DNA from: Bacteroides sp. ET71
GTDB taxonomy: Bacteria > Bacteroidota > Bacteroidia > Bacteroidales > Bacteroidaceae
DNA length: 64,000 nt
Assembly (NCBI RefSeq): GCF_023336905.1
Contig: NZ_JAMBLS010000013.1
Location: forward strand, 18,139 to 82,138
Direction: 5' to 3'
The notes under the pieces were generated by a model. It saw only the letters and a program-made list of their open reading frames with translations. It ran no database searches and had not been told where the DNA came from. This document shows, piece by piece, positions 1 through 64,000 of this stretch (the first letter of the stretch is position 1; each line of letters opens with the position of its first letter). The position numbers were made by a program, and so were the translations under genes.

Positions 1-78
1 AAAATAGACAAGACTCATAATGTTTATGTATCTGAAAGAGTACGGCAGATGATAGATGATGGATTTATTTTGGAGTAA
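1..78 (+). CDS. C-terminal fragment of an unidentified gene (cut by window edge)
   Basis: Reading from base 1 gives an open frame of 25 residues ending at a TAA (76-78), with the tail RVRQMIDDGFILE. Only the end of the gene lies in the window, so no family can be assigned. It sits just before the first copy of the intergenic element that separates the next two genes, so it is probably another member of the same array of orphan, AT-rich cargo genes. Confidence 0.45.
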   Translation, partial: KIDKTHNVYVSERVRQMIDDGFILE

Positions 79-111
79 TTGGTATTATAGAGAATAATCA
101 GTGTGATAACA

Positions 112-156
112 TACGCCTAAACCTCGCTGAAAGGTCGGTTAGTAACCAAACATTAT
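112..156 (+). repeat. Intergenic cassette element, copy 1
   Basis: The stretch contains CTGAAAGGTCGGTTAG followed by ACCAAACATTAT. It matches the element at 1144-1197, which has CTGAAAAGGTTGGTTAG followed by ACCAAACATTAT. Both lie between the stop of one AT-rich gene and the start of the next. More distant relatives occur between the genes at 43.0-46.4 kb. This looks like a cassette boundary or recombination sequence, not a promoter. Confidence 0.6.
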
Positions 157-168
157 AAGCAGAAAATA

Positions 169-1134
169 ATGAAACCAAATATAATAACAGGTATTTCTGA
201 AAATGCATCATATAATTGCCATAACAATATAGACTTGGCAGTTCTGACGGCAATCTTTCAAAGAACGGATAGTCGAAATGACCGGTTCAGATTGTCTGAT
301 AAGCAATTCAGAAATCTATTTCAAATATGCCCCAGCTTCTATTTGTTTGAATATGGGGAGAAGGTGAATACACTAATTAGTAGGTGTTACGAAGATTCAG
401 AGTCTATGTATTGGGATTATCTGGCGATTTGGGGATTTGCACAATGCTTACAGACTTTGATATTTGACCGTGTTCATTCAAATTCATCTGATAATGAATT
501 TACAAAGCTTTATTCGTATCTGAATATTATTAACGTGAATCGGTCAAACTTGAAAGACAAGGCGCATTATAGAAATAAACTTTTCCAATCGTTTCTTTTC
601 TCTTCACCATATTCTTGGGAGTTTAGTCGGCACATAAAACTATCAAAAAATTGTATCACATACAATGGGGATAATATTGAGGAGCTTCTATCCAAATTCT
701 TTAATGTAGAGAAAGAAGAAAACGAAACGGACAAGAGTGCTATGATTGACAACATAAATAGCATACTGAAAACGGCATATTCATATATGGTAGGCAAGAA
801 ATTATTTATTCCTTATCATCCTCAAAAGGATATCTATTCGTATTATTATTTTCATCCTGCCGACTTCATCGAATTGTATCAGAATAACAGGACTCTATTT
901 TATGCGTATTTGGATAACAGTGTGGATGGTAAAGTTACTTTTATGAAAAAGGCATTTGTTTATAATTATAGCTTGTTTATAATATCAAGTCCTGATATAG
1001 TCATGTCAGAACTTGATAGTTATTGTAAGCATAAAGATAAGATTCTTGATGTCTTATTTTTATCAAATTCAACATTGCCTAATTCGGTTATTAAGAAAAT
1101 CAAATTTGGCCCATATAGAAAAACAAATGAATAA
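169..1134 (+). CDS. Hypothetical protein, orphan cargo gene (321 aa)
   Basis: I do not recognise a family. The protein is soluble-looking, rich in Tyr, Phe, Asn and Ser, with no signal peptide or membrane segment and no obvious catalytic motif. It is AT-rich and lies between two copies of the intergenic cassette element, with the start 12 bases after copy 1. The position suggests a cargo or immunity gene of an acquired interbacterial defence-type array, but that rests on context only. Confidence 0.75.
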   Translation: MKPNIITGISENASYNCHNNIDLAVLTAIFQRTDSRNDRFRLSDKQFRNLFQICPSFYLFEYGEKVNTLISRCYEDSESMYWDYLAIWGFAQCLQTLIFDRVHSNSSDNEFTKLYSYLNIINVNRSNLKDKAHYRNKLFQSFLFSSPYSWEFSRHIKLSKNCITYNGDNIEELLSKFFNVEKEENETDKSAMIDNINSILKTAYSYMVGKKLFIPYHPQKDIYSYYYFHPADFIELYQNNRTLFYAYLDNSVDGKVTFMKKAFVYNYSLFIISSPDIVMSELDSYCKHKDKILDVLFLSNSTLPNSVIKKIKFGPYRKTNE

Positions 1135-1143
1135 GAAACAGCT

Positions 1144-1197
1144 TATAACAAGCGGTTTAACTTCCCCTGAAAAGGTTGGTTAGCCACCAAACATTAT
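1144..1197 (+). repeat. Intergenic cassette element, copy 2
   Basis: About 54 bases starting TAACAAGCGGTTTAACTTCC and ending in ACCAAACATTAT, filling the gap between the genes at 169-1134 and 1205-1684. It is near-identical in its second half to copy 1. Its first part (TAACAAGCGG) resembles the copies at 44.66 and 46.34 kb (TAACAAACGGC, TAACAAATGGC). Confidence 0.65.
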
Positions 1198-1204
1198 CCA
1201 TATT

Positions 1205-1684
1205 ATGAAATTGAAAGAGCTGGACAAATATTATACTTTCCATTTGACATCACATATTGATGTTTGCAAATTAGATAAAGACCCTTCTCTGTCTGTGTGC
1301 AGATGCACTGTATTTCCTAAATTCTTTATGACGTATGAAGAATTAGTAGAGAACGTATTCGGTGTAGATAATGCGACAAGAAAACGCTTTAGAGGTCAAT
1401 TTAAGTCTTTCCTGAAGGATTTGCAATGTTCCCACTCGATATATGCAAACGACAAAAGGACGGACACAATTACCGAGGTTTCAGAAATCACAACTAATTT
1501 GGTTATAGACCTGACAGAGAAATGCGCAGTCAATTTGTTTATACCTGATTTAAGGGTTATAATGATCGGGCACGATGATTTTGGATTTATCTTCGTGACA
1601 GATATTAAAAACCCAGATGTGAGTTATATTTCAGACAAGTTAGAACAATACGTTCTTTATTTTGTGAAACCAGAAAAATTATAA
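1205..1684 (+). CDS. Hypothetical protein, orphan cargo gene (159 aa)
   Basis: A 159-residue soluble protein of unknown family, with no signal peptide or membrane segment. It is AT-rich like the gene before it. Its TAA stop overlaps the ATG of the GC-rich phosphoribosyltransferase gene (TAATG at 1682-1686), so the two are probably translationally coupled even though their composition changes abruptly at this point. It follows a cassette element, so an immunity-type role is possible but unproven. Confidence 0.75.
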   Translation: MKLKELDKYYTFHLTSHIDVCKLDKDPSLSVCRCTVFPKFFMTYEELVENVFGVDNATRKRFRGQFKSFLKDLQCSHSIYANDKRTDTITEVSEITTNLVIDLTEKCAVNLFIPDLRVIMIGHDDFGFIFVTDIKNPDVSYISDKLEQYVLYFVKPEKL

Positions 1685-2514
1685 TGGAACCGAGACTGGT
1701 GTTTCTGATACTGATCGGCATAGCAATAGGCTTGTCCTGGCTGGCCGGTTACTGGCGGAAGAAAGCCGGGGAAGCCGCTTTTGCCGCCGCTCTGCTCGCC
1801 GACAAAGCCGAGGAGCGTGACCGCCACTGCCGTCTGGCTGTGCTGGCCGGGCACAGGGACGCCTGCCGTATGTTCTGCTTCGCCCATCCCGACTTTTACG
1901 AGGACAGGCATCCGCTCAAGCCTTTCCGTTTCCGGGGCATCAGCGTGACGTTCTACGGCCATTATTATCCGTCGCGGTACAAAAGACTGCTCAGCGAGGA
2001 ACAGCGCGTGTTCTGCCGCTCCCTCTATGCCTTCAAGGAGGGAGAGAATAACGGCATCGACTTCTTCAAGGCTTGCCTGGCCGCCCTGCCGGTGGACACC
2101 GCTTCCTGTCATGTTATGTTCATGCCGTGCAGCAACTGGATAAAATACGGCCGGCGATTCAAGCGGCTTGACTGGTACATCACGACCCACCGGAAGGAAC
2201 TCACCTCGGGGCTGCAGGATGTCGATGTGCACAGTGAACGCGAGAGCCTGCACGAGTGCAAGGGCAGCGAGCGCATCCTTGAAAGGAACTACAGCATCAC
2301 GGGCGACATCAGGGGAAAAAGAATCATCATCGTGGACGACGTGTTCACGAGCGGCCAGAGCCTTACCGACTACAAGGAAGAGATAGAACGGTGCGGTGGC
2401 GAGGTGGTGGCCGCCATCTTTTACGGAAAGACCGTCACGGTTCCGCCGCTGTTCCTGATAAAAGCCCATGTGTGGGGCGGGCATATCGTCCGCGCCATCA
2501 CGCACGAGGCATAA
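1684..2514 (+). CDS. ComF-like phosphoribosyltransferase with N-terminal membrane anchor
   Basis: A 276-residue protein. Residues ~4-20 form a hydrophobic segment, probably one membrane anchor. At about residues 215-230 it has the type I phosphoribosyltransferase PRPP-binding signature IIIVDDVFTSGQSL (hydrophobics, two acidic residues, then T-S-G), preceded by beta-strand-like sequence and followed by GGEVVAAIFYGKTV. Such domains bind phosphoribosyl pyrophosphate; ComF-like members occur in DNA-uptake and transfer loci with no settled substrate. The gene starts the GC-rich block and faces a convergent M23 peptidase gene 3 bases away. Confidence 0.8.
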   Translation: MEPRLVFLILIGIAIGLSWLAGYWRKKAGEAAFAAALLADKAEERDRHCRLAVLAGHRDACRMFCFAHPDFYEDRHPLKPFRFRGISVTFYGHYYPSRYKRLLSEEQRVFCRSLYAFKEGENNGIDFFKACLAALPVDTASCHVMFMPCSNWIKYGRRFKRLDWYITTHRKELTSGLQDVDVHSERESLHECKGSERILERNYSITGDIRGKRIIIVDDVFTSGQSLTDYKEEIERCGGEVVAAIFYGKTVTVPPLFLIKAHVWGGHIVRAITHEA

Positions 2515-2517
2515 GTC

Positions 2518-3183
2518 CTACTGCATTTCCGCCAACGCCGCCACGCATTTCTCCTTCGTGGCCTTGATGTAATCGAAAATCTCCGCCGGATCCACGGTTT
2601 TTCCGTTGCGCCTGCAGGTGATGTGCAGGTGCTCTCCGGTGCTGCGTCCCGTGGAGCCGGTGATGCCGACCGCATCCCTCGGACGGACGGCTGTTCCCTT
2701 GCCGACCAGAATCCGTGAAAGGTGGCAGTAGCTGACGGTGAACTCGCCGTGCCGCAGCACCACATATTTTCCCGAAGCCCTGTCCTGTCCGACCTTGAGC
2801 ACCGTGCCTTCCATCATGGCCAAGGCTTCGTCGCCCCGCGCGTGCAGGTCTATGCCGTTGTGGAACCTCCTCTTTCCGGTAATCGGGTCCGTCCTGTACC
2901 CGTATGGCGAGTTGACTTTCATCCTGCGGAGCGGGTAGGACACGCTCAGGTAGCGCCGCACCCATTTCTCCCTTGCCGCATCCGTTGAAGCCGGTGCGCT
3001 TTCTTCCGTGGTTTCTCCATCTTTCCAGACAGGCATTCCGGGGCGTTCTCCCATGCCAAGGCTGGTTATCTGCACGGCTTCCGGCACGGCGGCCGGGATG
3101 CCGGATGCGACAGTCATAAACTGTGCGAAAAGCGGTGCCGAGACAAGGACGGCACCTGTGGCAATCATTATCATTTTTTTCAT
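2518..3183 (-). CDS. Secreted M23-family peptidase
   Basis: A 221-residue protein beginning MKKMIMIATGAVLVSAPLFA, a clear signal peptide with A-x-A-like cleavage. The C-terminal half has lysostaphin-type M23 features: YGYRTDPITGKRRFHNGIDL (zinc His/Asp), then SYCHLSRILVGKGTAV and TGRSTGEHLHI (HLH). It probably cuts cell-wall peptides during assembly of the transfer apparatus. An upstream in-frame start at 3291 exists, but the signal peptide sets the start at 3183. A -7 box lies only 4 bases upstream of this ATG, so the mRNA may be nearly leaderless. It diverges from the operon starting at 3405. Confidence 0.88.
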   Translation of the reverse strand: MKKMIMIATGAVLVSAPLFAQFMTVASGIPAAVPEAVQITSLGMGERPGMPVWKDGETTEESAPASTDAAREKWVRRYLSVSYPLRRMKVNSPYGYRTDPITGKRRFHNGIDLHARGDEALAMMEGTVLKVGQDRASGKYVVLRHGEFTVSYCHLSRILVGKGTAVRPRDAVGITGSTGRSTGEHLHITCRRNGKTVDPAEIFDYIKATKEKCVAALAEMQ

Positions 3184-3187
3184 GCGG

Positions 3188-3195
3188 CAAAGATA
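3188..3195 (-). promoter_or_regulatory. -7 box of the M23 peptidase gene
   Basis: On the minus strand this reads TATCTTTG, a match to the Bacteroidales -7 consensus TANNTTTG. It ends 4 bases before the ATG at 3183, so transcription would start at or within a few bases of the start codon, implying a leaderless or near-leaderless transcript. Confidence 0.55.
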
Positions 3196-3264
3196 GCAAG
3201 CCCCGCCAACCCCGGAGAAAAATCGAACATCGTTTCTTGTCATAATATGATTATTTAACTGTTC

Positions 3265-3296
3265 AGAATATGATTTTTGCGGTAAAATCATATTCT
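3265..3296. promoter_or_regulatory. Palindromic operator (13-bp arms, 6-base spacer)
   Basis: AGAATATGATTTT is followed by six bases and then its exact inverted complement AAAATCATATTCT. The same geometry (6-base spacer, core TATGATTTT) occurs at 59918-59957, and single half-sites occur at 3375, 42216, 42261 and 42287. It sits in the divergent region between the M23 gene and the operon at 3405, which suits a regulator that controls both. Confidence 0.65.
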
Positions 3297-3365
3297 AATC
3301 ATAAAAAATACTATATTCTAAATCTTTATATTACCACATACTTGCCTGACACGATAAAATCAACC

Positions 3366-3386
3366 TATCTTTGCAGAGTATGATTT
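3366..3386 (+). promoter_or_regulatory. Promoter of the transfer operon with operator half-site
   Basis: TATCTTTG at 3366-3373 is a consensus -7 box, with TTG about 21 bases upstream as a -33 element. An operator half-site AGAGTATGATTT (3375-3386) lies at the expected transcription start, and a second half-like site (AGAATATGA) covers the ATG at 3405. A bound repressor would block initiation. Confidence 0.65.
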
Positions 3387-3404
3387 ATAGTTTGATTTTA
3401 GAAT

Positions 3405-4163
3405 ATGAAACAAGTACGATTTGATTTGACCGAACTTCCGTTCGGAACGCTTGCCCGGTTCGGGCTCACGCAGGAAATGATAGAGGATCTTCCCATGTTC
3501 GTCCTGGAAGACATCTGTCAGGGCAGGCATTCGCCCGTGCTTCCTGTCCGTGTGACCGGCGAGAACGGCGAGACCTTTGAAAGCCGCACACGCATCGCCT
3601 TCATCCGCAGGGACGACGGCCAGGCGGACGTGGTGTTCTATCCGGTACTGAAAACCTCCCCGCTGGAGAAATACGGCGAGGCGCAGCAGAAACAGCTGCT
3701 TGAGGGCAAGGCCGTCATCGTGGACGTGGAGACCCCTGACGGACGCCACAGCAAGGCATTCGTGCAGATAGACCCGGAGACGAACCAGGTGCTTTCCGTG
3801 CCCACACCCATCATCGGGCGCAACCTTCAGGTGGCCGCAGAGGAGCTTCGCCTCGGCACGGCGGAAGTCAACAGCCTGCAGCACGGGGAGCCGCTGACCA
3901 TCGTCGTGGATGACGAGCCTGTCACCGTGGGCATCGACCTCAATGCCCGGACAGGCATCCGCTTCTGCCACGGCGACGGGGAGAGATGGCGCGAGCAGTC
4001 CAGGCGCGAATGGGACAAATACACTTTCGGCTGCTACGGCTGCTGGGTCATGGACGATGACGGCAACCTCAATTATGTCTCCGAGGACGACTATACCGAG
4101 GAGCTGTGGAACGAGCAGAAGAAAAGCGCCGAGCGCAACCGTGCCGCTGCGCTTCATAAATAA
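3405..4163 (+). CDS. DUF4099/DUF3945-type conjugative element protein
   Basis: A 252-residue soluble protein. The N-terminal ~110 residues (LPFGTLARFGL, CQGRHSPVLPVRV, VVFYPVLKTSPLEKYG) fit the DUF4099 pattern common in Bacteroidales ICEs. The following region (NLQVAAEELRLGTAEVNSLQ, VVDDEPVTVGIDL) resembles DUF3945. The C-terminal part has a compact Cys/Trp motif, FGCYGCWVMDDDG. No enzymatic motif is visible. As first gene behind the operator-controlled promoter it may be an early transfer or accessory factor; function unknown. Confidence 0.8.
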   Translation: MKQVRFDLTELPFGTLARFGLTQEMIEDLPMFVLEDICQGRHSPVLPVRVTGENGETFESRTRIAFIRRDDGQADVVFYPVLKTSPLEKYGEAQQKQLLEGKAVIVDVETPDGRHSKAFVQIDPETNQVLSVPTPIIGRNLQVAAEELRLGTAEVNSLQHGEPLTIVVDDEPVTVGIDLNARTGIRFCHGDGERWREQSRREWDKYTFGCYGCWVMDDDGNLNYVSEDDYTEELWNEQKKSAERNRAAALHK

Positions 4164-4183
4164 CCCTCAGAACCGGAACGGCA

Positions 4184-4408
4184 ATGGAACGGAATACCTA
4201 TTATCCGGAGGAAATCCTCATAGAGAAAATGGAGAGCGGCGAGTACGGCTGGCTCGATTATGTCAACCATCACTCTGCGGAATGGCAGGAGGAATACCTC
4301 TGCTATTGCAGGGAGAACGGCCTTCTGGTCGGAGACGCGTCCGCAGAGTCGTTCGTCCATTTCAAGGACCGGGAGCTGGAGGCGGCCCTCGAATCCGGAG
4401 ACGCATAA
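4184..4408 (+). CDS. Small acidic conserved hypothetical protein (74 aa)
   Basis: A 74-residue acidic protein rich in Glu, Tyr and Trp, with no membrane segment. It lies between the DUF4099 gene (20-base gap) and the next transfer gene (31-base gap), on the same strand and with the same GC-rich codon use, so it is most likely a real operon member. I do not recognise a family or function. Confidence 0.7.
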   Translation: MERNTYYPEEILIEKMESGEYGWLDYVNHHSAEWQEEYLCYCRENGLLVGDASAESFVHFKDRELEAALESGDA

Positions 4409-4439
4409 ACCAATCACAGACAATCCAAACTTTCAGACA

Positions 4440-6002
4440 ATGGCGATACGAAAGAACACCAACCCACGGGCGATGGACCTGCAGCCGGAGATGCGCGACA
4501 TCCTGATGCGCAACGGTATGCAGGCCCATATCGTGCCTGACGGCGCAGGCTACAGCCTGGTCGTGCAGGGGCATGACTCGCCCCTGCTTGCCTATCCCAT
4601 CACGGAGCGGCAGATGCTGGCGCTGACCGACTGGGGAACGAACACGGCCAACAAGAAGGCCTACAACGTGTTTACCAGCATTGTCGGCAAGGACTTCTTC
4701 CTGCCCAAAGATTTCGTCCACGCGCGGAACGCCAACGGGCGTGTCGCTATGGGGCTTCACGGATACCGCATCGGCATCGGCGAATACGGGCGTACCGGCC
4801 GGATGGGTCTGCCGCCCCCGTTTCTCGGGTGGACACCCCGCCAGCAGTGGGGCTTCCACCTGCGCAGGGTCGGCGGCCAGCTGTTCTATCCCGGTCCCGT
4901 CGTCGCCGAACGCTGGGACGGACGGATGAAGCCGGGCGAACTCCAGTCCGGCGGCTACGGATTCTATTATAAAGGCGGTCAAAGGGAGATTGCGGCGCAA
5001 CCTGCGGATGTCTTGCAGAACCTGCAGAGCGTCATCACCCCGCTTGTCACCCGTGAGCGGAGCAGCGAGCCGGCCAAGCCCTACAAGGAACTGGTCAGCT
5101 CCCCCGTGTACTTCTCCAACGAGAAGTGGCAGGAATGCCTGTCCTCGCACGGCCTTATCGTGGACGCGGAGCAGCGGACGCTGACCGTGCAGTCGGAGTC
5201 CGTGGCGGCCGATTTCGTCTATGACCTGACGGCGGAAGAGACGGCGGCGCTGACCTCCAACTCCATCAAAGAACACCCGGTAGAGGAACGCATCGGTCTT
5301 ATCAACAACATCATCGCAGCGGACTACCGGGACAAGGTGACGATGGAAGCCCTGGACAGCGACCGGCGCATCGGCATCGGCCTGCACCCGGAGGTGGAGG
5401 AAGACCTTGCCCGGCAGCAGCAACAGGAGCAGCAGCTCTTTGAGGGTCAGCAGCAAGGCAACCCTATAGGACAGATGGCCGAAGGCGCCGTCATCGACGG
5501 CAGGGACCTCTATTATCTCAGCGAGAACCGGGGCTGGTACCGGGAAGAACGGCACGGACGCGAGGTGGAAGTAAGCGAAATCGCCGTCCATCCGGCAGAG
5601 ACCGAGGGCAAGTACAGGATGACCGCCGTCATCGACGGGCAGACCGTCAGCCACGAGATCAGCCAGAAGGACTATGACAAGTTCCTCGCCGTCGATGACT
5701 TCCACCGCATGAAGCTCTTCTCGAAGATATTCAGCGAGGTGGACATGAAGATGCGTCCCGAAGCCCAGAAGAGTCTCGGCGTGAAGATATTCGCCGCCCT
5801 GACAGCCGGAGCCGTCGTCACGGCCGGCGTCGTGCACGGGATGAACCACTGCCACCATGCGCCGGAGTTCTACGGCGAACGGTTCGGCGGTCCTCCCAGA
5901 CCTTATTTCAAGCCCGGAGTGGACACGCCGCGTGATGTGGCGATACGCAACTTCGAGGCCGAGATGAACCGGGAGATAAGCGACATGCGTATGGGGAGGT
6001 AG
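4440..6002 (+). CDS. Large conserved ICE protein with C-terminal membrane segment (520 aa)
   Basis: The start at 4440 (MAIRKNTNPRAM) was chosen over the in-frame 4260 start because the upstream 60 residues overlap the 74-aa gene in another frame and look like shadow sequence. The N-terminal ~230 residues form a globular domain rich in Gly, Arg and Trp. A Gln-rich linker (QQQQEQQLFEGQQQ) lies near residue 325. A hydrophobic stretch near residue 460 (FAALTAGAVVTAGVVHG) is a probable membrane segment, followed by a Pro/Arg-rich tail. Family not firmly identified; probable transfer accessory protein. Confidence 0.75.
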   Translation: MAIRKNTNPRAMDLQPEMRDILMRNGMQAHIVPDGAGYSLVVQGHDSPLLAYPITERQMLALTDWGTNTANKKAYNVFTSIVGKDFFLPKDFVHARNANGRVAMGLHGYRIGIGEYGRTGRMGLPPPFLGWTPRQQWGFHLRRVGGQLFYPGPVVAERWDGRMKPGELQSGGYGFYYKGGQREIAAQPADVLQNLQSVITPLVTRERSSEPAKPYKELVSSPVYFSNEKWQECLSSHGLIVDAEQRTLTVQSESVAADFVYDLTAEETAALTSNSIKEHPVEERIGLINNIIAADYRDKVTMEALDSDRRIGIGLHPEVEEDLARQQQQEQQLFEGQQQGNPIGQMAEGAVIDGRDLYYLSENRGWYREERHGREVEVSEIAVHPAETEGKYRMTAVIDGQTVSHEISQKDYDKFLAVDDFHRMKLFSKIFSEVDMKMRPEAQKSLGVKIFAALTAGAVVTAGVVHGMNHCHHAPEFYGERFGGPPRPYFKPGVDTPRDVAIRNFEAEMNREISDMRMGR

Positions 6003-6006
6003 GCCT

Positions 6007-7395
6007 ATGAACGAAAACGAACTGACATACGACGACTTTCTGCAACGCCTGACCATACAGGACGTGCTCATCGACGCGGGCTACCGGCTGAACAGGCGGG
6101 ACGGCCTGCGTTATCTGTCATACGTCCGGACAGACAGCGACGGCCGGCGTGTGCGCGGCGACAAGTTCCTCGTCACACCCAAAGGCCAGTGCTGCTTCCA
6201 GCCGCCCCTCCTGAGACTGTACAACATCATCTCCTTCATCAAGGAACATCCGCAGTTCTTTGCGGAATACCGGGCGGGCATGTCCGGCGACCGGCTGGTG
6301 AACCTCGTGTGCAACCGGCTGCTGAACCATCCCATCCCAGACAGGGAGACACGCATCATACAGCCCCGACGGGACACCAGGCCCTTCAACATAGAGGACT
6401 ATGACATCCACCGGTTCGACCCGCAGGACAGGGATACGCAGAAGAAATTCTACTTTTTCTTCAAGCACCGGGGCATCGACCTGTACACCCAATATGCCTT
6501 TCACCGGGATTTCTGTCTGGCGACCCGGCACCGGCCGGACGGCCTAAGCTACACCAACCTCGCGTTTCCGCTCCGCCTGCCCAAAGAACCGGAAAAGATC
6601 GTCGGATTCGAGGAACGCGGCCGTGCCCGGATGGACGGGAGCGGCAGCTACAAGGGCAAGGCCGAGGGAAGCAATTCGAGTGCGGGTCTGTGGATCGGCA
6701 GTCCTGCCGGGACAGCCCTGAGAGATGCCACCCATGTATTCTGGTTCGAAAGCGGCTATGACGCCATGTCCTACTACCAGCTGCACCAGAAGGACAACAG
6801 GGACTTGTGGAAGGCCGTATTCGTCTCCACCGGCGGGACACCGACCGTGGAGCAGATGCGAGGCGTAATCGCCTGTTCCCGTTCCGCCCGGCAGCATATC
6901 TGTTTCGACACCGATACGGCGGGCCGGGAGTTCACCGACAATCTCAAAAAAGAGATCCACCGGACGGTCAAGTCCGGCATAGAGCCCACGCCGGAGCGGA
7001 AAGCCTACCTCGGTTCCATACCCGCCGGAGGCGGCATTGACAGCGGCGATACCGACCTGCTGCCTGACGCCTTGCGGTCCAGTTATGGCAAATACGAGGC
7101 CGCATGGGAGGAAGTCATGTCCATGCGGTCGAGCGGGCTGTGCCATCCCGATGACATACGGGAACAGGAAAAACTGATGAACGGCCATTACAGGGATTTC
7201 CGGAATGGGCTGCGGGATTTTCTCGGTCTGGACGAAAAGGATGACACCCGGTTCGTGCGGGAAGAGCCGAAAGCCCCCTGCAAGGACTGGAACGACGAGC
7301 TGCTGGCAGTCATAAGAAAGGAAGCGGCCGCCCGCGAGAACCGACCCAGAGAAGAAGAAACCGAACAGGAACGAAGAACAGGCTACCACCGATGA
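6007..7395 (+). CDS. Toprim-domain (primase-like) protein
   Basis: A 462-residue protein. The N-terminal region (DFLQRLTIQDVLIDAGYRL, then LYNIISFIKEHPQFF) resembles CHC2/DUF3991-type primase fronts but without zinc-binding cysteines. The toprim core is visible as HVFWFESGYDAMSYYQL (catalytic Glu) and, about 55 residues later, HICFDTDTAGREF (DxD). This is the layout of DUF3991/Toprim_2 proteins in Bacteroidales mobile elements. A role in priming or nicking DNA during transfer is plausible. Its last bases overlap the next gene (ATGA). Confidence 0.82.
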   Translation: MNENELTYDDFLQRLTIQDVLIDAGYRLNRRDGLRYLSYVRTDSDGRRVRGDKFLVTPKGQCCFQPPLLRLYNIISFIKEHPQFFAEYRAGMSGDRLVNLVCNRLLNHPIPDRETRIIQPRRDTRPFNIEDYDIHRFDPQDRDTQKKFYFFFKHRGIDLYTQYAFHRDFCLATRHRPDGLSYTNLAFPLRLPKEPEKIVGFEERGRARMDGSGSYKGKAEGSNSSAGLWIGSPAGTALRDATHVFWFESGYDAMSYYQLHQKDNRDLWKAVFVSTGGTPTVEQMRGVIACSRSARQHICFDTDTAGREFTDNLKKEIHRTVKSGIEPTPERKAYLGSIPAGGGIDSGDTDLLPDALRSSYGKYEAAWEEVMSMRSSGLCHPDDIREQEKLMNGHYRDFRNGLRDFLGLDEKDDTRFVREEPKAPCKDWNDELLAVIRKEAAARENRPREEETEQERRTGYHR

Positions 7396-7889
7396 GAACG
7401 GCATCAGACATATCGCAACCGGAAAGTCTCGTGCTGAGACCGCACAGGATGCAGTTCGTCCTTGACGAGCTGCCGGCCCTTGCCGTGTGCTGTGCCGGAG
7501 GCATCTACGGAGGCTTGGAGGACATGCCCTTTCCCATTGCGGGCGTAGCCGTCTTCCTCTGCCTGTCGCTTGTCCTGCTGTACCGCTTCCTCTACTTGTG
7601 CAGGATACGCTACCGCATCGGCAGCGAGCAGCTTGTCTGCGAACGAGGGCTGCTTGTCCGCAAGGTGGACTACATGGAGCTCTACCGTGTCGTGGACTTC
7701 CAGGAGCACCAGAGCCTGATGCAGCAGCTTTGCGGACTGAAGACGGTGCGCATCTTCTCGACGGACCGCAACACGCCCCGGCTCGACCTTACAGGCATGA
7801 GGCGGAAAGACGACATCGTGCCGCTCATCCGGAGCCGGGTGGAATACAACAAACGAAAAAAGGGAATATATGAAATCACGAACCATTAG
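7392..7889 (+). CDS. Bacterial PH-domain membrane protein
   Basis: 165 residues. Two hydrophobic segments (about 27-42 and 48-66) are followed by a YdbS/YdbT-like bPH2 domain: RIRYRIGSEQLVCERGLLVR, YMELYRVVDFQEHQSLMQQL and GLKTVRIFSTDRNTPRLDL. Such proteins are inner-membrane anchored with a cytoplasmic PH-like fold. The gene overlaps the toprim gene by 4 bases and the next gene by 20, so it is tightly coupled in the transfer operon. Specific role unknown. Confidence 0.82.
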   Translation: MRTASDISQPESLVLRPHRMQFVLDELPALAVCCAGGIYGGLEDMPFPIAGVAVFLCLSLVLLYRFLYLCRIRYRIGSEQLVCERGLLVRKVDYMELYRVVDFQEHQSLMQQLCGLKTVRIFSTDRNTPRLDLTGMRRKDDIVPLIRSRVEYNKRKKGIYEITNH

Positions 7890-8565
7890 CATCAGCCTTG
7901 CCGCCGTACTCGCATTCCTGCTGCCGCAGCTTGTGCAGGCGCAGATAGCGGCCTCCAACCCGCTGGAATGGGTGGCCCTTGCCGAAGGGAACGAGCTTAT
8001 AAACGGCCAGATTGACAAACAGATAAAGGGACAGACCCAGACGGCTGCGCTGCAGAACAGCATCGCTGCGGAGTTCAACCGGATACACCAGTGGGAGAAG
8101 GAATACAACAGCTACCTCAAGACGGCCAGCGGCTACGCCTCTTCGCTGAAAGCCTGCACGCACCTGTACAACGACGGCGTGAGGATATTCCTCACCCTCG
8201 GCAAATTAGGCAAGGCCGTCAAGGACAATCCGCAGGGCATCATCGCCGGCATGAGCATGAACAACCTCTATATCGAGACGGCGACGGAGCTGGTCTCCGT
8301 GTTCTCGCTGCTGAACGACGCCGTGGCGAAAGGCGGCACGGAAAACATGCTGACAGGAGCCGAGCGCAGCAAGACCCTGTGGGCGCTGAACGACAAGCTG
8401 TCGGCCTTCAGTCGGAAGCTGCACCTGCTCTACCTGAGCATACGGTACTATACGCTGAACGATATGTGGAACAACGTGACGGCCGGGATGCTGGACCGCG
8501 ACAACGGGGAGATGGCACGGATGGCCATGAACCGCTGGCGGCGTGCGGCCGCACTCGTGCATTAA
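7870..8565 (+). CDS. Periplasmic TrbJ/TraI-like conjugal transfer protein
   Basis: 231 residues with an N-terminal signal peptide (SISLAAVLAFLLPQLVQAQ). The mature part is helical: an EWVALAEGNELINGQIDKQ region, a coiled HQWEKEYNSYLKTA segment and a C-terminal LYLSIRYYTLNDMWNN region. This matches the general look of P-type TrbJ-like proteins in Bacteroidales elements. It shares its overall design and C-terminal helix pattern (YTLNDMW versus YTTMGDIW) with the next gene product, so the two are probably diverged duplicates. Confidence 0.7.
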   Translation: MKSRTISISLAAVLAFLLPQLVQAQIAASNPLEWVALAEGNELINGQIDKQIKGQTQTAALQNSIAAEFNRIHQWEKEYNSYLKTASGYASSLKACTHLYNDGVRIFLTLGKLGKAVKDNPQGIIAGMSMNNLYIETATELVSVFSLLNDAVAKGGTENMLTGAERSKTLWALNDKLSAFSRKLHLLYLSIRYYTLNDMWNNVTAGMLDRDNGEMARMAMNRWRRAAALVH

Positions 8566-8579
8566 GGAAAGGAGGAACG

Positions 8580-9269
8580 ATGGACAGGCTGACGATTCTA
8601 ATGACATGTATCCTGCTGCTGTGCGCCGGCACCCTGAAAGTCCGGGCGCAGAACGACCCCGTGCTGGCAGGGATGATCCTGCTCTATACCGACAAGGCGC
8701 AGAAAGAGCTGAAAAGCCAGGAGAAGGTGATGCTGCTGCAGACCACCGGCCACATCTGGACAAAGGAAGAGATAGAAGGCACCACCGACCTTCAGCGGGA
8801 GTTCAACGACTATCTGGACTCGTTCCGCTCGATTGTCTGCTATGCCGCCCAGACCTACGGCTTCTACCATGAGATAAGCCGGCTGACGGACAACCTGGGC
8901 GACTTCTCGCAGCAGCTTGCAAGGCATCCGGCCAACGCCCTTGCCGTCGCCCTCTCGACGCGCAGGAACAAGATATACCGGGAGCTGATACTCGGCAGCG
9001 TGGAAATCGTGAATGACATCCGTACCGCCTGCTTGTCGGACAACAAGATGACGGAGAAAGAGCGGATGGAAGTCGTGTTCGGCATCCGTCCGAAACTCCA
9101 GCTGATGAACAGGAAACTGCAACGCCTGACCATAGCGGTGAAATACACCACGATGGGCGACATCTGGATAGAGATTGACGGCGGCTCGGTCCCCGTGGCG
9201 GACAAGCGCGACATCGTGGAAGCCGCCCAACGCAGATGGAGGCAGAACGGAAGGAAAGTAAGACCTTAA
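8580..9269 (+). CDS. Periplasmic helical conjugal transfer protein, paralogue of the previous gene
   Basis: 229 residues starting at 8580 behind a strong AAGGAAAGGAGG purine run; the longer in-frame opening from 8091 overlaps the previous gene and is rejected. A signal peptide (LTILMTCILLLCAGTLKVRA) precedes a helical domain: QREFNDYLDSFRSIVCYA, a basic middle, and the C-terminal LTIAVKYTTMGDIW. It is equivalent in size and layout to the preceding protein and probably partners it in the envelope-spanning transfer channel. Confidence 0.72.
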   Translation: MDRLTILMTCILLLCAGTLKVRAQNDPVLAGMILLYTDKAQKELKSQEKVMLLQTTGHIWTKEEIEGTTDLQREFNDYLDSFRSIVCYAAQTYGFYHEISRLTDNLGDFSQQLARHPANALAVALSTRRNKIYRELILGSVEIVNDIRTACLSDNKMTEKERMEVVFGIRPKLQLMNRKLQRLTIAVKYTTMGDIWIEIDGGSVPVADKRDIVEAAQRRWRQNGRKVRP

Positions 9270-9284
9270 ATATATAGAACAGAT

Positions 9285-9950
9285 ATGGGATTCTGGGACG
9301 CATTATTGAAAGCAGGCGGCAAGGCCGCCAAGAACATGGGCAAGGCCGCCGCAGCCACCGGAAGGAGCGCGGGCCAGGCCGTGCTGCATCCCTCGCAGAC
9401 CCTGCGCGGAGCGGGTCAGGCGATGAAGACCGCCGCCATAGGCAGTGCGGCCGGTTATGTGGCATGGGAGAAGCTGACCACGGACAAGAGCGTGGCGAGG
9501 ATCGTGGGTGATACCGTCATCGGCGAGTCGGCCACGGATGCCCTTGCCGGCACGACGGAGGACATCCGTGAACTGAAAGGCAAGGCCGGGGAAGCGGCCG
9601 ACGCCGTGAGCGGCGCTGCGGCAAGCATTGGCTCCAGCCTGAACGGAGTGTCGAATTTCATAGGCCAGGCCACTGGAGGCGGACTCGGGGACCTGATCGG
9701 CGGATTCTTCAGCAACCTCGGACGCGGCAACGTGTCCGGACTGAGCATAGCGGGGCTTGTCGCCGCCGCTTTCCTGGTCTTCGGGCGTACCGGCTGGCTC
9801 GGCAAGATAGCCGGGCTGTTCCTGGGCATGATGCTCATCGGCAACAACGCCGGGCTTGTCCGCACGGAAGTGCCGGAGACCGGACAGAGAAATTCCGCAC
9901 AGGACCTTTCCCCGGAGGGACAGGCCCGGGGCGGAGGCATGAGAAGATAG
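9285..9950 (+). CDS. Ala/Gly-rich membrane-associated transfer protein (221 aa)
   Basis: 221 residues, low-complexity Ala/Gly/Lys-rich N-terminus (MGFWDALLKAGGKAAKNMGK) that could form amphipathic helices. Hydrophobic segments near residues 160-195 (LSIAGLVAAAFLVFG, IAGLFLGMMLIGN) suggest two membrane passes. The tail is short and Arg/Gly-rich. No known family identified. Position between TrbJ-like genes and the M23-like gene suggests a channel or pilus-related part. Confidence 0.68.
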   Translation: MGFWDALLKAGGKAAKNMGKAAAATGRSAGQAVLHPSQTLRGAGQAMKTAAIGSAAGYVAWEKLTTDKSVARIVGDTVIGESATDALAGTTEDIRELKGKAGEAADAVSGAAASIGSSLNGVSNFIGQATGGGLGDLIGGFFSNLGRGNVSGLSIAGLVAAAFLVFGRTGWLGKIAGLFLGMMLIGNNAGLVRTEVPETGQRNSAQDLSPEGQARGGGMRR

Positions 9951-9970
9951 GACATCAAACACAGAAGAAA

Positions 9971-10795
9971 ATGAAATATACAGAAGAAATGATACTGCAC
10001 TCCGAGAGCGGCTACTGTATGCCTTTCGCGGAACCTGACGGCAGGGACGTGAGCCTGTCGCTCGGGTACGGCGAGCAGACCCACCCGGAGAGCGGCGAGA
10101 AGTTTTTCCACCACGGCATCGACTTCGGCGTGCGGCGTTACCTGCTGTCCGCCGTGGCCAGCGGTGTCGTGTCGGGCGTATGCAACGACCCCACGCACGG
10201 CATCTGCCAGACCATCCGCTACGGACAATATGAAGTGACCTACGGACACCTGTCCAATGTCTTCGCCCAGTTCGGCAGGCCGGTGAAGGCCGGTCAGACC
10301 GTGGCGATGAGCGGCGACCTGCTGCATGTAGGGGTCCGGTTCAAGGGCGAGGAAATGGACCCGCTTGAGTTCCTCGCCATGCTGTACGGCAACATCAAGG
10401 CGATGCAGGAGGCGGGCGGCGACAGTGCCGGCGGCTTCTACGATGCCGCTCCGCAGACCGACTACGAGCAGGACAGGGAAGAGATAGAACGGCTGATGTT
10501 CCGTTTCCTGCCGCTCTACATGGATGACCTGCGGCTGGGAAGATACACGGTTCCCGAACATACGGAGCAGTCGCTGCGCAACATCTTCACCACAGGCGCG
10601 ATGAAGGAGTATTTCTACGAGCGTATGCCGAGCATGGCGAACCCTCTCGGACTGGGACAGAAGGCGCTGCCTCTGGTGTGCAAGGTTCAGAACCTGCTGA
10701 TAGCGGACTTCCTGAACTACCTTGCCCTGCGCCACGAGGTGTACCTCTCGACAACGGGCGGAGACTTAAAAAAAAACTTCGTGCCGAAGCAGTAG
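9971..10795 (+). CDS. M23-like protein, 0-frame product ending after an A9 slippery run
   Basis: 274 residues. The N-terminal ~130 residues resemble an M23/LytM fold: FHHGIDFGVRRYL, YGQYEVTYGHLSNV, RPVKAGQTVAMSGD and LHVGV, with some catalytic positions altered. A helical domain of ~130 residues follows. The frame stops at 10793-10795 shortly after a run of nine A. The -1 frame continues without a stop to 11103 with protein-like sequence, so the full protein is probably 377 residues made by frameshifting. Alternatives are a true mutation or a sequence error in the A-run. Confidence 0.75.
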   Translation: MKYTEEMILHSESGYCMPFAEPDGRDVSLSLGYGEQTHPESGEKFFHHGIDFGVRRYLLSAVASGVVSGVCNDPTHGICQTIRYGQYEVTYGHLSNVFAQFGRPVKAGQTVAMSGDLLHVGVRFKGEEMDPLEFLAMLYGNIKAMQEAGGDSAGGFYDAAPQTDYEQDREEIERLMFRFLPLYMDDLRLGRYTVPEHTEQSLRNIFTTGAMKEYFYERMPSMANPLGLGQKALPLVCKVQNLLIADFLNYLALRHEVYLSTTGGDLKKNFVPKQ

Positions 10796-10822
10796 CCTCC
10801 AGCGGCATCATCGACCCGCTGG
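10768..10822 (+). promoter_or_regulatory. Candidate -1 ribosomal frameshift signal
   Basis: Nine A (10768-10776) followed by C. The heptamer A AAA AAC (10771-10777) is in the correct phase for -1 slippage relative to the 9971 frame. A GGAG sequence lies at 10760-10763, at a distance like the stimulatory Shine-Dalgarno of dnaX. Downstream are a 5-bp hairpin (CTTCG/CGAAG, 10777-10789) and a 7-bp stem CCAGCGG/CCGCTGG (10799-10805 with 10816-10822). Transcriptional slippage on the A9 run would give the same result. Confidence 0.5.
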
Positions 10823-11103
10823 CGGAACTGGACATCGACATCCAGAGCTTCGACATACCGAGGGCGGTCACCGTCTATCCCGACCGTGCCGGCATCCGCT
10901 GGTGGACCAAAGCCTGGTTCAACAACCGGGAGGAAGGCGAAGCCTCCGTGGAGATCGAACGTACACAGGCCGTGGACTTCATCCAGGACCGCATCGAAAA
11001 GGACGCATGGCTCGAAGCGTTCTTCCCCAAGCAGATGGAGGTGTACCGCAACGCCATCGAACAGACAAAGGAACAGTTACTGAAACAGGTGAACTTGATA
11101 TGA
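10777..11103 (+). CDS. -1 frame C-terminal extension of the M23-like protein
   Basis: The -1 frame after the slippery site encodes 108 residues (LRAEAVASSGIIDPLAELDI onward) ending at a TGA at 11101-11103. Composition and codon use match the transfer block, and the sequence is acidic/helical at the end (EKDAWLEAFFPKQMEVYRNA). There is no convincing independent start, so it is best read as the second half of the gene starting at 9971. The next gene starts 8 bases after its stop. Confidence 0.6.
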   Translation, partial: LRAEAVASSGIIDPLAELDIDIQSFDIPRAVTVYPDRAGIRWWTKAWFNNREEGEASVEIERTQAVDFIQDRIEKDAWLEAFFPKQMEVYRNAIEQTKEQLLKQVNLI

Positions 11104-11110
11104 CAACATA

Positions 11111-12907
11111 ATGGAAGGAATAAAGCATAGCAGACAGTTTGCGGAGACGGAATCCCTCATGGACAACTATTTCGTCTGCCACATTGCCCCTGTCATGAAA
11201 CAGACGCAGGCGTACCTGAACGAGAAACAGGGCGAGGAGATGATGGAATACTCCACCTCCCTCGGCGGCATACTCAGCATGATGGCGACGGCGGGCCAGC
11301 CGCTGGGCGACCCCTACCAGACCCTCAAGGTCACGGGGGAATGGAACTCGAAAACCACCGAGGACTACATCGCGATGTGCCGGGAGAGAATCGTCTCGTC
11401 CGAGGAGATGCAGCAGGACCTTGCCTGCATCGCCGGACAGTGGCGTCGTGCCGCCGTGCAGGAAATCGGCAGGGAGCGTTATGACGAGCTCTCGGAGAAA
11501 CTGGGGTGCGACCTTGCCTATGCCTATGTGGACTACCGCATGGAGCAGCTGATGATAGACAGGCTGGTCAGGGAACGGATGCCCAAATCGTCCGCAGAAT
11601 ACATCATCCGCAAGGCGGCGGAGTCGAGCCTGCTGGGTCTGCCGCAGGTGCTGGGCCGTTCGCCGCTTGCCGAGGAGATAGAAGCCCGCGGCGAGGCCGC
11701 CTACCGTCCGGGCAAGGCGGAGAAAGGCGCTGCCTGGGCATTGGGAGCTACTGCGGATACCGTCATGCTGGGCGGCGCGGGGTCGTGGGCGACATTCGCC
11801 AAGTTCATCGGGGCGGACGCCGCCGTCTCCACCGTCGTCGGGTATCTCGAAAAGGACAAGCCGGAAGGCCCCACAGTGGAGGCGTGCATCAGCAAGGGCG
11901 TGTTCGGCATCGACGGCAATGTCTTCGACACTTTCCGGAAGGAAGCCGCCGCCATCCCTCCCAAAGAAAACGGCGCCCTTGCCGAAGCGAATAATGTACT
12001 GCACAAGAAAATACCCGTGTGCGAGTTCGACTTCACAAAGTGGATGCAGGTGGGAAACGCGCAATGGTGGCCCGATTTCGGGACGTCCGTCCATGACCGG
12101 GAAGAAAAATACAAGGACGTGCCGCTGATTGTGGCCCCCGGCCAGGAAGAAGCCTACCTGCGGGAGCTGGAAAGGCAGAAAGCGGAGGAAAAAGACGGGC
12201 AGGCTGCAGTGCAGGAGGAACAGAGGGAAGAAAACAGGACGGAGCCACAGGTCCAAAGTCGCGGCGGAGAAGAAACTGCGACTGTCGGACAGGAGAATCC
12301 ATCTGCATCAGCCGGCCCAAGCAACGAAAACGGCTGGGACGGACTGCTGCGTTCGGTGGGACTGGACGGGCTGGGCGACATCACCGGCAACCTCGGCTAC
12401 ATCATGGCGATGCTTCCGGACATCCTGCTGGGCGCCTTCACGGGAAAGACCCAATCCCTGCGCCTGAAGGACAACCTGCTGCCGATGGCGAGCATCGTGG
12501 CGGGCCTGTTTGTCCGGAATCCGCTGCTTAAGATGCTCCTTATCGGCCTGGGCGGGGCGAACCTGCTGAACAAGGCCGGGCATGAGGCACTGGAACGCAA
12601 GCGGTCGGAAGGACTAACCGCCGGAAACCGGGAACCGGAGTACAAGCGTTATCCCGACGAACCGCTCAATCCCCGCATCGTGAACCCGACGCTGCAAGGC
12701 TGCACGCTGGTGGCCACGATAGACCGTGTGCCGTGCACCGTCCAGCTCAGTCCGGTGGTGGCCGACGCCTACAGGAAAGGCGCCCTGCCGCTGAACACGC
12801 TGGCCAACGCCGTGCTTGCCCAGAGCGACCGGCTGAACCAGATGGCTTCACAGAACTACGACAACAGCCGTCCGGAAACCGTCGTGCGCACACGGGGCAT
12901 CCAATAA
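11111..12907 (+). CDS. Large transfer-region protein with hydrophobic core (598 aa)
   Basis: 598 residues. The N-terminal ~200 residues are helical. Hydrophobic patches occur near residue 220 and again between ~420 and ~495 (LGYIMAMLPDILLGAF, LLPMASIVAGLFV, LLKMLLIGLGGANLL), consistent with membrane association. A charged linker rich in Glu/Gln lies around residues 350-400. The C-terminal ~85 residues form a separate small domain (CTLVATIDRVPCTVQLSPVV). No family recognised with confidence; context makes it a conjugation accessory protein. Confidence 0.72.
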   Translation: MEGIKHSRQFAETESLMDNYFVCHIAPVMKQTQAYLNEKQGEEMMEYSTSLGGILSMMATAGQPLGDPYQTLKVTGEWNSKTTEDYIAMCRERIVSSEEMQQDLACIAGQWRRAAVQEIGRERYDELSEKLGCDLAYAYVDYRMEQLMIDRLVRERMPKSSAEYIIRKAAESSLLGLPQVLGRSPLAEEIEARGEAAYRPGKAEKGAAWALGATADTVMLGGAGSWATFAKFIGADAAVSTVVGYLEKDKPEGPTVEACISKGVFGIDGNVFDTFRKEAAAIPPKENGALAEANNVLHKKIPVCEFDFTKWMQVGNAQWWPDFGTSVHDREEKYKDVPLIVAPGQEEAYLRELERQKAEEKDGQAAVQEEQREENRTEPQVQSRGGEETATVGQENPSASAGPSNENGWDGLLRSVGLDGLGDITGNLGYIMAMLPDILLGAFTGKTQSLRLKDNLLPMASIVAGLFVRNPLLKMLLIGLGGANLLNKAGHEALERKRSEGLTAGNREPEYKRYPDEPLNPRIVNPTLQGCTLVATIDRVPCTVQLSPVVADAYRKGALPLNTLANAVLAQSDRLNQMASQNYDNSRPETVVRTRGIQ

Positions 12908-12932
12908 CCGACAATAAAAAAAGCATACGGAT

Positions 12933-15236
12933 ATGAAAGAGAAATCACCCATAGAGAAAAATGCCGAGAAGAAGCAGACAGACCTGCTCTCCGAAGCCCT
13001 GAACGGAGCCTCGAACGCGAACGGGTACTGGCTGAACGCCTCCGGCAAAGGCTATCCCAAGTTCTATCCGCGCGGCGTGGCCGTCAGTCCGTTCAACGCC
13101 CTTTTCATGGGCCTGCATTCCGACAGGAACGGATGCAACTCGAACCTTTTCGTCCTCTACAACGACGCCAAGGCGATGGGCATGTCCGTCCGGGAACATG
13201 AGCGCGGCGTGCCTTTCCTTTTCTACAACTGGAACAGGTACATCAACAGGAACAATCCGGAGGAGATCATCAGCCGCACGGCCTATCTCGAACTGGACGA
13301 AAAAGAGCGGAAACAGTACAAGGGCGTGCATAACCGGGAGGTACGCACCCTTTTCAACATAGACCAGACCACCCTGCCGGATGCGGACAGGGAATCCTAT
13401 GCCGCCGCACTGAGGCAGTACGGCGGCACGGCGGGAAGGGGCTATACGGAAGCGGACAACCGCAAGCTGCATATCCGGTTCAATGATTTCCTGCTGAAGA
13501 TGAAGGAGAACCTCGTACCTGTGCGCTACGACGGCAGCGGAATGCCCCATTACGAGACGGACAGGGATGCCGTCTATATGCCCCGCCAGCGGGATTTCGA
13601 GCATTACCACGACTACCTGCAGGAGACCCTGCGGCAGATAGTCAGCGCCACCGGGCACCAGCAGCGCCTGGCGCGAGAAGGCATGGTGATGAAAAACGGC
13701 ATTCCACCCTCGGATGACGCGCTGAAACAAGAACGGCTGGTCGTGGAAGTGGCTTCGGGCATCAAGATGCTGGAACTCGGGCTGCCTGCCAGACTGTCGG
13801 AAGAAAGCCTGAAGACGGTGGAATACTGGGACCGCGAGTTTCGTGAGAACCCGTTCATGATGGCGGCGCTCGAAAGCGACGTGAACAACGCCCTTGAGGT
13901 GATCCGCAAGGCGGAACGCGGCGAGAAGATTGAATACGCCACCATCCGCAACCGGAAACAGACCTCCGACATGAGGGCGGAGCTTCCGAAACACCATGCC
14001 ATTGCGGACGAGATAGCCCGTCATCCGGACAAGGACAAAAAGACCATTGTCGTGGTCAGGGACAGGGCCGCGAAAACGGCGGACGTGATCCTGCCGGCCG
14101 GCGCATCGCTGGAAGTGGACAACGAGGTGCCCGGAATGAACAAGAACCGCATCGAGAGAGCCCTGCGCAAAGAGGGATTCGGGCAGATAAAGTTCTTCAA
14201 CCCGGACGGGGCGTTGGGCTTCAGACCCGACGACAGCTATTTTTCCGGCAAGGAGGTTTCCCTGGCCCGGCTGAAGAACTGGGAGATGCAGGAACTCTCC
14301 ACGCTGGATGTGGCTCCTGCGGTGAAGCGGGCCGGTGAGGTCAGCTTCGACCAGGTACAGATGATACAGGACGACAAGAACCGCTGGGCGCTCTACATCA
14401 AGCCGGAGAACGGGAGCGGCTACAGCGTCTATCCGGACAAAGAGGACGTGAACCGGTTCTTCTCCACGCTCAAGCAGGCGATGGACAACATTGGCAAAGT
14501 GCGCATGGAACTGGCGCACAAGTATCACGCCCTTGCGGAGACGAAACCCGACCTGAAGGTTGACCTGTTCAGTTGCGGGGTGAAGGACATCGACCTGAAC
14601 CGCATCCAGCGGGTCAGCGTGTTCAAGACGAAGAAAGACGGCATCCTGTGCGCGGCGACCATCGACGGGCGCAAGCCGGAGCCGAGAGCCGTCACGCAGC
14701 AGCAGTGGCAGCGGATGTGGCTTGCCGAGGACAAGGACGGGTACAAACGGAACCTGGCCGCCTCGCTCTTTTCCGATGTGATGCGGCAAGGACAGAGGCA
14801 GGGCAATGCCGTGGAAACGGCGGCATCGGCCGACAGGGAGCCGGAACAGAGGGAACAGGAACAAAGGAATATTGTTGACACATTATCGGAAGAATTTCTT
14901 TCGTATTGTAAGGACATCAAATCAAAACAGTCTGAAACCATTGTCCTGCTCAAGCACGAAGGACAATATTATTCTTATATGGACGATGCTGAAACCATTG
15001 CGCTTGAACTTAATATGAAGGTGCAGAAAGAAGACCGTCCGCCTTTTAATCCGCATAAGGTAATATCCGCTTTCGGACCGTACAGCGGAGAATCCGAACG
15101 CTGCATTTCGGAACTGGGAAAATCAAGGTTTCATATTACTGTCTTAGATACGGCCCAGAAACTCCAATCCAATATATCCGCAGACTCACGAACCGAAGAT
15201 TGTGACAACGGACATCAAATAACATTCAGAAGATAG
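12933..15236 (+). CDS. ArdC-N-like / DUF3945-like fusion with a MutS-I-like tail (767 aa)
   Basis: Residues ~25-110 (YPKFYPRGVAVSPFNALFM, NLFVLYNDAKAMGMSVREHE, GVPFLFYNWNRY) resemble the ssDNA-binding ArdC N-terminal domain. The middle and C-terminal parts have DUF3945-like signatures (RIERALRKEGFGQIKFFNPD, VTQQQWQRMWLAEDKDGYKR). From ~residue 650 base composition turns AT-rich, and the sequence (FLSYCKDIKSKQSETIVLLK, YYSYMDDAETIALELNM, CISELGKSRFHITVLD) resembles the MutS mismatch-recognition-side domain I fold. The tail looks like a later fusion. Likely role: protecting or handling incoming ssDNA; inferred. Confidence 0.72.
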   Translation: MKEKSPIEKNAEKKQTDLLSEALNGASNANGYWLNASGKGYPKFYPRGVAVSPFNALFMGLHSDRNGCNSNLFVLYNDAKAMGMSVREHERGVPFLFYNWNRYINRNNPEEIISRTAYLELDEKERKQYKGVHNREVRTLFNIDQTTLPDADRESYAAALRQYGGTAGRGYTEADNRKLHIRFNDFLLKMKENLVPVRYDGSGMPHYETDRDAVYMPRQRDFEHYHDYLQETLRQIVSATGHQQRLAREGMVMKNGIPPSDDALKQERLVVEVASGIKMLELGLPARLSEESLKTVEYWDREFRENPFMMAALESDVNNALEVIRKAERGEKIEYATIRNRKQTSDMRAELPKHHAIADEIARHPDKDKKTIVVVRDRAAKTADVILPAGASLEVDNEVPGMNKNRIERALRKEGFGQIKFFNPDGALGFRPDDSYFSGKEVSLARLKNWEMQELSTLDVAPAVKRAGEVSFDQVQMIQDDKNRWALYIKPENGSGYSVYPDKEDVNRFFSTLKQAMDNIGKVRMELAHKYHALAETKPDLKVDLFSCGVKDIDLNRIQRVSVFKTKKDGILCAATIDGRKPEPRAVTQQQWQRMWLAEDKDGYKRNLAASLFSDVMRQGQRQGNAVETAASADREPEQREQEQRNIVDTLSEEFLSYCKDIKSKQSETIVLLKHEGQYYSYMDDAETIALELNMKVQKEDRPPFNPHKVISAFGPYSGESERCISELGKSRFHITVLDTAQKLQSNISADSRTEDCDNGHQITFRR

Positions 15237-15240
15237 AGAC

Positions 15241-16752
15241 ATGAGCAAGAACCAAGAATACGCAGAGAAGTATGCCGAATATGCGATGTTACAGATGCGG
15301 CGGTACGGCATTCCCGCCTCCGTGACACTGGCGCAGGGCATACTTGAGAGCAGTAACGGCCAGAGCCAGCTGGCACGGAACGAGAACAACCACTTCGGCA
15401 TCAAGGCCACGCCGTCATGGATTGACGAAGGCGGACGGTACGCCCTGTATTCGGACGACAGGCCAAACGAGAAGTTCTGCAGCTATGATTCCGTGGGCGA
15501 CTCCTACGAGCACCACTCCCGTTTCCTGAAAGAAAACAGCCGCTATGCCGCCTGCTTCAATCTCTCGCCGGACGACTACAAGGGATGGACGGAAGGCATC
15601 GCCCGTGCCGGGTATGCCACGGGAAGCGGCTATGCCGCCAACCTACAGAAAATCATCGAGCAGAACGGCCTTGACAGATACGACCGTCAGGTCATGCAGG
15701 AAATGGCGGCACAGGGACGGCATTTCGGCGTGGAGGAAAACCCTTTGGGAGAATCTGAAAGCGCGGCCTATTCCTTTCCGGTCGAAAGGAAGGATTTCCT
15801 TTTTGTCACCACCCCGTTCGGCGTGGACGGCCGCACGGCCAACGGCGGCGGGAAAGTCCACAAGGGGCTGGACATCCGGTGTGACGAGGATGCCGTCCTC
15901 GCCACGGAAAACGGGGGCAAGGTCGTCTCCGTGAAAGGAAGCGGTGGCGGACAGTCCGTGACCGTGGAATACAGCCGGAAGGACGGCAGCAAGGTGCAGT
16001 GTACCTATATGCACCTCGGCGAAGTCTCCGTCAAGGCCGGGGATACTGTCAAGTCCGGGCAGCAGCTCGGAAAGACGGGCGGCGAACATCTGCATTTCGG
16101 GGTAAAAAACATCTATGCGGACGGCACGCAGCGGGACATCGACCCGGCGGCGTATCTGGCGGAAATCGCACAGAAAGGCGGCATCCGGCAGCAGGTGCTG
16201 CACAACGGCAACGACCTGCTTGCCAGATACAGGAGTACGGAAAGCGCCAGGGACGGGAAACCGCTCACCACCGAAGGATGGATGAAAAAGCTGCTCTCCT
16301 CGGAGGACAGCGGCGTGGGCCTGTCCGGATGCAGCGATCCTGTCGTGGAGATGGCCATGACCGCCTTCACCTCCCTGATGCTGCTGGCCGTGCAGATTGA
16401 CAATAAGGAGGAGGAAAGGCAGAAGGCGGAAGTGTCCGCCGCGATGGACAGCGGGAGAATCGACCTCAAGTCTCTGTTGCCGGGTATGAAAAGCTGCACC
16501 CTGACCGTCAACGAAAACGGCAAGGCCGTGCTTCATGCCGACAACGGAAACATGCAGATGTCGAGGGAGCTTTCCTCCGCCGAACTCAGCCGCCTGTCGG
16601 CCACGCTGAACAACAGTTCTCTCTCCGAAGAGACCAGGCGGATGCGCGTGAGCGGACTGCTCAACACGGTCATCCTCTCCGAGACGGCTTCCCGCAACTT
16701 CGAGATGGGAATGGAACAGCTGCAGGGACAGACAGAAGGACTGAAAAGATAG
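15241..16752 (+). CDS. Bifunctional cell-wall hydrolase: glucosaminidase plus M23 peptidase
   Basis: 503 residues. The N-terminal domain (residues ~8-150) is a FlgJ/LytG-type glucosaminidase: GIPASVTLAQGILESSNGQS with catalytic Glu, NNHFGIK, and CSYDSVGDSYEHHSRFL. Residues ~185-310 form an M23 domain: HKGLDIRCDEDAVLA, CTYMHLGEVSVKAGD, GGEHLHFGVK. The C-terminal ~120 residues are DUF3945-like (LLPGMKSCTLTVNENGKAVL). No signal peptide is visible, so export would need the transfer machinery. It would open peptidoglycan for the conjugation channel. Starts 4 bases after the previous stop. Confidence 0.87.
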   Translation: MSKNQEYAEKYAEYAMLQMRRYGIPASVTLAQGILESSNGQSQLARNENNHFGIKATPSWIDEGGRYALYSDDRPNEKFCSYDSVGDSYEHHSRFLKENSRYAACFNLSPDDYKGWTEGIARAGYATGSGYAANLQKIIEQNGLDRYDRQVMQEMAAQGRHFGVEENPLGESESAAYSFPVERKDFLFVTTPFGVDGRTANGGGKVHKGLDIRCDEDAVLATENGGKVVSVKGSGGGQSVTVEYSRKDGSKVQCTYMHLGEVSVKAGDTVKSGQQLGKTGGEHLHFGVKNIYADGTQRDIDPAAYLAEIAQKGGIRQQVLHNGNDLLARYRSTESARDGKPLTTEGWMKKLLSSEDSGVGLSGCSDPVVEMAMTAFTSLMLLAVQIDNKEEERQKAEVSAAMDSGRIDLKSLLPGMKSCTLTVNENGKAVLHADNGNMQMSRELSSAELSRLSATLNNSSLSEETRRMRVSGLLNTVILSETASRNFEMGMEQLQGQTEGLKR

Positions 16753-16762
16753 CAATGAAAAT

Positions 16763-16936
16763 ATGAAAAGCGTGATGATGCAATTATGTTTTTATGTACT
16801 CGGATTGTCCTCGTGCGTGCTGCATACCGTCATGTACCTTATGCTGTTCGGCCGGGTGGCGGCGCTTGTCATCATCGGGATACAGGTGCTGCTTGCCGCA
16901 TGGATAATCTACATCCGTATCAGGGCACCCGATTAG
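16763..16936 (+). CDS. Small two-helix membrane protein (57 aa)
   Basis: The ATG at 16763 opens a 57-residue frame: LCFYVLGLSSCVLHTVMYLM and VAALVIIGIQVLLAAWIIYI are two strong membrane helices, followed by a short basic tail RIRAPD. It lies 10 bases after the hydrolase stop, on the same strand, with the same codon use. Small membrane proteins of this kind often assist channel or lysis functions, but no family is recognised. Confidence 0.6.
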   Translation: MKSVMMQLCFYVLGLSSCVLHTVMYLMLFGRVAALVIIGIQVLLAAWIIYIRIRAPD

Positions 16937-17017
16937 CAAAGGGAATTTCCGGTTCAACTTCAACAAGGCCGTTTCTGCTTTCCGGTGGAAATGTCACACA
17001 TCAAAAATAGACAAGCG

Positions 17018-17635
17018 ATGATAAAATGCAATGTTACCCTATGCGGCACGATCAGCCGCGACGCCTCCGTCCGCACAGGCAAGGACGGCAAGGAGTTCGT
17101 AAGTTTTCCTCTCCAGGTCTCCATCCCCGGAAAGAACGGGAATGACGGGAACATGGAAGTCAGCGTCAGCAAAGACGGCGGACAGGACACCGTACATGAA
17201 TACCGGTACGGCTCCCGTGCCAAGGTCACGGGCACCCTTTTGCTGAAACGCAGGGGCGAGAAGCTCTATTTCAACCTGTCGGCGGATTCCGTGGATCTTT
17301 CCGATGCCGGGAACACGGATTTCGTCAAAGGGCAGATGGTCTTCCGTGGGAAGACCGGCAAGCACATAGAGGAACGCAAGGACAAGACTGGCAAGCCGTA
17401 CCTGATGTTCTCCGCATTCAGTACGGAAAAGGTCAATGACGGGTTCGAGTACCAATGGGTGCGCTTCTTCTGTTTCGGCAAGGAAAGGGAGGAATGGCTT
17501 CAGCCGGGTGTCAAGGTGGACGCGAAGGGAGAAATGTCCCTCTCCCTATACGACGGCAAGCCGGACATCTCCTGCCGTGTGGAAGAACTCAACCAGTATG
17601 TGCCGGAGGCCGGCAACGATAACGATAACAGATGA
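17018..17635 (+). CDS. SSB-like protein with two OB-fold units
   Basis: 205 residues from the preferred start at 17018 (MIKCNVTLCGTISRDASVRT); an upstream in-frame extension exists. The N-terminal half looks like an SSB OB-fold (GTISRDASVRTGKDGKEFVS ... RAKVTGTLLLKRRGEKLYF). The second half repeats the pattern (KTGKPYLMFSAFSTEKV, WVRFFCFGKEREEWLQPG, VDAKGEMSLSLYDGKPDI). It probably coats single-stranded transfer DNA. It overlaps the ArdC gene by 4 bases (ATGA), tying the two together. Confidence 0.72.
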   Translation: MIKCNVTLCGTISRDASVRTGKDGKEFVSFPLQVSIPGKNGNDGNMEVSVSKDGGQDTVHEYRYGSRAKVTGTLLLKRRGEKLYFNLSADSVDLSDAGNTDFVKGQMVFRGKTGKHIEERKDKTGKPYLMFSAFSTEKVNDGFEYQWVRFFCFGKEREEWLQPGVKVDAKGEMSLSLYDGKPDISCRVEELNQYVPEAGNDNDNR

Positions 17636-19329
17636 CGGATATGGCCGGTTACAGACGACAGAACGCGGACGGGCCGAACAGCGAGGAAAAGGCTCTCGAC
17701 CTGTTCGCCGAGATGATGATTGAAAAGATAGAAAGCATCAATAAGGACTGGCGCAAGCCCTGGTTCACGGAAGGCGCATTGCAGTGGCCGCGCAACCTGT
17801 CCGGACGCGAATATAACGGCATGAACGCCTTCATGTTGATGCTGCACTGCGAGAAAGAGGGGTACAAGATACCCCGCTTCTGTACCTTCGACTGCGTGCA
17901 GCGGATGAACAAGCCGGGCAAGGACGGACAGGAACTGCCGAGGGTCTCCGTGCTGCGCGGCGAGAAATCTTTCCCGGTGATGCTCACTACTTTCACCTGC
18001 ATACATAAGGAGACGAAGGAGAAAATCAAGTATGATGACTACAAGAATCTCTCCGAAGATGAGAAGAAGGAGTACAATGTCTATCCGAGGATGCAGGTTT
18101 TCAGGGTGTTCAACGTGCAGCAGACCAACCTGCGGGAAGCGCGTCCGGAATTGTGGGAAAAGCTGGAAAAGGAAAACGGCCGTCCTGAAGTCAAGGCAGG
18201 CGAACAGTTCGACTTCGAGCCGGTGGACCGGATGATAAGCGAGAACCTGTGGATCTGTCCCATACGGCCCATGCATCAGGATAGTGCGTACTATTCCATT
18301 ACGAAGAATGAAATCGTAGTGCCGGAAAAAGTCCAGTTCAAGGACGGGGAAGCGTTCTACGGCACCCTGTTCCACGAGATGACCCATTCCACCGGTGCGA
18401 AAGGCGTGCTTGACCGCCTCGAACCGACAGCCTTCGGTTCAAAGGAATATGCCAGGGAGGAACTGGTGGCCGAACTCGGCAGCGCACTGGTCTCACAACG
18501 TTACGGCATGACCAAACACATCAAGGAAGACAGCTGCGCCTACCTCAAGTCCTGGCTCGACTCATTGAAAGAGTCCCCGCAGTTCATCAAGACGACCCTG
18601 ATGGATGTAAAAAAGGCGTCCTCTATAATCACGCAGAAGGTGGACAGGATTGCAAGGGGACTGGACGAAGACAATACGGAACGGAAAGGAAACGAGGTCT
18701 CTCCGCAGGAAAAGACATTCTATGCGTCCGTTGCCTACCTCCAGTCCACAGACGACACAAGCCGGCTGGACGAACTGAGGGACAAAGGGGACTATGAGGG
18801 GCTGCTGGCCTGCGCCAAGGAATATTATGACGGGAACGGCATGGATGAACAATACACCTACCAGACCCCCTTGCAGCACAGGGGCGATAACCTGCTTGTC
18901 GAGGACAAGGACTTTGCCGTCGTGTATAACGGGAGCGTGGGCGGCACCTATGAGGTGATGCTGAAATACTCGGAACAGGAGGTACGCGACCACATCAACC
19001 GCTACGGCATTGACCGTGCGAGCGTGGATGTGAAAGAGCTTGCCAAGGATATGGTCGTTGAACAGTTTGCCAAACTGACGCATCAGAGAATGTCGGTATT
19101 CGAAATGCCGAGCGGGGATATTCTGTATGCAACGTACAACAGGGAGAAGGATGCGCTCGATGTGGGAGGTGTATGCAATGCGGGTCTTGCCGTGCGGCAT
19201 AGCTTTCCATACGACCACAACTCGACGTTTGATGGCAACCTGATGGCCGTAAACGAGAAACTGAACGAACTCGACGAATACAGGGAGGAGCTACAAGAGG
19301 CGGAATATGGCGGCGGAATGCGGCGATAG
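17632..19329 (+). CDS. ardC: ArdC-type antirestriction protein (ssDNA-binding plus zincin metalloprotease)
   Basis: 565 residues. Residues ~10-160 are the ArdC N-terminal ssDNA-binding domain (PWFTEGALQWPRNLSGREYN, GMNAFMLMLHCEKEGYKIP). Residues ~200-340 are the zincin-like peptidase with the zinc motif FHEMTHSTG and a downstream Glu in REELVAELGSAL. The remaining ~200 residues are an extra C-terminal region not typical of plasmid ArdC. ArdC proteins protect entering single-stranded DNA from host restriction. Last gene of the block, followed by a strong terminator. Confidence 0.85.
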   Translation: MTDMAGYRRQNADGPNSEEKALDLFAEMMIEKIESINKDWRKPWFTEGALQWPRNLSGREYNGMNAFMLMLHCEKEGYKIPRFCTFDCVQRMNKPGKDGQELPRVSVLRGEKSFPVMLTTFTCIHKETKEKIKYDDYKNLSEDEKKEYNVYPRMQVFRVFNVQQTNLREARPELWEKLEKENGRPEVKAGEQFDFEPVDRMISENLWICPIRPMHQDSAYYSITKNEIVVPEKVQFKDGEAFYGTLFHEMTHSTGAKGVLDRLEPTAFGSKEYAREELVAELGSALVSQRYGMTKHIKEDSCAYLKSWLDSLKESPQFIKTTLMDVKKASSIITQKVDRIARGLDEDNTERKGNEVSPQEKTFYASVAYLQSTDDTSRLDELRDKGDYEGLLACAKEYYDGNGMDEQYTYQTPLQHRGDNLLVEDKDFAVVYNGSVGGTYEVMLKYSEQEVRDHINRYGIDRASVDVKELAKDMVVEQFAKLTHQRMSVFEMPSGDILYATYNREKDALDVGGVCNAGLAVRHSFPYDHNSTFDGNLMAVNEKLNELDEYREELQEAEYGGGMRR

Positions 19330-19330
19330 G

Positions 19331-19380
19331 CAAAAAAAGGAACACGGGGCCGGCGTGGATGCCAGCCCCGTGCCTTTGTC
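19331..19380. terminator. Bidirectional intrinsic terminator
   Basis: Stem CACGGGGC (19343-19350) pairs with GCCCCGTG (19365-19372). On the minus strand a T7 run follows (A7 at 19332-19338 on the plus strand); on the plus strand CCTTTGTC follows. It ends the 3405-19329 block and the convergent small-gene operon. Confidence 0.75.
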
Positions 19381-19666
19381 AGCTTTGCTGAAAATACTCC
19401 TGCCAATTCTCTTCATCAACGGTCAGTCTGTCCATTTCCCAATCATATTCCACTTCAGGCATATTGGAATAAGGGAAATACACGGTATAGCCTATCTGAC
19501 CGTAAGAGCTGTGCAAGGGTATAACACAAATCTCGTGGCCATAATATGGCTGTGGCGTACAGTATTTACGCCAGTTGAAACGGCCTGCCGCAATATTGCA
19601 GCAAAGTAACTTCAGAGCCATTATACCTTTCCATGCTTGAAAGTCTTTCTTGCAATTTCTTTCCAT
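19379..19666 (-). CDS. Small hypothetical protein (95 aa)
   Basis: 95 residues, soluble, Tyr/Trp/Cys-rich (CCNIAAGRFNWRKYCTPQPY, EICVIPLHSSYGQIGY). No known domain recognised. It is the last gene of a minus-strand run of small proteins (19379-20214), 6 bases after the previous gene, and ends in the bidirectional terminator. The arrangement argues for a real gene; function unknown. Confidence 0.6.
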   Translation of the reverse strand: MERNCKKDFQAWKGIMALKLLCCNIAAGRFNWRKYCTPQPYYGHEICVIPLHSSYGQIGYTVYFPYSNMPEVEYDWEMDRLTVDEENWQEYFQQS

Positions 19667-19672
19667 AATAAT

Positions 19673-19867
19673 CTAATGAGCCAAGTTATAATAAATTTCG
19701 GGTTCGCCTGATACATTGTAAATCCAACTGCCGCACCGAATCAGCAGTGCATTCTTTCCGTAGTACAGCCTTTTCATGCCGGCAATGCTCCCGGACTTGT
19801 GGAAATTAGGGAAACGGCTGATGCCGATTCTCGCGCCGTCCCGCCTGTAAAGTGTCTTTGTTCTCAT
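19673..19867 (-). CDS. Small basic hypothetical protein (64 aa)
   Basis: 64 residues, basic, beginning MRTKTLYRRDGARIGISRFP. It overlaps the upstream gene by 4 bases (ATGA-type junction) and precedes the 95-aa gene by 6 bases, indicating an operon. No domain recognised. Confidence 0.55.
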   Translation of the reverse strand: MRTKTLYRRDGARIGISRFPNFHKSGSIAGMKRLYYGKNALLIRCGSWIYNVSGEPEIYYNLAH

Positions 19868-20214
19868 GTCAATGCTGTTTTTAATGAGTTATAAAAATCC
19901 GTGAAATTTTTTTTCGCCTCTTCCATCTCATCCACAATGTCCTTGATATGGTAAGGTGCGCCACATTTTCCGTGCCCGTCATAGCCAATCCACCGGTAGG
20001 CTTCATAGTCGGGGTCAAAGTCCTCGCAATTCCGCTCCACCTCCCTAAGAAACCCGTCAAATTTGTTTCCTGTCAGTTCGACACAAAATCCGTAATCCAG
20101 TCCGTGCTTTGTGTAATAGCAGAAATCGAATACTACAGTGTCTTCTTCCTCGTCTGTACTTACTATCCAGCCGAAATCGAAGGCGATGCTTTTGATTAGT
20201 TCTACTGTTGTCAT
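19864..20214 (-). CDS. Acidic small hypothetical protein (116 aa)
   Basis: The start at 20214 (MTTVELIKSIAFDFGW) is chosen because it follows the conserved GGGAAAATAAAAAA leader; the longer in-frame version to 20511 runs through non-coding leader sequence. The protein is acidic (TDEEEDTVVFDF, ERNCEDFDPDYEAY) and soluble. It is the first gene of a three-gene minus-strand operon. The family resembles accessory proteins found in Bacteroidales ICEs but is not identified. Confidence 0.68.
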   Translation of the reverse strand: MTTVELIKSIAFDFGWIVSTDEEEDTVVFDFCYYTKHGLDYGFCVELTGNKFDGFLREVERNCEDFDPDYEAYRWIGYDGHGKCGAPYHIKDIVDEMEEAKKNFTDFYNSLKTALT

Positions 20215-20220
20215 TGTCCT

Positions 20221-20257
20221 GTTTTTTATTTTCCCTTTGTTCCGGGCCTTCCGACCC
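20221..20257 (-). promoter_or_regulatory. Conserved 5' leader (hairpin plus GGGAAAATAAAAAA), copy A
   Basis: On the minus strand a GC hairpin (CGGGTC...GGCCCG) is followed by AACAAAGGGAAAATAAAAAA just before the 20214 start. The same pattern precedes genes starting at 21300, 22382, 51812 and 55848. It probably sets mRNA stability or translation of these small-gene operons. Confidence 0.5.
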
Positions 20258-20402
20258 GCCGCAGGGATTGTTTTTATGTGCGGTTTCCACGGCGAAGGCA
20301 AGGATGGCAGGCAAGGAATCTGCGGTGAAATTTTATGAAATGCCGCCATCTGTGATTGCGGAAAGTTTCCGTCAAATTTTATCCTGATAGCCAGGGCGGT
20401 CC

Positions 20403-20433
20403 TTGACCGGGCCGTCCGTTCGCCGTACCTTTG
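20403..20433 (+). promoter_or_regulatory. Outward promoter module A
   Basis: TTGAC (20403-20407) and TACCTTTG (20426-20433) make a good Bacteroidales promoter on the plus strand, pointing away from the minus-strand operon. Related modules lie at 21535, 22594, 53200 and 53897. No convincing plus-strand gene follows before 20615, so a small or antisense RNA is likely. The stretch 20215-20614 otherwise holds no supported gene. Confidence 0.5.
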
Positions 20434-20614
20434 CCGCATAAAAACATCCTGTGGGGTGTTGGCGGCACATGGAAATGAGCGTTTATCCATATATAAAAGG
20501 AGGGAGCCCATGACCTATGGGCATGTTATAACAGGCTCGGCCAGTCCCGTTGTGAGGCAGCCACCACCGGCCGGGACACCGCCTCTGCCGATGATGGCTG
20601 TCTTGTCATTCAAA

Positions 20615-20797
20615 TCATATCTTATTTACAGTATCCTCCAGATATTCAATCCGCCTATATACGGCGGATGCTTCAGGATAGCATTCCGTCAATTCCGCCC
20701 ATTCGAGGGTCTTGTGCAGTTCGTCAAAAGTCAGTCTCAATTCTGCAAGTCCGTCCCGAAGTTTCCGTTTCAAGTCAATTCTTTCCTGTTCGTTCAT
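20615..20797 (-). CDS. Small coiled-coil-like protein (60 aa)
   Basis: 60 residues, helical and charged (QERIDLKRKLRDGLAELRLT, EYLEDTVNKI), no membrane segment. It follows the 161-aa gene on the minus strand by 17 bases, so it is probably the second gene of that operon. Unknown function. Confidence 0.5.
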   Translation of the reverse strand: MNEQERIDLKRKLRDGLAELRLTFDELHKTLEWAELTECYPEASAVYRRIEYLEDTVNKI

Positions 20798-20814
20798 AAT
20801 CCTTTAATTTAGAG

Positions 20815-21300
20815 TCAGAAATGATAATCAATGACGCCTCCAATGTAGAGCAGCGTGCCGGGTTCATACCCACAAATCTCACGCATGAACTCGTAAGACT
20901 GTTCGGCATAGGATTGCATACCATCCGCATCTGTGTAAAACCAGTAAGCTGTTTCAAGCGGGTTTTTCAAGTATTTTTCAAGCTGATAGACCGAGCCGAT
21001 ATAATCCAGCATCGTGTCAGGGGTAACGGCTTCCATCTTGCTGCGCAAACCTGCCACAAAATCCTCCTTCCACTTTTCCGCCCCGCCGGTGTAGCGGATT
21101 GTATCTTCATCGACAAGCTCGAACATCCCTGTGGGCAGGATATGGTTTACCAATATGTCAATGTGGTACTTGCGCTCCTTCTCGCCAATTTCGCAGCAAT
21201 AGTCAAAATAACTGTTGTCGCCCTGCATAAGCGTGTCCTCGTTCAGATAGCATTCCTTGTCCACCTTTGTCGTTGTAATTTGAAAAATTTTGCTGTGCAT
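20815..21300 (-). CDS. Hypothetical protein of the small-gene region (161 aa)
   Basis: Start chosen at 21300 (MHSKIFQITTTKVDKECYLN), downstream of the conserved leader; a longer in-frame start at 21327 is less likely. Soluble and acidic, with a motif-like region YFDYCCEIGEKERKYHIDIL and a C-terminal EICGYEPGTLLYIGGVIDYH. I do not recognise the family. First gene of its operon. Confidence 0.68.
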   Translation of the reverse strand: MHSKIFQITTTKVDKECYLNEDTLMQGDNSYFDYCCEIGEKERKYHIDILVNHILPTGMFELVDEDTIRYTGGAEKWKEDFVAGLRSKMEAVTPDTMLDYIGSVYQLEKYLKNPLETAYWFYTDADGMQSYAEQSYEFMREICGYEPGTLLYIGGVIDYHF

Positions 21301-21327
21301 AATCTTGAAATTTAATTTGTTGAACAT

Positions 21328-21370
21328 TCTTTTTCTTCCCTTTTCTCGAAAGCCTTCTTCGGCTTCCTTG
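21328..21370 (-). promoter_or_regulatory. Conserved 5' leader, copy B
   Basis: On the minus strand an AAGCC/GGCTT hairpin is followed by CGAGAAAAGGGAAGAAAAAG upstream of the 21300 start, matching copies at 20221, 22405, 51835 and 55865. Confidence 0.5.
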
Positions 21371-21534
21371 TCGGGAAAGATTTTACATGCAGGAAAGACA
21401 GCGTGTAAAGAACAGGAAAGGCAAGGAAACCGTCAGGGATTTAACGGAATACCCAACCCTGCGGGGAACTGAAAGTTCATCTTCGATTTGGGAAGGCTGC
21501 CGCTCAATCCGTGAACCGGTTAGCGCAGCGGTAC

Positions 21535-21563
21535 TTGACGGCTGGACGGACGCTGTACCTTTG
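21535..21563 (+). promoter_or_regulatory. Outward promoter module B
   Basis: TTGAC (21535-21539) with TACCTTTG (21556-21563), preceded by GCGGTAC and followed by GCATGGGAAAATC. It is very similar to module C and points to the plus strand. The 21301-21800 interval contains no gene I can support; a plus-strand open frame (21387-21749) overlaps this promoter and looks random. Confidence 0.5.
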
Positions 21564-21800
21564 CATGGGAAAATCACTCCGGCGGGGAATGCCGAAACGG
21601 AGGAACGGTCGATGGCCCATGATAAAAGCGGACAGAAGTCATGGAATAAAAAGGCAGGACGGCAGGAACATACAAAAGGTTGCAGTGCCTTCCAGGGCAT
21701 CCGGCTAAAACAGGGAGCAGGGACCGGAAAAAGGATTGTGATGACATGAAAAATCCCCCGAACTGACTTGCAGCCCGGGAGATATGCCCCTTTACCCGAG

Positions 21801-22382
21801 TTAACCTATCACTTCAAACTCATGCAGGTAGCAGAAAGCATCTTCGCTCTTCTCACTCCATTCTGCGTCAAGAGCTTCGACATCCTTTGCCGACCTTATC
21901 GGTTTCCCGGTCTCTTTCTCAATCCACTTGAACGCATCTTCCTGATTCTCGAAGTATTCGCTGATGTACTCTTCTTCGGGCGTACAGGCATCAAAAAAAT
22001 ACCTGTCGGGGAAATAGACGCCCGAACTGTCGTTCGTTTCATAAATTCCTATGCCCGGCTCTTCCGCCTGAAAGTAATAGTAAAGTGACGGATATTTTTC
22101 CCTCACAAGGTCAAACACCTCATTGCAGGGAGACCACGCCGTCTCGGTGTATAACCTTATCACTTCGCCGTCCATTTCGAGGCAGCTCCACTCACCACGA
22201 CAACTTACATCGTTCCAATCCTTGCCCAAGGCATCCACAAGGCATCCCAGCCATGTAGTCCCGAAGCCGTTTTCCACTGAAGGGTTTTCCATGTCTTCCA
22301 GTCTTTTCATTAACTCATAGAGGCTCTTGATTTCTTTTGCGTCGCCCTCTATCACATACGCACTTGAACACCAATTAGGCAT
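21801..22382 (-). CDS. YubB/DUF1281-like ferredoxin-fold protein (MPNWC family)
   Basis: 193 residues from 22382, starting MPNWCSSAYVIEGDAKEIKS, the hallmark start of the YubB/DUF1281 (Api92-like) family seen on plasmids, phages and ICEs. The middle contains GTTWLGCLVDALGKDW and the C-terminal half is acidic and Tyr-rich. The longer in-frame start at 22562 runs through the conserved leader and is rejected. Function of the family is unsettled. Confidence 0.75.
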   Translation of the reverse strand: MPNWCSSAYVIEGDAKEIKSLYELMKRLEDMENPSVENGFGTTWLGCLVDALGKDWNDVSCRGEWSCLEMDGEVIRLYTETAWSPCNEVFDLVREKYPSLYYYFQAEEPGIGIYETNDSSGVYFPDRYFFDACTPEEEYISEYFENQEDAFKWIEKETGKPIRSAKDVEALDAEWSEKSEDAFCYLHEFEVIG

Positions 22383-22404
22383 AACTCTTAAATTTAATCC
22401 GTTA

Positions 22405-22447
22405 AACTTTTTCTTTATCTTTCCCTTTTCTCGGAGCCTTACGGCTT
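22405..22447 (-). promoter_or_regulatory. Conserved 5' leader, copy C
   Basis: On the minus strand a GGAAGCC-GTAA-GGCTCC hairpin is followed by GAGAAAAGGGAAAGATAAAG, upstream of the 22382 start. It is homologous to the leaders at 21328 and 55865. Confidence 0.5.
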
Positions 22448-22593
22448 CCGGTCGGGAATGATTTTCGTGCGTGAAAAGACTGCGGGTCAGGGGCAATAAG
22501 GCAAGTGGACGGCAAAGTAGCTGATGAAATACCCAAATCTGTGATTTGCGGAAAGCTGTCATCCGGTACGCAGGCCTGTCAGCATGGCGGTAC

Positions 22594-22621
22594 TTGACAT
22601 TCGCCCTCCGCAGTACCTTTG
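22594..22621 (+). promoter_or_regulatory. Outward promoter module C
   Basis: TTGAC (22594-22598) and TACCTTTG (22614-22621), preceded by GGCGGTAC exactly as in module B and followed by GCACGGAAAAAC. Transcription would run toward the abiE locus and would read the operator hairpin at 22690-22732 as RNA. Confidence 0.5.
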
Positions 22622-22689
22622 CACGGAAAAACAGGGCTGACAGGCAGCCGGAGTATGAGCAAAGAGATTATTATTGCGACAGAAAACAT

Positions 22690-22732
22690 TAACAATAATG
22701 GCAAATCTATAAAGTATTTGCCATTATTGTTA
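22690..22732. promoter_or_regulatory. AbiEi-type operator IR1 (17-bp perfect inverted repeat)
   Basis: The 17-base arms contain TAACAATAATGGCAAAT and its exact complement, separated by 9 bases. The core GGCAAAT-N9-ATTTGCC (22700-22722) is repeated at 22777-22799. AbiEi antitoxins are known to bind paired inverted repeats upstream of abiE and repress it. Confidence 0.65.
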
Positions 22733-22776
22733 TTCTTATAAAAGACAGGTTTTTCTGAAATAAATATAACTATTTT

Positions 22777-22817
22777 GGCAAATTGCATTTGTATTTGCCG
22801 ATTTTGTTATATATTTG
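22777..22817 (+). promoter_or_regulatory. abiE promoter overlapped by operator IR2
   Basis: GGCAAAT-N9-ATTTGCC at 22777-22799 repeats the 23-base core of IR1. A -33 TTTG (22788-22791) lies inside it and the -7 box TATATTTG is at 22810-22817, 22 bases before the AbiEi start codon. Antitoxin binding would shut the promoter. Confidence 0.65.
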
Positions 22818-22839
22818 TAGCGGAATACAGATAACTGAG

Positions 22840-23589
22840 ATGACCATAGCAGATCAAATATTAGACTATGCAATGAAGACGGGCGGTCTTTTCACAAGAC
22901 GTGATCTCCTGAAAGCATTGTGCTCAGGTACGAATGGCGTGTCTGACAAGTCTCTTGTTGTCATTTTAAACCGCATGGTCGCCAATCAACAGATTGCAAG
23001 AGTTTCTCATGGGACATATCATGTTCTGAATGAACAAAGAAAAGAGTTTGTTTATAGTCCCGATGAAGCAGAACGTAATCTCAACCATCATATAAGGGAA
23101 CGCTATCCGTTTATAGATTACTGTATATGGAGATCATCTGCGCTTACTCCGCTGATGCAGCATGTACCTGCATCCAGGATTATGTTTGTTGATGTGGAAA
23201 GACTGGCAATGGAGGCTGTCTTTCAGTCGTTACAAGGGCTTGGCATAAACCTGCCGATTCTTCTCAATCCTACAAAACAGGAATGTGTCAGGTATATTAC
23301 AAACGATGAGACAATCATTGTGAGGCCATTGATAAGGGAAGCCCCTGTAACAGAAGTTGACGGATGTCCCGTACCTATGATGGAGAAGATGCTGGTGGAT
23401 GCCGTAAGCGACAAGGAACTGGTATTCATGCAAGGTAATGAGCTGCACACAATATACGCCAATGCTTTCTCCAGTTATTCCATTAATGAAAACCGTCTCT
23501 TGCGCTACGCATCCAGACGGAATAGAAAAGATAAGGTAGAAAGAATCTTGAAAAATATAAAAATAGAATATGATACATCCGGAAAGTAG
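22840..23589 (+). CDS. AbiEi-type antitoxin / autorepressor (DUF6577-like)
   Basis: 249 residues from 22840 (MTIADQILDYAMKTGGLFTR). The N-terminal ~90 residues form a winged helix (LFTRRDLLKALC, KSLVVILNRMVANQQIARVS) and the rest is the AbiEi C-terminal antitoxin domain. It pairs with the nucleotidyltransferase gene that overlaps it by 20 bases. Family knowledge: AbiEi represses its own operon and neutralises the toxin without direct protein contact (type IV toxin-antitoxin). Two matching inverted repeats upstream support autoregulation. Confidence 0.82.
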   Translation: MTIADQILDYAMKTGGLFTRRDLLKALCSGTNGVSDKSLVVILNRMVANQQIARVSHGTYHVLNEQRKEFVYSPDEAERNLNHHIRERYPFIDYCIWRSSALTPLMQHVPASRIMFVDVERLAMEAVFQSLQGLGINLPILLNPTKQECVRYITNDETIIVRPLIREAPVTEVDGCPVPMMEKMLVDAVSDKELVFMQGNELHTIYANAFSSYSINENRLLRYASRRNRKDKVERILKNIKIEYDTSGK

Positions 23590-24640
23590 AACACTGGCAT
23601 GGATAGAAACCGTTGCCAATGAGAATAATATACGAGATATTGCACTTGTGGAGAAAACAATCAGGGCCTTCTCCCTGTTGGAAGCCCTTGTCCGCTCAGG
23701 ATGTCCGTTCCTGTTCAAAGGCGGCTCTTCTCTCTTGCTCCATTTCGACAGCAGCCGGCGACTCTCGATAGACATTGATATAATCTGCCCTCCCGGAACC
23801 CGGATAGAGGATTATCTTGAAAAATATTCCGCTGAATACGGGTTCGGCAATGTGGAACTGGTACAACGCATATCCCGCACGGATGTCCCGAAACAACATG
23901 CCAAGTTTTTCTATGAAGTGTCTTATCCGGCAGGGGGCAAACAGGACAAAATCCTGTTGGATGTATTGTTTGAGGAAACCCATTATGTCAATGTGATAGA
24001 AGCACCTATCCAGAGCCGTTTTCTGAAACAACAGGGAGAACCGGTCATGGTAAAACTGCCCAGCAAGGAAGACTTGTTAGGTGATAAACTCACGGCCTTT
24101 GCTCCGCATACGACGGGGATTCCATTTTTCAAGGGAGACAAAAACTGTTCAATGGAAATATGCAAACAGTTGTTTGACATCGCCACATTGTTTGACAGCA
24201 TATCCGATCTGACGGTTACAATAGAAACATTCCAGAGATTCGCTTCTACGGAATTACAATACAGGAAAGGCGACGCAAGTGACCTGCAAGCTGTTTTAAG
24301 CGACATCTATGATACTGCATTCTGTATTATGCAGAGAGGGCAATACAGACCGGAAGAGTTTGAATTACTACAGGATGGCATCAAAAGGGTGAGAGGATTT
24401 ATACACAGCGAGGTGTATAGTATCGAAAGGGCGATAACCAATGCCGCCAAAGCAGCCTATCTGTCAAAACTTATCGAAAAAGGTATAACGGAAATCAAAC
24501 ACTATAATCCTGGAGAATCCAGTATGTTGGCTGATGCTGTCATTCAATCTCCTATGCCAACAAAACTCAATAAGCTGAAGAAAACGAACACTGAGGCATT
24601 TTTCTACTTGAATGAAATACAGAAATTACAGCTTCAATAG
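23570..24640 (+). CDS. AbiEii-type nucleotidyltransferase toxin
   Basis: 356 residues. The nucleotidyltransferase core is visible as FLFKGGSSLLLHFDSSRRLS followed by IDIDII (GGS plus DxD). KLPSKEDLLGDKLTAFAPHT matches the conserved KxDK-like region of AbiEii/AbiGii proteins. Known members add nucleotides to tRNA acceptor ends and halt growth, giving abortive infection. The 20-base overlap with the antitoxin gene indicates translational coupling. Composition is lower in GC than the transfer block. Confidence 0.85.
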   Translation: MIHPESRTLAWIETVANENNIRDIALVEKTIRAFSLLEALVRSGCPFLFKGGSSLLLHFDSSRRLSIDIDIICPPGTRIEDYLEKYSAEYGFGNVELVQRISRTDVPKQHAKFFYEVSYPAGGKQDKILLDVLFEETHYVNVIEAPIQSRFLKQQGEPVMVKLPSKEDLLGDKLTAFAPHTTGIPFFKGDKNCSMEICKQLFDIATLFDSISDLTVTIETFQRFASTELQYRKGDASDLQAVLSDIYDTAFCIMQRGQYRPEEFELLQDGIKRVRGFIHSEVYSIERAITNAAKAAYLSKLIEKGITEIKHYNPGESSMLADAVIQSPMPTKLNKLKKTNTEAFFYLNEIQKLQLQ

Positions 24641-24675
24641 GAGGCTTCGGAGTGCTTTAAAATATCAAATTATAT

Positions 24676-25560
24676 ATGGCTTCTTTTGAATTTAATCCGA
24701 TAGCAGATTTCGTAGTATTACGATTTAAATGTCCGGAATGTGGACATGATAATGAGACTGACGCATTGTATGTTCCCATGCCAGATTTTACAGCAGAGAA
24801 CCATAGCGATAGTTGTAATAGCGAAGATTACGAGCATGAATGTCCTAATTGTGGACACCTGTTTGAAATAACTCTAAACAACGGAATTTATGGTGGTGAT
24901 GGAGAAATTACGGATGTGGAGGATGGTCTGTCTGTAGAAGAAGAATTTCCCGACAATGAAGATGACTACGAGGAGTATAAATCGACATTCTTCGATGAAC
25001 ATGTCAAAGATACCATTGAAGTATTAGACAAAATTGATGTGTTGGATGAAAGGTCGCGCAAACTGTTATACCGCACTTTGTATGCGAATGTAATTAGCAG
25101 TATGGAAGCATATTTAAGTGACCGTCTAATTCAAAAAGTGATGTCATCTGAAGATACAAAACGAAAATTTGTCGAGGGGTTCAAGGATTATAAAGATGAA
25201 AAGATAGCAGTTTCGGATATTTTTAAGCATTTGGAGAATATAGATTCCAGGATAATAAAGACTTTGCGCGAGATTATATATCATAATCTTCCACGCGTTA
25301 AAAATATCTATAATTCCGTTCTTGGAATAAATCTGGGAGAAAAAATCGTAATATCAGATTTGATGAAATGTATAGGCATACGCCATGATATAGTACATCG
25401 GAATGGGAAAGATAAAGAAGGGAACCTCCAAGATATAAGCAAAGAAGATGTTCTTGAATTAGCTGAAAAAGTATCTAAATTCATAGGAAACATTGAGTAT
25501 GAGTTTATGTTCCAAGATATTAACCCCGACGAATCAGAAATTGAATTACCATTTGAATAG
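24676..25560 (+). CDS. Zinc-ribbon plus HEPN-like protein, third gene of the abiE locus
   Basis: 294 residues. The N-terminal part has a zinc ribbon: FKCPECGHDNETD and HECPNCGHLFEI (two CxxC pairs). The C-terminal half is helical and ends in GIRHDIVHRNG, an R-x4-H motif typical of HEPN RNase/toxin-linked domains, with SMEAYLSDRLIQKV upstream as in HEPN proteins annotated near restriction and abortive-infection genes. It starts 35 bases after the toxin gene on the same strand. Role as an extra defence effector or RNA sensor is inference. Confidence 0.65.
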   Translation: MASFEFNPIADFVVLRFKCPECGHDNETDALYVPMPDFTAENHSDSCNSEDYEHECPNCGHLFEITLNNGIYGGDGEITDVEDGLSVEEEFPDNEDDYEEYKSTFFDEHVKDTIEVLDKIDVLDERSRKLLYRTLYANVISSMEAYLSDRLIQKVMSSEDTKRKFVEGFKDYKDEKIAVSDIFKHLENIDSRIIKTLREIIYHNLPRVKNIYNSVLGINLGEKIVISDLMKCIGIRHDIVHRNGKDKEGNLQDISKEDVLELAEKVSKFIGNIEYEFMFQDINPDESEIELPFE

Positions 25561-25880
25561 GCGTCTCAAAATATAAATCAACTTTCATGTATTATACAGT
25601 TTGTCAAATAACACAATCACTGAAAAAGAAGCTGCGACTTTATACTTTATCTGATGTATTATTGCGGATAAAGTAGTTTCTCGTAAATTGAGGAAACGGT
25701 CCGAGTTTTGTACTTTATCTTATCAAATAATCGACATAAAGCAAAATCTTACGCCTAAAAAGTTGCCCTGTTGGAAAGGACACGTCAGATGTAGATTCCA
25801 GTAGAAAGAGTGAGAGCCGATCCGTCACGGACAGGCTCTCACCAATAGATTGACTATATTTCAATTATGAACAAAAAGAC
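25561..25880. other. Intergenic region with inverted repeat
   Basis: No gene seen. It holds TACTTTATC (25643-25651) with its complement GATAAAGTA (25667-25675) and a further TACTTTATCTTATC at 25711, a possible operator or decayed end. The terminator for the gene on the right lies at 25810-25842. Confidence 0.4.
25803..25845 (-). terminator. Intrinsic terminator of the OmpA-like gene
   Basis: GTGAGAGCC (25810-25818) pairs perfectly with GGCTCTCAC (25834-25842), with an inner CCGT/ACGG pair. On the minus strand it is followed by TCTTTCTAC. Confidence 0.65.
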
Positions 25881-27344
25881 TTATCTGAAATGAAGTTCCA
25901 CTTTCGTGTGCCGGTTGGCCTCGTCAGGAACATAGTCGGCGATGCCGCCTTCGTATATCCTGGTAATGCTTTCTGCCGGTAAGCCCCGCTTGATGAGTTC
26001 GCCGGCAATATAATCGGCTCTGGCTGTGCTCAGCGTGTTGTTGATGGAAGCTGTGCCTGTCGCACTGTCCGCCGCTCCAGTGACTTTCACGGACAGTCCG
26101 TATTTCATGGCCACATGAGCGATCGCATCAAGATTGACCTTTTGCAGAGAGTCCGTAAGGCGGGCTGCATTAAGGTCGAAGAAGAAATAGACCGGAGAAC
26201 CTATACATTCGTCTCCATGCTGCATGAGGGCGAAATAACCGGCCGCAGAAACAGTGTCCGGGCGGTTGATTGCCGCGTTCCATTTTCCGGGCAGGCTGTC
26301 CGTTCCCGCTTTGCTGATGCTGTCCGTATTCATGCCTTGAATACTATCTGTACCCGTTTCTGTTGCAAGAGACGAATTGCCGTCCCAATGACGGTTCTTC
26401 AACCGGGCTCGGAGGGAGTTCAGTCCGCTGTAATTGTTTATGGGAAACCTCCTGTCATCGGCTTCCATGTCTTCAAACAGGTGTCCGTAAGTATCAAGCA
26501 GTCCTTCGATTTCGAGAACCTTCTTCAGCTCGTCCAAAGTCCTTCTTTCCTTGTCCAGCTTTCCGGCATATTGCCTGTTCCGTTCAGCCAAGGCGTTCGC
26601 ATAGCCGGTCAGCCACTCGTTGCGCCGTTCATACGGGCGATGGTCAACAGCACGTTTCCAGCCGACCTTGCCGATGCTGAAAGAGAATCCCGCCGTCAGC
26701 GAGAGCATGTGGTCTCCGAGACGGTTCGCTTTTCCGTATCCGTCGAAGTCCTGGAATGTGGTCGTCCCGGAAAGTTCCATCAGGACGCTTACTCTCCTGG
26801 ATATGCGGTACTGGCCCTGTATGCCGTATGATATGGCAAGAGGGTTGTGTCCGTTGTCCGCATTGTGCAGCAGTCCGAGACCCGCATACGGGGAAAGCCT
26901 CCAGCGAACCTCGTCCTGTTTTGCATACCTGTTTCCGAGCAGATTCCACATCAGATCCGCATGGACATAATGATATTCCTGTGTGGACAGTTGACTGTTC
27001 TTGAAATGCAGCCCGCTGTAATTGACACGGACGCCGACCGACGGTGTGAACCATTTGCCCACACCTATAGTGTACGAAGGCTTGAGTCTTCCGAAAAGGT
27101 CTTCACAGCCGAGCGGCGTGCCGAGAAACGCCGATGCCCCTCCGGACAGGCTGACAAACCAGTTGCCGCTTTTGCGTGTCGGGACTACCACTCCGTCAAG
27201 ATAAGAGGGCTGCATCGGGCGTAGCATTTCAATGCCATTACTGAAACTTTCATATCGGACAGTATCGCTGTCCGACGGTGCAGCATTCGCATGGTTGTGC
27301 AGCGAACAAAGTGCCGCAAAGAACAAAATGATATGTTTCGTCAT
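25881..27344 (-). CDS. Outer-membrane beta-barrel protein with C-terminal OmpA domain
   Basis: 487 residues. The signal peptide is MTKHIILFFAALCSLHNHAN, followed by A. Residues ~60-215 form alternating beta strands ending in aromatic residues (GASAFLG, YTIGVGKWF, GVRVNYSGLHF, AGFSFSIG), a small outer-membrane barrel. A coiled-coil linker (ALAERNRQYAGKLDKERRTL) follows. The C-terminal ~90 residues match the OmpA peptidoglycan-binding fold (YFFFDLNAARLTD, STARADYIAGELIKRGLPAE). It sits just downstream of the MobV relaxase gene on the same strand, so it may help mating contact or be co-transferred cargo. Confidence 0.82.
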   Translation of the reverse strand: MTKHIILFFAALCSLHNHANAAPSDSDTVRYESFSNGIEMLRPMQPSYLDGVVVPTRKSGNWFVSLSGGASAFLGTPLGCEDLFGRLKPSYTIGVGKWFTPSVGVRVNYSGLHFKNSQLSTQEYHYVHADLMWNLLGNRYAKQDEVRWRLSPYAGLGLLHNADNGHNPLAISYGIQGQYRISRRVSVLMELSGTTTFQDFDGYGKANRLGDHMLSLTAGFSFSIGKVGWKRAVDHRPYERRNEWLTGYANALAERNRQYAGKLDKERRTLDELKKVLEIEGLLDTYGHLFEDMEADDRRFPINNYSGLNSLRARLKNRHWDGNSSLATETGTDSIQGMNTDSISKAGTDSLPGKWNAAINRPDTVSAAGYFALMQHGDECIGSPVYFFFDLNAARLTDSLQKVNLDAIAHVAMKYGLSVKVTGAADSATGTASINNTLSTARADYIAGELIKRGLPAESITRIYEGGIADYVPDEANRHTKVELHFR

Positions 27345-27396
27345 AATCTGATACTTTATTGGTTGATTCTTTTGATTTATGGGTCAGGGATGCCGG

Positions 27397-28854
27397 TCAA
27401 CGCTTGGGCTTCCTGCCGATTGCAGGCTTCATCATGCGACTTGCCATCCTCATGCAGCGGAGAGCCCATGCACGGTTGTCCTCGTCTTCGTCCCGTCCCC
27501 ATTTGAGGTCGCTCTTGCTTCCGCCTCCGCCATGTGTTTCGGCAAAGGTGGTGGCATCATCGACCATGCCCAGGAACAGCAGGGTGGCGCAGTGCATGAC
27601 CTCTTTCCCTTGTTCCGCTATGGACTGTACAAGAGTGCCGTCAAACATCTGCCGTTCCGGGCCGGTCATCCGTGCCGAAAGGTCACGGAACTCATTCACC
27701 ATATTCTCCAGCATCGCGTCCTTGAGCAGACTGTCCACTTTGGAATGGACATCACGGGAGTATTTGTAGGCTTCTTCCTTGAGATGTTCCGTCCTCTCCT
27801 GAATGGCATCCATGTTCTCTTTGAGGTCGGACAGCTGCCGGTCAGCCAGCTTCAGCTTATCCTGTTTGTCTGCCAGTTTAAGCTGGATATAGGCAAGCTC
27901 CTTTTTCAGCTTGTCCGTCTCGGCGGATATGACATCGGCATCGCCCTTGTGCTCTTTCAGTTCGTCTTCAAGAACAGCGAGCCTTGCTTCCTTCTCCGCC
28001 TGCTTCTTCTGGAGATTTTCCACCATAGAGGTCAATCCCTTGACCCTGCGTTCTGCCAGCCTGATGTCCGACCGGAGGTCCGAAAGGACTTCCTTATGAC
28101 GGGCAATCTGCTCCTCGATGGTCGTACATTCCTCCGACAGCATACGGCGGTATTCCTCGGTCGTTCTGTGACGAGCGCCGGACTCGGCGATGCTGGTACC
28201 ACGCCGAAGTTCCCACTTACGGTTTATTGCAGCCAATTCGCTGTGAAGCTCACGAAAGCGTTTGCTCCCTTCAAACTTATCCTTTCCGGAAAAGATTTCT
28301 TTGTATGCAAACTTACCGTCCTTGATTGGCAGAAGGGTGCAGTGTATATGAGGGTTCAACTCATCCAGATGTACATAGAAGCCTATAATATTCTCCTCAC
28401 CGAATTTGCTGGATACAAACGCATAAATGTCCTGTGCCCATCTTTCAATTTCCGGTTTTCTTTTGACTGATGAATTGTCTGCACCTTTGTTAAAATCCAC
28501 ATTTTGATTCCCGAAAGCCAATTCACGCATACGAAGCTGCGAACCGCCAAAGAGAAAGTTTGCGATTGTACGATACTTTGGTTCCGCCAGTCCTTCATTC
28601 TTGTCTCGAATGCCACGACTATGCAGGTTTTCCGCCATCCGTTCAGGGATGCTCTTTGTCTTGTCCACAGGGCGCACCTTACCGCCCTTGACAATTTCAA
28701 AATTCAAGTGTTCTCTGGTCGGATCATAATTCCCTTTGCCTATGGCATGTTCCCATCCTTTCTCCGTCCACCTCCGTTGGTGCTCATCGCTTTGGGATGT
28801 GGAGATACCTGCGGATGGTTTTATATCCATTACCTGTTTCGCTTTTTCTGCCAT
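27397..28854 (-). CDS. MobV-family relaxase (Pre/Mob-like)
   Basis: 485 residues. The N-terminal ~210 residues are the Pre/Mob relaxase domain, with the HUH-type motif VHLDELNPHIHCTLLPI near residue 160. A long coiled coil follows (EEQIARHKEVLSDLRSDIRL; KDKLKLADRQLSDLKENM). The protein nicks one strand at oriT to start mobilization. An oriT-like site lies directly upstream (28886-28949). The opposite-strand open frame across this gene is a shadow. Confidence 0.88.
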   Translation of the reverse strand: MAEKAKQVMDIKPSAGISTSQSDEHQRRWTEKGWEHAIGKGNYDPTREHLNFEIVKGGKVRPVDKTKSIPERMAENLHSRGIRDKNEGLAEPKYRTIANFLFGGSQLRMRELAFGNQNVDFNKGADNSSVKRKPEIERWAQDIYAFVSSKFGEENIIGFYVHLDELNPHIHCTLLPIKDGKFAYKEIFSGKDKFEGSKRFRELHSELAAINRKWELRRGTSIAESGARHRTTEEYRRMLSEECTTIEEQIARHKEVLSDLRSDIRLAERRVKGLTSMVENLQKKQAEKEARLAVLEDELKEHKGDADVISAETDKLKKELAYIQLKLADKQDKLKLADRQLSDLKENMDAIQERTEHLKEEAYKYSRDVHSKVDSLLKDAMLENMVNEFRDLSARMTGPERQMFDGTLVQSIAEQGKEVMHCATLLFLGMVDDATTFAETHGGGGSKSDLKWGRDEDEDNRAWALRCMRMASRMMKPAIGRKPKR

Positions 28855-28885
28855 GTTATCTGTTTATTATATCGGACAATCCGTT

Positions 28886-28949
28886 GTGCCCAGCTTGCTG
28901 TCCGCCTGGCACCTCTCCCAATGACGGAAGTCATTTGGGGTATTAGGCT
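28886..28949. other. oriT-like site, copy 1 (next to MobV relaxase)
   Basis: GTGCC (28886) and GGCAC (28908) flank CAGCTTGCTG, followed by GGGGTATTAGGCT (28937-28949). The same order (GTGCCCAGCTTGCTG, GGCAC, GGGGTATTAGGCT) occurs at 57197-57261, and the core alone at 38633. Location immediately upstream of a relaxase gene supports an origin of transfer. Confidence 0.6.
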
Positions 28950-29047
28950 ACTGACAAACAATAACATTATGTTCTGTTGTATATTATTGTATTTCAACAA
29001 TATAAATATGAATTTTAGACATTGAGAAAATAAGGTTAATTCTAAAA

Positions 29048-29067
29048 ATGTCACTATAATGTCACAC
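29048..29067. repeat. TGTCAC direct repeat, copy 1
   Basis: ATGTCAC and ATGTCACAC start 11 bases apart. Equivalent pairs occur at 38488-38509 and 57457-57478, each within about 210 bases of an oriT-like core. Possible binding site for an integrase, excisionase or repressor. Confidence 0.5.
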
Positions 29068-29381
29068 TTTTAGATGAAGCAACGACCAATAGTAATTCCA
29101 AATATTACAGAAATAGTCTGGTTTATACTCTGTCAATGGGCGAATTTCAATTAAGCTATATCAGTTGTCGGGGGAATTATTGAATATTCTTGAAAGTAAA
29201 TGCCTTGAGTAGATTAGATATGAGCCAATAAGGGTACAAACTTTAATCTATAAATGAACATAAAATGTTTTGCTACAACTATAATATGTCTATACGAAAA
29301 AATGTTATGTCGCCTCAAAACAGAAAAGGACATCAACAATAAGAGTTAATTTGCTTAAACCTAACGGGGAAAGAATAGTCT

Positions 29382-29416
29382 AATAATTGATTAGGTTATT
29401 TCTTTTCGCTATCTTT
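29382..29416 (+). promoter_or_regulatory. Promoter of the 29440 gene run
   Basis: TATCTTTG near 29410 is a consensus -7 box with TTG about 20 bases upstream, placing the transcription start about 20 bases before the ATG at 29440. Confidence 0.55.
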
Positions 29417-29439
29417 GAAATGCCATTAAATGATAAGTT

Positions 29440-30072
29440 ATGGAATCAAATAGCCGGATAAAAGAAGGCGAATGGTTTTGTGCCATTGAGGGCTTGGCCA
29501 TTCTTGACAAAGTATATGATTTTTATTTTGAGGAATATGACCGTATCCCTCAAAATAAGAAGATAGGCGACTATAACCGTTCTATAGTTCAATACAGACT
29601 GTTCTGCGATTATGACGGGCATCCAATAAAACGGAACAGATGTAAGATTTCCGAGGCGGACTATTGCAGTCCGATGTGTGCGAAATACGAGAAGGTGTTA
29701 AAAAGGAGCATCAAGGATATTCCCAAAGAATATGCCTCGTTTGTCAGATTCTTGAAAACTCCCCAAGAAAAAAGGAGTTGGGAACTGGTTTCTTATGCCA
29801 TACCGGAAGGTCTTCATAAAGAAGCAATTCAAGACTTTGAGAAAATTCAGAAGAATTTGCCTCCTAAATTTACTTTTTCGGATTTGCTAAAAATTGCCAC
29901 GGACAATCAATGTATTATCAATATGACTGATTCTGTAGAATACACTTGCGGTATTCCTTTATGGATTAGCGTCACTCTCAGCTACATTTTGGGTAATTAC
30001 GCCGGAAAGAGGGTCTTGTTTGACAGATTTGATTATAAGATTGGAGGAACGGAGGCAAACGATGAGATTTAA
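29440..30072 (+). CDS. Hypothetical protein, possible immunity-type cargo (210 aa)
   Basis: 210 residues, soluble, with Cys residues (RLFCDYDG, RCKISEADYCSPMCAKYEKV) that could bind metal. No family recognised. It leads a plus-strand run of small AT-rich genes including immunity-type families. Its end overlaps the next gene by 11 bases. Confidence 0.68.
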   Translation: MESNSRIKEGEWFCAIEGLAILDKVYDFYFEEYDRIPQNKKIGDYNRSIVQYRLFCDYDGHPIKRNRCKISEADYCSPMCAKYEKVLKRSIKDIPKEYASFVRFLKTPQEKRSWELVSYAIPEGLHKEAIQDFEKIQKNLPPKFTFSDLLKIATDNQCIINMTDSVEYTCGIPLWISVTLSYILGNYAGKRVLFDRFDYKIGGTEANDEI

Positions 30073-30463
30073 CAAATGGCTTCCTATTGTTTCGGCAATA
30101 AACATTGCTCTGTTAGGGTTGGCAATATATGTTTTTGGGCTGTATCAACATAGGGCAAGCATTGTGGCATCCCAAACTCCGATTACAAATTTTTCTATAT
30201 TGGAAGTAAATTATAGAAAGCTTGGTTCATCCGTTAAAATAGCATATAACGGCAAAGAATATTATACAGGCATACCTATACCCTATTCCAAACGTAAGAC
30301 CGAGAACGTTGAAAAATTAGCGTATTACTACGACGCAAAGAACGATACCATATTCTGGGAAAGGGAACTTAACAAAAGGTATGTCGTGTTCTATTTCATC
30401 GTGTTTTTATTTTCATTGCTACTTTGGGCATATCCTGAAGTGCGGAAAGGAGGTAAGCGATGA
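30062..30463 (+). CDS. Membrane protein with two helices around an exported domain (133 aa)
   Basis: Start at 30062 (MRFNKWLPIVSAINIALLGL). A first helix near residues 8-27 and a second near residues 108-127 (FYFIVFLFSLLLWAYP) enclose a ~75-residue periplasmic part, a layout like DUF3592 proteins. Overlaps both neighbours, indicating co-translation. Could be an immunity protein against an envelope-acting toxin; context inference only. Confidence 0.65.
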   Translation: MRFNKWLPIVSAINIALLGLAIYVFGLYQHRASIVASQTPITNFSILEVNYRKLGSSVKIAYNGKEYYTGIPIPYSKRKTENVEKLAYYYDAKNDTIFWERELNKRYVVFYFIVFLFSLLLWAYPEVRKGGKR

Positions 30464-30678
30464 AATTCATATACCTTATATTTTTCGGCATATTGTACGT
30501 GTTCAATTTTGTCATGGACTTCTTTCGTTATATAGGAGCCGCCGTGCGTTATATTTTCTTCAAGGTGATAGGGCGCAAACGCTCGTACCATGATTTGTGG
30601 ATGGAAAGTGAAGTGATAAATAATATATGCGGTTTGGGTTTTCTGCTGACTTTGATTGTTGCTGTGATGTTTTTGTAA
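30460..30678 (+). CDS. Small membrane protein (72 aa)
   Basis: 72 residues: a strong N-terminal helix (FIYLIFFGILYVFNFVMDFF), a basic middle (FFKVIGRKRSYHDLW) and a C-terminal helix (ICGLGFLLTLIVAVMFL). It overlaps the previous gene by 4 bases (ATGA). Probably works with that membrane protein; no family recognised. Confidence 0.65.
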   Translation: MKFIYLIFFGILYVFNFVMDFFRYIGAAVRYIFFKVIGRKRSYHDLWMESEVINNICGLGFLLTLIVAVMFL

Positions 30679-30686
30679 ATAATATT

Positions 30687-31034
30687 ATGGGTATTATGGA
30701 ACAAGCTGATAAAAGAACAGATATAAATAATTTCTGCCCTATTTGTGGATATCCACTTGGCAATTACAATCCGTGGGGTGTTGATGGAAAGACTCCGACA
30801 TACGATATCTGTCCATGTTGCGGTGTGGAATGGGATAATGAAGATTATACGCAGAAATCCCTAACAGAATACCGCAATGCATGGCTGGCAACCGATTGGC
30901 GAATGGTTCAAGGAACAGTTCAACAAATTAAGGCAGAACATTCGCTGTCCCATACAGCCGCAAAGGAAAAGCAGGGGGATGAAACTGTAATCGGATATTG
31001 CATTGAGAAACAAAAAAGTACCGTCCATAAATGA
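30687..31034 (+). CDS. CPCC-type zinc protein, immunity-associated family
   Basis: 115 residues from 30687 (or 30696). The N-terminal half holds a zinc ribbon: FCPICGYPLGNYNPWG and YDICPCCGVEWDNED, followed by YRNAWLATDW. This is the pattern of the cysteine-rich CPCC family, often found among polymorphic-toxin immunity genes. It lies between other immunity-like genes on the same strand. Toxin partner unknown. Confidence 0.72.
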   Translation: MGIMEQADKRTDINNFCPICGYPLGNYNPWGVDGKTPTYDICPCCGVEWDNEDYTQKSLTEYRNAWLATDWRMVQGTVQQIKAEHSLSHTAAKEKQGDETVIGYCIEKQKSTVHK

Positions 31035-31093
31035 CTGATAAACGGTACTTTTTTTGTAATTTTGTTATCGGATTTCAAAATAGGAAATATATA

Positions 31094-32122
31094 ATGAAAA
31101 GGTATTCCAAAATAGCAATTATCACAGCTTCTATAATTGGCCTATATGTTTTTGCATTGTTGTCTTTTGGCTTCCCTATACCCAGAGGTCATAAAGTTAA
31201 CAGTGATTATTATACCTACTATCAAAATATCAGAGGCATATACTATATCTCTGTTGAACATTCGCTAAACCTGATCAATTACGGTAATTGGGGATACCTC
31301 AAAGACGTGGACAAGGCAACATTTATGGTATTAGATGACAACTTGGCAAAGGATGCAACACATGTCTGGTTTGGAAGCAAGTTGATAGAAAACGTAGATG
31401 CCAAAACATTCCATATCAATGCCAACGGAGTTGCGTGTGATAAAAACAATGTCTATATCCGCGATTTCTCCAGCAGCAGTTCATTCATAAGACCTTCCCA
31501 TAGCAGCATAGATGCTGAAACTGCCGAATATTTCGTGTATCGTCTTGGCCGCAGGTCGGATGAGTGGATACGAGACAAAAATTACGTTTACTACAATGAT
31601 AAGAGAACTGATGTCGATAGAAACAGTTTTAGGATTATAGGCGAGGATTGGTTTATAGACAAGAACTATGTCTATCAGACTGTACCTAATTCTAAAACAG
31701 GACAGTGGGAACTACAGCGTATAGATTCCTTGCAACATCCTGTTGAGCCGGGGTATCAATATTTCCGCAATGGCAGAAATGTTATTTATGGTGATTCTGT
31801 AATCGTTCGGAATATAGATATTAAACGTTTTGAGGAAATCGGTGTCGGCAAATATTTAGTTAATGATATGCTCTTCTTGAATGGAGAACCTTTCCTCAAA
31901 GACTCATTAGATGTAGAAAATGCCACGTTCTATTTTTACGGGCGTATTGCAACCGACAAACAGTATGTATTCTTTGACAGGAAGCAACTAAATGACATTA
32001 ACGCCGCTACTTTTCATCAAATTAGCGATGAAGTCTTTGAAGATAGAAACTACATCTATACTATAAAAGAAAATTCATGGAACGATGAATATCCGTTCGA
32101 TAAAAAGAAGAAAGAGTATTAA
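31094..32122 (+). CDS. DKNYY-repeat protein with N-terminal anchor (342 aa)
   Basis: Start at 31094 (MKRYSKIAIITASIIGLYVF) gives an N-terminal membrane helix or uncleaved signal. The exported part has repeated DKN-Y-type units: CDKNNVYIRD, RDKNYVYYNDKRTDVD, IDKNYVYQT, TDKQYVFFDRKQ and EDRNYIYTI, the signature of the DKNYY family. Such proteins occur in toxin-immunity neighbourhoods of Bacteroidetes. Function unproven. Confidence 0.75.
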   Translation: MKRYSKIAIITASIIGLYVFALLSFGFPIPRGHKVNSDYYTYYQNIRGIYYISVEHSLNLINYGNWGYLKDVDKATFMVLDDNLAKDATHVWFGSKLIENVDAKTFHINANGVACDKNNVYIRDFSSSSSFIRPSHSSIDAETAEYFVYRLGRRSDEWIRDKNYVYYNDKRTDVDRNSFRIIGEDWFIDKNYVYQTVPNSKTGQWELQRIDSLQHPVEPGYQYFRNGRNVIYGDSVIVRNIDIKRFEEIGVGKYLVNDMLFLNGEPFLKDSLDVENATFYFYGRIATDKQYVFFDRKQLNDINAATFHQISDEVFEDRNYIYTIKENSWNDEYPFDKKKKEY

Positions 32123-32159
32123 GAAATCAATCATAAACAGATATTTCTCCAAAAAACAT

Positions 32160-32531
32160 ATGAATAGCAGCGGAATAATGAAACAAACTGATGATATTAG
32201 CAAAGTATTATCCACTTTTAAGACTTTAGCGGCTGCTCAGGTTGCCGCAACAGAGAATGGCGATTATAGAAAGGGCAATAAAGCCTTTAAACAAGTTATT
32301 AAAATTATTAAATACCTCAAGGGATTAGGACGAGTGAGTGAATTGGAGGCATTGTTGTCTGATTCCAATGTAGGGGTTAGAATGTTTGCAGCCTTTGGCT
32401 TACTGCAAACATCTCCAGATATTGCGGTTCCCATACTCAAGGAAATCGCACAAAGGGAAGACATACATTCTCTCACCGCGAGAACGACGCTTGAAGAATG
32501 GGAATCCAATACGCTAATATACCCATTCTGA
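32160..32531 (+). CDS. DUF2019-like immunity-type protein (123 aa)
   Basis: 123 residues from 32160, or 117 from 32178. The pattern GDYRKGNKAFKQVIKIIKYL, LEALLSDSNVGVRMFAAFGL and PDIAVPILKEIA matches the helical-repeat (HEAT-like) DUF2019 family, which is listed among immunity proteins of polymorphic toxin systems. Last gene of this run. Confidence 0.68.
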   Translation: MNSSGIMKQTDDISKVLSTFKTLAAAQVAATENGDYRKGNKAFKQVIKIIKYLKGLGRVSELEALLSDSNVGVRMFAAFGLLQTSPDIAVPILKEIAQREDIHSLTARTTLEEWESNTLIYPF

Positions 32532-32608
32532 GATTTCTTACTATATTATGGCAAAAGCTATGATATTGACCTATAAGCAATGTTGGATTTATGAATTAAA
32601 TTAAATGG

Positions 32609-34138
32609 TTACAAATTGACTCCATCTCGACCTCTCTCAATTTTCCAATCATACAGACCCTCCGCCACATCGCCAACCTCCTTGAGTGTATGGCGATGTT
32701 TTATTTCGTCAAAAGGCTGTCGGCTCTCCGCATAGTCACAGAGCCATGCGCCGACCATATTCTGCTGTTCGGTCGTTTCCCCGTACTCCTGCATCACACT
32801 TTTGATGTCGGCGGCTTCGGACGGGGCGAAGAATGACTTGTGCTGTTCCGTCCCGAAATGGATAATCGCATCTATGGCTCGCCTGAAAACCTCGCTTGCC
32901 TTGTAGAGCATATCCGCAAACAGGCTTAGGATATGCCTGCTCGCTTTCAGCGCACTCTGCAACAGGCGGATGGCCTTGTCTTTCTCCGCCGTGGCTTGAA
33001 TTACCGCTTGGCTGATGCGCTGCTGCTCGCTGTCCTTTTGTTCCTGAAGCCGCCGTACCACCTTGTCTCTTTCCATGCTAAGAGAGCGGCTTTGCACCAA
33101 AGCCCTGTCACGCTCCGCTTCGGTTTTCTGCTTTTCTGCTGTCAATGCCTTTGTCCGTTCCTCCGCCTTGTCCTTTACGGCTTCGGCAAAGGCTTTTCTG
33201 ATGCGCTCGTTCTCGGCTTTCAGCTTGGCGTTTTCCTTTCCGACCGCAGCAGACTTGCCGACTCCCACAAGACTGCCGACGCTGTCAAGTATGCTGTCCA
33301 CTTTCGCCTTGCGCTCGTCTTTGAGCTGCTGCTCCCTTTCGGCAATCTCTCTGTCGAGGGAAAGACGGTACTGCTCTTTCGCCTTGTTCTCGTTCTCTAC
33401 AAAAATGAGTTCCGCTTCGGCTTCCTCCTTGGCGGCGATGGCGGCTTTCCTTGCGGCTTTCGCCTGTTCCGCTTCCTGCTTCTGTTTGGCGATGATGAAG
33501 TCCGTGCGTTCCAGATGTTCCTTGCCCGTCACCTCCTTTGAGGTGCCCCTTTCCATTTCCAGACACTCAGCCAAAACGGTCTGCATCTCGCTCATGTCCT
33601 GCTCTTTCAGCTTGCAGGACTTGCCCGTGTCGTGGTTCATCCAGTCCCACACGATGTGGGCGTGAAGGTTGGGCTTCCATGTGGCATTGTCGCCGGGTAT
33701 TCCGTAATGTCCTTCGTCACGGTGGATGAACACTTGCAGTGCTGTGACACCCCAGCGCTCCCTGCACACCTCACAGAAACGCTGCAACTGCTCCATCGTG
33801 GTGTCGTCCTTGATGACAACCACGCCCTCCTTGAGCGGAGTGCTGCCACGGACGATGGTCACCTTGCCCGTCTTCTTGTTCACCCGTTCACGGTCTTTGG
33901 TCTGCATCGCCCGGCCTGTCTTTTCCTTGACCATTGCGGCTATCTGATTGTAGCGGTCGGTGAGCGTGGCTTCGCCGAAATCAGGTGATACCCATGTCTC
34001 GTTTCCTGCCATGAGGTCGGTACGGATGTAGAACTTCTCCTTGCGGATATTGGCGAGGTATTCCGCTGTCCGCCTGTTGTGCGCTTCGCTGCTGCCGATG
34101 TTGCACGGCTTGATGTTGATGGATGTCTTCTGTGCCAT
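32609..34138 (-). CDS. MobV-family relaxase of the 32.6-38.4 kb mobilizable unit
   Basis: 509 residues. The N-terminal ~210 residues carry the relaxase motif VFIHRDEGHYGIPGDNATW then KPNLHAHIVWDW (HxDE, HxH). Residues ~220-400 are a long charged coiled coil. The C-terminal part is helical and acidic. It differs strongly from the MobV at 27397. A structured oriT region lies just upstream (34168-34408). It should nick there to start transfer. Confidence 0.87.
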   Translation of the reverse strand: MAQKTSINIKPCNIGSSEAHNRRTAEYLANIRKEKFYIRTDLMAGNETWVSPDFGEATLTDRYNQIAAMVKEKTGRAMQTKDRERVNKKTGKVTIVRGSTPLKEGVVVIKDDTTMEQLQRFCEVCRERWGVTALQVFIHRDEGHYGIPGDNATWKPNLHAHIVWDWMNHDTGKSCKLKEQDMSEMQTVLAECLEMERGTSKEVTGKEHLERTDFIIAKQKQEAEQAKAARKAAIAAKEEAEAELIFVENENKAKEQYRLSLDREIAEREQQLKDERKAKVDSILDSVGSLVGVGKSAAVGKENAKLKAENERIRKAFAEAVKDKAEERTKALTAEKQKTEAERDRALVQSRSLSMERDKVVRRLQEQKDSEQQRISQAVIQATAEKDKAIRLLQSALKASRHILSLFADMLYKASEVFRRAIDAIIHFGTEQHKSFFAPSEAADIKSVMQEYGETTEQQNMVGAWLCDYAESRQPFDEIKHRHTLKEVGDVAEGLYDWKIERGRDGVNL

Positions 34139-34460
34139 AGGCTTGTCTGTATTTTGGGTTTCACTTCGGGTTATTAGGGCAGAGCTTTAATCGGAGGGTG
34201 CAGGGAGAGGGTCACTTCCTGCTCTGGGTTCTTAGGGGTGGAAGCCACTAAGCGGAGTTTCCAAAGAGGGGGTCACTCTTTGGTCGGGTTGCATAGGGCT
34301 GAAAGTCCTTGCCGGGTTCTTAGGGCAGAGCCATAAGCCCCTCGGGAGAGCCCACAACTTCGGAGCACAGCGGAGAAGTTATAGTGGGCTATATCTGGGC
34401 AAGCCCAGTCAGTCACGCCACGCCAACGGAGTACCGCTGAAATCCTGCGCTGTGCGCCCG
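34139..34460. other. Structured oriT region with four iterated repeats
   Basis: Four degenerate copies of GGGTTnTTAGGGCAGAGCC start at 34168, 34226, 34286 and 34314; GGTCACT accompanies two of them (34210, 34271). Further right, AGCCCACAACTTC (34349-34361) and GAAGTT (34375-34380) plus GTGGGCT (34384-34390) form a long interrupted palindrome, and CTGGGC-AA-GCCCAG another (34395-34408). Location just upstream of the relaxase gene fits an origin of transfer. The core is reminiscent of GGGGTATTAGGCT at the other sites. Confidence 0.6.
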
Positions 34461-35180
34461 TCAGTTCCTCCCGGCTATGTCGGGGTCATCCACGCCGCCA
34501 TTCGTGCCGTCCTGCGCTTCTTTCAGGCTTTCTACGGGGTTATTGCCATGCTGCCCGTTGTCTTTGACATGGGAATTGTCGGCTTCGTCCTCCGCATCCG
34601 CTCTGTCATCCGACCTGTCGGAAACTACAGGCGAACATAGGGAAGAAGAAAGGGCGGCTGCTCCGCCTGCCGTGCTGTCCGCATCCTGCCTTGGGCATTG
34701 ACAACCGTCCGGCACGGTACACGGTTTATTCTCCAACGGCATATCATTAGAGTATGGTGTCCGCACTCCGTCTGTCTGTCCTTTGGAAACAGCCGCAGGC
34801 TTGACATAGTGGGGATTGGTCAGCAGGACACCATCCACATACCACCCCGTCAGGAAATGCAGGGTGTGTACGGAAGTGCGGTTGTTAGTTCGGGTGGTCA
34901 GCATACCGAGCCTGTTGAAGCTGTTGATGAGCTTCCCGATGGTCTTGCGGTTGCAGTCCATGTATTCCGCCAGTTCCACATCGGAAGCTGCGACTTCTCC
35001 CACCTCCAACTCAATCTCAACGCCCTTGATACGGAGGGCGGTCTTTGTCCGCACGGCTGCGGTCATAAGTCTGTGCAGGCACTTCTGCCTGTCGATGGCG
35101 GCTTTGCCGTCCAAAAGGAAATCCCACTGCCCGGCGGAAAGGATGGTGCAGTAATGTATGCTCTGTTCGTTCTTGCACAT
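34461..35180 (-). CDS. Winged-helix DNA-binding mobilization/replication protein (239 aa)
   Basis: 239 residues. Residues ~1-115 include a helix-turn-helix of the DVELAEYMDCNRKTIGKLIN type with a wing (RLGMLTTRTNNRTSVH). The C-terminal ~100 residues are low-complexity, Asp/Ser/Gly-rich and probably disordered. Position between the relaxase and small DNA-binding genes suggests an accessory that binds oriT or controls the mob operon. Confidence 0.68.
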   Translation of the reverse strand: MCKNEQSIHYCTILSAGQWDFLLDGKAAIDRQKCLHRLMTAAVRTKTALRIKGVEIELEVGEVAASDVELAEYMDCNRKTIGKLINSFNRLGMLTTRTNNRTSVHTLHFLTGWYVDGVLLTNPHYVKPAAVSKGQTDGVRTPYSNDMPLENKPCTVPDGCQCPRQDADSTAGGAAALSSSLCSPVVSDRSDDRADAEDEADNSHVKDNGQHGNNPVESLKEAQDGTNGGVDDPDIAGRN

Positions 35181-35214
35181 AGTATATGATATTTATAGGT
35201 GTTACACTGGTCAG

Positions 35215-35562
35215 CTACATGCCCATGCTATACCCTTGTTCCGGCATGTGATATTCCCTGTCCGCTGCGATGTGGTTCAGCACATCCTGCAAGCGGTTGA
35301 GTTGGTCATGGTCAAGCACCCGGATGGCGCTGATGGTTATCTTCTGCGTGGCAATCCTGCGGTGGGCGATGTTGTTCTCGCTCATCTTGCCGTCACCGTC
35401 CGCATGGACAGAACGGAGGTAGGCATTGACCGCTTCCGTCTGTTCCTTTGATGGGTACGGTGCTGCCCACCTGTCCTGAATGTAGCCGACCATTTTGCCG
35501 ACCGCATCAGCTAAAAGAGGGTCATGCCGTGCGATGATGTCCGTCAGTTGTTCGATGTTCAT
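35215..35562 (-). CDS. Small mobilization-region protein (115 aa)
   Basis: 115 residues, soluble, helical (MNIEQLTDIIARHDPLLADA; NAYLRSVHADGDGKMSENNI). It overlaps the HTH gene by 4 bases at its start. No family recognised; likely an accessory of the mob operon. Confidence 0.65.
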   Translation of the reverse strand: MNIEQLTDIIARHDPLLADAVGKMVGYIQDRWAAPYPSKEQTEAVNAYLRSVHADGDGKMSENNIAHRRIATQKITISAIRVLDHDQLNRLQDVLNHIAADREYHMPEQGYSMGM

Positions 35563-35849
35563 TTTTTATTCCCTCCCTCTATTCGTTCGATGTCCGTCAG
35601 ACGGTAGCAGTTCTTTCCGCCGACCTTGTGGCAGGTCAGGTAGCCGGACTTGTTCCACCTCCATAGTGTCGCATGGCTTTTGCCGAGCCTGTGACGGACA
35701 GCCGCCTCGTCAAGCATAGCATCCTTAGCGGCGGCACAGCGTGCCTGTTCCTCCGCCCATTGTTGAAAGGCGGACTTCAGTGTATCGACAGAAGTGATGA
35801 CTATGGTCTCGGGCTGTCGTGATTCCAGTTCATTTGAAGATTTCATCAT
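35559..35849 (-). CDS. Excisionase-like helix-turn-helix protein (~96 aa)
   Basis: Start at 35849 (MMKSSNELESRQ) is preferred over 35915, which adds an unlikely basic extension. The C-terminal half is a MerR/excisionase-type HTH: LDEAAVRHRLGKSHATLWRW then KSGYLTCHKVGGKNCYRLTD. Such proteins bind attachment sites or promoters to steer excision. It is in the same operon as the next two mob genes. Confidence 0.75.
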   Translation of the reverse strand: MMKSSNELESRQPETIVITSVDTLKSAFQQWAEEQARCAAAKDAMLDEAAVRHRLGKSHATLWRWNKSGYLTCHKVGGKNCYRLTDIERIEGGNKK

Positions 35850-36061
35850 GGTAAGGGCAGGTTTTCTTGCGACCCTCACGGCAAGACATTCGCCTCGCAC
35901 CTGCCCGGGCTGCACCGCCGGAGTGAGGTCTTCGGCGGATTCGCACTGCGAAATTAGAACGCTTTGAAACGATTACGGAATATTTCGGGTTGTCATTAAC
36001 TGCCGGACACCGGAAAACATTTTTGTGAACGGATTTAACAGATTAGACAGGGATAAACCTA

Positions 36062-36097
36062 TAAAAAGACCTGCCTCCGATAGTCCGGGAGCAGGCC
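36062..36097 (-). terminator. Intrinsic terminator of the integrase operon
   Basis: CCTGC-C-TCC (36070-36078) pairs with GGGAGCAGG (36087-36095) with a one-base bulge. On the minus strand the stem is followed by TCTTTTTAT. Confidence 0.7.
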
Positions 36098-36126
36098 AGT
36101 AATCTGCGAAAAGAGGGGAAATGAAA

Positions 36127-36927
36127 TTATTCGGCCAATGATTTTATCATCCGCCATAACTGCACGAACACGCTCTTCCGGCTTGGCTTACCGGACAGGA
36201 AGACGATGCGCCCGTCATTCTCTTTGGTATAACCGATTTTAGTCCGCAGTGTTCCGATGATGTTTTTCTTTTCCTTGTCGGTAAAACGCTCGTGCAGGTA
36301 ATTGTTGTAGGCGGTCTTCGTCACATGACGGAACTCGGTAACGATTTTGGCATGGGCGATGTTCCTCACAAGCCCCTCATCCCTTGCGCACACCATGACA
36401 AGTGCCGCACCTCTGCCGACCTCGCCTTGCAGCAGGAAATGCAGGGTGTCGAGAATTTTCTCCGAATGTTCCGGGTAAAGGATTTCATCCGTAAATCCGG
36501 AAGGCTTCTGCTGTCCGGCTATCTGTTTCCATGCATTCAGATATGTCCGTATCATCTGTGGCGGTACCTCCGGCAGGTATTTCCTCAGGAGGGAATCCAC
36601 AAAGTTATGCACTTCATCAGGATGGTTGCGTGCCCGGATAAAAAGGTATTCCACGACATGCTTGACACGCTTCTCCCTGCAGATGGTCTCCCACGGCAAT
36701 TCGGGGCGGTCTATGAGCAGTATGATGGTCTTGGCGGCCGCTTCGACCGACGGCACGGGAATCTCGTCATCCAGTTCTCCGTCCTCCTTGAGGCGGGCTT
36801 CTACAAGTGAGAGGATATAGGCGATGTTGCGCTCCATGTTCCGCTGGCCATACTGCAATTCTATATCGGCATTTATGTCTTCGATGTTCTCTTTCATATG
36901 TTCAATAGGGATATAAGGGTCAGTCAT
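36127..36927 (-). CDS. Hypothetical protein co-transcribed with the integrase (266 aa)
   Basis: 266 residues, helical and charged, no membrane segment or recognised domain. It overlaps the integrase gene by 8 bases and is followed by a clear terminator, so the two form an operon. It may be a partner or regulator of the recombinase. Function unknown. Confidence 0.7.
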   Translation of the reverse strand: MTDPYIPIEHMKENIEDINADIELQYGQRNMERNIAYILSLVEARLKEDGELDDEIPVPSVEAAAKTIILLIDRPELPWETICREKRVKHVVEYLFIRARNHPDEVHNFVDSLLRKYLPEVPPQMIRTYLNAWKQIAGQQKPSGFTDEILYPEHSEKILDTLHFLLQGEVGRGAALVMVCARDEGLVRNIAHAKIVTEFRHVTKTAYNNYLHERFTDKEKKNIIGTLRTKIGYTKENDGRIVFLSGKPSRKSVFVQLWRMIKSLAE

Positions 36928-38437
36928 TTGTTCCGGTCTTCGATTGTTCCAGCAAGGCGGCGAGCTGTTCTGCCGACATTTGCCCCAACTGCTCCATGAG
37001 CATGGATTTCACTTCAGCCTCCTGCTTTGCCTTTGCCACTTTCTTGGCGATGCTTGTTGCCAGTTCGATACCGCTGATTTTGATGTAATCGTTGAATACG
37101 CTTTCCGTCTTATGTCCGCTTATGGACATCATTTCGTGGCTGTCGAGCAGCTTGCTCAGGTACATGAGGGTGATGCCCGTCCGCCGTGCCGTGTGCGTGG
37201 TGGCGAGCCTGTATCTTGGCACAAGGGCTTCGCCGTGTTCGTTGCGCTTGAACTGTACCTTGTTCTGTTCCTCCATTCTTTGGCTTACAAGCGTGATTTT
37301 GGTCGCCATCTCCTGCTTCAGGCTCGGTACTGATTCGGAGAGCTTTTCAAGAATGATTTTGATTATTTCATTCAAGTCATTGTTGTGGATGTATGGCAGG
37401 TTGTAATCATATTTCTCGAAGATTCGGATAAGGTTGTCGTTGAGTATGGGAATGGTGACTTCCGTCCCGGTCTTCTGCTGTGTCAGCGTGATAATACCCA
37501 CCCCGTCATGGAAACTCACATTACGCTCCGTGATATGGGAATAGTCTGAAAAGCGTTGGCTTGTGTAGCAGCCGACGAGGAACACATCACGGGCCTTGTC
37601 TTCCTTTCCGCTTAGCGGCATCTCATAGAGTGCCTGCAGTTCCTCCTCTGTCAGATAGATTTCCACCACCTTGTCTTCACGGGTCACATGGAGTTTCGGA
37701 AAGTGGTCAAGTACCGATGCCTTGAAACGGTAGCCCTCCTTGAAAGCGGTGTTGAGCATGGCGGAGAATACGGCGAGGTTCTTGTTTATGGTTTTCTTCA
37801 TATAGCCGTATTCCTCCATATAAAGGACAAACTCGTCTATCAGCCGCTCGTTTATGTCTTCCCACTCGAAAGGATGCAGTTTGACGAAGTTTTCAAGTAT
37901 ATTGGCGAAACCCGTATAAGTGTGCAGGGTCTCTTTCGTGTAGTTGTTACCCTTGCGTTTGATTGTTCCGTTCCTCATGCCCTCCAGCCTTTTGCGGACA
38001 AACTCAAGCAGTCCCGGTCTGCGCACCTCCTGTAACTGGCGGACGAGTTCGGCATTGGCTGCGGCCTGTTCCTTTTTCTTGGCGACAATAGTCGTTCGGC
38101 TGATTTCGGCAGGATTGACCGATCTCACCACCTCGTACACATCAAGGATGTCCTTGCGTGTGCGTGTTCCCTCCGGCAAGGACATGGCAATGGCCTGTAG
38201 CGAAGCGATGAACGCCTCGATGTCCGTCTTCTTTTTCAGCAGTTCGTCACGGAACGCCGCATTGAGCTTGCCGCGCATCGGTATCTTGATTTCGCCATCG
38301 GCAAAATACTCCGGCAGGACGGTAATGTTGGACTTGAACTGCGGACGGTTGGTGCGTGTGATGTCAAGTCGTACCAGTATGGGATGCTCGCCGTGTGCAT
38401 TCGCTTTCTTCGAGAGTGAGAGTGTCGCCTTTGCCAT
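36920..38437 (-). CDS. Tyrosine recombinase / integrase of the mobilizable unit
   Basis: 505 residues from 38437 (MAKATLSLSKKANAHGEHPI), start set by the promoter 26 bases upstream. N-terminal arm-binding and SAM-like core-binding regions precede the catalytic domain: CYTSQRFSDYSHI (Arg I), TLTQQKTGTEVTIPI (Lys), TTHTARRTGITLMYLS (HxxR) and SGHKTESVFNDYIKI (His and nucleophile Tyr). It should integrate and excise the 32.6-38.5 kb element. Confidence 0.88.
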   Translation of the reverse strand: MAKATLSLSKKANAHGEHPILVRLDITRTNRPQFKSNITVLPEYFADGEIKIPMRGKLNAAFRDELLKKKTDIEAFIASLQAIAMSLPEGTRTRKDILDVYEVVRSVNPAEISRTTIVAKKKEQAAANAELVRQLQEVRRPGLLEFVRKRLEGMRNGTIKRKGNNYTKETLHTYTGFANILENFVKLHPFEWEDINERLIDEFVLYMEEYGYMKKTINKNLAVFSAMLNTAFKEGYRFKASVLDHFPKLHVTREDKVVEIYLTEEELQALYEMPLSGKEDKARDVFLVGCYTSQRFSDYSHITERNVSFHDGVGIITLTQQKTGTEVTIPILNDNLIRIFEKYDYNLPYIHNNDLNEIIKIILEKLSESVPSLKQEMATKITLVSQRMEEQNKVQFKRNEHGEALVPRYRLATTHTARRTGITLMYLSKLLDSHEMMSISGHKTESVFNDYIKISGIELATSIAKKVAKAKQEAEVKSMLMEQLGQMSAEQLAALLEQSKTGTND

Positions 38438-38462
38438 AACAGATGATTGGATGATTACGCTG

Positions 38463-38509
38463 CAAAGATAGAAAATCCATCCAAAAAATGTCACAAAAAA
38501 ATGTCACAC
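38463..38509 (-). promoter_or_regulatory. Integrase promoter with TGTCAC direct repeat
   Basis: CAAAGATA at 38463-38470 is TATCTTTG on the minus strand, a consensus -7 box. Just upstream, ATGTCACA (38488-38495) and ATGTCACAC (38501-38509) are direct repeats 13 bases apart, in position to bind a regulator of integrase expression. Same repeat pair as at 29048 and 57457. Confidence 0.6.
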
Positions 38510-38632
38510 TAATGAGATATTATGAAATTTTGACGAAATAGCTATATTTCATTAAAAGACTTATAATCAATGTATTTATCTTTCTTTTGTTTGACTTTTC
38601 TTCCTTTGTTTGGATGTTGTTTTCACTAAAAT

Positions 38633-38683
38633 GGGGTATTAGGCTACCCATCCCTTTGTTTGGTGGCAGACGGGCAAGCCCGG
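38633..38683. other. oriT-like core, copy 2 (truncated)
   Basis: GGGGTATTAGGCT (38633-38645) followed by GGCAGACGGGCAAGCCCGG (38665-38683). The same two blocks lie at 57249-57261 and 57282-57300, but here the GTGCC/GGCAC hairpin half is missing. It looks like the remaining half of an oriT after a neighbouring insertion. Confidence 0.55.
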
Positions 38684-38729
38684 ATGCCTGCTATAAATGG
38701 CAGGACGGCTACGCCGGTTGCTGGACGGA

Positions 38730-39617
38730 TTATCCGTGGTTATACAATGGGGTTCGGCAGTCCGCACCTGCGGATTTCTCCAGGGCTTTCGCCGCAGCCG
38801 ACAGGAACGGGTCGTGAAGGTCGTCAAGGAGCAGCTGATGGTCGTGGTCGATGTCCTTTTCCTTCCCTAAGTTCAGAATTTGCTCTGCAAGGGTCTTTGA
38901 CAGGTCAATGAATGACGGCCAGCTTGCTCCCAGATCAAAACAGAAGTATTGCATGAGCTTCATGCTTTCTTCCGGCTTCGACCGGCGCAACACTTTCCGA
39001 AGGGCGGCAAGGACGATGCACTCCACGGCGACGGTTCGGATTTCCAGCACCCGCGCGTCCATCCTCTCCGGCAACTTCTGCAAGGTGACACGGCAGTCGT
39101 CTTCCGGCAGTTCATCCTTGAGTCCGGCATCGGTGATGGCCTTGTGTACAACCTGCCCGCAGGCAATACCGGCATCATCGGAAATGATGCTGCCGTTTAT
39201 CCATCCGGACAGGATTCCGTTCAACTGTCGGACAATGCCTGCGGTTCTCTGTACAATATCAGGTACGGCATGGCTGCCATCATGCAGGTGCATGGTGATG
39301 ACCATGCTTTTCGGCAGTTTCGTCCTTTCCAGCTGTCCGAATGATTCCAGCGTATCCAGAAAGGAACGGACAGTGGCCCTGTGCCACCGCCATTCGGTTG
39401 CGAGGTCTGAAACGGTCACATGGCACTGACTCGGCCGGAGCTCGAAATCCTGATTTCTTAAAAAAGGGGAAACAAAGCCTGCCAGCGACTTGTCCAACAG
39501 GTCGCAATAGGCTTCCGTCCTTGTCTTGCGTTCACCGACCTTTTCCTTGAGGAAGTCGAACAGGCCGATACTTGCCGATATGGTTGCGGTCATTTCTTCT
39601 TTATTCTTCATCTTCAT
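38730..39617 (-). CDS. Hypothetical wHTH-like ICE protein (295 aa)
   Basis: 295 residues, soluble. Residues ~65-105 (VTVSDLATEWRWHRATVRSF then LDTLESFGQLERTKL) look like a winged helix. The rest is helical and charged. Last gene of the minus-strand 38.7-42.1 kb run. A DNA-binding role in element control is plausible; family not identified. Confidence 0.68.
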   Translation of the reverse strand: MKMKNKEEMTATISASIGLFDFLKEKVGERKTRTEAYCDLLDKSLAGFVSPFLRNQDFELRPSQCHVTVSDLATEWRWHRATVRSFLDTLESFGQLERTKLPKSMVITMHLHDGSHAVPDIVQRTAGIVRQLNGILSGWINGSIISDDAGIACGQVVHKAITDAGLKDELPEDDCRVTLQKLPERMDARVLEIRTVAVECIVLAALRKVLRRSKPEESMKLMQYFCFDLGASWPSFIDLSKTLAEQILNLGKEKDIDHDHQLLLDDLHDPFLSAAAKALEKSAGADCRTPLYNHG

Positions 39618-39675
39618 TCTGTTTTTTGTGATTGACTATTGTGCGGATAAGATAAGGCCGCTTCTGTCCGCATTA

Positions 39676-40194
39676 TCATGGCAGCCTCGCGTGATGATTG
39701 CAGTGGTAGATGTCGGACATCTCATCCGGATGTTCCGACAGGTAAAGTCTCCTGTCCCGGTCCTCCCATTCGGTCAGGACTCTGCCGGAGGGATAGAACA
39801 GGGCAGCCAGAAGGATATATGAGACGGTGACGGACAGGGTGAACAACTGCGGCACGGCACATACTGCCAGTGCGAAGCCGCCGCAGGCGACAAATGCCTT
39901 CGGACGGTCGAGCAGCTTGCGGAGCCATCTGTCCGTCCTCCCGGCGGAGAACATGGCGGCACATACGATGGCAGACAATACCGTGCCGAACTGTCCGGGG
40001 TGTCCGGTCGTATAGACATAGTGGAAAAGGAGCAGCAGGACCACGAGCACCTGCGTGTAGAGCTTGCGGGCCCGGGCATTGCCTGTCATGGCGCGGTAGA
40101 ATGCTGCCATGAAGGGACGGCGGCTCCTGTACAACGCCATCGGCAGAAAGACAGGCAGCGCAAGGAATACGAACTGTAATAAAAGACAAATCAT
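39676..40194 (-). CDS. Multi-pass membrane protein (172 aa)
   Basis: 172 residues with hydrophobic segments near 2-20, 46-62, 70-85, 100-120 and 122-136, separated by basic loops (RSRRPFMAAFYRAMTGNARA, RTDRWLRKLLDRP), and a hydrophilic acidic tail ending YHCNHHARLP. The start overlaps the previous gene by 4 bases. No family recognised; envelope part of a conjugation-related operon. Confidence 0.68.
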   Translation of the reverse strand: MICLLLQFVFLALPVFLPMALYRSRRPFMAAFYRAMTGNARARKLYTQVLVVLLLLFHYVYTTGHPGQFGTVLSAIVCAAMFSAGRTDRWLRKLLDRPKAFVACGGFALAVCAVPQLFTLSVTVSYILLAALFYPSGRVLTEWEDRDRRLYLSEHPDEMSDIYHCNHHARLP

Positions 40195-40586
40195 AAGCGG
40201 TATGGTTTTGAAGTCATGTGTATGGGCTGTTCGAGCAGTTCCAACCGGACAATGCCGTGCGTGGCCAGTTGTATAATGGATTCCGCATCCTTGGCGGTAA
40301 GGTACATGGCGGCTTTCTTGATCCGCTGGCGGAACTGCCTGTCCTGCTTGCGCAGTGTGGCCAACGCCCTGTCCAAATCATGTTCGGGAATGTGCCATAC
40401 GGTGCCCTCGGCGCACTCTCCGTGCGGCCTGAATGCCCGCAGCACCAGCGTGCGGGAAACGAGGTAGTCCGTCCTGTCGCTTCTTGCGATGACGTGTTCC
40501 CTGAAGAGGCTGTCATCGGCCACTTCAATCCATGTCCTGTGCGCATTGATCCAGTAAACCATCTGTCGGTACAGTGTGTTTCGCAT
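40191..40586 (-). CDS. Hypothetical soluble protein of the 38.7-42.1 kb operon (131 aa)
   Basis: 131 residues, basic and helical in the middle (ALATLRKQDRQFRQRIKKAA). No domain recognised. It is coupled to the membrane protein gene by a 4-base overlap and lies 9 bases after the 150-aa gene. Confidence 0.65.
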   Translation of the reverse strand: MRNTLYRQMVYWINAHRTWIEVADDSLFREHVIARSDRTDYLVSRTLVLRAFRPHGECAEGTVWHIPEHDLDRALATLRKQDRQFRQRIKKAAMYLTAKDAESIIQLATHGIVRLELLEQPIHMTSKPYRL

Positions 40587-40595
40587 AAGCCTGAA

Positions 40596-41048
40596 TTACA
40601 TAAAATCCATCAGAACTTCTTCCTTGCTCCTGCTGTACTTCAACGCCCCGCTTCTGGAATGCAGTTCGAGATCGAGGCAAAGGTCTCCGTACATCAGGTC
40701 CATCGAATCGTAGATGGTGGCGAATACGCAGCTGACCATGCCGTCGGCATCGGTCTTGGCGTTCATCTTGAACATCTGCCCGAATGCGGGATTGGAGTAT
40801 GCACAGGTGCTGTGCCCGTACTGCTCCGTCGGCATCGGGATATGGTGGTACAGTGTAATCAGTTCCATGTCGTCCTCGAACATGTCCATTACCTCTTCCA
40901 GCTCGTAGGTGTCGTGCAGAGGAAATGTGAGCAGTACATAGTCGCCATAGAACTGCGGCTCCTCCATTGTCGTCACATCAAGGAGTTGCGGCAGCTGCAA
41001 CGGGACGAAAGAAAGGAAATCGTTCAGGAAATGTCGTAGCATAGTCAT
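40596..41048 (-). CDS. Acidic hypothetical protein of the 38.7-42.1 kb operon (150 aa)
   Basis: 150 residues, acidic, Met- and Asp-rich (EEVMDMFEDDMELITLYHH; DSMDLMYGDLCLDLELH). No membrane segment. Part of the same co-directional run between the lipoprotein gene (18-base gap) and the 131-aa gene. Function unknown. Confidence 0.65.
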   Translation of the reverse strand: MTMLRHFLNDFLSFVPLQLPQLLDVTTMEEPQFYGDYVLLTFPLHDTYELEEVMDMFEDDMELITLYHHIPMPTEQYGHSTCAYSNPAFGQMFKMNAKTDADGMVSCVFATIYDSMDLMYGDLCLDLELHSRSGALKYSRSKEEVLMDFM

Positions 41049-41066
41049 GTCTGTTTTGTATTTCGT

Positions 41067-42116
41067 TTATAATGTCCGGATATATATCCCCATCAGCGTG
41101 CCGGGCAGTTCCGCCAGCCCGTCATTGTCGGACTGCAGGATTTCTCCCAGTCCGGCAAAGGCCCCAGGCATCTGTTGTGAGATGCCGCGCAGTTCCTCCT
41201 TTTCCCGGGCGGAGAGCAGAACCGTGCAGATGCCGTCCATCGAGATGTAGGGCTGCAGTATCATGCACGCATATCCGAACGCCTGCGCCCTGGATTTCAC
41301 CTTGCCCTCGCGGATGTCATCGAGGCAGGCGACCGCATTCTGTATAATCCGGCGGTTGGTGCGCATGGCCATGTATATCATCGCATCCCGGTAGGAAATC
41401 TCCTTGTTCTCCGCAGCGAGGAAAACCAGCGAGCAGCACCGTTCCGTGTCTTTTGTCAGGTCCGACATATCCTCTCCGGCCAGACCGTCAAGGTGCGCAA
41501 GAAAGGTGCGGAACATGACATCCTCGTCCCTGATGAATGTTTTCAGGCCGGTAAGACTATGTATTCCGCCCTGCAATGTCCCGGCAAGCAACCGGCGGTA
41601 CGCCGAACGAATGCCGTCGCCGTCAACGGCAAGGGGCGGGATACTGTCAAGAGAACCGAAGAACGGTCTTATACTGTCTGCCGCATCCGTCAGTTCCTTG
41701 TCGCCGCAATAGGGAGAAGTCCTTTCCATGAGCGTGAACACGTCCTGATAGGAACGGGTTCCTGACCGGGCCAGACGGACGAACTCCGTGCGGAGCGAAT
41801 CGTGAATCTCGCCGCATTTGCCGTACAGGTCGGAATGTGGATTGCCGGAAGTGTCCTGCGCCGCATAGAAAAAGACGGAATCCTTGAGGGACTGCCAGCG
41901 GTTGACATATCCGGCCAGCTCTTCCGACGAAAGGGTGTCCATGCCTCTGATTTCACTCAGGAACCTGCCGTATGTTCCGACCGGGTCATCTTTCATTGGC
42001 GGCTCCGCACTGCCACTCCCGCCGCTGCAAGAAACGGACAGGGATATGGCTACTGAAGCGGCAACCAATCCGGCCAGAAGCGACCTTGATTTTGAATATG
42101 ATTTTGTTAATTCCAT
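41067..42116 (-). CDS. Lipoprotein (349 aa)
   Basis: 349 residues. The N-terminus has a basic start, a hydrophobic core (LLAGLVAASVAISLSV) and a lipobox-like SCSGG around Cys 30, so it is probably a lipid-anchored envelope protein. The mature part is helical and acidic; no domain recognised. First gene of the minus-strand operon, controlled from the operator-bearing divergent region 42117-42351. Confidence 0.75.
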   Translation of the reverse strand: MELTKSYSKSRSLLAGLVAASVAISLSVSCSGGSGSAEPPMKDDPVGTYGRFLSEIRGMDTLSSEELAGYVNRWQSLKDSVFFYAAQDTSGNPHSDLYGKCGEIHDSLRTEFVRLARSGTRSYQDVFTLMERTSPYCGDKELTDAADSIRPFFGSLDSIPPLAVDGDGIRSAYRRLLAGTLQGGIHSLTGLKTFIRDEDVMFRTFLAHLDGLAGEDMSDLTKDTERCCSLVFLAAENKEISYRDAMIYMAMRTNRRIIQNAVACLDDIREGKVKSRAQAFGYACMILQPYISMDGICTVLLSAREKEELRGISQQMPGAFAGLGEILQSDNDGLAELPGTLMGIYIRTL

Positions 42117-42141
42117 ATTGTATTTTCATATTAAAACGACA

Positions 42142-42323
42142 CAAAACTATATAATATTTGCCATAAAACGCCATGTAAAACGAGAATTTGACAATTATTT
42201 TTCTTCATATTCAACAGTATGATTTACAATGAAAACAAGTGAAAGAAAAAGTAGGGTCCGGATATGATTTTTTGAATAAATACGGCAGAGTATGATTTCA
42301 AACAAATAAAAATATTACCTTTG
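42142..42323. promoter_or_regulatory. Divergent promoters with three operator half-sites
   Basis: Minus strand: CAAAACTA (42142-42149) reads TAGTTTTG, a -7 box for the lipoprotein operon. Plus strand: TACCTTTG (42316-42323) is the -7 box for the gene at 42352. Half-sites of the TATGATTT operator lie at 42216, 42261 and 42287-42298, the last over the plus -33 region. This matches operators at 3265-3386 and 59918-59957. Confidence 0.6.
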
Positions 42324-42351
42324 TATCAGTTATCATTTTAAGTGCAAGAAA

Positions 42352-42984
42352 ATGGCAAAAGTAGGATACATATTCAAGGCTAATCACTATGACTCATACG
42401 AGGCCGATAAGGAGTGGATGCTGAATTTCGGCTGTGTACAGGTGATAGAGGAAGAGACTGACCATGAACTGATGCGTCCGCAATGGAAACAGCTCATGAA
42501 TGCCCTTGACCGGGGCGACGAGCTTGTGGTATCGAAGTTCAGCAACGCGGTTCGCGGGGTGCGTGAGCTTGCCGTCTGCATAGAGATGTGCAGGATCAAG
42601 GTCGTGCGCCTGATTTCCATCCATGACAGGATTGACAGCCGTAACGAGCTGTTCAAGGAGACTACGGCGGCAGAGGTTCTCGAAATGGTCGGAGCCCTCC
42701 CGGAAGAAATAGCCGCACTGCGGAAGTCTTCCAGCCATATCATGATGTTCCAGAAGAATATCAAGTCGCCGGCCAAGACGGAGAAAACTTTATCCAGGAC
42801 TGAGAGGGAAAGGACCATCGTGGACATGTATAACAACGGCTATTCCATCGACGACATTGCCAGCGTAAGCGGATTCAGCAGCAGGAGCTCGATATTCCGC
42901 ATACTGAACAAATACAATGTCGATTTGAACAGGGGCCGGACCAAAGGACCGAGACGAAAAAAGGGAACAGAGGAAACGGAATGA
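42352..42984 (+). CDS. Serine-recombinase-like protein without the catalytic serine (210 aa)
   Basis: 210 residues with the outline of a small resolvase: MAKVGYIFKANHYDSYEADK, a GDELVVSKFSNAVRGVRELA stretch, and a C-terminal HTH (YNNGYSIDDIASVSGFSSRS). In active resolvases the first beta strand ends in R-x-S-T with the nucleophilic Ser; here FKANHYDS replaces it, and the usual Asp-Arg motif in K-x-D-R is also changed. It may act as a DNA-binding regulator, not an enzyme. Own promoter carries the element-wide operator. Confidence 0.72.
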   Translation: MAKVGYIFKANHYDSYEADKEWMLNFGCVQVIEEETDHELMRPQWKQLMNALDRGDELVVSKFSNAVRGVRELAVCIEMCRIKVVRLISIHDRIDSRNELFKETTAAEVLEMVGALPEEIAALRKSSSHIMMFQKNIKSPAKTEKTLSRTERERTIVDMYNNGYSIDDIASVSGFSSRSSIFRILNKYNVDLNRGRTKGPRRKKGTEETE

Positions 42985-43036
42985 CATTCATTTCATTATT
43001 TACAGACATTACCGATAATAATTAAAACAAAGAAAT

Positions 43037-43579
43037 ATGAACGAACAATATGCCAAATGTATTCCTTTTGACGCTAACGTAAAGGGAAGAATCGGAGGAA
43101 ATCCTCCACAGATAGTAGAGAACAGTATTCCTGACGGATATTTGTTTTATGCAACATTGGTGCATCCGGAGAAAGAAAACAGGATGCTGTCTATTTTTAT
43201 ACATGGTGACTTTAACTCATTATTACAGGATAATATTTATCCATCTATAGCTGTAAAAGTCATTGAACATGAGTATTCAGAAATGGGTTCTCGTTCAGAA
43301 AAAAGCATCAAAAAATTATCTATCAATTCTATCAGCGTTTATTATTATCCACAAGACAGTGATTTTCAATTTATCAAAGTAGGTGGTGAACCACGTTTTA
43401 TTCAGTGGAAAGATTACTATTATGAGGAATTGGAAAAAGACGGATATTCATTCTATTTGCAGATAGACGAAGAAGGCTATAGGGATGGTATGCACTGTGT
43501 ATTTGCGTATGGTGCTTTGTATTTGTATAAGCACAATGTAACCGGTGAAATTATCGCAGGCTTCTGGCAATGTTCTTAA
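43037..43579 (+). CDS. YwqG/DUF1963-like orphan immunity-type protein (180 aa)
   Basis: 180 residues, soluble. NVKGRIGGNPPQIVENSIPD and the C-terminal FAYGALYLYKHNVTGEIIAG resemble the YwqG/DUF1963 pattern (IGG-x-P near the start), a family used as immunity proteins. First gene of the array 43.0-46.8 kb in which genes are separated by cassette-type intergenic elements. Assignment is tentative. Confidence 0.65.
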   Translation: MNEQYAKCIPFDANVKGRIGGNPPQIVENSIPDGYLFYATLVHPEKENRMLSIFIHGDFNSLLQDNIYPSIAVKVIEHEYSEMGSRSEKSIKKLSINSISVYYYPQDSDFQFIKVGGEPRFIQWKDYYYEELEKDGYSFYLQIDEEGYRDGMHCVFAYGALYLYKHNVTGEIIAGFWQCS

Positions 43580-43640
43580 ACTGGTCTGTAACATGTAGCT
43601 GCTCCGTTTGACAGGGCAAGATATGATCCATTATCAACAT
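43580..43640 (+). repeat. Intergenic cassette element, divergent copy 3
   Basis: CTGTAACATGTAGCTGCTCCG then TTGACAGGGCAAGATATGAT. It has the size and position of the other elements but is weakly conserved (TAACATG-like start). Confidence 0.4.
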
Positions 43641-43655
43641 TCAAACAATAATAAT

Positions 43656-43991
43656 ATGAATCAAGAAGAGTTCCAATTATACAGAGACGAAATTGTCGAA
43701 TTAACTCATCTGCTGAAAGAAGAATGGATTGATTTGAAAGTGTTGCTACAAAGTTGCAATTTGGATGTAGAGCACGGCCTTCTAATAAATTATTATGAAG
43801 ATGAGTTTGATAATCAATATGGCTATTTCATTAATCCTGATGCCCAGCTTTTCTATTTTGAAATAGATAAAGACGAACATATAAAAGCTACACATAAGGA
43901 AATAGATGGCAGTATTGAAACAAGCTGTCCTCAATATGTTGTTGCTTTAGAGGAATTGAATAATCTTGCGAACAAACGGCGAACTGACTGA
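43656..43991 (+). CDS. Orphan immunity-type protein (111 aa)
   Basis: 111 residues from 43656 (MNQEEFQLYRDEIVELTHLL). Acidic, with a compact alpha/beta look (LLINYYEDEFDNQYGYFINP, LFYFEIDKDEHIK), as in SUKH-like or other small immunity proteins. No firm family. Ends at the next cassette element. Confidence 0.65.
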   Translation: MNQEEFQLYRDEIVELTHLLKEEWIDLKVLLQSCNLDVEHGLLINYYEDEFDNQYGYFINPDAQLFYFEIDKDEHIKATHKEIDGSIETSCPQYVVALEELNNLANKRRTD

Positions 43992-44022
43992 ATAGGCGGA
44001 ACGCTGCCGGACATTAGCAACC
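43985..44022 (+). repeat. Intergenic cassette element, copy 4
   Basis: CTGAATAGGCGGAACGCTG followed by CCGGACATTAGC. It shares GGCGGAACGCTG with copy 7 (46336) and closely matches copy 5 (44663). Confidence 0.55.
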
Positions 44023-44038
44023 CACAAATAAAAATGGT

Positions 44039-44656
44039 ATGACGACAAAAAAATATGCGGATTTTATAGAGAAACAGACACGAAGTATAATTAATGTCTC
44101 CGCTGAACCAATCTTTGGAGAATATATACTCCGAATCAATGGAAAGAAGATAGGTGTCTTGTATCAGAATCAGTGCTATCTCTTTCTTACCGACAAAGGG
44201 AAAGAGTTGTTGCCTGATGCAAAAGTCTGTCGTCCATATAAAAATCCGCCGGGAGAAAAGGATTTCATTTTAGTAGAAGATACGGCCAATAAGGAATTGC
44301 TTTGTTCTTTATTTAAAGCCATTTATGAGGATTTATATGCCGAGAAGGATTTAATCTATGATTTTTCTTCTATATTTTCTTTCAATAGTGGTTTCACAGA
44401 CGATATTGAAAGGGCATACGACGACTTTGTTGTCTTATTATCTTATTCTTGGGAGAATGGTTTCCTAAAAGAACGTCCGACAGACACAAAAGGAAGAATT
44501 ATAAAGTTTGAATTTCTTAGGAGGGATTTAACTGATGAAGGGAAAAAATACTTCTTTCCGTTCGGTCAAAAATTCATTTCATATACAGACCGGACGCAAA
44601 AGACACCTTCTGAGAAACTGATGAGTAAATGGCTGAACGAGGTAAAAAACAAATAA
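44039..44656 (+). CDS. TfoX-N-like orphan immunity-type protein (205 aa)
   Basis: 205 residues. The N-terminal ~110 residues (FGEYILRINGKKIGVLYQNQ, YLFLTDKGKELLPDAKVC, CSLFKAIYEDL) resemble the TfoX N-terminal domain. The C-terminal half is a separate helical region. In this array setting it is more likely cargo or immunity than a competence regulator. Bounded by cassette elements on both sides. Confidence 0.68.
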   Translation: MTTKKYADFIEKQTRSIINVSAEPIFGEYILRINGKKIGVLYQNQCYLFLTDKGKELLPDAKVCRPYKNPPGEKDFILVEDTANKELLCSLFKAIYEDLYAEKDLIYDFSSIFSFNSGFTDDIERAYDDFVVLLSYSWENGFLKERPTDTKGRIIKFEFLRRDLTDEGKKYFFPFGQKFISYTDRTQKTPSEKLMSKWLNEVKNK

Positions 44657-44662
44657 AATTGG

Positions 44663-44713
44663 TCGCTAACAAACGGCAGTACCAACTGAACAGGTAGAAC
44701 GCTGGAGAACATT
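44663..44713 (+). repeat. Intergenic cassette element, copy 5
   Basis: Contains TAACAAACGGCAGTACC, CTGAACAGGTAGAACGCTGG and AGAACATTC. It is nearly the same as copy 7 (46336-46384). The TAACAA..CGGC start is reminiscent of integron attC ends, but no second half with a matching inverted end is seen. Confidence 0.62.
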
Positions 44714-44717
44714 CAGT

Positions 44718-45686
44718 ATGATATATATTCGTAAACAAACATCACAGGAAATTGAAGATATAACCTTGATGCAAGGTGAATCTATACAATTATTTGGCAA
44801 GCAGGGTTATACTGTGAGTCAATTGCAGTCCATTAATAAATTGCTTGAAATGAATGATTGCACGATCTGTATTGATTGTGATTTAGGGACAAGTAATGAA
44901 AATGAAGACTTGATACATAATCTCAGTGTTATTGAATTTTTGAGTAATGTACGGCATTTGCTTGTCTCCAACTTCCCGTATAAAGCAGAATTGGATTCCA
45001 TCGACTTTGTTCAATATACTCCATTACTGCAAAGTCTTTCAATTTTAGGTCTGGTCAAGAGAAGCATATCATTGCAACCCCTGCAGAAATTGAAGGTCTT
45101 AGATACTCTTAATTTCGGGAACTATTTGGACATAACGAAAAAACAGCTTTCCGTCATCAATGGTTTACCAAATCTTAAAGAATTGAAAGTCAATAAAATT
45201 GATGCGTCGGGCCTGAATCCTAACCTCAATATGAGGAAGTTATCCATATTCTCCAGACTGATAAACGGCGAGTGTTTGCCTGACAAATTCCCGAATTTGG
45301 AATATCTGTATCTAAAAAGACAGACGAAATGCTCGGACTTTTCGTGGATTTCCAAGCTGGTTAATCTGAAAAAACTTTATCTGCACTGGACTTTCAGTCT
45401 TGAAACCTTGCCGGACTTGTCAAAACTGAGTAACTTGGAACTGCTGGAGTTGACAGGCTGTCCTAATCTGCGCTATGGTATTGACAGTATCAGCTCTCTT
45501 CCGAATTTGCAGCGCTTTGTTGCAACGGAGCTGACATGTCTGACAACCGAAGAACTGGAAAGATCATTATCTCATTTGAAAACCTTGAAATCCGTTTATA
45601 TTTATTATAGGAATAATAATGCGGAGAACAGGGCAATGGAAAAGTTAATGGAAAAGTATAATTGGGTGAGTCATCCCAACACATAA
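44718..45686 (+). CDS. Leucine-rich-repeat orphan immunity-type protein (322 aa)
   Basis: 322 residues. From ~residue 105 on, repeats of the LRR type are visible (LQSLSILGLVKRSISLQPL, LPNLKELKVNKIDASGLNPN, FPNLEYLYLKRQTK, LVNLKKLYLHWTFSLETLP, LSNLELLELTGCPNL). LRR proteins of this kind occur among immunity proteins of contact-dependent toxins in Bacteroidetes. Starts 5 bases after cassette copy 5. Confidence 0.72.
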   Translation: MIYIRKQTSQEIEDITLMQGESIQLFGKQGYTVSQLQSINKLLEMNDCTICIDCDLGTSNENEDLIHNLSVIEFLSNVRHLLVSNFPYKAELDSIDFVQYTPLLQSLSILGLVKRSISLQPLQKLKVLDTLNFGNYLDITKKQLSVINGLPNLKELKVNKIDASGLNPNLNMRKLSIFSRLINGECLPDKFPNLEYLYLKRQTKCSDFSWISKLVNLKKLYLHWTFSLETLPDLSKLSNLELLELTGCPNLRYGIDSISSLPNLQRFVATELTCLTTEELERSLSHLKTLKSVYIYYRNNNAENRAMEKLMEKYNWVSHPNT

Positions 45687-45689
45687 AGG

Positions 45690-45735
45690 TACATAACATG
45701 CGGCTCAACCTCTTCTGAAAAAGACCGATATGAAC
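45690..45735 (+). repeat. Intergenic cassette element, copy 6
   Basis: ATAACATGCGGCTCAACC then TCTTCTGAAAAAGACCG. The CTGAAAA block matches copies 1 and 2, and TAACATGCGGC matches the front of copies 2, 5 and 7. Confidence 0.5.
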
Positions 45736-45775
45736 AAAGATGCATAAAAAAAAGAATTAGACAAATAGATAGGAA

Positions 45776-46318
45776 ATGAAAACGATAAAAGAATTGCTTG
45801 ATGTGGCCATATCCATTGAAGATGAATTGAAGGATGCACAGTTTAAACCCCAATTAGGTGTGTCTATAGATTTCTCCAAAGGTGTGCCTACTCTTGAAAA
45901 TGGGGTTTACCGTAAGCCTTCGCCAATGCTGAAGGAAAGATTTGAGGCATTCGGGAAATGGGTCAACGCTACTCATGGTGACTGGCTTGATACGAAAGAA
46001 ATGGAAAGCCTTTGGAACGAAAGTGCAGAGGATGAACGGCTGTCTGGGATTGCTGGAAGTGTAAAAGCTTCAATGGGTAATTGGGAAGACCATGCAACCG
46101 GGCTATTTGCACTACACAGGATTTCCATTTTTGCCGCAAGCGATAACAGTTATGAAATGATTTGTCTAATCTGGTTTGACGGCACAGTTGAACCTGAATT
46201 ATGGGTGTATGATTCTAATGGCGAAAGTCGATATAAAGACTTAGCTTCTTACCTGCAGGCATATATAGATGACGATGTTTCTGCTTGCTCCGTAAAATGG
46301 AAATTAGCCGAAATGTAA
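45776..46318 (+). CDS. Orphan immunity-type protein, SUKH-like look (180 aa)
   Basis: 180 residues, acidic, aromatic-rich (NWEDHATGLFALHRISIFAA, EMICLIWFDGTVEPELWVYD). The regular strand pattern and size resemble SUKH/SMI1-type immunity proteins, but the match is weak. It lies between cassette copies 6 and 7. Confidence 0.65.
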   Translation: MKTIKELLDVAISIEDELKDAQFKPQLGVSIDFSKGVPTLENGVYRKPSPMLKERFEAFGKWVNATHGDWLDTKEMESLWNESAEDERLSGIAGSVKASMGNWEDHATGLFALHRISIFAASDNSYEMICLIWFDGTVEPELWVYDSNGESRYKDLASYLQAYIDDDVSACSVKWKLAEM

Positions 46319-46335
46319 TTCTTTTATTAATGTGA

Positions 46336-46384
46336 TATTAACAAATGGCAGTGCGACTGGACAGGCGGAACGCTGGAGAACAAT
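46336..46384 (+). repeat. Intergenic cassette element, copy 7
   Basis: TAACAAATGGCAGTGCGACT, GGACAGGCGGAACGCTGG, AGAACAATAT. It aligns almost base for base with copy 5. Confidence 0.62.
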
Positions 46385-46407
46385 ATACACTCTAAAAAGC
46401 AAAAGAA

Positions 46408-46803
46408 ATGAACAACAATGATTTCATAAACTATTTGAAACACACTCTGCATAATGCAGGAGATGGGTTGATTCGTCAGATTAAAATTAATTTGGCAGAA
46501 TGCCAAATCATTTTGGAACTATCAGTAGAAAGTCCAGATGGGTGGCTTAACCTTGAAATCATTGCAGAAAACATATCGGAATTTACTATAAGACAAAAAC
46601 GAAATGAAGATTTACAGATCATCTTTAATATGGATATACAATGCATTGATGGTCTATATTGGTTCAATTTAGACTGTGTAGGCTCAGAGAACGACACAGA
46701 TCAAATCCGTACATCCAGTTTCTATTTTGTATGTAAAACTTTTAATGTTAGTTTCTTGCCCTATCGAGAGAGAAGCGACGGAACAGGAACAGTTCTTACA
46801 TAA
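46408..46803 (+). CDS. Orphan immunity-type protein (131 aa)
   Basis: 131 residues, soluble alpha/beta-looking (QIKINLAECQIILELSVESP, LDCVGSENDTDQIRTS). No family recognised. Last gene of the array, followed by a bidirectional terminator. Confidence 0.65.
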   Translation: MNNNDFINYLKHTLHNAGDGLIRQIKINLAECQIILELSVESPDGWLNLEIIAENISEFTIRQKRNEDLQIIFNMDIQCIDGLYWFNLDCVGSENDTDQIRTSSFYFVCKTFNVSFLPYRERSDGTGTVLT

Positions 46804-46842
46804 ATAAAAGGCTGCCCGAGGAACAGGCAGCTTGTCTTTTAT
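46801..46842. terminator. Bidirectional intrinsic terminator
   Basis: GCTGCC (46811-46816) pairs with GGCAGC (46826-46831). TTGTCTTTT follows on the plus strand and CCTTTTATTTA on the minus strand. It separates the immunity array from the convergent toxin-antitoxin-like operon. Confidence 0.7.
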
Positions 46843-47126
46843 AAAATGGGGTCATTTTTTATGGCCATGTTAGCAATATCCTCAAAGTCGTGCGGCTTCT
46901 TTCGGCCTTGGGATTTTTCGGCGAAGTACATATACAGGTCGCTGCCAGCGATATAACCCAGAAAAGCGTCTATTGTATAGTTCGTTTCTCCCGATTCTAT
47001 CGCTTTCACCTGTTCTATCCGTATGTTCCCGTTTTGCGCGACCTTGTAGGCTGTCAGACCTCTTTCCTCTCTAAAGGCCTTAAGGCGCTCACCCAAGACC
47101 TCCCTGTATGCTTTTTTATTATCCAT
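46839..47126 (-). CDS. XRE-type helix-turn-helix protein, probable antitoxin (95 aa)
   Basis: 95 residues. The N-terminal HTH is clear: LGERLKAFREERGLTAYKVA then NIRIEQVKAIESGETNYTID. The acidic C-terminus could bind a toxin. It overlaps the upstream 123-aa gene by 8 bases, in toxin-first order as in HigBA. A palindrome lies in the promoter region (47527-47540). Confidence 0.75.
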   Translation of the reverse strand: MDNKKAYREVLGERLKAFREERGLTAYKVAQNGNIRIEQVKAIESGETNYTIDAFLGYIAGSDLYMYFAEKSQGRKKPHDFEDIANMAIKNDPIL

Positions 47127-47490
47127 TGTGTTTGTTGAATTTTTTAGTCAGGTAACTAACCAATATGGGGTCATCCGTGTAGAAATTGTTTCCGCTTTCA
47201 CCCGGACAGATGGCAACATAGCCTATACCGTTGCTCGCCGGACGCTGGTAAAGGTTAAAATCGTCCATACCGTCGCCTTGATACTCGTATGGTATGGTAG
47301 CAAAGTACGCAATGTATTCGCGCCGTGTCTTGTACTCGTTGCGAACATATCCGTTGGGCATACGGCTGATATGTCTTTCCTTGGCTGCATTAAAAGCGCT
47401 GCGGTCTATGTTCTTAAATTCTTTTCTGCGACCGTCATATTTGCGCCAAAACCAGTCTTTCTGTTTGTATATTCTGAAATCCCCGTCCAT
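47119..47490 (-). CDS. Probable toxin partner of the HTH gene (123 aa)
   Basis: Start at 47490 (MDGDFRIYKQKDWFWRKYDG) is preferred: the longer in-frame version to 47715 runs through AT-rich promoter sequence. The protein is basic and aromatic-rich (RREYIAYFATIPYEYQ), 123 residues. Toxin role rests on size, basic charge, overlap with the HTH gene and an upstream palindrome; no family is recognised. Confidence 0.55.
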   Translation of the reverse strand: MDGDFRIYKQKDWFWRKYDGRRKEFKNIDRSAFNAAKERHISRMPNGYVRNEYKTRREYIAYFATIPYEYQGDGMDDFNLYQRPASNGIGYVAICPGESGNNFYTDDPILVSYLTKKFNKHNG

Positions 47491-47526
47491 CTTGTTGAAT
47501 TGCTTATTGTTATACCACAAATATAC

Positions 47527-47540
47527 TACAAATATTTGTA
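47527..47540. promoter_or_regulatory. Palindromic operator of the toxin-antitoxin-like pair
   Basis: TACAAATATTTGTA is a perfect 14-bp palindrome. On the minus strand it lies next to a TATATTTG -7-like box upstream of the 47490 start, in position for autoregulation by the HTH protein. Confidence 0.5.
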
Positions 47541-47711
47541 CTATCCAAATCTTGGATTCAAAATTATCTAAGAAATTATAATATTTGTTCTGAGGCTCAC
47601 AGGAGGGTATAATCCTATTTTCAAGGCCGGATAAAATTTGCAATTTGCCGTTCAGATACAGAAACGAACCTGGGCATGTAACCATGTATGCTTCGGGCAC
47701 GACCTCGGCTT

Positions 47712-47935
47712 CCATTATATAATTATATATTTATATATTTATATATTTATGCAACCATATATTTATATAACTATATATCAATAGTATCTAAAAACATAGT
47801 TCAATGCGCTTTATATTGTTAGTTTATACTGAATGTATCTCAATGATATACAAATAAATAAATCACAAATTGAATTATATAATTATATAACTATATAAAA
47901 TCATAAATATATAATTATTAACTGTTTTCTCTTGG
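47712..47935. repeat. AT-rich iterons upstream of parA (centromere-like)
   Basis: Many overlapping copies of TATATAATTATATAA-like and ATATATTTATATATT-like units occupy 47714-47790 and 47872-47930. Another block lies after the ParB-like gene (49025-49095). Iterated sites flanking ParA-type operons commonly act as partition sites. Interval 47491-47995 holds no gene. Confidence 0.55.
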
Positions 47936-47954
47936 ATATTAGCCGATAATTTTG

Positions 47955-47978
47955 CATCTTTGCAGGTGAATCATACAG
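47955..47978 (+). promoter_or_regulatory. parA promoter with possible operator half-site
   Basis: CATCTTTG (47955-47962) is a near-consensus -7 box, followed at 47969-47976 by AATCATAC, the inverted core of the element-wide TATGATTT operator. The match is short, so it is only a candidate. Confidence 0.4.
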
Positions 47979-47995
47979 TATAAATTCGCATAGAC

Positions 47996-48652
47996 ATGAA
48001 AAACAAGATTGTCATATTCAGCAACATCAAAGGAGGCGTTGGCAAGACGACCCTCTGTGCCTTGTTCGCAAATCATCTTATAGAGCATGGCTTCCCCTCA
48101 TTTGTGATAGATGCGGACCTTCAGGCATCGCTGTTCCGTCACCGTCAACGTGAAAAGGACGCCGCTCCGGACGCGCAGATTCCGTGGAACGTGGATATGC
48201 TTGACACGTCCGACCATAAACGGCTCGTGCAGGTCATGGGCAAACTGAAAGAAGTGCCGGGCATCGTGCTGATAGACTGTCCGGGAAACCTGAACGACCG
48301 CAACCTGGCATACATCTACCAATCGGCGGACACGGCAATTATACCCATATCATTCGACGCGGACACTGTGGACGCCACAGGCATATTCGTCAAGGCTCTG
48401 AAGTCGGTGTCATCAGCCGGCCTGATTTTCATCCCCAACCGAATCAACGCGGCCGAGAGGAAGGCGGAAGAGATACGGCAACGGGAACAGACAATCGGGT
48501 ATCTCGGGTTGGTAGGCACCGTTACACCGATGGTGAGGCAGAGCGTGGCCATAAAAAGATATTCCACGCTGTACCCGTTGGAGAAAAACCAGACGGAACT
48601 GCTTGAACCGGCTTTCAATAAAATAATAGAGGAACTTGATCTTAAAAAATAA
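47996..48652 (+). CDS. parA: ParA-family ATPase
   Basis: 218 residues. The deviant Walker A motif KGGVGKTT lies at residues 12-19, followed by VIDADLQASLF and Walker B-like GIVLIDCPGNLND. It is the size of small ParA/Soj proteins and is followed 5 bases later by a DUF3408-like gene, the pairing also found at the head of CTnDOT-type transfer regions (TraA/TraB). Role: partition or positioning of the excised element. Confidence 0.87.
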   Translation: MKNKIVIFSNIKGGVGKTTLCALFANHLIEHGFPSFVIDADLQASLFRHRQREKDAAPDAQIPWNVDMLDTSDHKRLVQVMGKLKEVPGIVLIDCPGNLNDRNLAYIYQSADTAIIPISFDADTVDATGIFVKALKSVSSAGLIFIPNRINAAERKAEEIRQREQTIGYLGLVGTVTPMVRQSVAIKRYSTLYPLEKNQTELLEPAFNKIIEELDLKK

Positions 48653-48657
48653 AGGCT

Positions 48658-49020
48658 ATGGCAAAGAACAGCAGACCGGAAATAGACAACCCGCTTGCGA
48701 ACATGGGACTGGACGACATCGTGCGGGGTATAACGACACCAGGCAAGGACAAAGAACCCGTCGTGGATGCGAACGGCGGCCCTGCCGCAGAAAAGGAGAC
48801 AAAGCGCCGCAAGAGAGGCAAGAAAGCCTTTGAGGAAAACCTCGCAAAATACACCGGCATAAGCGAACAGGGATTTGCCATCTGGCTTCCCAAAGAGGTA
48901 AAGAAACGGCTTGAACTAATCCGCCTCAATGCGCACCGTAATATCCCTTTGAGGTCGCTTGCAGCCGCAATAATAATGACTTACATTGAAGAAAATGAGG
49001 AGAACCTCAATGAGTTATAG
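48658..49020 (+). CDS. DUF3408-like DNA-binding partner of ParA (120 aa)
   Basis: 120 residues. A disordered charged N-terminus (ETKRRKRGKKAFEENLAKY) leads to a ribbon-helix-helix-like C-terminus (GFAIWLPKEVKKRLELIRLN then PLRSLAAAIIMTYIEE). It fits the DUF3408 group that partners ParA in Bacteroidales elements and probably binds the flanking AT-rich iterons. Confidence 0.78.
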   Translation: MAKNSRPEIDNPLANMGLDDIVRGITTPGKDKEPVVDANGGPAAEKETKRRKRGKKAFEENLAKYTGISEQGFAIWLPKEVKKRLELIRLNAHRNIPLRSLAAAIIMTYIEENEENLNEL

Positions 49021-49024
49021 AATT

Positions 49025-49095
49025 GATATTATTATAATATATAATTATATAAAATCATAATTATATAAGTGCATAATTATATGGTTATATAAAAA
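49025..49095. repeat. AT-rich iterons after the DUF3408-like gene
   Basis: TATATAATTATATAA, ATAATTATATAA and ATAATTATATGG units repeat here, like those at 47712-47935. Second candidate partition-site block. Confidence 0.5.
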
Positions 49096-49103
49096 AGTAG
49101 AGT

Positions 49104-49205
49104 ATGGAAATTCTGGTGATTATAGCCGTGTTCTGGGTGGTAGGCAAAATCCTTAAAGGGCTGTGGGGAGGATTCAAGAAGTCTGATTACCGGAGAGACC
49201 GATAG
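49104..49205 (+). CDS. Tiny single-helix membrane protein (33 aa)
   Basis: ATG at 49104 opens 33 codons: MEILVIIAVFWVVGKILKG is a membrane helix, followed by a basic tail ending SDYRRDR. It sits between the iterons and the polymerase gene. Small and therefore uncertain, but helix-plus-basic-tail design is not random-looking. Confidence 0.4.
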   Translation: MEILVIIAVFWVVGKILKGLWGGFKKSDYRRDR

Positions 49206-49223
49206 CCCGTTGGCAAGACAGAC

Positions 49224-50735
49224 ATGCAGGACACATGCAGGACATACATAGCTATTGACCTTAAGTCGTTCTACGCCTCGGTCGAATGCATGGAACGTGG
49301 GCTTGACCCGCTCACGACCAATCTCGTCGTGGCCGACAGGAGCCGAACGGAAAAGACCATCTGCCTTGCCGTCAGTCCTTCGCTGAAAGCATACGGTATT
49401 CCAGGCCGCGCCCGGCTGTTCGAGGTCGAGCAGAAATTAAGGGAAGTCAATGCCGGGCGCAGAAGGAACTCAAGCGGATACAGGCTGACAGGAAAATCTG
49501 CGTCGGACATTGATCTGAAAGCTCATCCGGACTGGGAGGTGGACTATATCGCCGCTACGCCCCGCATGGCTTATTACATCGAGCACAGCACGCGCATCTA
49601 CAAGATATATCTCAACTATATTGCCCCGGAGGACATCCATGTGTATTCAATAGACGAAGTGTTCATGGACGTAACGGATTATCTGTCCACCTACGGAGTC
49701 ACGGCACACGAATTGGCAAGAAGAATGATCGGCGATGTACTGCGGCAGACTGGCATCACAGCGACAGCAGGGATTGGCACCAATCTGTACCTCTGCAAAG
49801 TAGCAATGGACATCGAGGCCAAGCACATCCCGGCGGACAAGGACGGTGTACGCATAGCGGAACTGGACGAGATGACATACCGCAGGAAGCTGTGGACGCA
49901 CCGACCGCTGACGGATTTCTGGCGTGTGGGGAAAGGCATAGCCAGCAAGCTGGAGCAATACGGCATCTACACGATGGGCGACATCGCAAGGCAGTCCGTC
50001 AGGAACGAGGAGCTGCTGTATCAGTTGTTCGGCGTCAATGCGGAACTGCTGATAGACCATGCCTGGGGATGGGAGCCTTGCACGATGGAATTTATAAAAG
50101 CCTATAAGCCGGCAACGAACTCGTTCAGCAGCGGGCAGGTGCTCCAGGAGCCATACACGGTACGGAAAGCCCGCGTGGTAGTCCGGGAAATGGCGGAAAG
50201 CGCCGCTCTCGACCTGCTTGACAAAAGGATGGTTACAGACCAGCTCGTGCTGACCATCGGTTATGATACAGCCAGTCTGTCCAATGGGGATGTACAAACA
50301 ACCTATAAAGGTGAGATAACGACCGACTATTACGGGCGGAAAATTCCGAAGCACGCACACGGCACTGCCAATCTGGAAAGCCCGACATCATCCGCACGGC
50401 TCATATCCGAGGCTGTCATGGAACTTTTCGACCGGATTGTCAATCCCGACCTGCTGGTGAGACGCATCAACCTGACCACGAACCATGTCGTCGATGAAGA
50501 AACGGCAGCCAAGAATCCGGCTCCGGTGCAGTATGACCTGTTCACAGACTATGAAGCGTTGGAAAGGAAACAGAGGGAAGAAAAGGAAAGGCTTGCCAAG
50601 GAGCGCCAAATACAGACGGCCATTCTGAACATCAAGAAACAGTTCGGCAAGAACGCCATTCTGAAAGGACTGAATTATGAAGAGGGCGCTACCGCCAAGG
50701 AACGCAATGAACAGATAGGAGGACACAAGGCATGA
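49224..50735 (+). CDS. Y-family DNA polymerase (UmuC/UvrX-like)
   Basis: 503 residues. Motifs: IAIDLKSFYASVECMERGLD (catalytic Asp, steric-gate Phe-Tyr), YSIDEVFMDVT (catalytic Asp-Glu), and TATAGIGTNLYLCKVAMDI. The helix-hairpin region (FWRVGKGIASKLEQYGIYTM) and a C-terminal little finger follow. It is an error-prone lesion-bypass polymerase. No umuD is adjacent; instead a YolD-like gene overlaps its end (ATGA), the pairing known from mobile elements of Firmicutes. Confidence 0.9.
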   Translation: MQDTCRTYIAIDLKSFYASVECMERGLDPLTTNLVVADRSRTEKTICLAVSPSLKAYGIPGRARLFEVEQKLREVNAGRRRNSSGYRLTGKSASDIDLKAHPDWEVDYIAATPRMAYYIEHSTRIYKIYLNYIAPEDIHVYSIDEVFMDVTDYLSTYGVTAHELARRMIGDVLRQTGITATAGIGTNLYLCKVAMDIEAKHIPADKDGVRIAELDEMTYRRKLWTHRPLTDFWRVGKGIASKLEQYGIYTMGDIARQSVRNEELLYQLFGVNAELLIDHAWGWEPCTMEFIKAYKPATNSFSSGQVLQEPYTVRKARVVVREMAESAALDLLDKRMVTDQLVLTIGYDTASLSNGDVQTTYKGEITTDYYGRKIPKHAHGTANLESPTSSARLISEAVMELFDRIVNPDLLVRRINLTTNHVVDEETAAKNPAPVQYDLFTDYEALERKQREEKERLAKERQIQTAILNIKKQFGKNAILKGLNYEEGATAKERNEQIGGHKA

Positions 50736-51148
50736 AGCATCCATACGACGACATTATTGACCTACCGCACCACGTTTCCGAAAGGCATCCGCAGATGTCC
50801 ATGTACAACCGTGCCGCCCAGTTTGCCCCCTTTGCCGCCCTGACCGGGCATAATGCAGCCATTATAGAGGCAGCAAGGCTGACGGAGGCGGAACAGGAAC
50901 TGTCCGAAAGTGATGCTGAAGTGCTGAACAGGAAGCTGGCGTTTATCCTGCAACATATAAAGGATTACATCCTTGTAGAGATTGTATATTTTGAGCCGGA
51001 CGGTAAAAAGGCTGGCGGCTCATACCGGACAAAGTCCGGTTTTATAAAAGAGTCCGACCCTCTGGCCGGAACGCTTGAAATGGATGATGGTTCACTGATA
51101 CCCATCCGCCATATCAGGGATATAAAAGGAGACTGTTTTGAAGAATAA
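50732..51148 (+). CDS. YolD-like protein coupled to the polymerase (138 aa)
   Basis: 138 residues: MSMYNRAAQFAPFAALTGHN is a YolD-family hallmark, followed by a helical middle and a beta-rich C-terminus (GSLIPIRHIRDIKGDCFEE). YolD-like proteins are thought to take the place of UmuD for translesion polymerases. Four-base overlap with the polymerase gene. Confidence 0.82.
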   Translation: MKHPYDDIIDLPHHVSERHPQMSMYNRAAQFAPFAALTGHNAAIIEAARLTEAEQELSESDAEVLNRKLAFILQHIKDYILVEIVYFEPDGKKAGGSYRTKSGFIKESDPLAGTLEMDDGSLIPIRHIRDIKGDCFEE

Positions 51149-51219
51149 GCTTTTTAGGGAAGCCTTGTTGTACAGCAAATGCCGCAACCGTCATCGGGAC
51201 GGCTGCAGCATCTTTCACA

Positions 51220-51474
51220 TCAGGCGGCAGGCTCAAGCATTCTCTTTTGATAGTCAAGAATTTCATCCATTGTCAGCCATTGCGGTTTCTCGTCCTCCTT
51301 GAAACTGTCGTACAACAGTAGCATGTACTCGATTTGTCGCTGTTCATCGCCAGCCCACAGGCGTTTTGGATTCCTGTTGCCATAGTTCAGATAATACTCA
51401 CAATCTGACTGCATTCGGGACAAAAGCATATAGCGGAATTTCTTGTCATACTGTAAAACTTCTTCTTTCGTCAT
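51220..51474 (-). CDS. LPD11-domain small protein (84 aa)
   Basis: 84 residues matching the large polyvalent-protein-associated domain 11 pattern: KFRYMLLSRMQSDCEYYLNY, GNRNPKRLWAGDEQRQIEYM, PQWLTMDEILDYQKRM. Such domains are common as stand-alone proteins in Bacteroidales mobile elements. Function unknown. Second gene of a minus-strand pair. Confidence 0.78.
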   Translation of the reverse strand: MTKEEVLQYDKKFRYMLLSRMQSDCEYYLNYGNRNPKRLWAGDEQRQIEYMLLLYDSFKEDEKPQWLTMDEILDYQKRMLEPAA

Positions 51475-51497
51475 ATCTTTTCTATTTTGAAGTCCAT

Positions 51498-51812
51498 TTA
51501 ATCCGTTACTTCAAGGAAATAACTCAACTCGTCATCTTTCAGATTTTCGACCGCGTATAGGTCTGCCTGCTTCCATAGGTCATTGTAAAGTGCTGCGACT
51601 TCGGGACGGCTCTTGTGATGCTGCCAAATCTTGTGATTGAGGACTAAAACAAGCTCCGTCAGATATTCGTAATCCTCTTTCCACTCCTTGAAAGCACGGT
51701 TGTATGTGTCCCGGATAGCCGAAAGCCCAAACCGGTCGGCTATTGTGAAATCTTCCCAAAAGGTTGTCTGTACCTCGTAACCGTTCTCTTGCATAAATTC
51801 TTTGAATGTCAT
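51498..51812 (-). CDS. Conserved small protein of Bacteroidales ICEs (104 aa)
   Basis: 104 residues (MTFKEFMQENGYEVQTTFWE, FGLSAIRDTYNRAFKEWKED, ALYNDLWKQADLYAVENL), soluble and acidic. I recognise it as a recurrent ICE hypothetical without known function. It follows the conserved leader (51835-51880) and precedes the LPD11 gene by 23 bases. Confidence 0.75.
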   Translation of the reverse strand: MTFKEFMQENGYEVQTTFWEDFTIADRFGLSAIRDTYNRAFKEWKEDYEYLTELVLVLNHKIWQHHKSRPEVAALYNDLWKQADLYAVENLKDDELSYFLEVTD

Positions 51813-51834
51813 AATGCTTCAATTTTAAGTTTGA

Positions 51835-51880
51835 TTTTTTATTTTCCCTCTGATACAATCCTGTACCGGAAGGCTGTTTA
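51835..51880 (-). promoter_or_regulatory. Conserved 5' leader, copy D
   Basis: Minus strand: GGTACA/TGTATC hairpin, then AGAGGGAAAATAAAAAATC, then CTTAAAATTGAAG before the 51812 start. Same order as the leaders at 20221, 21328, 22405 and 55865. Confidence 0.5.
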
Positions 51881-52244
51881 TTTTTCTGCCCGAGGATTGG
51901 CGGCCAGTCCAAGAACAAGGATGCTGCGAAAAATACGCGCGCCAGCGAAGCCGGTGAGGAAGATTTTCCGCGAGCAAGCAAGGAGGTCCTTGAGCGGACT
52001 GACAGGCGGCAATCGAAATTTGCAGAAACAATAAACGGCTTACGGTCCGGATTATAGAGGTGTGGAGAGAATAATAGAAAAGGGAAAGAAGTATATATAA
52101 AAGGTTAATCCTGTCTTTGGCGATACGATACAAAACATGGTTTGTACCGTCATGGTGAATCATGCATCCACGAATGTTGTAGCCATCACCTTACCACTCG
52201 GCTTCACCACATTGGGAGTGCAATATGTCGGCAATTTTTATTTA
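51881..52244. other. Non-coding spacer, decayed module D
   Basis: No convincing gene. It contains a TTGAG/AATTTGC promoter-like remnant near 51990-52020 and a TATATATAAAAGG end near 52095 like the other modules. The last ~100 bases are the 3' side of the gene at 52245. Confidence 0.35.
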
Positions 52245-52805
52245 TCAATGCTTTTGCTCTTTATATATTTGGTAGAGGTATTCCGTATGTTGTTCCAAAT
52301 TACGTATAGAAGTAATTATTTCCCAATTCTGATTAGCCATAGGCACTTTATAAGTATAGGTAGAATGATATTTTGCAACATCAACAAATATGAAATCATC
52401 TTTTATTTCATATTTAACCTTTAACAAACACTGATCCATATAATCGTATATAATATCCGAACCATCCTCTTTTTCATGATAGTTTCTATTCATGGCATAA
52501 GAATGTTCAAAATACATAAAAAGCAAAAGTTTATTGTATTTTATAATATCCTCTTTTAAAATGTGTTTATCGTGGTAATCAATTAAAAAATCAACAATTT
52601 CTTTCTCCGATTTAAACAAAGTATTATACACAACATAAGATCTTTCATCTTGTGTGCTATCAGCAGGGGCAAAATAAACAGACCGTTTATGTCCATCTAC
52701 ATCAAGTTTAAAGACTTCAATCCTTGAAAATGCCAAGTATAACATTAAAATAGGCAAGACTAACAAAAAAAATAGAACCTTTTTTCTTATATTAAAAGCT
52801 TTCAT
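52245..52805 (-). CDS. Membrane-anchored hypothetical protein, AT-rich (186 aa)
   Basis: 186 residues: one N-terminal helix (VLFFLLVLPILMLYLAFSRI) followed by an exported, acidic, Tyr-rich domain (HSYAMNRNYHEKEDGSDIIY). It is strongly AT-rich compared with the flanking ICE genes. It pairs with the next upstream gene (14-base gap). Could be an immunity-type cargo gene; no family recognised. Confidence 0.68.
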   Translation of the reverse strand: MKAFNIRKKVLFFLLVLPILMLYLAFSRIEVFKLDVDGHKRSVYFAPADSTQDERSYVVYNTLFKSEKEIVDFLIDYHDKHILKEDIIKYNKLLLFMYFEHSYAMNRNYHEKEDGSDIIYDYMDQCLLKVKYEIKDDFIFVDVAKYHSTYTYKVPMANQNWEIITSIRNLEQHTEYLYQIYKEQKH

Positions 52806-52819
52806 TGTTTTTAGATTAA

Positions 52820-53041
52820 TTATGCCAACATCTTAGTAATAAAAGGCTTATATTCCTTTAAATGGCGTAAAACATACCATGTACGGAAACCGGCTCCATA
52901 ATAAAAGAGTTCTTGATACATCAGATTTCTCAAAACCGGTAACAGATTTTCCCTTGAAATCAGGTATCTGATAAAAATCATAAGAGAAGCCTGAAGCATT
53001 ATACTTATGACCGTTATTCCCAGTAGAATTTCTGCCGTCAT
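52820..53041 (-). CDS. Small membrane protein (73 aa; longer start possible)
   Basis: From the preferred start at 53041 (MTAEILLGITVISIMLQASL) it has one strong helix and a basic helical tail (GFRTWYVLRHLKEYKPFITK). A start at 53113 would add a second helix. AT-rich, same strand as the 186-aa gene. Unknown family. Confidence 0.55.
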   Translation of the reverse strand: MTAEILLGITVISIMLQASLMIFIRYLISRENLLPVLRNLMYQELFYYGAGFRTWYVLRHLKEYKPFITKMLA

Positions 53042-53199
53042 ATAATTCAATATTAGATTAGTAATATTGCAAATATAAGCAAAGAGTACAAATGAATATG
53101 CTGAATGACACATAAAAAAGGGATAAGGGCCAAAACGTGTTCAAGAAGTATTGACGAGCCTGCGAGTTGATGGTTGTTAACCACAAATGTAGCCGCGCC

Positions 53200-53226
53200 T
53201 TGACGGTTCCCGCCCGCTTAACTTTG
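53200..53226 (+). promoter_or_regulatory. Outward promoter module G
   Basis: TTGAC (53200-53204) and TAACTTTG (53219-53226), followed by CACAGGAAAATC, matching the start of modules B and C. It points to the plus strand toward the SSB terminator; GTATAAAGGGAAC at ~53268 resembles the module end. The 53042-53349 interval has no gene. Confidence 0.5.
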
Positions 53227-53305
53227 CACAGGAAAATCAATGGAAGGCGGGACCGGCATGGATAAAGTATAAAGGGAACAGCTCGCAGAGGACTGTAAAG
53301 AGCAT

Positions 53306-53331
53306 AAAAAAAGCGACCCGAAGGCCGCTTT
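53306..53331 (-). terminator. Intrinsic terminator of the ssb gene
   Basis: On the minus strand AGCGGCC-TTCG-GGTCGCT forms a 7-bp stem with a UUCG tetraloop, followed by T7 (A7 at 53306-53312 on the plus strand). Confidence 0.82.
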
Positions 53332-53349
53332 TGACCGGATGGCAGGAGG

Positions 53350-53730
53350 TTATTTCTTGCCCCGTTTCGGTTTCGCTGCCGGCTCCGCAGGAGCTTCCTC
53401 CTTTTCCGCTGCCGGGTAGAACTTGACGGCTACCATCGTGATGCTGTTATGCTCGATGCCGTCTTTGTCTGTCCATCTTTCGGGCTTGAAATAGCCCTCC
53501 ACGGTAAGCAGGGTGCCTTTGGCCAGGTAGTCGAAAGACCCTTTGTTCTCGTTTTTGCGCCACGCTTCAAAATTCAGGAAAGCGGATATCCGGCTGGTCT
53601 GATCACCGGACTTCTCCTGACGGCCTACGGCCAGGGAGAAACGTGCTACACTTGCGCTGGTAAAACTGCGGATTTCAGCGTCCTTTGTTACGAAACCTGT
53701 CACTGTGAATGTGTTCTCAATCTTTTTCAT
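53350..53730 (-). CDS. ssb: Single-stranded DNA-binding protein
   Basis: 126 residues with a full SSB OB-fold: FTVTGFVTKDAEIRSFTSAS, ARFSLAVGR, FLNFEAWRK, YLAKGTLLTVEGYFKPERW. The C-terminal tail is Ala/Pro/Glu-rich then basic (KPKRGKK) and lacks the usual acidic DDDIPF-like tip, so it may not recruit host partners the normal way. It follows the pattern of small ICE-borne SSBs. Confidence 0.85.
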   Translation of the reverse strand: MKKIENTFTVTGFVTKDAEIRSFTSASVARFSLAVGRQEKSGDQTSRISAFLNFEAWRKNENKGSFDYLAKGTLLTVEGYFKPERWTDKDGIEHNSITMVAVKFYPAAEKEEAPAEPAAKPKRGKK

Positions 53731-54464
53731 GACTAAATGCTTTTAGAAGTTAAACAAATCAATTTTACGATGCCCAAAAAAGTAGGTGCCGCAAAGGGAT
53801 GCACCAAGGACTGCCAGCAAATACTCTTTATTTTTGGTCCCCCAAAACCGCAGGCCCGATAAAGGAAGATTTGTACAGCTGTGCATTGGTCAAGGCTTGT
53901 CAAGCCGCTCCCGACCGCACACTATCTTTGCGGCGGAAAATGATTGTGACTTCGGCCAAAAGCAGTAGTGAAAAAGTAGAACACGAAGCGACGGGCTTCG
54001 GAAGGACGTGTCCGCAAGGCGCAAGCAGGCATATTCTTCCCGTAGTGCCGGCATGAAGTCGGCAGGCCAGCCACACCCGCTTGACATTGAAGCGGCAAAA
54101 AGGAGCCAATGGCGGGCCAAAAAGCCCTGCGTGGAGGGCCATGACCGGAAGTTAGACAGCCGGCTTCGAGCAAAGCATCCGGCAGGCGTCTGTTCCGGCT
54201 GCAATGGGAAGCAGGAGGCAGGCAGGAAAGCGGGCAGAAATACCCCCTGCGGGCAAAAGCATGAGGGTCGCTCCGCAGCGAATGGAATGTGCTATAAAAG
54301 GGTGTGGTGCAGCCAAAAGAAAATAAAAAAGGAATCCCTGCCCCCGGAAAATAGCCATGATAAAAAGTATCGAAGGTACATATTCTCAATACGCCGTATT
54401 GAGAATATGACCTTGAATAATCCAGAAAATGCAATCCATCCTTACCTATACATATACAGCAAGG
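53731..54464. other. 734-base GC-rich non-coding region, candidate structured RNA
   Basis: Promoter-like TTG (53897) and TATCTTTG (53923-53930) on the plus strand, followed by a GC-rich stretch with several short hairpins (CGAAGC/GCTTCG near 53989, TCGCT/AGCGA near 54271) and TATAAAAGGGTGTGGTGCAGCC near 54293, then AAAAGAAAATAAAAAAGG. Open frames on both strands look random. A 30-codon frame at 53769 (MPKKVGAAKGCTKDCQQ) is possible but unproven. Confidence 0.4.
54379..54409. repeat. 14-bp perfect inverted repeat
   Basis: CATATTCTCAATAC, three bases, then GTATTGAGAATATG. No T-run on either side, so an operator or RNA hairpin is more likely than a terminator. It shares AGAATATG with the element-wide operator but in the opposite arrangement. 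Confidence 0.55.
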
Positions 54465-54722
54465 TCAGAAATGGGCAATCATGATGCGATGCTCGAAGAC
54501 CTTGTTTTTATCGCTCGGTTTCCTCTGGCATATCCAAAGATGATGTGCCCCAAAGCCGTATGTGAAATACTCGTCAAACCTGGTCTTTTTCTTTAGACGT
54601 TCCATACTTGTGCGAAGTTCAGCTTCATTACACGAAAAGAGAATCGTGTTCATAATTATAAAATACAAGTTTATCACTTCGTCGCAATAGGGGCAGAAGA
54701 TATGTTCTATCGTTATATTCAT
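54465..54722 (-). CDS. Small hypothetical protein with CxxC (85 aa)
   Basis: 85 residues: IEHIFCPYCDEVINLYFIIM carries one CxxC pair; the rest is basic (ELRTSMERLKKKTRFDEYF). Last gene of a five-gene minus-strand run. Family unknown. Confidence 0.55.
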   Translation of the reverse strand: MNITIEHIFCPYCDEVINLYFIIMNTILFSCNEAELRTSMERLKKKTRFDEYFTYGFGAHHLWICQRKPSDKNKVFEHRIMIAHF

Positions 54723-54724
54723 GG

Positions 54725-55009
54725 CTATTTATTTTCAGGAGCATTGTTTATAATAGCTTTTCCTTTAGAATTAAATACTTCGATTGTCGGACGACCGCCG
54801 TTTTCGTCCGGTAACATACTTTCCGATGTGTAGGGTAGCGCACACCATTCATCATTGCACAAACGGCTGTCAATGATATTAGAAACATCCTCACACTTCC
54901 ATGAACGGACAATGGCTTCCGCATCTTTGTAGCTTGCCGCTTCCACCGTGAAATAATCACGTTCCCAACTTGTAACCTTACGGTCTTGATAAAATTGATA
55001 TTTTCCCAT
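54725..55009 (-). CDS. Small hypothetical protein (94 aa)
   Basis: 94 residues (MGKYQFYQDRKVTSWERDYF, SYKDAEAIVRSWKCEDVSN), soluble, alpha/beta look similar to small DpnD/PcfM-like or DUF-type ICE proteins in the VEAASYKDAEAI part. Two bases before the 85-aa gene. Function unknown. Confidence 0.6.
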   Translation of the reverse strand: MGKYQFYQDRKVTSWERDYFTVEAASYKDAEAIVRSWKCEDVSNIIDSRLCNDEWCALPYTSESMLPDENGGRPTIEVFNSKGKAIINNAPENK

Positions 55010-55019
55010 TATTCCTGTC

Positions 55020-55349
55020 TTATTTTAATTCTACAATAGTTTCAATTCTGCCGTAAAGAGCTGAGCGAAAAGCTGTTTTATCGACGGCATAACATTCGAA
55101 AATATGGCCGTATTGTTTGACGAAATATCGTTTGAGCACATCAGAGAAGTCAAAGTAATAACCCCTTAATGCGATACCTCTATTGAAATAGGTTCCATTT
55201 CTTACTTCTCGTGTAATCCAATTCTTATCTTCACGGCTCAACTTGCCGCCATTATTGAGGCTCTCACGAAGTTTGTACGCACGACTGTTCTGTAATGTCT
55301 CCAGTGCAGGCACTTCCCACTGGACAAATTTTTTTGCTATCGGTGTCAT
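55020..55349 (-). CDS. Conserved small ICE protein (109 aa)
   Basis: 109 residues, basic (RAYKLRESLNNGGKLSREDK, NWITREVRNGTYFNRGIALR, GYYFDFSDVLKRYFVKQYGH). The pattern is reminiscent of recurrent Bacteroidales mobile-element hypotheticals. Soluble; function unknown. Within the same operon. Confidence 0.62.
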   Translation of the reverse strand: MTPIAKKFVQWEVPALETLQNSRAYKLRESLNNGGKLSREDKNWITREVRNGTYFNRGIALRGYYFDFSDVLKRYFVKQYGHIFECYAVDKTAFRSALYGRIETIVELK

Positions 55350-55364
55350 AAGTATATTTTTAGG

Positions 55365-55544
55365 TTATTCATAAATGATTACTTCATCCCGGTACTCGGA
55401 TATTTCTTTGCCGCTGGTCAGGGAGACAATGATTCTATCACCATAATCGCCGACAACAGTTCCCTCCGTATAACCCTTGTACGGGTTAAGCAAGGTACAG
55501 CTCTTACCTATGATGTCGGACTGTTCTTCATTATTCTCGTACAT
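55365..55544 (-). CDS. Small protein with SH3-like strand pattern (59 aa)
   Basis: Preferred start at 55544 (MYENNEEQSDIIGKSCTLLN); a start at 55574 overlaps the previous gene by 20 bases. The sequence YTEGTVVGDYGDRIIVSLTS suggests a small beta barrel. Function unknown. Confidence 0.55.
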   Translation of the reverse strand: MYENNEEQSDIIGKSCTLLNPYKGYTEGTVVGDYGDRIIVSLTSGKEISEYRDEVIIYE

Positions 55545-55554
55545 AAGCCTGTCT

Positions 55555-55848
55555 TTACTTGATTTTCCACTCACCGTTTGAAAACGTCCTAAAACTCACA
55601 TACTCATTTGAGAGTTCATAAGAATGTATGCTAATGTAAATTTGCTTTGGAGCTTCCAATAAAGAAATAAGTTCATTCATCTCTTTTTCCGGGCACTCCC
55701 ATTTGGAGTAAAACTCACTCTCGACACATTGTCCGTGTCTCGCAATGTAGTAATCACAGAAATTCTCTTTTATGAACTGTTCAATCGTAATAAGGTCTTT
55801 TTCGTTCTCCGTCTGTGCGAAGAAATTGTTTGTTGCGTAATTTGCCAT
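55555..55848 (-). CDS. Small hypothetical protein (97 aa)
   Basis: 97 residues (MANYATNNFFAQTENEKDLI, FIKENFCDYYIARHGQCVES), acidic and aromatic-rich, soluble. First gene of the 54.5-55.8 kb operon, directly behind the conserved leader at 55865-55895. Function unknown. Confidence 0.62.
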   Translation of the reverse strand: MANYATNNFFAQTENEKDLITIEQFIKENFCDYYIARHGQCVESEFYSKWECPEKEMNELISLLEAPKQIYISIHSYELSNEYVSFRTFSNGEWKIK

Positions 55849-55864
55849 AATCTCAATATTTTAA

Positions 55865-55900
55865 GTTTTTTTTCTTCCCTCTGGTAGCATCCGCTACTTT
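55865..55900 (-). promoter_or_regulatory. Conserved 5' leader, copy F
   Basis: Minus strand: GTAGC/GCTAC hairpin, AGAGGGAAGAAAAAAAAC, then CTTAAAATATTGAGATT before the 55848 start. Best match to copies B and D. Confidence 0.5.
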
Positions 55901-57194
55901 CGGGCTTGATAAAATTTTGGCGCAACAAAAGGTGTCATGGAACATTCCGGCAAGGTTTTGCAGCAAAATACAACCTCAGTGAAACCGAGGTGGAGATTTT
56001 GGTAAGAATCGGCAGACTTGACCTTGTGAACAATGTGGCATGACATATACCTTCGCGACATAATTCTTATCAGGAAGGCCGAAAGTCGGTGTGCGGAGTA
56101 TCAGAAGATGCTTCCCGTATAAAAGAGGGGTGCAGCGAAAAAATAAAAAGGGATAAGAGAGTTCTTCGGTGGTTTGATTGAGGCATCGAAATCCAGTTTA
56201 GTTTGGTTTATTAGCTCTATATATAGGCTAAATTAAACTAAACTGTATTTAGGCAGGAAAATATGACTGCCTATTGATGGAAAGTTGTATCTTTGCATTA
56301 TCCTGTCGCCATTGAACCATATAATGTGTTTTTTTCTTTTGGCTGCAAAAATAGATATTGGGAAAGTCAGACGATTTTGCAAGGGATGTTTGAGTCGGAA
56401 GTCTGCTTGTCGAGACACTCAAATGTTACCAAGTGCAAAGAATGAAATCAAATGAAAAGAAAAAAACACAGAATTATCAAAAAAGACAGTTTTGTTTCTA
56501 ATTTGTTTCTTAAAAGCAATATGAATTTTATATAACATTGATTTTTAATATGTTACAACGGATATATAGAAATTTACCAGATTTAATCTGACTTTTCATC
56601 TGTTCCTAATACGCTGCTGCCAGTTTGAGCAAAGTACTGGGATGGACTTTAGACATTGTTGATTTGAACATATTGTGCAGATGTATTAATTCTCTTTGCC
56701 AAATAGTGATTTAGTGTCTGCCGGATTCTCAAATTGCATTTATGGCAAAGATTATCCAGTCTACGAAATCTCATCTACCAAAGCCATGATAGAAGTCTGC
56801 CATAACATAAGCCAATCTTAGTAGAAGTGGATGCAGTATACGCATTGAACATTTCTGTCTTGGTTTCGATAGAGAGTTTGACTATAGACACGGTAAACCA
56901 ATTCCGAAAATAGGGGAGAAAAAAATCAACATCATATACAACAGGTAAGGCTTGGAGATGTACAATGTCCTGCAGAATAATTGCGTATGTTTTGATGATG
57001 ATTTTCTGTTGAGGTAGCGAAGGGGTATCTTTGATGCTCTTTCACTCCTAAAACAACAGTTTTTTGAAAGCACAACTTGGTTAAAAGCCCTAACCGATTT
57101 TTCTGTTGAAACTATGAGCACAGTGCCGAAGTATAGTCGGCCATACCAAAGGATAGGATTTTCCGTATCTTGTCCACTACCGACAACGATTTTT

Positions 57195-57300
57195 ACGTGC
57201 CCAGCTTGCTGCTTTAATTGGCACGTATCCCGCCGCCGAAGGGCGAGTGGGGTATTAGGCTCCCCCATAGGGTTTACTACTGGCAGACGGGCAAGCCCGG
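57195..57300. other. oriT-like site, copy 3 (most complete)
   Basis: ACGTGCC (57195-57201) and GGCACGT (57220-57226) form a 7-bp hairpin around CAGCTTGCTG; GGGGTATTAGGCT is at 57249-57261 and GGCAGACGGGCAAGCCCGG at 57282-57300. It combines blocks found separately at 28886-28949 and 38633-38683. No relaxase gene is next to it, so it would need one in trans. Confidence 0.6.
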
Positions 57301-57456
57301 CATGGATGATAGCTTCACTTCAAATAATGCAGAGGATGTCCGGTTTCCAGTGTACATACAAAAGAGAGCATGGCAGATTGCACCTGCATGATGAAACCTG
57401 CCATAGCTTTGCTTTATTCCCATATCTACACCCCGGCATTAAAGTAAAGCCGGGAA

Positions 57457-57478
57457 ATGTCACAGAAAAATGTCACAC
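57457..57478. repeat. TGTCAC direct repeat, copy 3
   Basis: ATGTCACA (57457) and ATGTCACAC (57470) start 13 bases apart, as at 38488/38501. Confidence 0.5.
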
Positions 57479-57500
57479 CGGGATTTGATGGTATAGGGGC

Positions 57501-58571
57501 TCAATAATGAAAATCTCGGTTGTATTTGTATTCTTTCCCTTCTTTTACGACCATCCGCTTGTTGCATAGGAACTTTGCCAATTCCACCGTCTTGTTGTAC
57601 CCCAGCTTTATTCCCTGCCGTCCGTAGCCCTCTTTCAGCCGTTCAAGGTAGCCGTTATAGCCGCTGATGTTTCCGTCCTCAAAAGCGGCGTTTAATGCGG
57701 AACGGTGCGAATCCTCAGGTATTTCCTTGTACGGGTCAAACGGTTCCTTAGGAGGGCGTCCTGGCTGCCTTTTCTGAGGCTGATATGACTCCACCAGTTC
57801 GGGCAGGGAATCATCGTTTACCTGGAAGGCAAACGGTTCAAACTCACGGTCACGACTGTGTATGACTTCCACCACGCTTATGGACTTGTCGTCTTTGTCT
57901 GGCTCTATCTGCATGACGGTTTCCGCCTTGTTGTTCAGTTCCGTGCCGACATGACCGCGTGCGTGTTCGTCATTCTTGTTCTGATGCAGGACGGTATGGA
58001 TGTGTATCTGCCTGTCATCGGTCCATTGCATGAATTTGGATATCACATCGGTGGATTCTCCGGGTGAATTGATATCATGGATGAAGTCCCGGATGCCATC
58101 TATGATGACCAGACCTAAATCGGGTATCATGCCGATTGCCTCTTCCGTTATAGCCAGTCGTACTTCAGGCGAATATTTCCGGAGTGCCAGCATCGTCAGA
58201 TTGTCTGCATCACAATCTTTCGGCAGACCTGCCAGTCTCAGGATTCTATTCAGAACAATTTGGCAATGGTTCTTGCCTTGTTCCGTGTCAACGTAGAGAA
58301 TCTTCCTTTTTCCATCCGGGAAGCAGGCACGGTAATGCAGCACTGTGCCATTCTTCAGGGCGGCCGCAGCGATGGCGGAGACATTGAAGGTCTTCTTGCT
58401 TTTGGCCTTTCCAATGGATGCACTGAAGTTTCCCAGAGTCCCGATTGTGGAATCATCCACCATAAGCACGGAAGCGGACTGTTCGTATGTCCCGGTCACA
58501 CTTATGACAGATTCTTTTATGTAGTTTCTCAATTCCTCCGGAGTAGGAATATTGCAGCTCGTCTTTTCCAT
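57501..58571 (-). CDS. RepA/RecA-like ATPase of the integrase-proximal module
   Basis: 356 residues from 58571 (MEKTSCNIPTPEELRNYIKE). A divergent P-loop (SIGKAKSKKTFNVSAIAAAA), RKILYVDTEQGKNHCQIVLN, and Walker B LGLVIIDGIRDF mark a RepA/KaiC-type AAA domain. The C-terminal ~90 residues contain a Pro-rich linker (QKRQPGRPPKEPFDPYKEIP) and a wHTH-like end. In NBU-like and related elements this position holds a helicase or replication protein. It overlaps nothing and follows the excisionase gene by 4 bases. Confidence 0.8.
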   Translation of the reverse strand: MEKTSCNIPTPEELRNYIKESVISVTGTYEQSASVLMVDDSTIGTLGNFSASIGKAKSKKTFNVSAIAAAALKNGTVLHYRACFPDGKRKILYVDTEQGKNHCQIVLNRILRLAGLPKDCDADNLTMLALRKYSPEVRLAITEEAIGMIPDLGLVIIDGIRDFIHDINSPGESTDVISKFMQWTDDRQIHIHTVLHQNKNDEHARGHVGTELNNKAETVMQIEPDKDDKSISVVEVIHSRDREFEPFAFQVNDDSLPELVESYQPQKRQPGRPPKEPFDPYKEIPEDSHRSALNAAFEDGNISGYNGYLERLKEGYGRQGIKLGYNKTVELAKFLCNKRMVVKEGKEYKYNRDFHY

Positions 58572-58575
58572 ATTC

Positions 58576-58950
58576 CTACAGTTCTCTTGGTTTGGCCTTA
58601 TGTCTTGTCGCAGCAAGCATCTGCTCGTGTTCCTCCTCGAAGTTCAGAGGCACCTGGCTTTTTCTTCCGGTCTCCAGCCATTTGTCCAGTTCGTCGCGAT
58701 ATACGAACAGATGCTTCCCCTGCTTGATGACAGGTATCCCTCCGTGTTTGGCCTTGTAATAGAAGGATGACTTGGATATTCCAAGGTAGCTGCATACTTC
58801 TTCCACAGTCATGGGGACATGAAGATTCTCTTTGGCAGACAGTTCTTTGGCGAGACTTTCCTTCAGAGCATTCTCTAAACTCTCAATCTTTTCACACAGT
58901 CTGCCTACCATTTCCGGCAAATCATTGAAAGTAAGGTTTTCTTTTAGCAT
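58576..58950 (-). CDS. Excisionase-like HTH protein (124 aa)
   Basis: Start at 58950 (MLKENLTFNDLPEMVGRLCE) with 58983 as alternative. A coiled-coil front (EKIESLENALKESLAKELSA) precedes an excisionase/MerR HTH: MTVEEVCSYLGISKSSFYYK then GGIPVIKQGKHLFVYRDELD. Common next to tyrosine integrases in Bacteroidales; would bind attachment-site arms. Confidence 0.8.
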   Translation of the reverse strand: MLKENLTFNDLPEMVGRLCEKIESLENALKESLAKELSAKENLHVPMTVEEVCSYLGISKSSFYYKAKHGGIPVIKQGKHLFVYRDELDKWLETGRKSQVPLNFEEEHEQMLAATRHKAKPREL

Positions 58951-59003
58951 GACTAAACGATTTAATTGTTTAACATGCTGCAAACCAACATAATGATATT
59001 ATG

Positions 59004-59032
59004 CAGATTATAATCAGCAGAAACTAATTATC
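59004..59032. repeat. 29-base direct repeat, left copy
   Basis: Contains ATAATCAGCAGAAA and TAATTATC; 24 of 29 positions match the copy at 61161-61189. The pair flanks the membrane protein and integrase genes. Confidence 0.5.
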
Positions 59033-59815
59033 GCTGTCTGCTGAAGTTTGCATACAACTGAAATGATAGTCCCCGTTCTTCGGGACATCTATAGCAATTA
59101 TGGCGGGAACTGAGTCACGAAGATTTTTACAAAGGTATTCGATTGTTGCATTTTCCAGTTCATGCGGGAATATTGTTTTTATGAACTTTGCCCTATCGAT
59201 TAAAGGGACATCAAGTCTCTCCCCGATATTCCATGCATAATGTCTCAGCGAAGGGGATTTGATTTGATTATCGGGCTTGGAACGAACCGGTTTATATAGT
59301 TCCGCTTGTCCGTATGCCAGAGATTCTATGTTCTCATGGAGAGTTTCAAGATCATCTATGGATAAGAACTGTGACATTTCGTGTGTGGTGTATTCATGTA
59401 TCGCATGCACAATAACGGTCTTCTTCTCCATTTCATTGCGCCGCAATTCTTCTATGCGTGCTTCATATTCCTTAAGATATGGACTCTCGACCTGTTTTTC
59501 ACTGGTTGAATTATCAGTTTGGGACAATTCTACCTGGGTGTCAGGATTTGTCTCGGAATGGACAGTTCCTCTTGAGGATAACTCCTTGCAGCCAAAAGAA
59601 AGACAGCTTTTGGAGAGTAGAGAACAGAACATGCGTTGCAGTGCAGCGCCCGACATGATTGTAGCTACGGTTCCTAATATGACCGGAGTGGAATAGTCAA
59701 TCAGGTCAATCTGATAATTGTTGTACAATATTGTTGCCACTGTTGTGTAGGCGACACATGTAAATGCAAGAACCCGGCTTGTCTTTTTGATGGATATTCG
59801 GTTGTTATCTGCCAT
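59024..59815 (-). CDS. Two-helix membrane protein next to the integrase (263 aa)
   Basis: 263 residues. Helices near 14-32 (VLAFTCVAYTTVATILY) and 43-60 (PVILGTVATIMSGAALQRMF), then a soluble ~200-residue part with coiled-coil tendency (LKEYEARIEELRRNEMEKKT). No family recognised. Lies between integrase and excisionase, as in other Bacteroidales integration modules. Confidence 0.7.
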   Translation of the reverse strand: MADNNRISIKKTSRVLAFTCVAYTTVATILYNNYQIDLIDYSTPVILGTVATIMSGAALQRMFCSLLSKSCLSFGCKELSSRGTVHSETNPDTQVELSQTDNSTSEKQVESPYLKEYEARIEELRRNEMEKKTVIVHAIHEYTTHEMSQFLSIDDLETLHENIESLAYGQAELYKPVRSKPDNQIKSPSLRHYAWNIGERLDVPLIDRAKFIKTIFPHELENATIEYLCKNLRDSVPAIIAIDVPKNGDYHFSCMQTSADSDN

Positions 59816-59917
59816 AAACTGTTATTATTTGGAATTATGATAGGACAAAAATAGATGTCTGGTTTCAGATCGTTGTAAATAATGGCGGAAAATCAGCCGG
59901 GATTTAAGAAAAAATAT

Positions 59918-59957
59918 GGTTAGAGTATGATTTTCAGCGAAAAATCATACTCTAACC
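59918..59957. promoter_or_regulatory. 17-bp palindrome: operator and/or integrase terminator
   Basis: GGTTAGAGTATGATTTT, six bases, then its exact inverted complement. Geometry equals the operator at 3265-3296. On the minus strand the hairpin is followed by ATATTTTTTCTT, so it can also terminate the integrase transcript. Confidence 0.65.
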
Positions 59958-59983
59958 GATAAAACAGGCATGAATCAGTCTGG

Positions 59984-61099
59984 TCAGCCCTTTCTTGTCA
60001 ATGTGATTTTGGTGGTCGCCTTACGCTTGTTGCTGTCGACTACTTTCATGTAGCGTTGAGTGGTAGTGATGCTCTTGTGCGCCATGTTGCTTTGGATAGT
60101 ACGGATATCAGTACCGGCTGCGGCTTGAAGAGTTGCGTATGTCCTGCGGTATGAGTGGAAAGTTATGTTTTTGGTAATTCCGGCAGAACGGATCCATTCC
60201 TTCATAGGCTGCTGCGTCCAGCTCCGCTTCAGGCCTTTGAACACAAGACCTTTTTTCTCGGGACTGTAACCGATCAGTTCCAAGGCTTCATCGCTTATCG
60301 GGATGATGTCCTCGGTCTTGGTCTTCTGGGTGATGGTATGGACGCATTTTCCTCCAGCTGCAAAGTCAACGATTTCCTCCCAGCAAAGGGAAAGTATATC
60401 ACTGAGCCGCAAACTGGTCAGGCACGAAAAGAGGGAAGCAGTCTTTAGAACAGGTATCTTGCACGGAGTTTCAGCCAGGCAATACAGCTCTTCCACACTC
60501 AGGTATTCCTTGGCAACATCTTCTGGTTCGATTTTTTCCAGAAAGTCATTGACATTGGTCTTTATCATCCTGTTGCGGTACAGAATCTTCAGGAATCCAC
60601 GGAAAGTGGACCAGTAGCCGGAAGCGGAGTTCCTTGATATCTGTCCGTCACGCCGGAGTTGCTTTGCGTTAAGCAGGTATTCCCGGAACTTGTTGCACAG
60701 GTCCACATCTATTTCTTCGAAAGTGCATTTGCCGTGAACGAAGTTGTAGAAGTGCTGATAGACAAATCCCCATTTCTGGTCGTGCTTGCGGAGCTGCTTC
60801 CGGTAATACTCCAGAAAGTCCGCTTTGAACTTGCGTTTGTCGAAGAAATCATACCGCTCATTAACGATGGCTTCAAACCTCCGGCACCGGATTGCTTCGG
60901 CCTTTTCCGACATGGCAGCGTTGAAGTCGCGTTCACGCTGATTCTTGGGATTGGCATAGATGTAAATGTTCAGTCCTTCATGGCGGATGGTCTTCATTGT
61001 TTCCTGATCCCGGTAGCCCGGATAATAATCAAGGTAGAAAGATAACATCCCTTTCTTCAATGGACGTGTTCTCAGTGTTACTGTTTTGCATTCTGACAT
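59984..61099 (-). CDS. Tyrosine recombinase / integrase
   Basis: 371 residues from 61099 (MSECKTVTLRTRPLKKGMLS). Catalytic residues are visible: CLTSLRLSDILSLCW (Arg I), ITQKTKTEDIIPI (Lys), TFHSYRRTYATLQAAAG (HxxR), and MAHKSITTTQRYMKV (His, nucleophile Tyr). The N-terminal half has arm- and core-binding regions. Closest gene to mnmE among recombinases, so probably the integrase of the element whose right end is near 62.1-62.4 kb. Confidence 0.87.
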   Translation of the reverse strand: MSECKTVTLRTRPLKKGMLSFYLDYYPGYRDQETMKTIRHEGLNIYIYANPKNQRERDFNAAMSEKAEAIRCRRFEAIVNERYDFFDKRKFKADFLEYYRKQLRKHDQKWGFVYQHFYNFVHGKCTFEEIDVDLCNKFREYLLNAKQLRRDGQISRNSASGYWSTFRGFLKILYRNRMIKTNVNDFLEKIEPEDVAKEYLSVEELYCLAETPCKIPVLKTASLFSCLTSLRLSDILSLCWEEIVDFAAGGKCVHTITQKTKTEDIIPISDEALELIGYSPEKKGLVFKGLKRSWTQQPMKEWIRSAGITKNITFHSYRRTYATLQAAAGTDIRTIQSNMAHKSITTTQRYMKVVDSNKRKATTKITLTRKG

Positions 61100-61160
61100 A
61101 ATGTTGAATATTAAATGGTTGTAACTGATTTTTGCTGCGAAAATCCTTAATGCTTTTATA

Positions 61161-61189
61161 CAGACCATAATCAGCAGGAAATAATTTTC
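61161..61189. repeat. 29-base direct repeat, right copy
   Basis: CAGACCATAATCAGCAG followed by GAAATAATTTTC, matching 59004-59032 at 24 of 29 positions. It lies upstream of the integrase start and could be a recombinase or excisionase arm site. Confidence 0.5.
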
Positions 61190-61218
61190 AGATAATTATA
61201 ATCGGTCGCATTTGGCTA

Positions 61219-62094
61219 CTAACGGGCTCCCATGATGTGGTCGAATTCCACTTTCAGAAAGCGCACGAATCTGCCTTTCTTCTCTCGTTTTATTTCGTGG
61301 AATTGCAGGATACCGTAAACAGAATCCCTGGTGAGATTGTATTTTTTCATAGCTTCCTGTACGGTGTAGTATTCAGACGAGTTATCTTCGGCGGTCTGTT
61401 TTGACAGGTCGAAATGAAGTTTTGAGTAGAATATCTGCCCGTGCTCCTTCTTCGAGGGGATGTTGTTGCGGTAGACCTGTGAGCGGATGGCGACACGGGT
61501 CATGCCGTACTTTTTCTCGATTTCTTCGGGAGTGTACCATTCGGTTAGGGCATCGTCAGTCCTGTACTTGGCAAATGCCGCATCAATGTGTTTCTTGCTG
61601 TAATAGTTGAACTGACGGATCTTGACCTTTGGGATATCATGCTCTCTGGTATATGCCCAAACCCATTTTTGCGAGACTTTGTACTTTTCGGCAATTTGCT
61701 CGGCAGTGTAGTATTCGGTTATATCAAGATCATCTTTTACTCTTCTTCGTTCATAGGGGCGTGTTTTGAGCATCAGTTCAATATCGGCTCTGCGAATGAT
61801 TGACATCCTTGCACTGATTCTTGAAGCTCTCAACTTTTCCTCTTTGACAAGCTTGTAAATGTATTGGCGAGAAACGCCCATCAACTGTGCGGCTTGTGCA
61901 AAAGTAAAGTAGTCTTGATGGTCAAGTTTGCTTTTGACTTCTATCAAATCCTGTAACTCACGAAGTTCGAGTCTTCGTTCTCTCATACGGTGTTTGTAGC
62001 CTTGACTGGCACATTGGTGGCTGCAATAATTGGTGGTAGTTTTCTTCGCAATGAATGGCTTACCACACCATTGACAGATTCTTTTTACTTCCAT
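61219..62094 (-). CDS. Zinc-finger protein with four tandem HTH units (291 aa)
   Basis: 291 residues. The N-terminus has a zinc finger (CQWCGKPFIAKKTTTNYCSH then QC). Four MerR/excisionase-like HTH units follow: FTFAQAAQLMGVSRQYIYKL, YYTAEQIAEKYKVSQKWVWA, WYTPEEIEKKYGMTRVAIRS, YYTVQEAMKKYNLTRDSVYG. Multi-HTH proteins of this type sit at integrase ends of Bacteroidales elements and probably bind attachment-site arms. Outermost element gene before mnmE. Confidence 0.8.
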   Translation of the reverse strand: MEVKRICQWCGKPFIAKKTTTNYCSHQCASQGYKHRMRERRLELRELQDLIEVKSKLDHQDYFTFAQAAQLMGVSRQYIYKLVKEEKLRASRISARMSIIRRADIELMLKTRPYERRRVKDDLDITEYYTAEQIAEKYKVSQKWVWAYTREHDIPKVKIRQFNYYSKKHIDAAFAKYRTDDALTEWYTPEEIEKKYGMTRVAIRSQVYRNNIPSKKEHGQIFYSKLHFDLSKQTAEDNSSEYYTVQEAMKKYNLTRDSVYGILQFHEIKREKKGRFVRFLKVEFDHIMGAR

Positions 62095-62366
62095 GTTGTT
62101 TTCTCCATATTTTTAGTGAAACCATATAGTTTTAATTTCGCTTTTTGTCTACCTATGTAAACCATTGTCAACACATGTTGTTGACTACTTCAGTGTGACA
62201 TCGGGCAAAAGCCCGAAAATGTTCCGTGGTAGAAATACGGTAGAAAAATATGGCGGACAACTACCTCCAGCTGCTATCAGTCGGATTTGGGACAAATAAA
62301 AAAGCCGCTGAAAATCAGCGGCTTCGTTATAGTTGGTTCTGATTCGTTGCAGTCAGTTGCATTCTT
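62095..62366. other. Element-chromosome boundary region
   Basis: No gene seen. The right end of the element probably lies between 62.1 kb and the end of mnmE. I cannot see a duplicate of the mnmE 3' end in the window, so the exact attachment site is not resolved. Confidence 0.4.
62293..62330. terminator. Terminator of mnmE
   Basis: GCCGCTGA (62304-62311) pairs with TCAGCGGC (62315-62322); on the minus strand T6 and ATTT follow. Confidence 0.75.
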
Positions 62367-63770
62367 TCACTTCCCTATGCAAAAATGCTTGAAAATATTT
62401 TCAAGTACAGCATCTGTAGTTACTTCTCCCACAATGTCAGAAAGGTGGAAAATACATTCTCGAAGATCTTGAGAAATGAGATCGTTAGGAAGATTGATAG
62501 AAATTCCTTTTTGTACGCGATGGATTGATTTTAGGGCATGAGTGAGTGCTTCATAGTGACGAATATTGGTAACAATTATGTTTCTATGTGTGATTTCGGG
62601 TAGATTAACTATGGTGACAAGAAGTGACAGGAGTCGATCTATTGAGATTTTTTGCTTAGCAGACACTGTTACTATATTAGATTGAGGAATAAGAGTTTGA
62701 GTGATTTTTTCAGGTAGGTGGACGGGGATATTAGAAACCAAGTCACATTTATTCAGCACTAGGATAATTTGTTTGTTGGCAAGGTGGGATTGAATTTTTT
62801 GATAAAAAATATAAAAGTCATCAGAAGGACGTTGCAGGTCATACATGAGAATAACAATTTTAGCTTGTTTAAGAGCTTTAAAACTTCGCTCAATACCTAA
62901 TGTCTCAATTGCATCATCCGTTTGGCGTATGCCAGCCGTATCAATGAAACGGAAAGTAATTCCTTGAATGTTTATTGTATCTTCTATAATGTCACGAGTG
63001 GTCCCATGGATATTGCTTACAATAGAGCGTTCGTCTCCTACTAGTGCATTAAGAAGGGTGGATTTCCCTGTATTTGTATCGCCTATAATAGCAACTGGAA
63101 TGCCATTCTTAATAGCATTTCCTGTGCTGAATGATTCTACTAAATGGTTAATGAGACTTTCAATTTGAGCAGCTAATATTTGTAATTCAGAACGATTTGC
63201 AAATTCTAAGTCCTCATGGTCTGAAAAATCTAATTCTAGCTCCATAAGTGAAGTTAGGTGTAATAATTGATTTCTTAATTTGCCTAATTCACGGCTGAGC
63301 TCACCTCTCATCTGGTTTAGAGCAAGGTGGTGTGCTGCTTCAGATGTAGAAGCAATAAGATCGGCTACAGCTTCAGCTTGGCTCAAATCCATTTTTCCAT
63401 TTAGAAAAGCTCGTTGTGTATATTCACCGGCTTTTGCGGAACGGCATCCTTGATCGATTAGTAGTTGCATTATCTTTTGGAGAATATACGGCGATCCATG
63501 ACAAGAGATTTCTGTAGAATCCTCACCAGTATATGAGTGTGGGGCATGAAAAAGGCTCACAAGAACCTCATCAACTATTTCTTTTTGCTCATCTACAATT
63601 TCTCCGAATGTTAAAGTATAAGGTTTTCGTTCGGTTAATGGAACAGGTGAAGCAGTGGAAACAAAAATGCGATTAGTAATAGTAATAGCATCAGGTCCTG
63701 ATACACGAATAATCCCAATAGCTCCACCAGGAGCTGTTGCAATAGCACAAATGGTATCTTGTATATACAT
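62367..63770 (-). CDS. mnmE: tRNA modification GTPase MnmE
   Basis: 467 residues from the ATG at 63770. N-terminal tetrahydrofolate-binding domain (DTICAIATAPGGAIGIIRVS), G domain with IGDTNTGKSTLLNALVGDE (G1), DTAG (G3) and LNKCD (G4), and the invariant C-terminal FCIGK with the Cys needed for activity. With MnmG it modifies the wobble uridine of several tRNAs. AT-rich chromosomal gene, complete at its 3' end. Confidence 0.95.
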   Translation of the reverse strand: MYIQDTICAIATAPGGAIGIIRVSGPDAITITNRIFVSTASPVPLTERKPYTLTFGEIVDEQKEIVDEVLVSLFHAPHSYTGEDSTEISCHGSPYILQKIMQLLIDQGCRSAKAGEYTQRAFLNGKMDLSQAEAVADLIASTSEAAHHLALNQMRGELSRELGKLRNQLLHLTSLMELELDFSDHEDLEFANRSELQILAAQIESLINHLVESFSTGNAIKNGIPVAIIGDTNTGKSTLLNALVGDERSIVSNIHGTTRDIIEDTINIQGITFRFIDTAGIRQTDDAIETLGIERSFKALKQAKIVILMYDLQRPSDDFYIFYQKIQSHLANKQIILVLNKCDLVSNIPVHLPEKITQTLIPQSNIVTVSAKQKISIDRLLSLLVTIVNLPEITHRNIIVTNIRHYEALTHALKSIHRVQKGISINLPNDLISQDLRECIFHLSDIVGEVTTDAVLENIFKHFCIGK

Positions 63771-63806
63771 AATCAAATAAATAATTTAACGTGAGTTCGA
63801 TATAAT

Positions 63807-64000
63807 TCAAAACAGGATAAGTTGCCCGTCTCTGACAAAATACAGGTTAATGGCGGGCTTCTTTTCAAAGAAACAGTATGCCGCTATGGCAGAAAGCGAA
63901 TTGGCAATGAAGTTATTGAAGGAGCGGTGTCTGGAGTTGTTCAATCTGTGCGATATTCTTCAACTCATCATTGACCGTTTCTATCAAAGCGCGTTTTCTC
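63807..64000 (-). pseudogene. C-terminal part of an IS982-like transposase, frameshifted
   Basis: On the minus strand the frame from the window edge encodes RKRALIETVNDELKNIAQIE and then breaks; another frame continues as HSRHRSFNNFIANSLSAIAA and CFFEKKPAINLYFVRDGQLI, ending at 63807. An extra A in GAACAACTCC (about 63937-63942) would explain the break. The sequence resembles the C-terminus of IS982-family transposases. The rest lies outside the window. Confidence 0.6.

Follow-up and report, generated by a model that had tools for sequence, protein, structure and literature searches.

The window, i.e., the whole stretch of 64,000 nucleotides from Bacteroides sp. ET71 that was analyzed, contains two partly decayed arrays of genes separated by copies of a repeated intergenic element (Table 1), and no cassette-type recombinase is located beside either of them. 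An integrative element adjacent to mnmE carries both arrays, the left one of which begins before window position 1, on the same contig. When the window and locus L010 were searched by tblastn with both recombinase classes described below, only the integrative element's own integrase was found.

Table 1. Features of the two arrays and of their carrier (positions in the window).
Feature	Position	Strand	Remarks
attC-like element, left array	107..155	+	model R2 43.6 bits; copy outside R2 training set
Cassette gene, left array, 321 aa	169..1134	+	92% nt identical cassette in L045, L050 and L051
attC-like element, left array	1146..1196	+	model R2 61.7 bits; among 18 sequences building R2
Last gene of left array, 159 aa	1205..1684	+	no element seen downstream
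Serine resolvase-like gene ahead of right array	42352..42984	+	Resolvase E 7.2e-8
3' half-site (CAGACATTA), array start	43003..43011	+	right half of element only; TTA at 43009-43011
Cassette 1 gene, 180 aa	43037..43579	+	no Pfam family over cut-off; 69% nt identity over 669 columns to L044 cassette
Element of cassette 1, attC-like, degenerate (TAACATGTAG...GATCCATTA)	43589..43633	+	cassette-level homology to L044
Cassette 2 gene, 111 aa from this ATG	43656..43991	+	no Pfam family
Element of cassette 2, attC-like	43970..44016	+	model R1 67.1 bits; outer pairs CGGC/GCTG
Cassette 3 gene, 205 aa	44039..44656	+	no Pfam family
Element of cassette 3, attC-like	44667..44714	+	model R1 59.7 bits
Cassette 4 gene, leucine-rich-repeat protein, 322 aa	44718..45686	+	LRR_4 E 3.2e-7
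Element of cassette 4, attC-like	about 45694..45744	+	5' half good, 3' half decayed
Cassette 5 gene, 180 aa	45776..46318	+	no Pfam family; 78.8% nt identity to L044 cassette
Element of cassette 5, attC-like	46339..46385	+	model R1 59.2 bits
Cassette 6 gene, 131 aa	46408..46803	+	own element missing
Integrase of carrier integrative element	59984..61168	-	Phage_integrase 5.5e-19 and Arm-DNA-bind_5
mnmE, near carrier integrase	62367-63776

All seven element copies listed in an earlier note on this DNA were located at the reported places on the plus strand, and the two copies at 44.66 and 46.34 kb, described there as near-identical, agree at 84% over about 45 bases (E 1.7e-6, whole genome). That list lacks the half-site that precedes the right array's first gene. 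A model built from nine copies (R1; six from the window's contig, C13, and three from a Phocaeicola plasmid, three of the nine being among the seven of the earlier note) gave 14 matches at E<=1 in the 3.63-Mb genome. As all of these are confined to contig C13 and to contig C23, which bears a recombinase-headed array, the copies are not due to chance, and the repeated element in the window is confirmed as real. The R1 scores in Table 1 are those of copies that themselves belong to the nine. The degenerate copies at 43589 and 45694 were matched neither by R1 (E<=5) nor by R2 (E<=1); the former is backed by cassette-level homology to L044, the latter only by its own 5' half. The 5' end of the cassette 2 element overlaps the 3' end of the cassette 2 gene.

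With regard to the encoded proteins, the leucine-rich-repeat label given earlier is borne out by the LRR_4 match. The labels YwqG-like, TfoX-N-like and SUKH-like found no counterpart among Pfam matches over cut-off for the proteins concerned, and a relative of the cassette 5 gene (L044:7003-7521) has a sub-threshold SUKH match only (E 0.11). In L044 the relatives of cassettes 5 and 1 adjoin each other, whereas three other cassettes intervene in the window. Homology of cassette 1 to its L044 relative begins at 43003; another relative, in L058, sits directly at the attI-like site described below, with homology beginning at 43006. Cassette 3 shares 80.5% nucleotide identity with a cassette of L046 from 44011 on, with the boundary at ACATTA, and the homology of cassette 6 to L050 ends at 46774, the cassette being followed by an element in L050.

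Cassette boundaries, complementary ends and pairing of the element

That the element recurs in other arrays, a point on which the earlier note had made its reading depend, was seen when the element models were searched in genomes of the host's family: 15 of the 301 sampled genomes matched, own genome counted. Related arrays lie downstream of a tyrosine recombinase, and one of them is located elsewhere in this genome. Distinct genes lie between the copies, and the same, near-identical cassettes are found in different order across species. An exact-pattern scan of viral contigs yielded no element match, and a recombinase search of them yielded one locus, L218. In five arrays the element finder, whose background is about one match per 20 kb per strand (two and two in 38.4 kb of array-free window), returned 94 matches on the plus and four on the minus strand, i.e., the elements are co-oriented with the genes. 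Counting open reading frames of at least 60 aa, 174 of 193 cassettes from 15 loci hold exactly one, 16 hold two, one holds three and two hold none; the ATG follows CATTA at a median of 22 nt, and the stop codon precedes TAAC by 7 nt.

Comparison of cassettes with differing neighbors placed the boundaries at one point. At the left cassette end (26 of 27 pairs) identity was 290/598 upstream of CATTA vs. 497/520 downstream, and at the right end (21 of 27 pairs) it was 780/798 and then 183/420 beyond; pairs with identical neighbors or unequal lengths were excluded. The part of the element up to CATTA thus stays with the upstream gene, and the remainder goes with the downstream gene. Single-point boundaries also occur where the adjoining elements belong to different sequence classes, and at the attI-like site. 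These junction data are sequence comparisons, and neither excision nor a circle was observed.

The two ends of a cassette are complementary to each other in three sets of 108, 107 and 49 cassettes. In the first (124 of 149 raw finder matches, visual inspection having removed 25 that fell within genes or outside the arrays), complementary bases at offsets 1-7 were counted in 93, 92, 86, 94, 85, 76 and 57 of the 108 cassettes, with shuffled means of 29-53. The second covers 20 of 24 named loci (three of those omitted repeat genomes already used and one is cut by a contig end) with no finder matches removed, and gave 97, 92, 94, 97, 92, 86 and 60 of 107. Flanks taken from within one element, the control, were near chance in both sets. 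In the third set, the class II arrays, offsets 1-5 gave 43, 40, 44, 46 and 40 of 49 (shuffled means 13-21). The finder anchors TAAC and CATTA are invariant in part by construction, and the hairpins of class II elements are no evidence because the class II finder demanded a hairpin, while their cassette ends do count.

In a comparison of 66 of the 251 elements (<85% alike), 207 of 330 outer-stem positions were paired (shuffled 150.6±6.4) and 155 of 264 inner-stem positions (shuffled 111.2±6.4), with the excess present only in the exact register and only with base 13 unpaired; the covariation score was 0.473 vs. 0.232 in 18 well-paired elements. The family thus shows attC-like hairpin pairing with a single unpaired base on the 5' arm, the position of which is held in register while its identity varies; loop lengths vary by at least 3 nt among elements. 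Individual folds are weak (mean z -1.23; p<=0.05 in 15 of 66). As single-strand folds of individual window copies were no better than shuffles, the attC-like structure is visible only in the family comparison; single-strand energy was dropped as proof and the folding claim rests on covariation. The attC-like hairpins proposed earlier are therefore present across the family with an extrahelical base, but not discernible in single window copies, and the suggested likeness of the element's front to attC ends stands, whereas the statement that only half of such a structure is visible does not: a 3' arm and an R-box exist, the partner of the latter being located at the opposite end of the same cassette. 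Through covariation and cassette-end complementarity, the R'/R'' and L'/L'' pairing and extrahelical base of attC sites are thus found here. In attC sites the extrahelical base lies on the same arm, and integrons likewise have complementary ends within the cassette.

Recombinases, attI-like sites and rAID-type arrays

An attI-like site directly follows the stop codon of the recombinase gene at 26 of 28 loci, or 23 of 25 distinct ones, the 28 including three genomes twice. Different cassettes are joined at its TTA, and it shares the TAAC/TTA core letters with the element. Of the 26 sites, 20 have G and 6 have A before TT, and the element base before TTA is A in 248 of 251, the finder favoring A; a GTT/AAC crossover triplet is accordingly not general, the attI-like site having GTT in 20 of 26 cases and the elements ATTA. 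The element of the first cassette was located at 18 of 23 loci, with cassette ends agreeing at five or more of seven bases in 14 of the 18 and at just two to four in the other four.

Two recombinases of class I, whose sole member in this genome lies on contig C23, match TIGR02249 in two stretches at 204-207 bits, missing the cut-off of 265, and a two-part match to IntI4 was also obtained. The IntI-type C-terminal motif is present in all 28 recombinases tested, and the I2 insertion of about 42 residues, which integron integrases use for folded attC, is absent from all of them. Consistently, the spacing from GKGxKDR to HxLRH amounts to 58-59 residues in 28 of 28, compared to 100 in 12 of 12 IntI and 58-66 in 11 XerC/XerD proteins. 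Phylogenetic analysis, with an IntI sample of 12 of 28 rows kept from 30 loci without readthrough or repair, gave p-AU values of 0.172 for a clade of rAID recombinases with IntI and 0.249 for one with Xer, long branches being flagged; both kinships are left standing and we make no firm claim that the recombinase is an IntI by phylogeny. This genome yielded no canonical integron integrase. A predicted structure of the recombinase was set aside (mean pLDDT 54.1, alignment of five rows), although its N-terminal extension (about residues 10-80) was modeled with some confidence (block pLDDT 74-88).

The arrays are of the rAID type, an abbreviation that in work by Ross from 2019 reportedly stands for recombinase-associated acquired interbacterial defence. 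The earlier reading as an acquired defence cluster fits, as relatives of SUKH, Imm9, Imm19, Imm43 and Imm51 occur in such arrays: 105 cassette proteins, judged from 25 of 45 families listed, include at least six SUKH, at least three Imm51 and at least one each of Imm9, Imm19 and Imm43. A tyrosine recombinase upstream of two or more co-directional genes of <41% GC, as is definitive of rAID, heads the C23 array, L043 and L045, but adjoins neither window array. Features shared with rAID arrays, as described in a 2025 preprint, are the tyrosine recombinase, AT-rich genes that have one orientation and about 100-300 codons, SUKH and other immunity families, and a conserved intergenic motif (PMC12247911); here, this motif is read as a recombination site, and recombinase-less arrays occur on mobile elements. 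The recombinase that defines rAID is that of B. fragilis NCTC 9343 (BF9343_RS08045). We found no integron reading of rAID in the literature searched, while Ross et al. (2019) may already make the comparison.

In having at least two cassette sites and no such recombinase alongside, both window arrays resemble CALINs, i.e., attC clusters lacking an integrase, from which they differ in their sites, which are not canonical attC. Likewise, no such recombinase lies beside the array of the Phocaeicola massiliensis plasmid L009 in 13.3 of 46.3 kb read. Off-target insertion, or separation from a platform, is the probable origin of the window arrays, on which the C23 recombinase could act in trans.

Nature of the element and rival explanations

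The suspicion voiced earlier that the element is the exchange site of gene cassettes is very probably correct, and is supported by the junctions at CATTA, the shared arrays and the reordered cassettes. We consider it likely, with good confidence, that the element is the attC counterpart of an integron-like system, i.e., the recombination site that a cassette carries. A cassette would then have the formula TTA-nnnnnnn-gene-nnnnnnn-TAACAA-hairpin-CA and, since the two n7 stretches are complementary, an R-box could form in the circle, where about 10 bp of paired R-box would adjoin a short hairpin with one unpaired base. An IntI-related tyrosine recombinase would join cassettes within TTA, to the attI-like site or to other elements; the observed basis consists of junction positions, complementarity, attI-like site and shared cassettes. 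As the crossover lies at the element's 3' side, the bottom strand would be expected to be used, as in integrons, if the site is single-stranded. Integrons, which elsewhere collect antibiotic-resistance genes, share with this system a tyrosine recombinase with an attI-like site next to its own gene, arrays of mostly single-ORF cassettes with a site at each cassette end, R-box and L-box pairing with an extrahelical base, and a crossover on the site's 3' side. On the other hand, the recombinase studied here lacks I2 and has an N-terminal extension of about 90 residues, a candidate substitute for I2, its attI-like site lies 3' of the stop codon with cassettes co-directional with the recombinase gene, the compact sites span 44-53 nt in most cases, with CATTA and not GTT at their end, and the complementary cassette ends are longer (TAA plus 7).

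The same cassette system might instead operate on double-stranded sites in the style of Xer or simple tyrosine recombinases, the hairpin representing only the two recombinase arms. We regard this as rather unlikely. It would suit the missing I2 insertion, likewise lacking in XerC/D (PMC4792948), and the weak single-strand folds, but it does not sit well with the variable arm spacing, with stems covarying across unrelated sequence classes, with an extrahelical base held in register despite its varying identity, or with cassette-specific complementary ends that have no obvious role in double-stranded DNA. CTXphi integration uses a folded single-stranded site (PMC4792948); compared to Xer and CTXphi, with which it shares a simple tyrosine recombinase without I2, the present system has a dedicated recombinase, many cassettes and sites with an extrahelical base.

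General homologous recombination, needing no site-specific enzyme, could shuffle genes by way of the intergenic repeats, as elements resemble each other and arrays share cassettes, but is contradicted by the single-point boundaries, even across element classes and at the attI-like site, and leaves the inverted-end rule unexplained, making it improbable. Slightly less probable still is an RNA-level reading, in which the element would be a conserved terminator, processing site or leader separating genes of one orientation: co-orientation and the hairpin would agree with this, whereas the transfer of the element with the upstream gene to CATTA, and of the rest with the downstream gene, and the core letters common to element and attI-like site would not. 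In addition, Rfam searches of three arrays (L044, L046 and L040) gave nothing at the gathering score, the sole match at E<=1 being a sub-threshold Flavo-1. A secondary RNA role of the element could exist. Least credible of all is movement of the window arrays by the serine resolvase-like protein, the gene of which precedes the right array as the first in its operon-like run; no such gene was seen heading the left array, a tyrosine recombinase precedes the same cassettes at other loci, and relatives of the resolvase occur on plasmids without such arrays, where element-finder matches are isolated and at background rate. We therefore rejected it as the cassette enzyme and regard it as a backbone gene of the mobile element.

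Taken as an integron-like cassette system, these arrays suggest that gut Bacteroidales run such a system on T6SS-immunity cargo. According to the 2025 preprint on rAID immunity, the biogenesis of rAID is an area of active research and it is not yet clear how one array acquires two related genes (PMC12247911); the cassette mechanism offers a concrete, testable route for the gain and reordering of immunity genes in rAID arrays. More tentatively, and with somewhat less than even confidence, gut Bacteroidales may harbor a lineage of integron-like platforms in which a recombinase without I2 acts on folded sites with an extrahelical base, mainly on immunity cargo. This combination has a bearing on integron evolution (PMC4792948). 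If true, it would represent a living intermediate, or an independent solution, for the evolution of I2 and folded attC, posed in print as a chicken-egg paradox, and cassette-specific R-boxes that are complementary only in the circle would favor capture over loss.

Element copies, arrays and their carrier

The earlier note had claimed that a ~45-60 bp element separates unrelated AT-rich genes at 43.6-46.4 kb and has two relatives far left in the window. Seven copies of this element (TAACAA...CATTA) were indeed located, all on the + strand like the genes; two of these are degenerate and were missed by both profile models, R1 built from nine copies and R2 from 18 sequences. In the 3.63-Mb genome R1 yielded 14 matches at E<=1, every one on the contig of the window or on a second contig, C23, and the element is therefore array-specific within Bacteroides sp. 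ET71. Further arrays turned up in a family sample, in which R1 matched 8 and R2 15 of 301 genomes, own genome counted.

The two copies at the left end are part of another array (L010), which begins left of the window and includes Imm42, DUF6678 and Imm51 proteins. The right array consists of a half-site at its start, five elements and a final cassette, i.e., a gene with its own 3' element, that has lost this element. Both arrays reside on an integrative element that adjoins mnmE and encodes an ArdC/zincin protein in addition to its integrase (see table). No cassette recombinase is present beside either array, the genome's one class I gene being located on C23, where an array of more than 20 AT-rich genes directly follows this tyrosine recombinase. 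A serine resolvase-like gene ahead of the right array was discarded as the cassette enzyme, being a backbone gene that is also present on plasmids without such arrays. In the left array, a 222-bp stretch with a partial element at its end occurs twice (92%) and a nearby stretch resembles the start of a window gene, perhaps an insertion scar.

Counting + strand ORFs of 60 aa or more in 193 cassettes from 15 loci gave a single one in 174 cassettes, two in 16, three in one and none in two. Pfam analysis of 105 cassette proteins gave, among the matches listed (25 of 45 families), SUKH (6), ankyrin (5), Imm51 (3) and DUF1963 (2) as well as Imm9, Imm19, Imm43 and DUF4284 (one each).

Coordinates of features in the window and at other loci
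Feature	Sequence	Position	Remark
Integrase	window	59984-61168	of the element that carries both window arrays
Degenerate element copies	window	43589; 45694	
222-bp stretch, two copies	L010	13696-13917; 17326-17546	
Stretch like a gene start	L010	~17250-17320	gene at window 1684
Doubled cassettes	L044	643-2038 / 11310-12704	nearly identical
Doubled cassettes	L044	4510-5267 / 15026-15783	nearly identical
N-terminal extension, class I	L045	6966-7235	residues 1-90
Transposase-like gene	L046	1856-3076	Paraprevotella clara

Cassette boundaries, complementary ends and folding

The suggestion that the element serves cassette exchange gained support from gene order, since cassettes, often >95% identical, are differently ordered among species and are duplicated inside one array. 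A pair adjacent at another locus, L044, has three other cassettes between its members in the window. The window's first cassette starts at CAGACATTACCGAT, its L044 counterpart starts after an element, and that in B. propionicigenes (L058) starts directly at an attI-like site. In L044, whole cassettes are also doubled (see table). Identity by position was profiled for 27 cassette pairs at least 80% alike. At the left end (26 pairs, numbered from the last base of CATTA) it amounted to 290/598 at -30 to -8 vs. 497/520 at +1 to +20, and at the right end (21 pairs) to 780/798 before vs. 183/420 after. Thus, the element goes with the upstream gene as far as CATTA and the following bases go with the next gene, a boundary rule with which the window's own cassettes agree.

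The start of a cassette (bases after ATTA) is complementary to its end (bases before TAAC). At offsets 1-7 this holds true for 93, 92, 86, 94, 85, 76 and 57 of 108 cassettes (shuffled means 29-53), dropping to about chance further on, and for 97, 92, 94, 97, 92, 86 and 60 of 107 cassettes of a further set, compiled without by-eye filtering; in class II arrays, offsets 1-5 gave 43, 40, 44, 46 and 40 of 49. Two bases jointly agree in 86/108 cases within the cassette vs. 22/124 within one element (shuffled mean 19.3). Such complementarity would be expected if the site were re-formed once the cassette is circular. Integron cassettes also have complementary ends. The window's cassettes follow this rule less closely, with 4, 5, 5 and 3 of 7 bases agreeing in the right array and 6 of 7 for the cassette on the left, in line with decay of recombinase-less arrays.

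Of the attC-like hairpin suspected earlier, in-register pairing across elements stood up to analysis whereas the window copies folded singly are unremarkable. In 66 non-redundant elements, an outer stem joins positions 8-12 to -11 to -15 (207/330 Watson-Crick pairs vs. shuffled 150.6+-6.4) and, with base 13 unpaired, an inner stem joins positions 14-17 to -16 to -19 (155/264 vs. 111.2+-6.4). If base 13 is not skipped, pairing in the inner stem drops to chance level (92/264 vs. 90), and shifted registers also come close to chance. Base 13 is A in 8 and T, C and G in 4 each of the 20 best-paired elements. The covariation score of 0.473 vs. 0.232 (shuffled) is biased towards structure, as its 18 elements were chosen for good pairing. 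Elements folded one by one give a weaker signal (mean z -1.23; 15/66 at p<=0.05), with more bulges on the 5' arm (17) than on the 3' arm (4). The left half of the element, TAACAA followed by a stem with an extra 5'-arm base, resembles V. cholerae-type attC.

Recombinases, attI-like sites and distribution

A recombinase search led to 24 named loci with arrays, some ending at contig ends, in Bacteroides, Phocaeicola, Mediterranea, Parabacteroides, Paraprevotella, Marseilla and a Muribaculaceae bacterium; an array on a P. massiliensis plasmid (L009) has no recombinase in the stretch read. In the host genus, 23/149 genomes contain a relative at E<=1e-60, the matches forming two classes (about 743-792 and about 367-389 bits) besides partial or more distant ones, while at order level 5/393 genomes match at E<=1e-100. 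AT-rich genes likewise follow the class II recombinases (eight loci read); their hairpins are of another type, but the ends are the same. They occur in several copies per genome (L113-L119, L079; four in genome G726), and their arrays feature stronger hairpins, e.g., GCAGGAT AACGG...CCGTT CCCTGC, with the cassette-end rule unchanged. In other Bacteroidia, L212 and L213 (both reverse strand) encode recombinases of 405 and 370 aa that likewise lack I2, the insertion of integron integrases, and have an SPLD-like end; the genes downstream are separated by longer palindromic sequences that look like canonical attC, several with CGTTA-type ends. In P. clara, a transposase-like gene, presumably IS91-like, lies between recombinase and first cassettes.

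Directly past the recombinase stop codon, 26/28 loci (23/25 distinct) carry a conserved attI-like site, AACA(G/A)C...(G/C)CTG...(G/A)TT(A/C), followed by cassettes that differ between loci. The base preceding TT is G in 20/26 and A in 6/26 of these sites, and A in 248/251 elements, found by a pattern that itself favours A. Either type of site seems to retain the base it has, placing the crossover inside TTA, as with G^TT in integrons. A first element was found at 18 of the 23 distinct loci; among these, the two ends of the first cassette match at 5-7 of 7 bases at 14 loci and at 2-4 bases at four, at some of which the first element may have been overlooked.

The recombinase comprises Phage_integrase and SAM-like domains, matches the integron integrase model TIGR02249 in two stretches with 204-207 bits, below the cut-off of 265, and aligns with IntI4 in two stretches flanking the missing insertion. 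The I2 region comprises 58-59 residues in 28/28 class I/II proteins vs. 100 in 12 IntI and 58-66 in 11 XerC/XerD. A C-terminal [STN]P[LVIFA][DE] motif occurs in 28/28 rAID-type, 12/12 IntI and 8/8 XerA-like Bacteroidia proteins vs. 0/11 XerC/XerD. In the phylogenetic tree XerC/D stand on one side with support of 100/99, classes I and II group together (100/99) and IntI forms a group of its own (100/100), the order among them not being settled and long branches being flagged.

Relation to integrons

Sequence comparison shows what makes up a cassette, where cassettes join, the attI-like site, the complementarity of cassette ends and the in-register pairing with an unpaired base. The recombinase heading the arrays would catalyze cassette exchange; its substrate would be the folded bottom strand of the circular cassette, the crossover lying on the 3' side as with the attC bottom strand in an excerpt of PMC4792948. 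Arrays without recombinase alongside, as in the window, are the counterpart of CALIN in integrons, for which part of a review names off-target insertion, integrase loss or separation from the integrase as origins (PMC8618304); the arrays described here would be served in trans or frozen.

A section of PMC12247911 describes rAID as comprising a tyrosine recombinase, orphan-immunity genes in one orientation and intergenic motifs that are conserved, and calls rAID biogenesis a field of active research. For Bacteroidetes, a passage on IntegronFinder 2.0 (PMC9024848) mentions that the previous study had yielded In0 only, to which Salinibacter now adds a complete integron. A canonical IntI over cut-off is absent from this genome, though present in 105/395 genomes of the phylum. 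The present system falls short of an integron as regards IntI and the GTT triplet, and it is therefore classed as integron-like rather than as an integron proper.

The N-terminal extension of class I, without Pfam match and modeled at moderate confidence from about residue 10 to 80 (pLDDT 74-88; the remainder of the model is poor), is a candidate for the role of I2. The I2 domain and extrahelical bases are linked in an excerpt of PMC4792948, which terms their origin a chicken-egg paradox; sites with extrahelical bases paired with I2-less recombinases bear directly on it.
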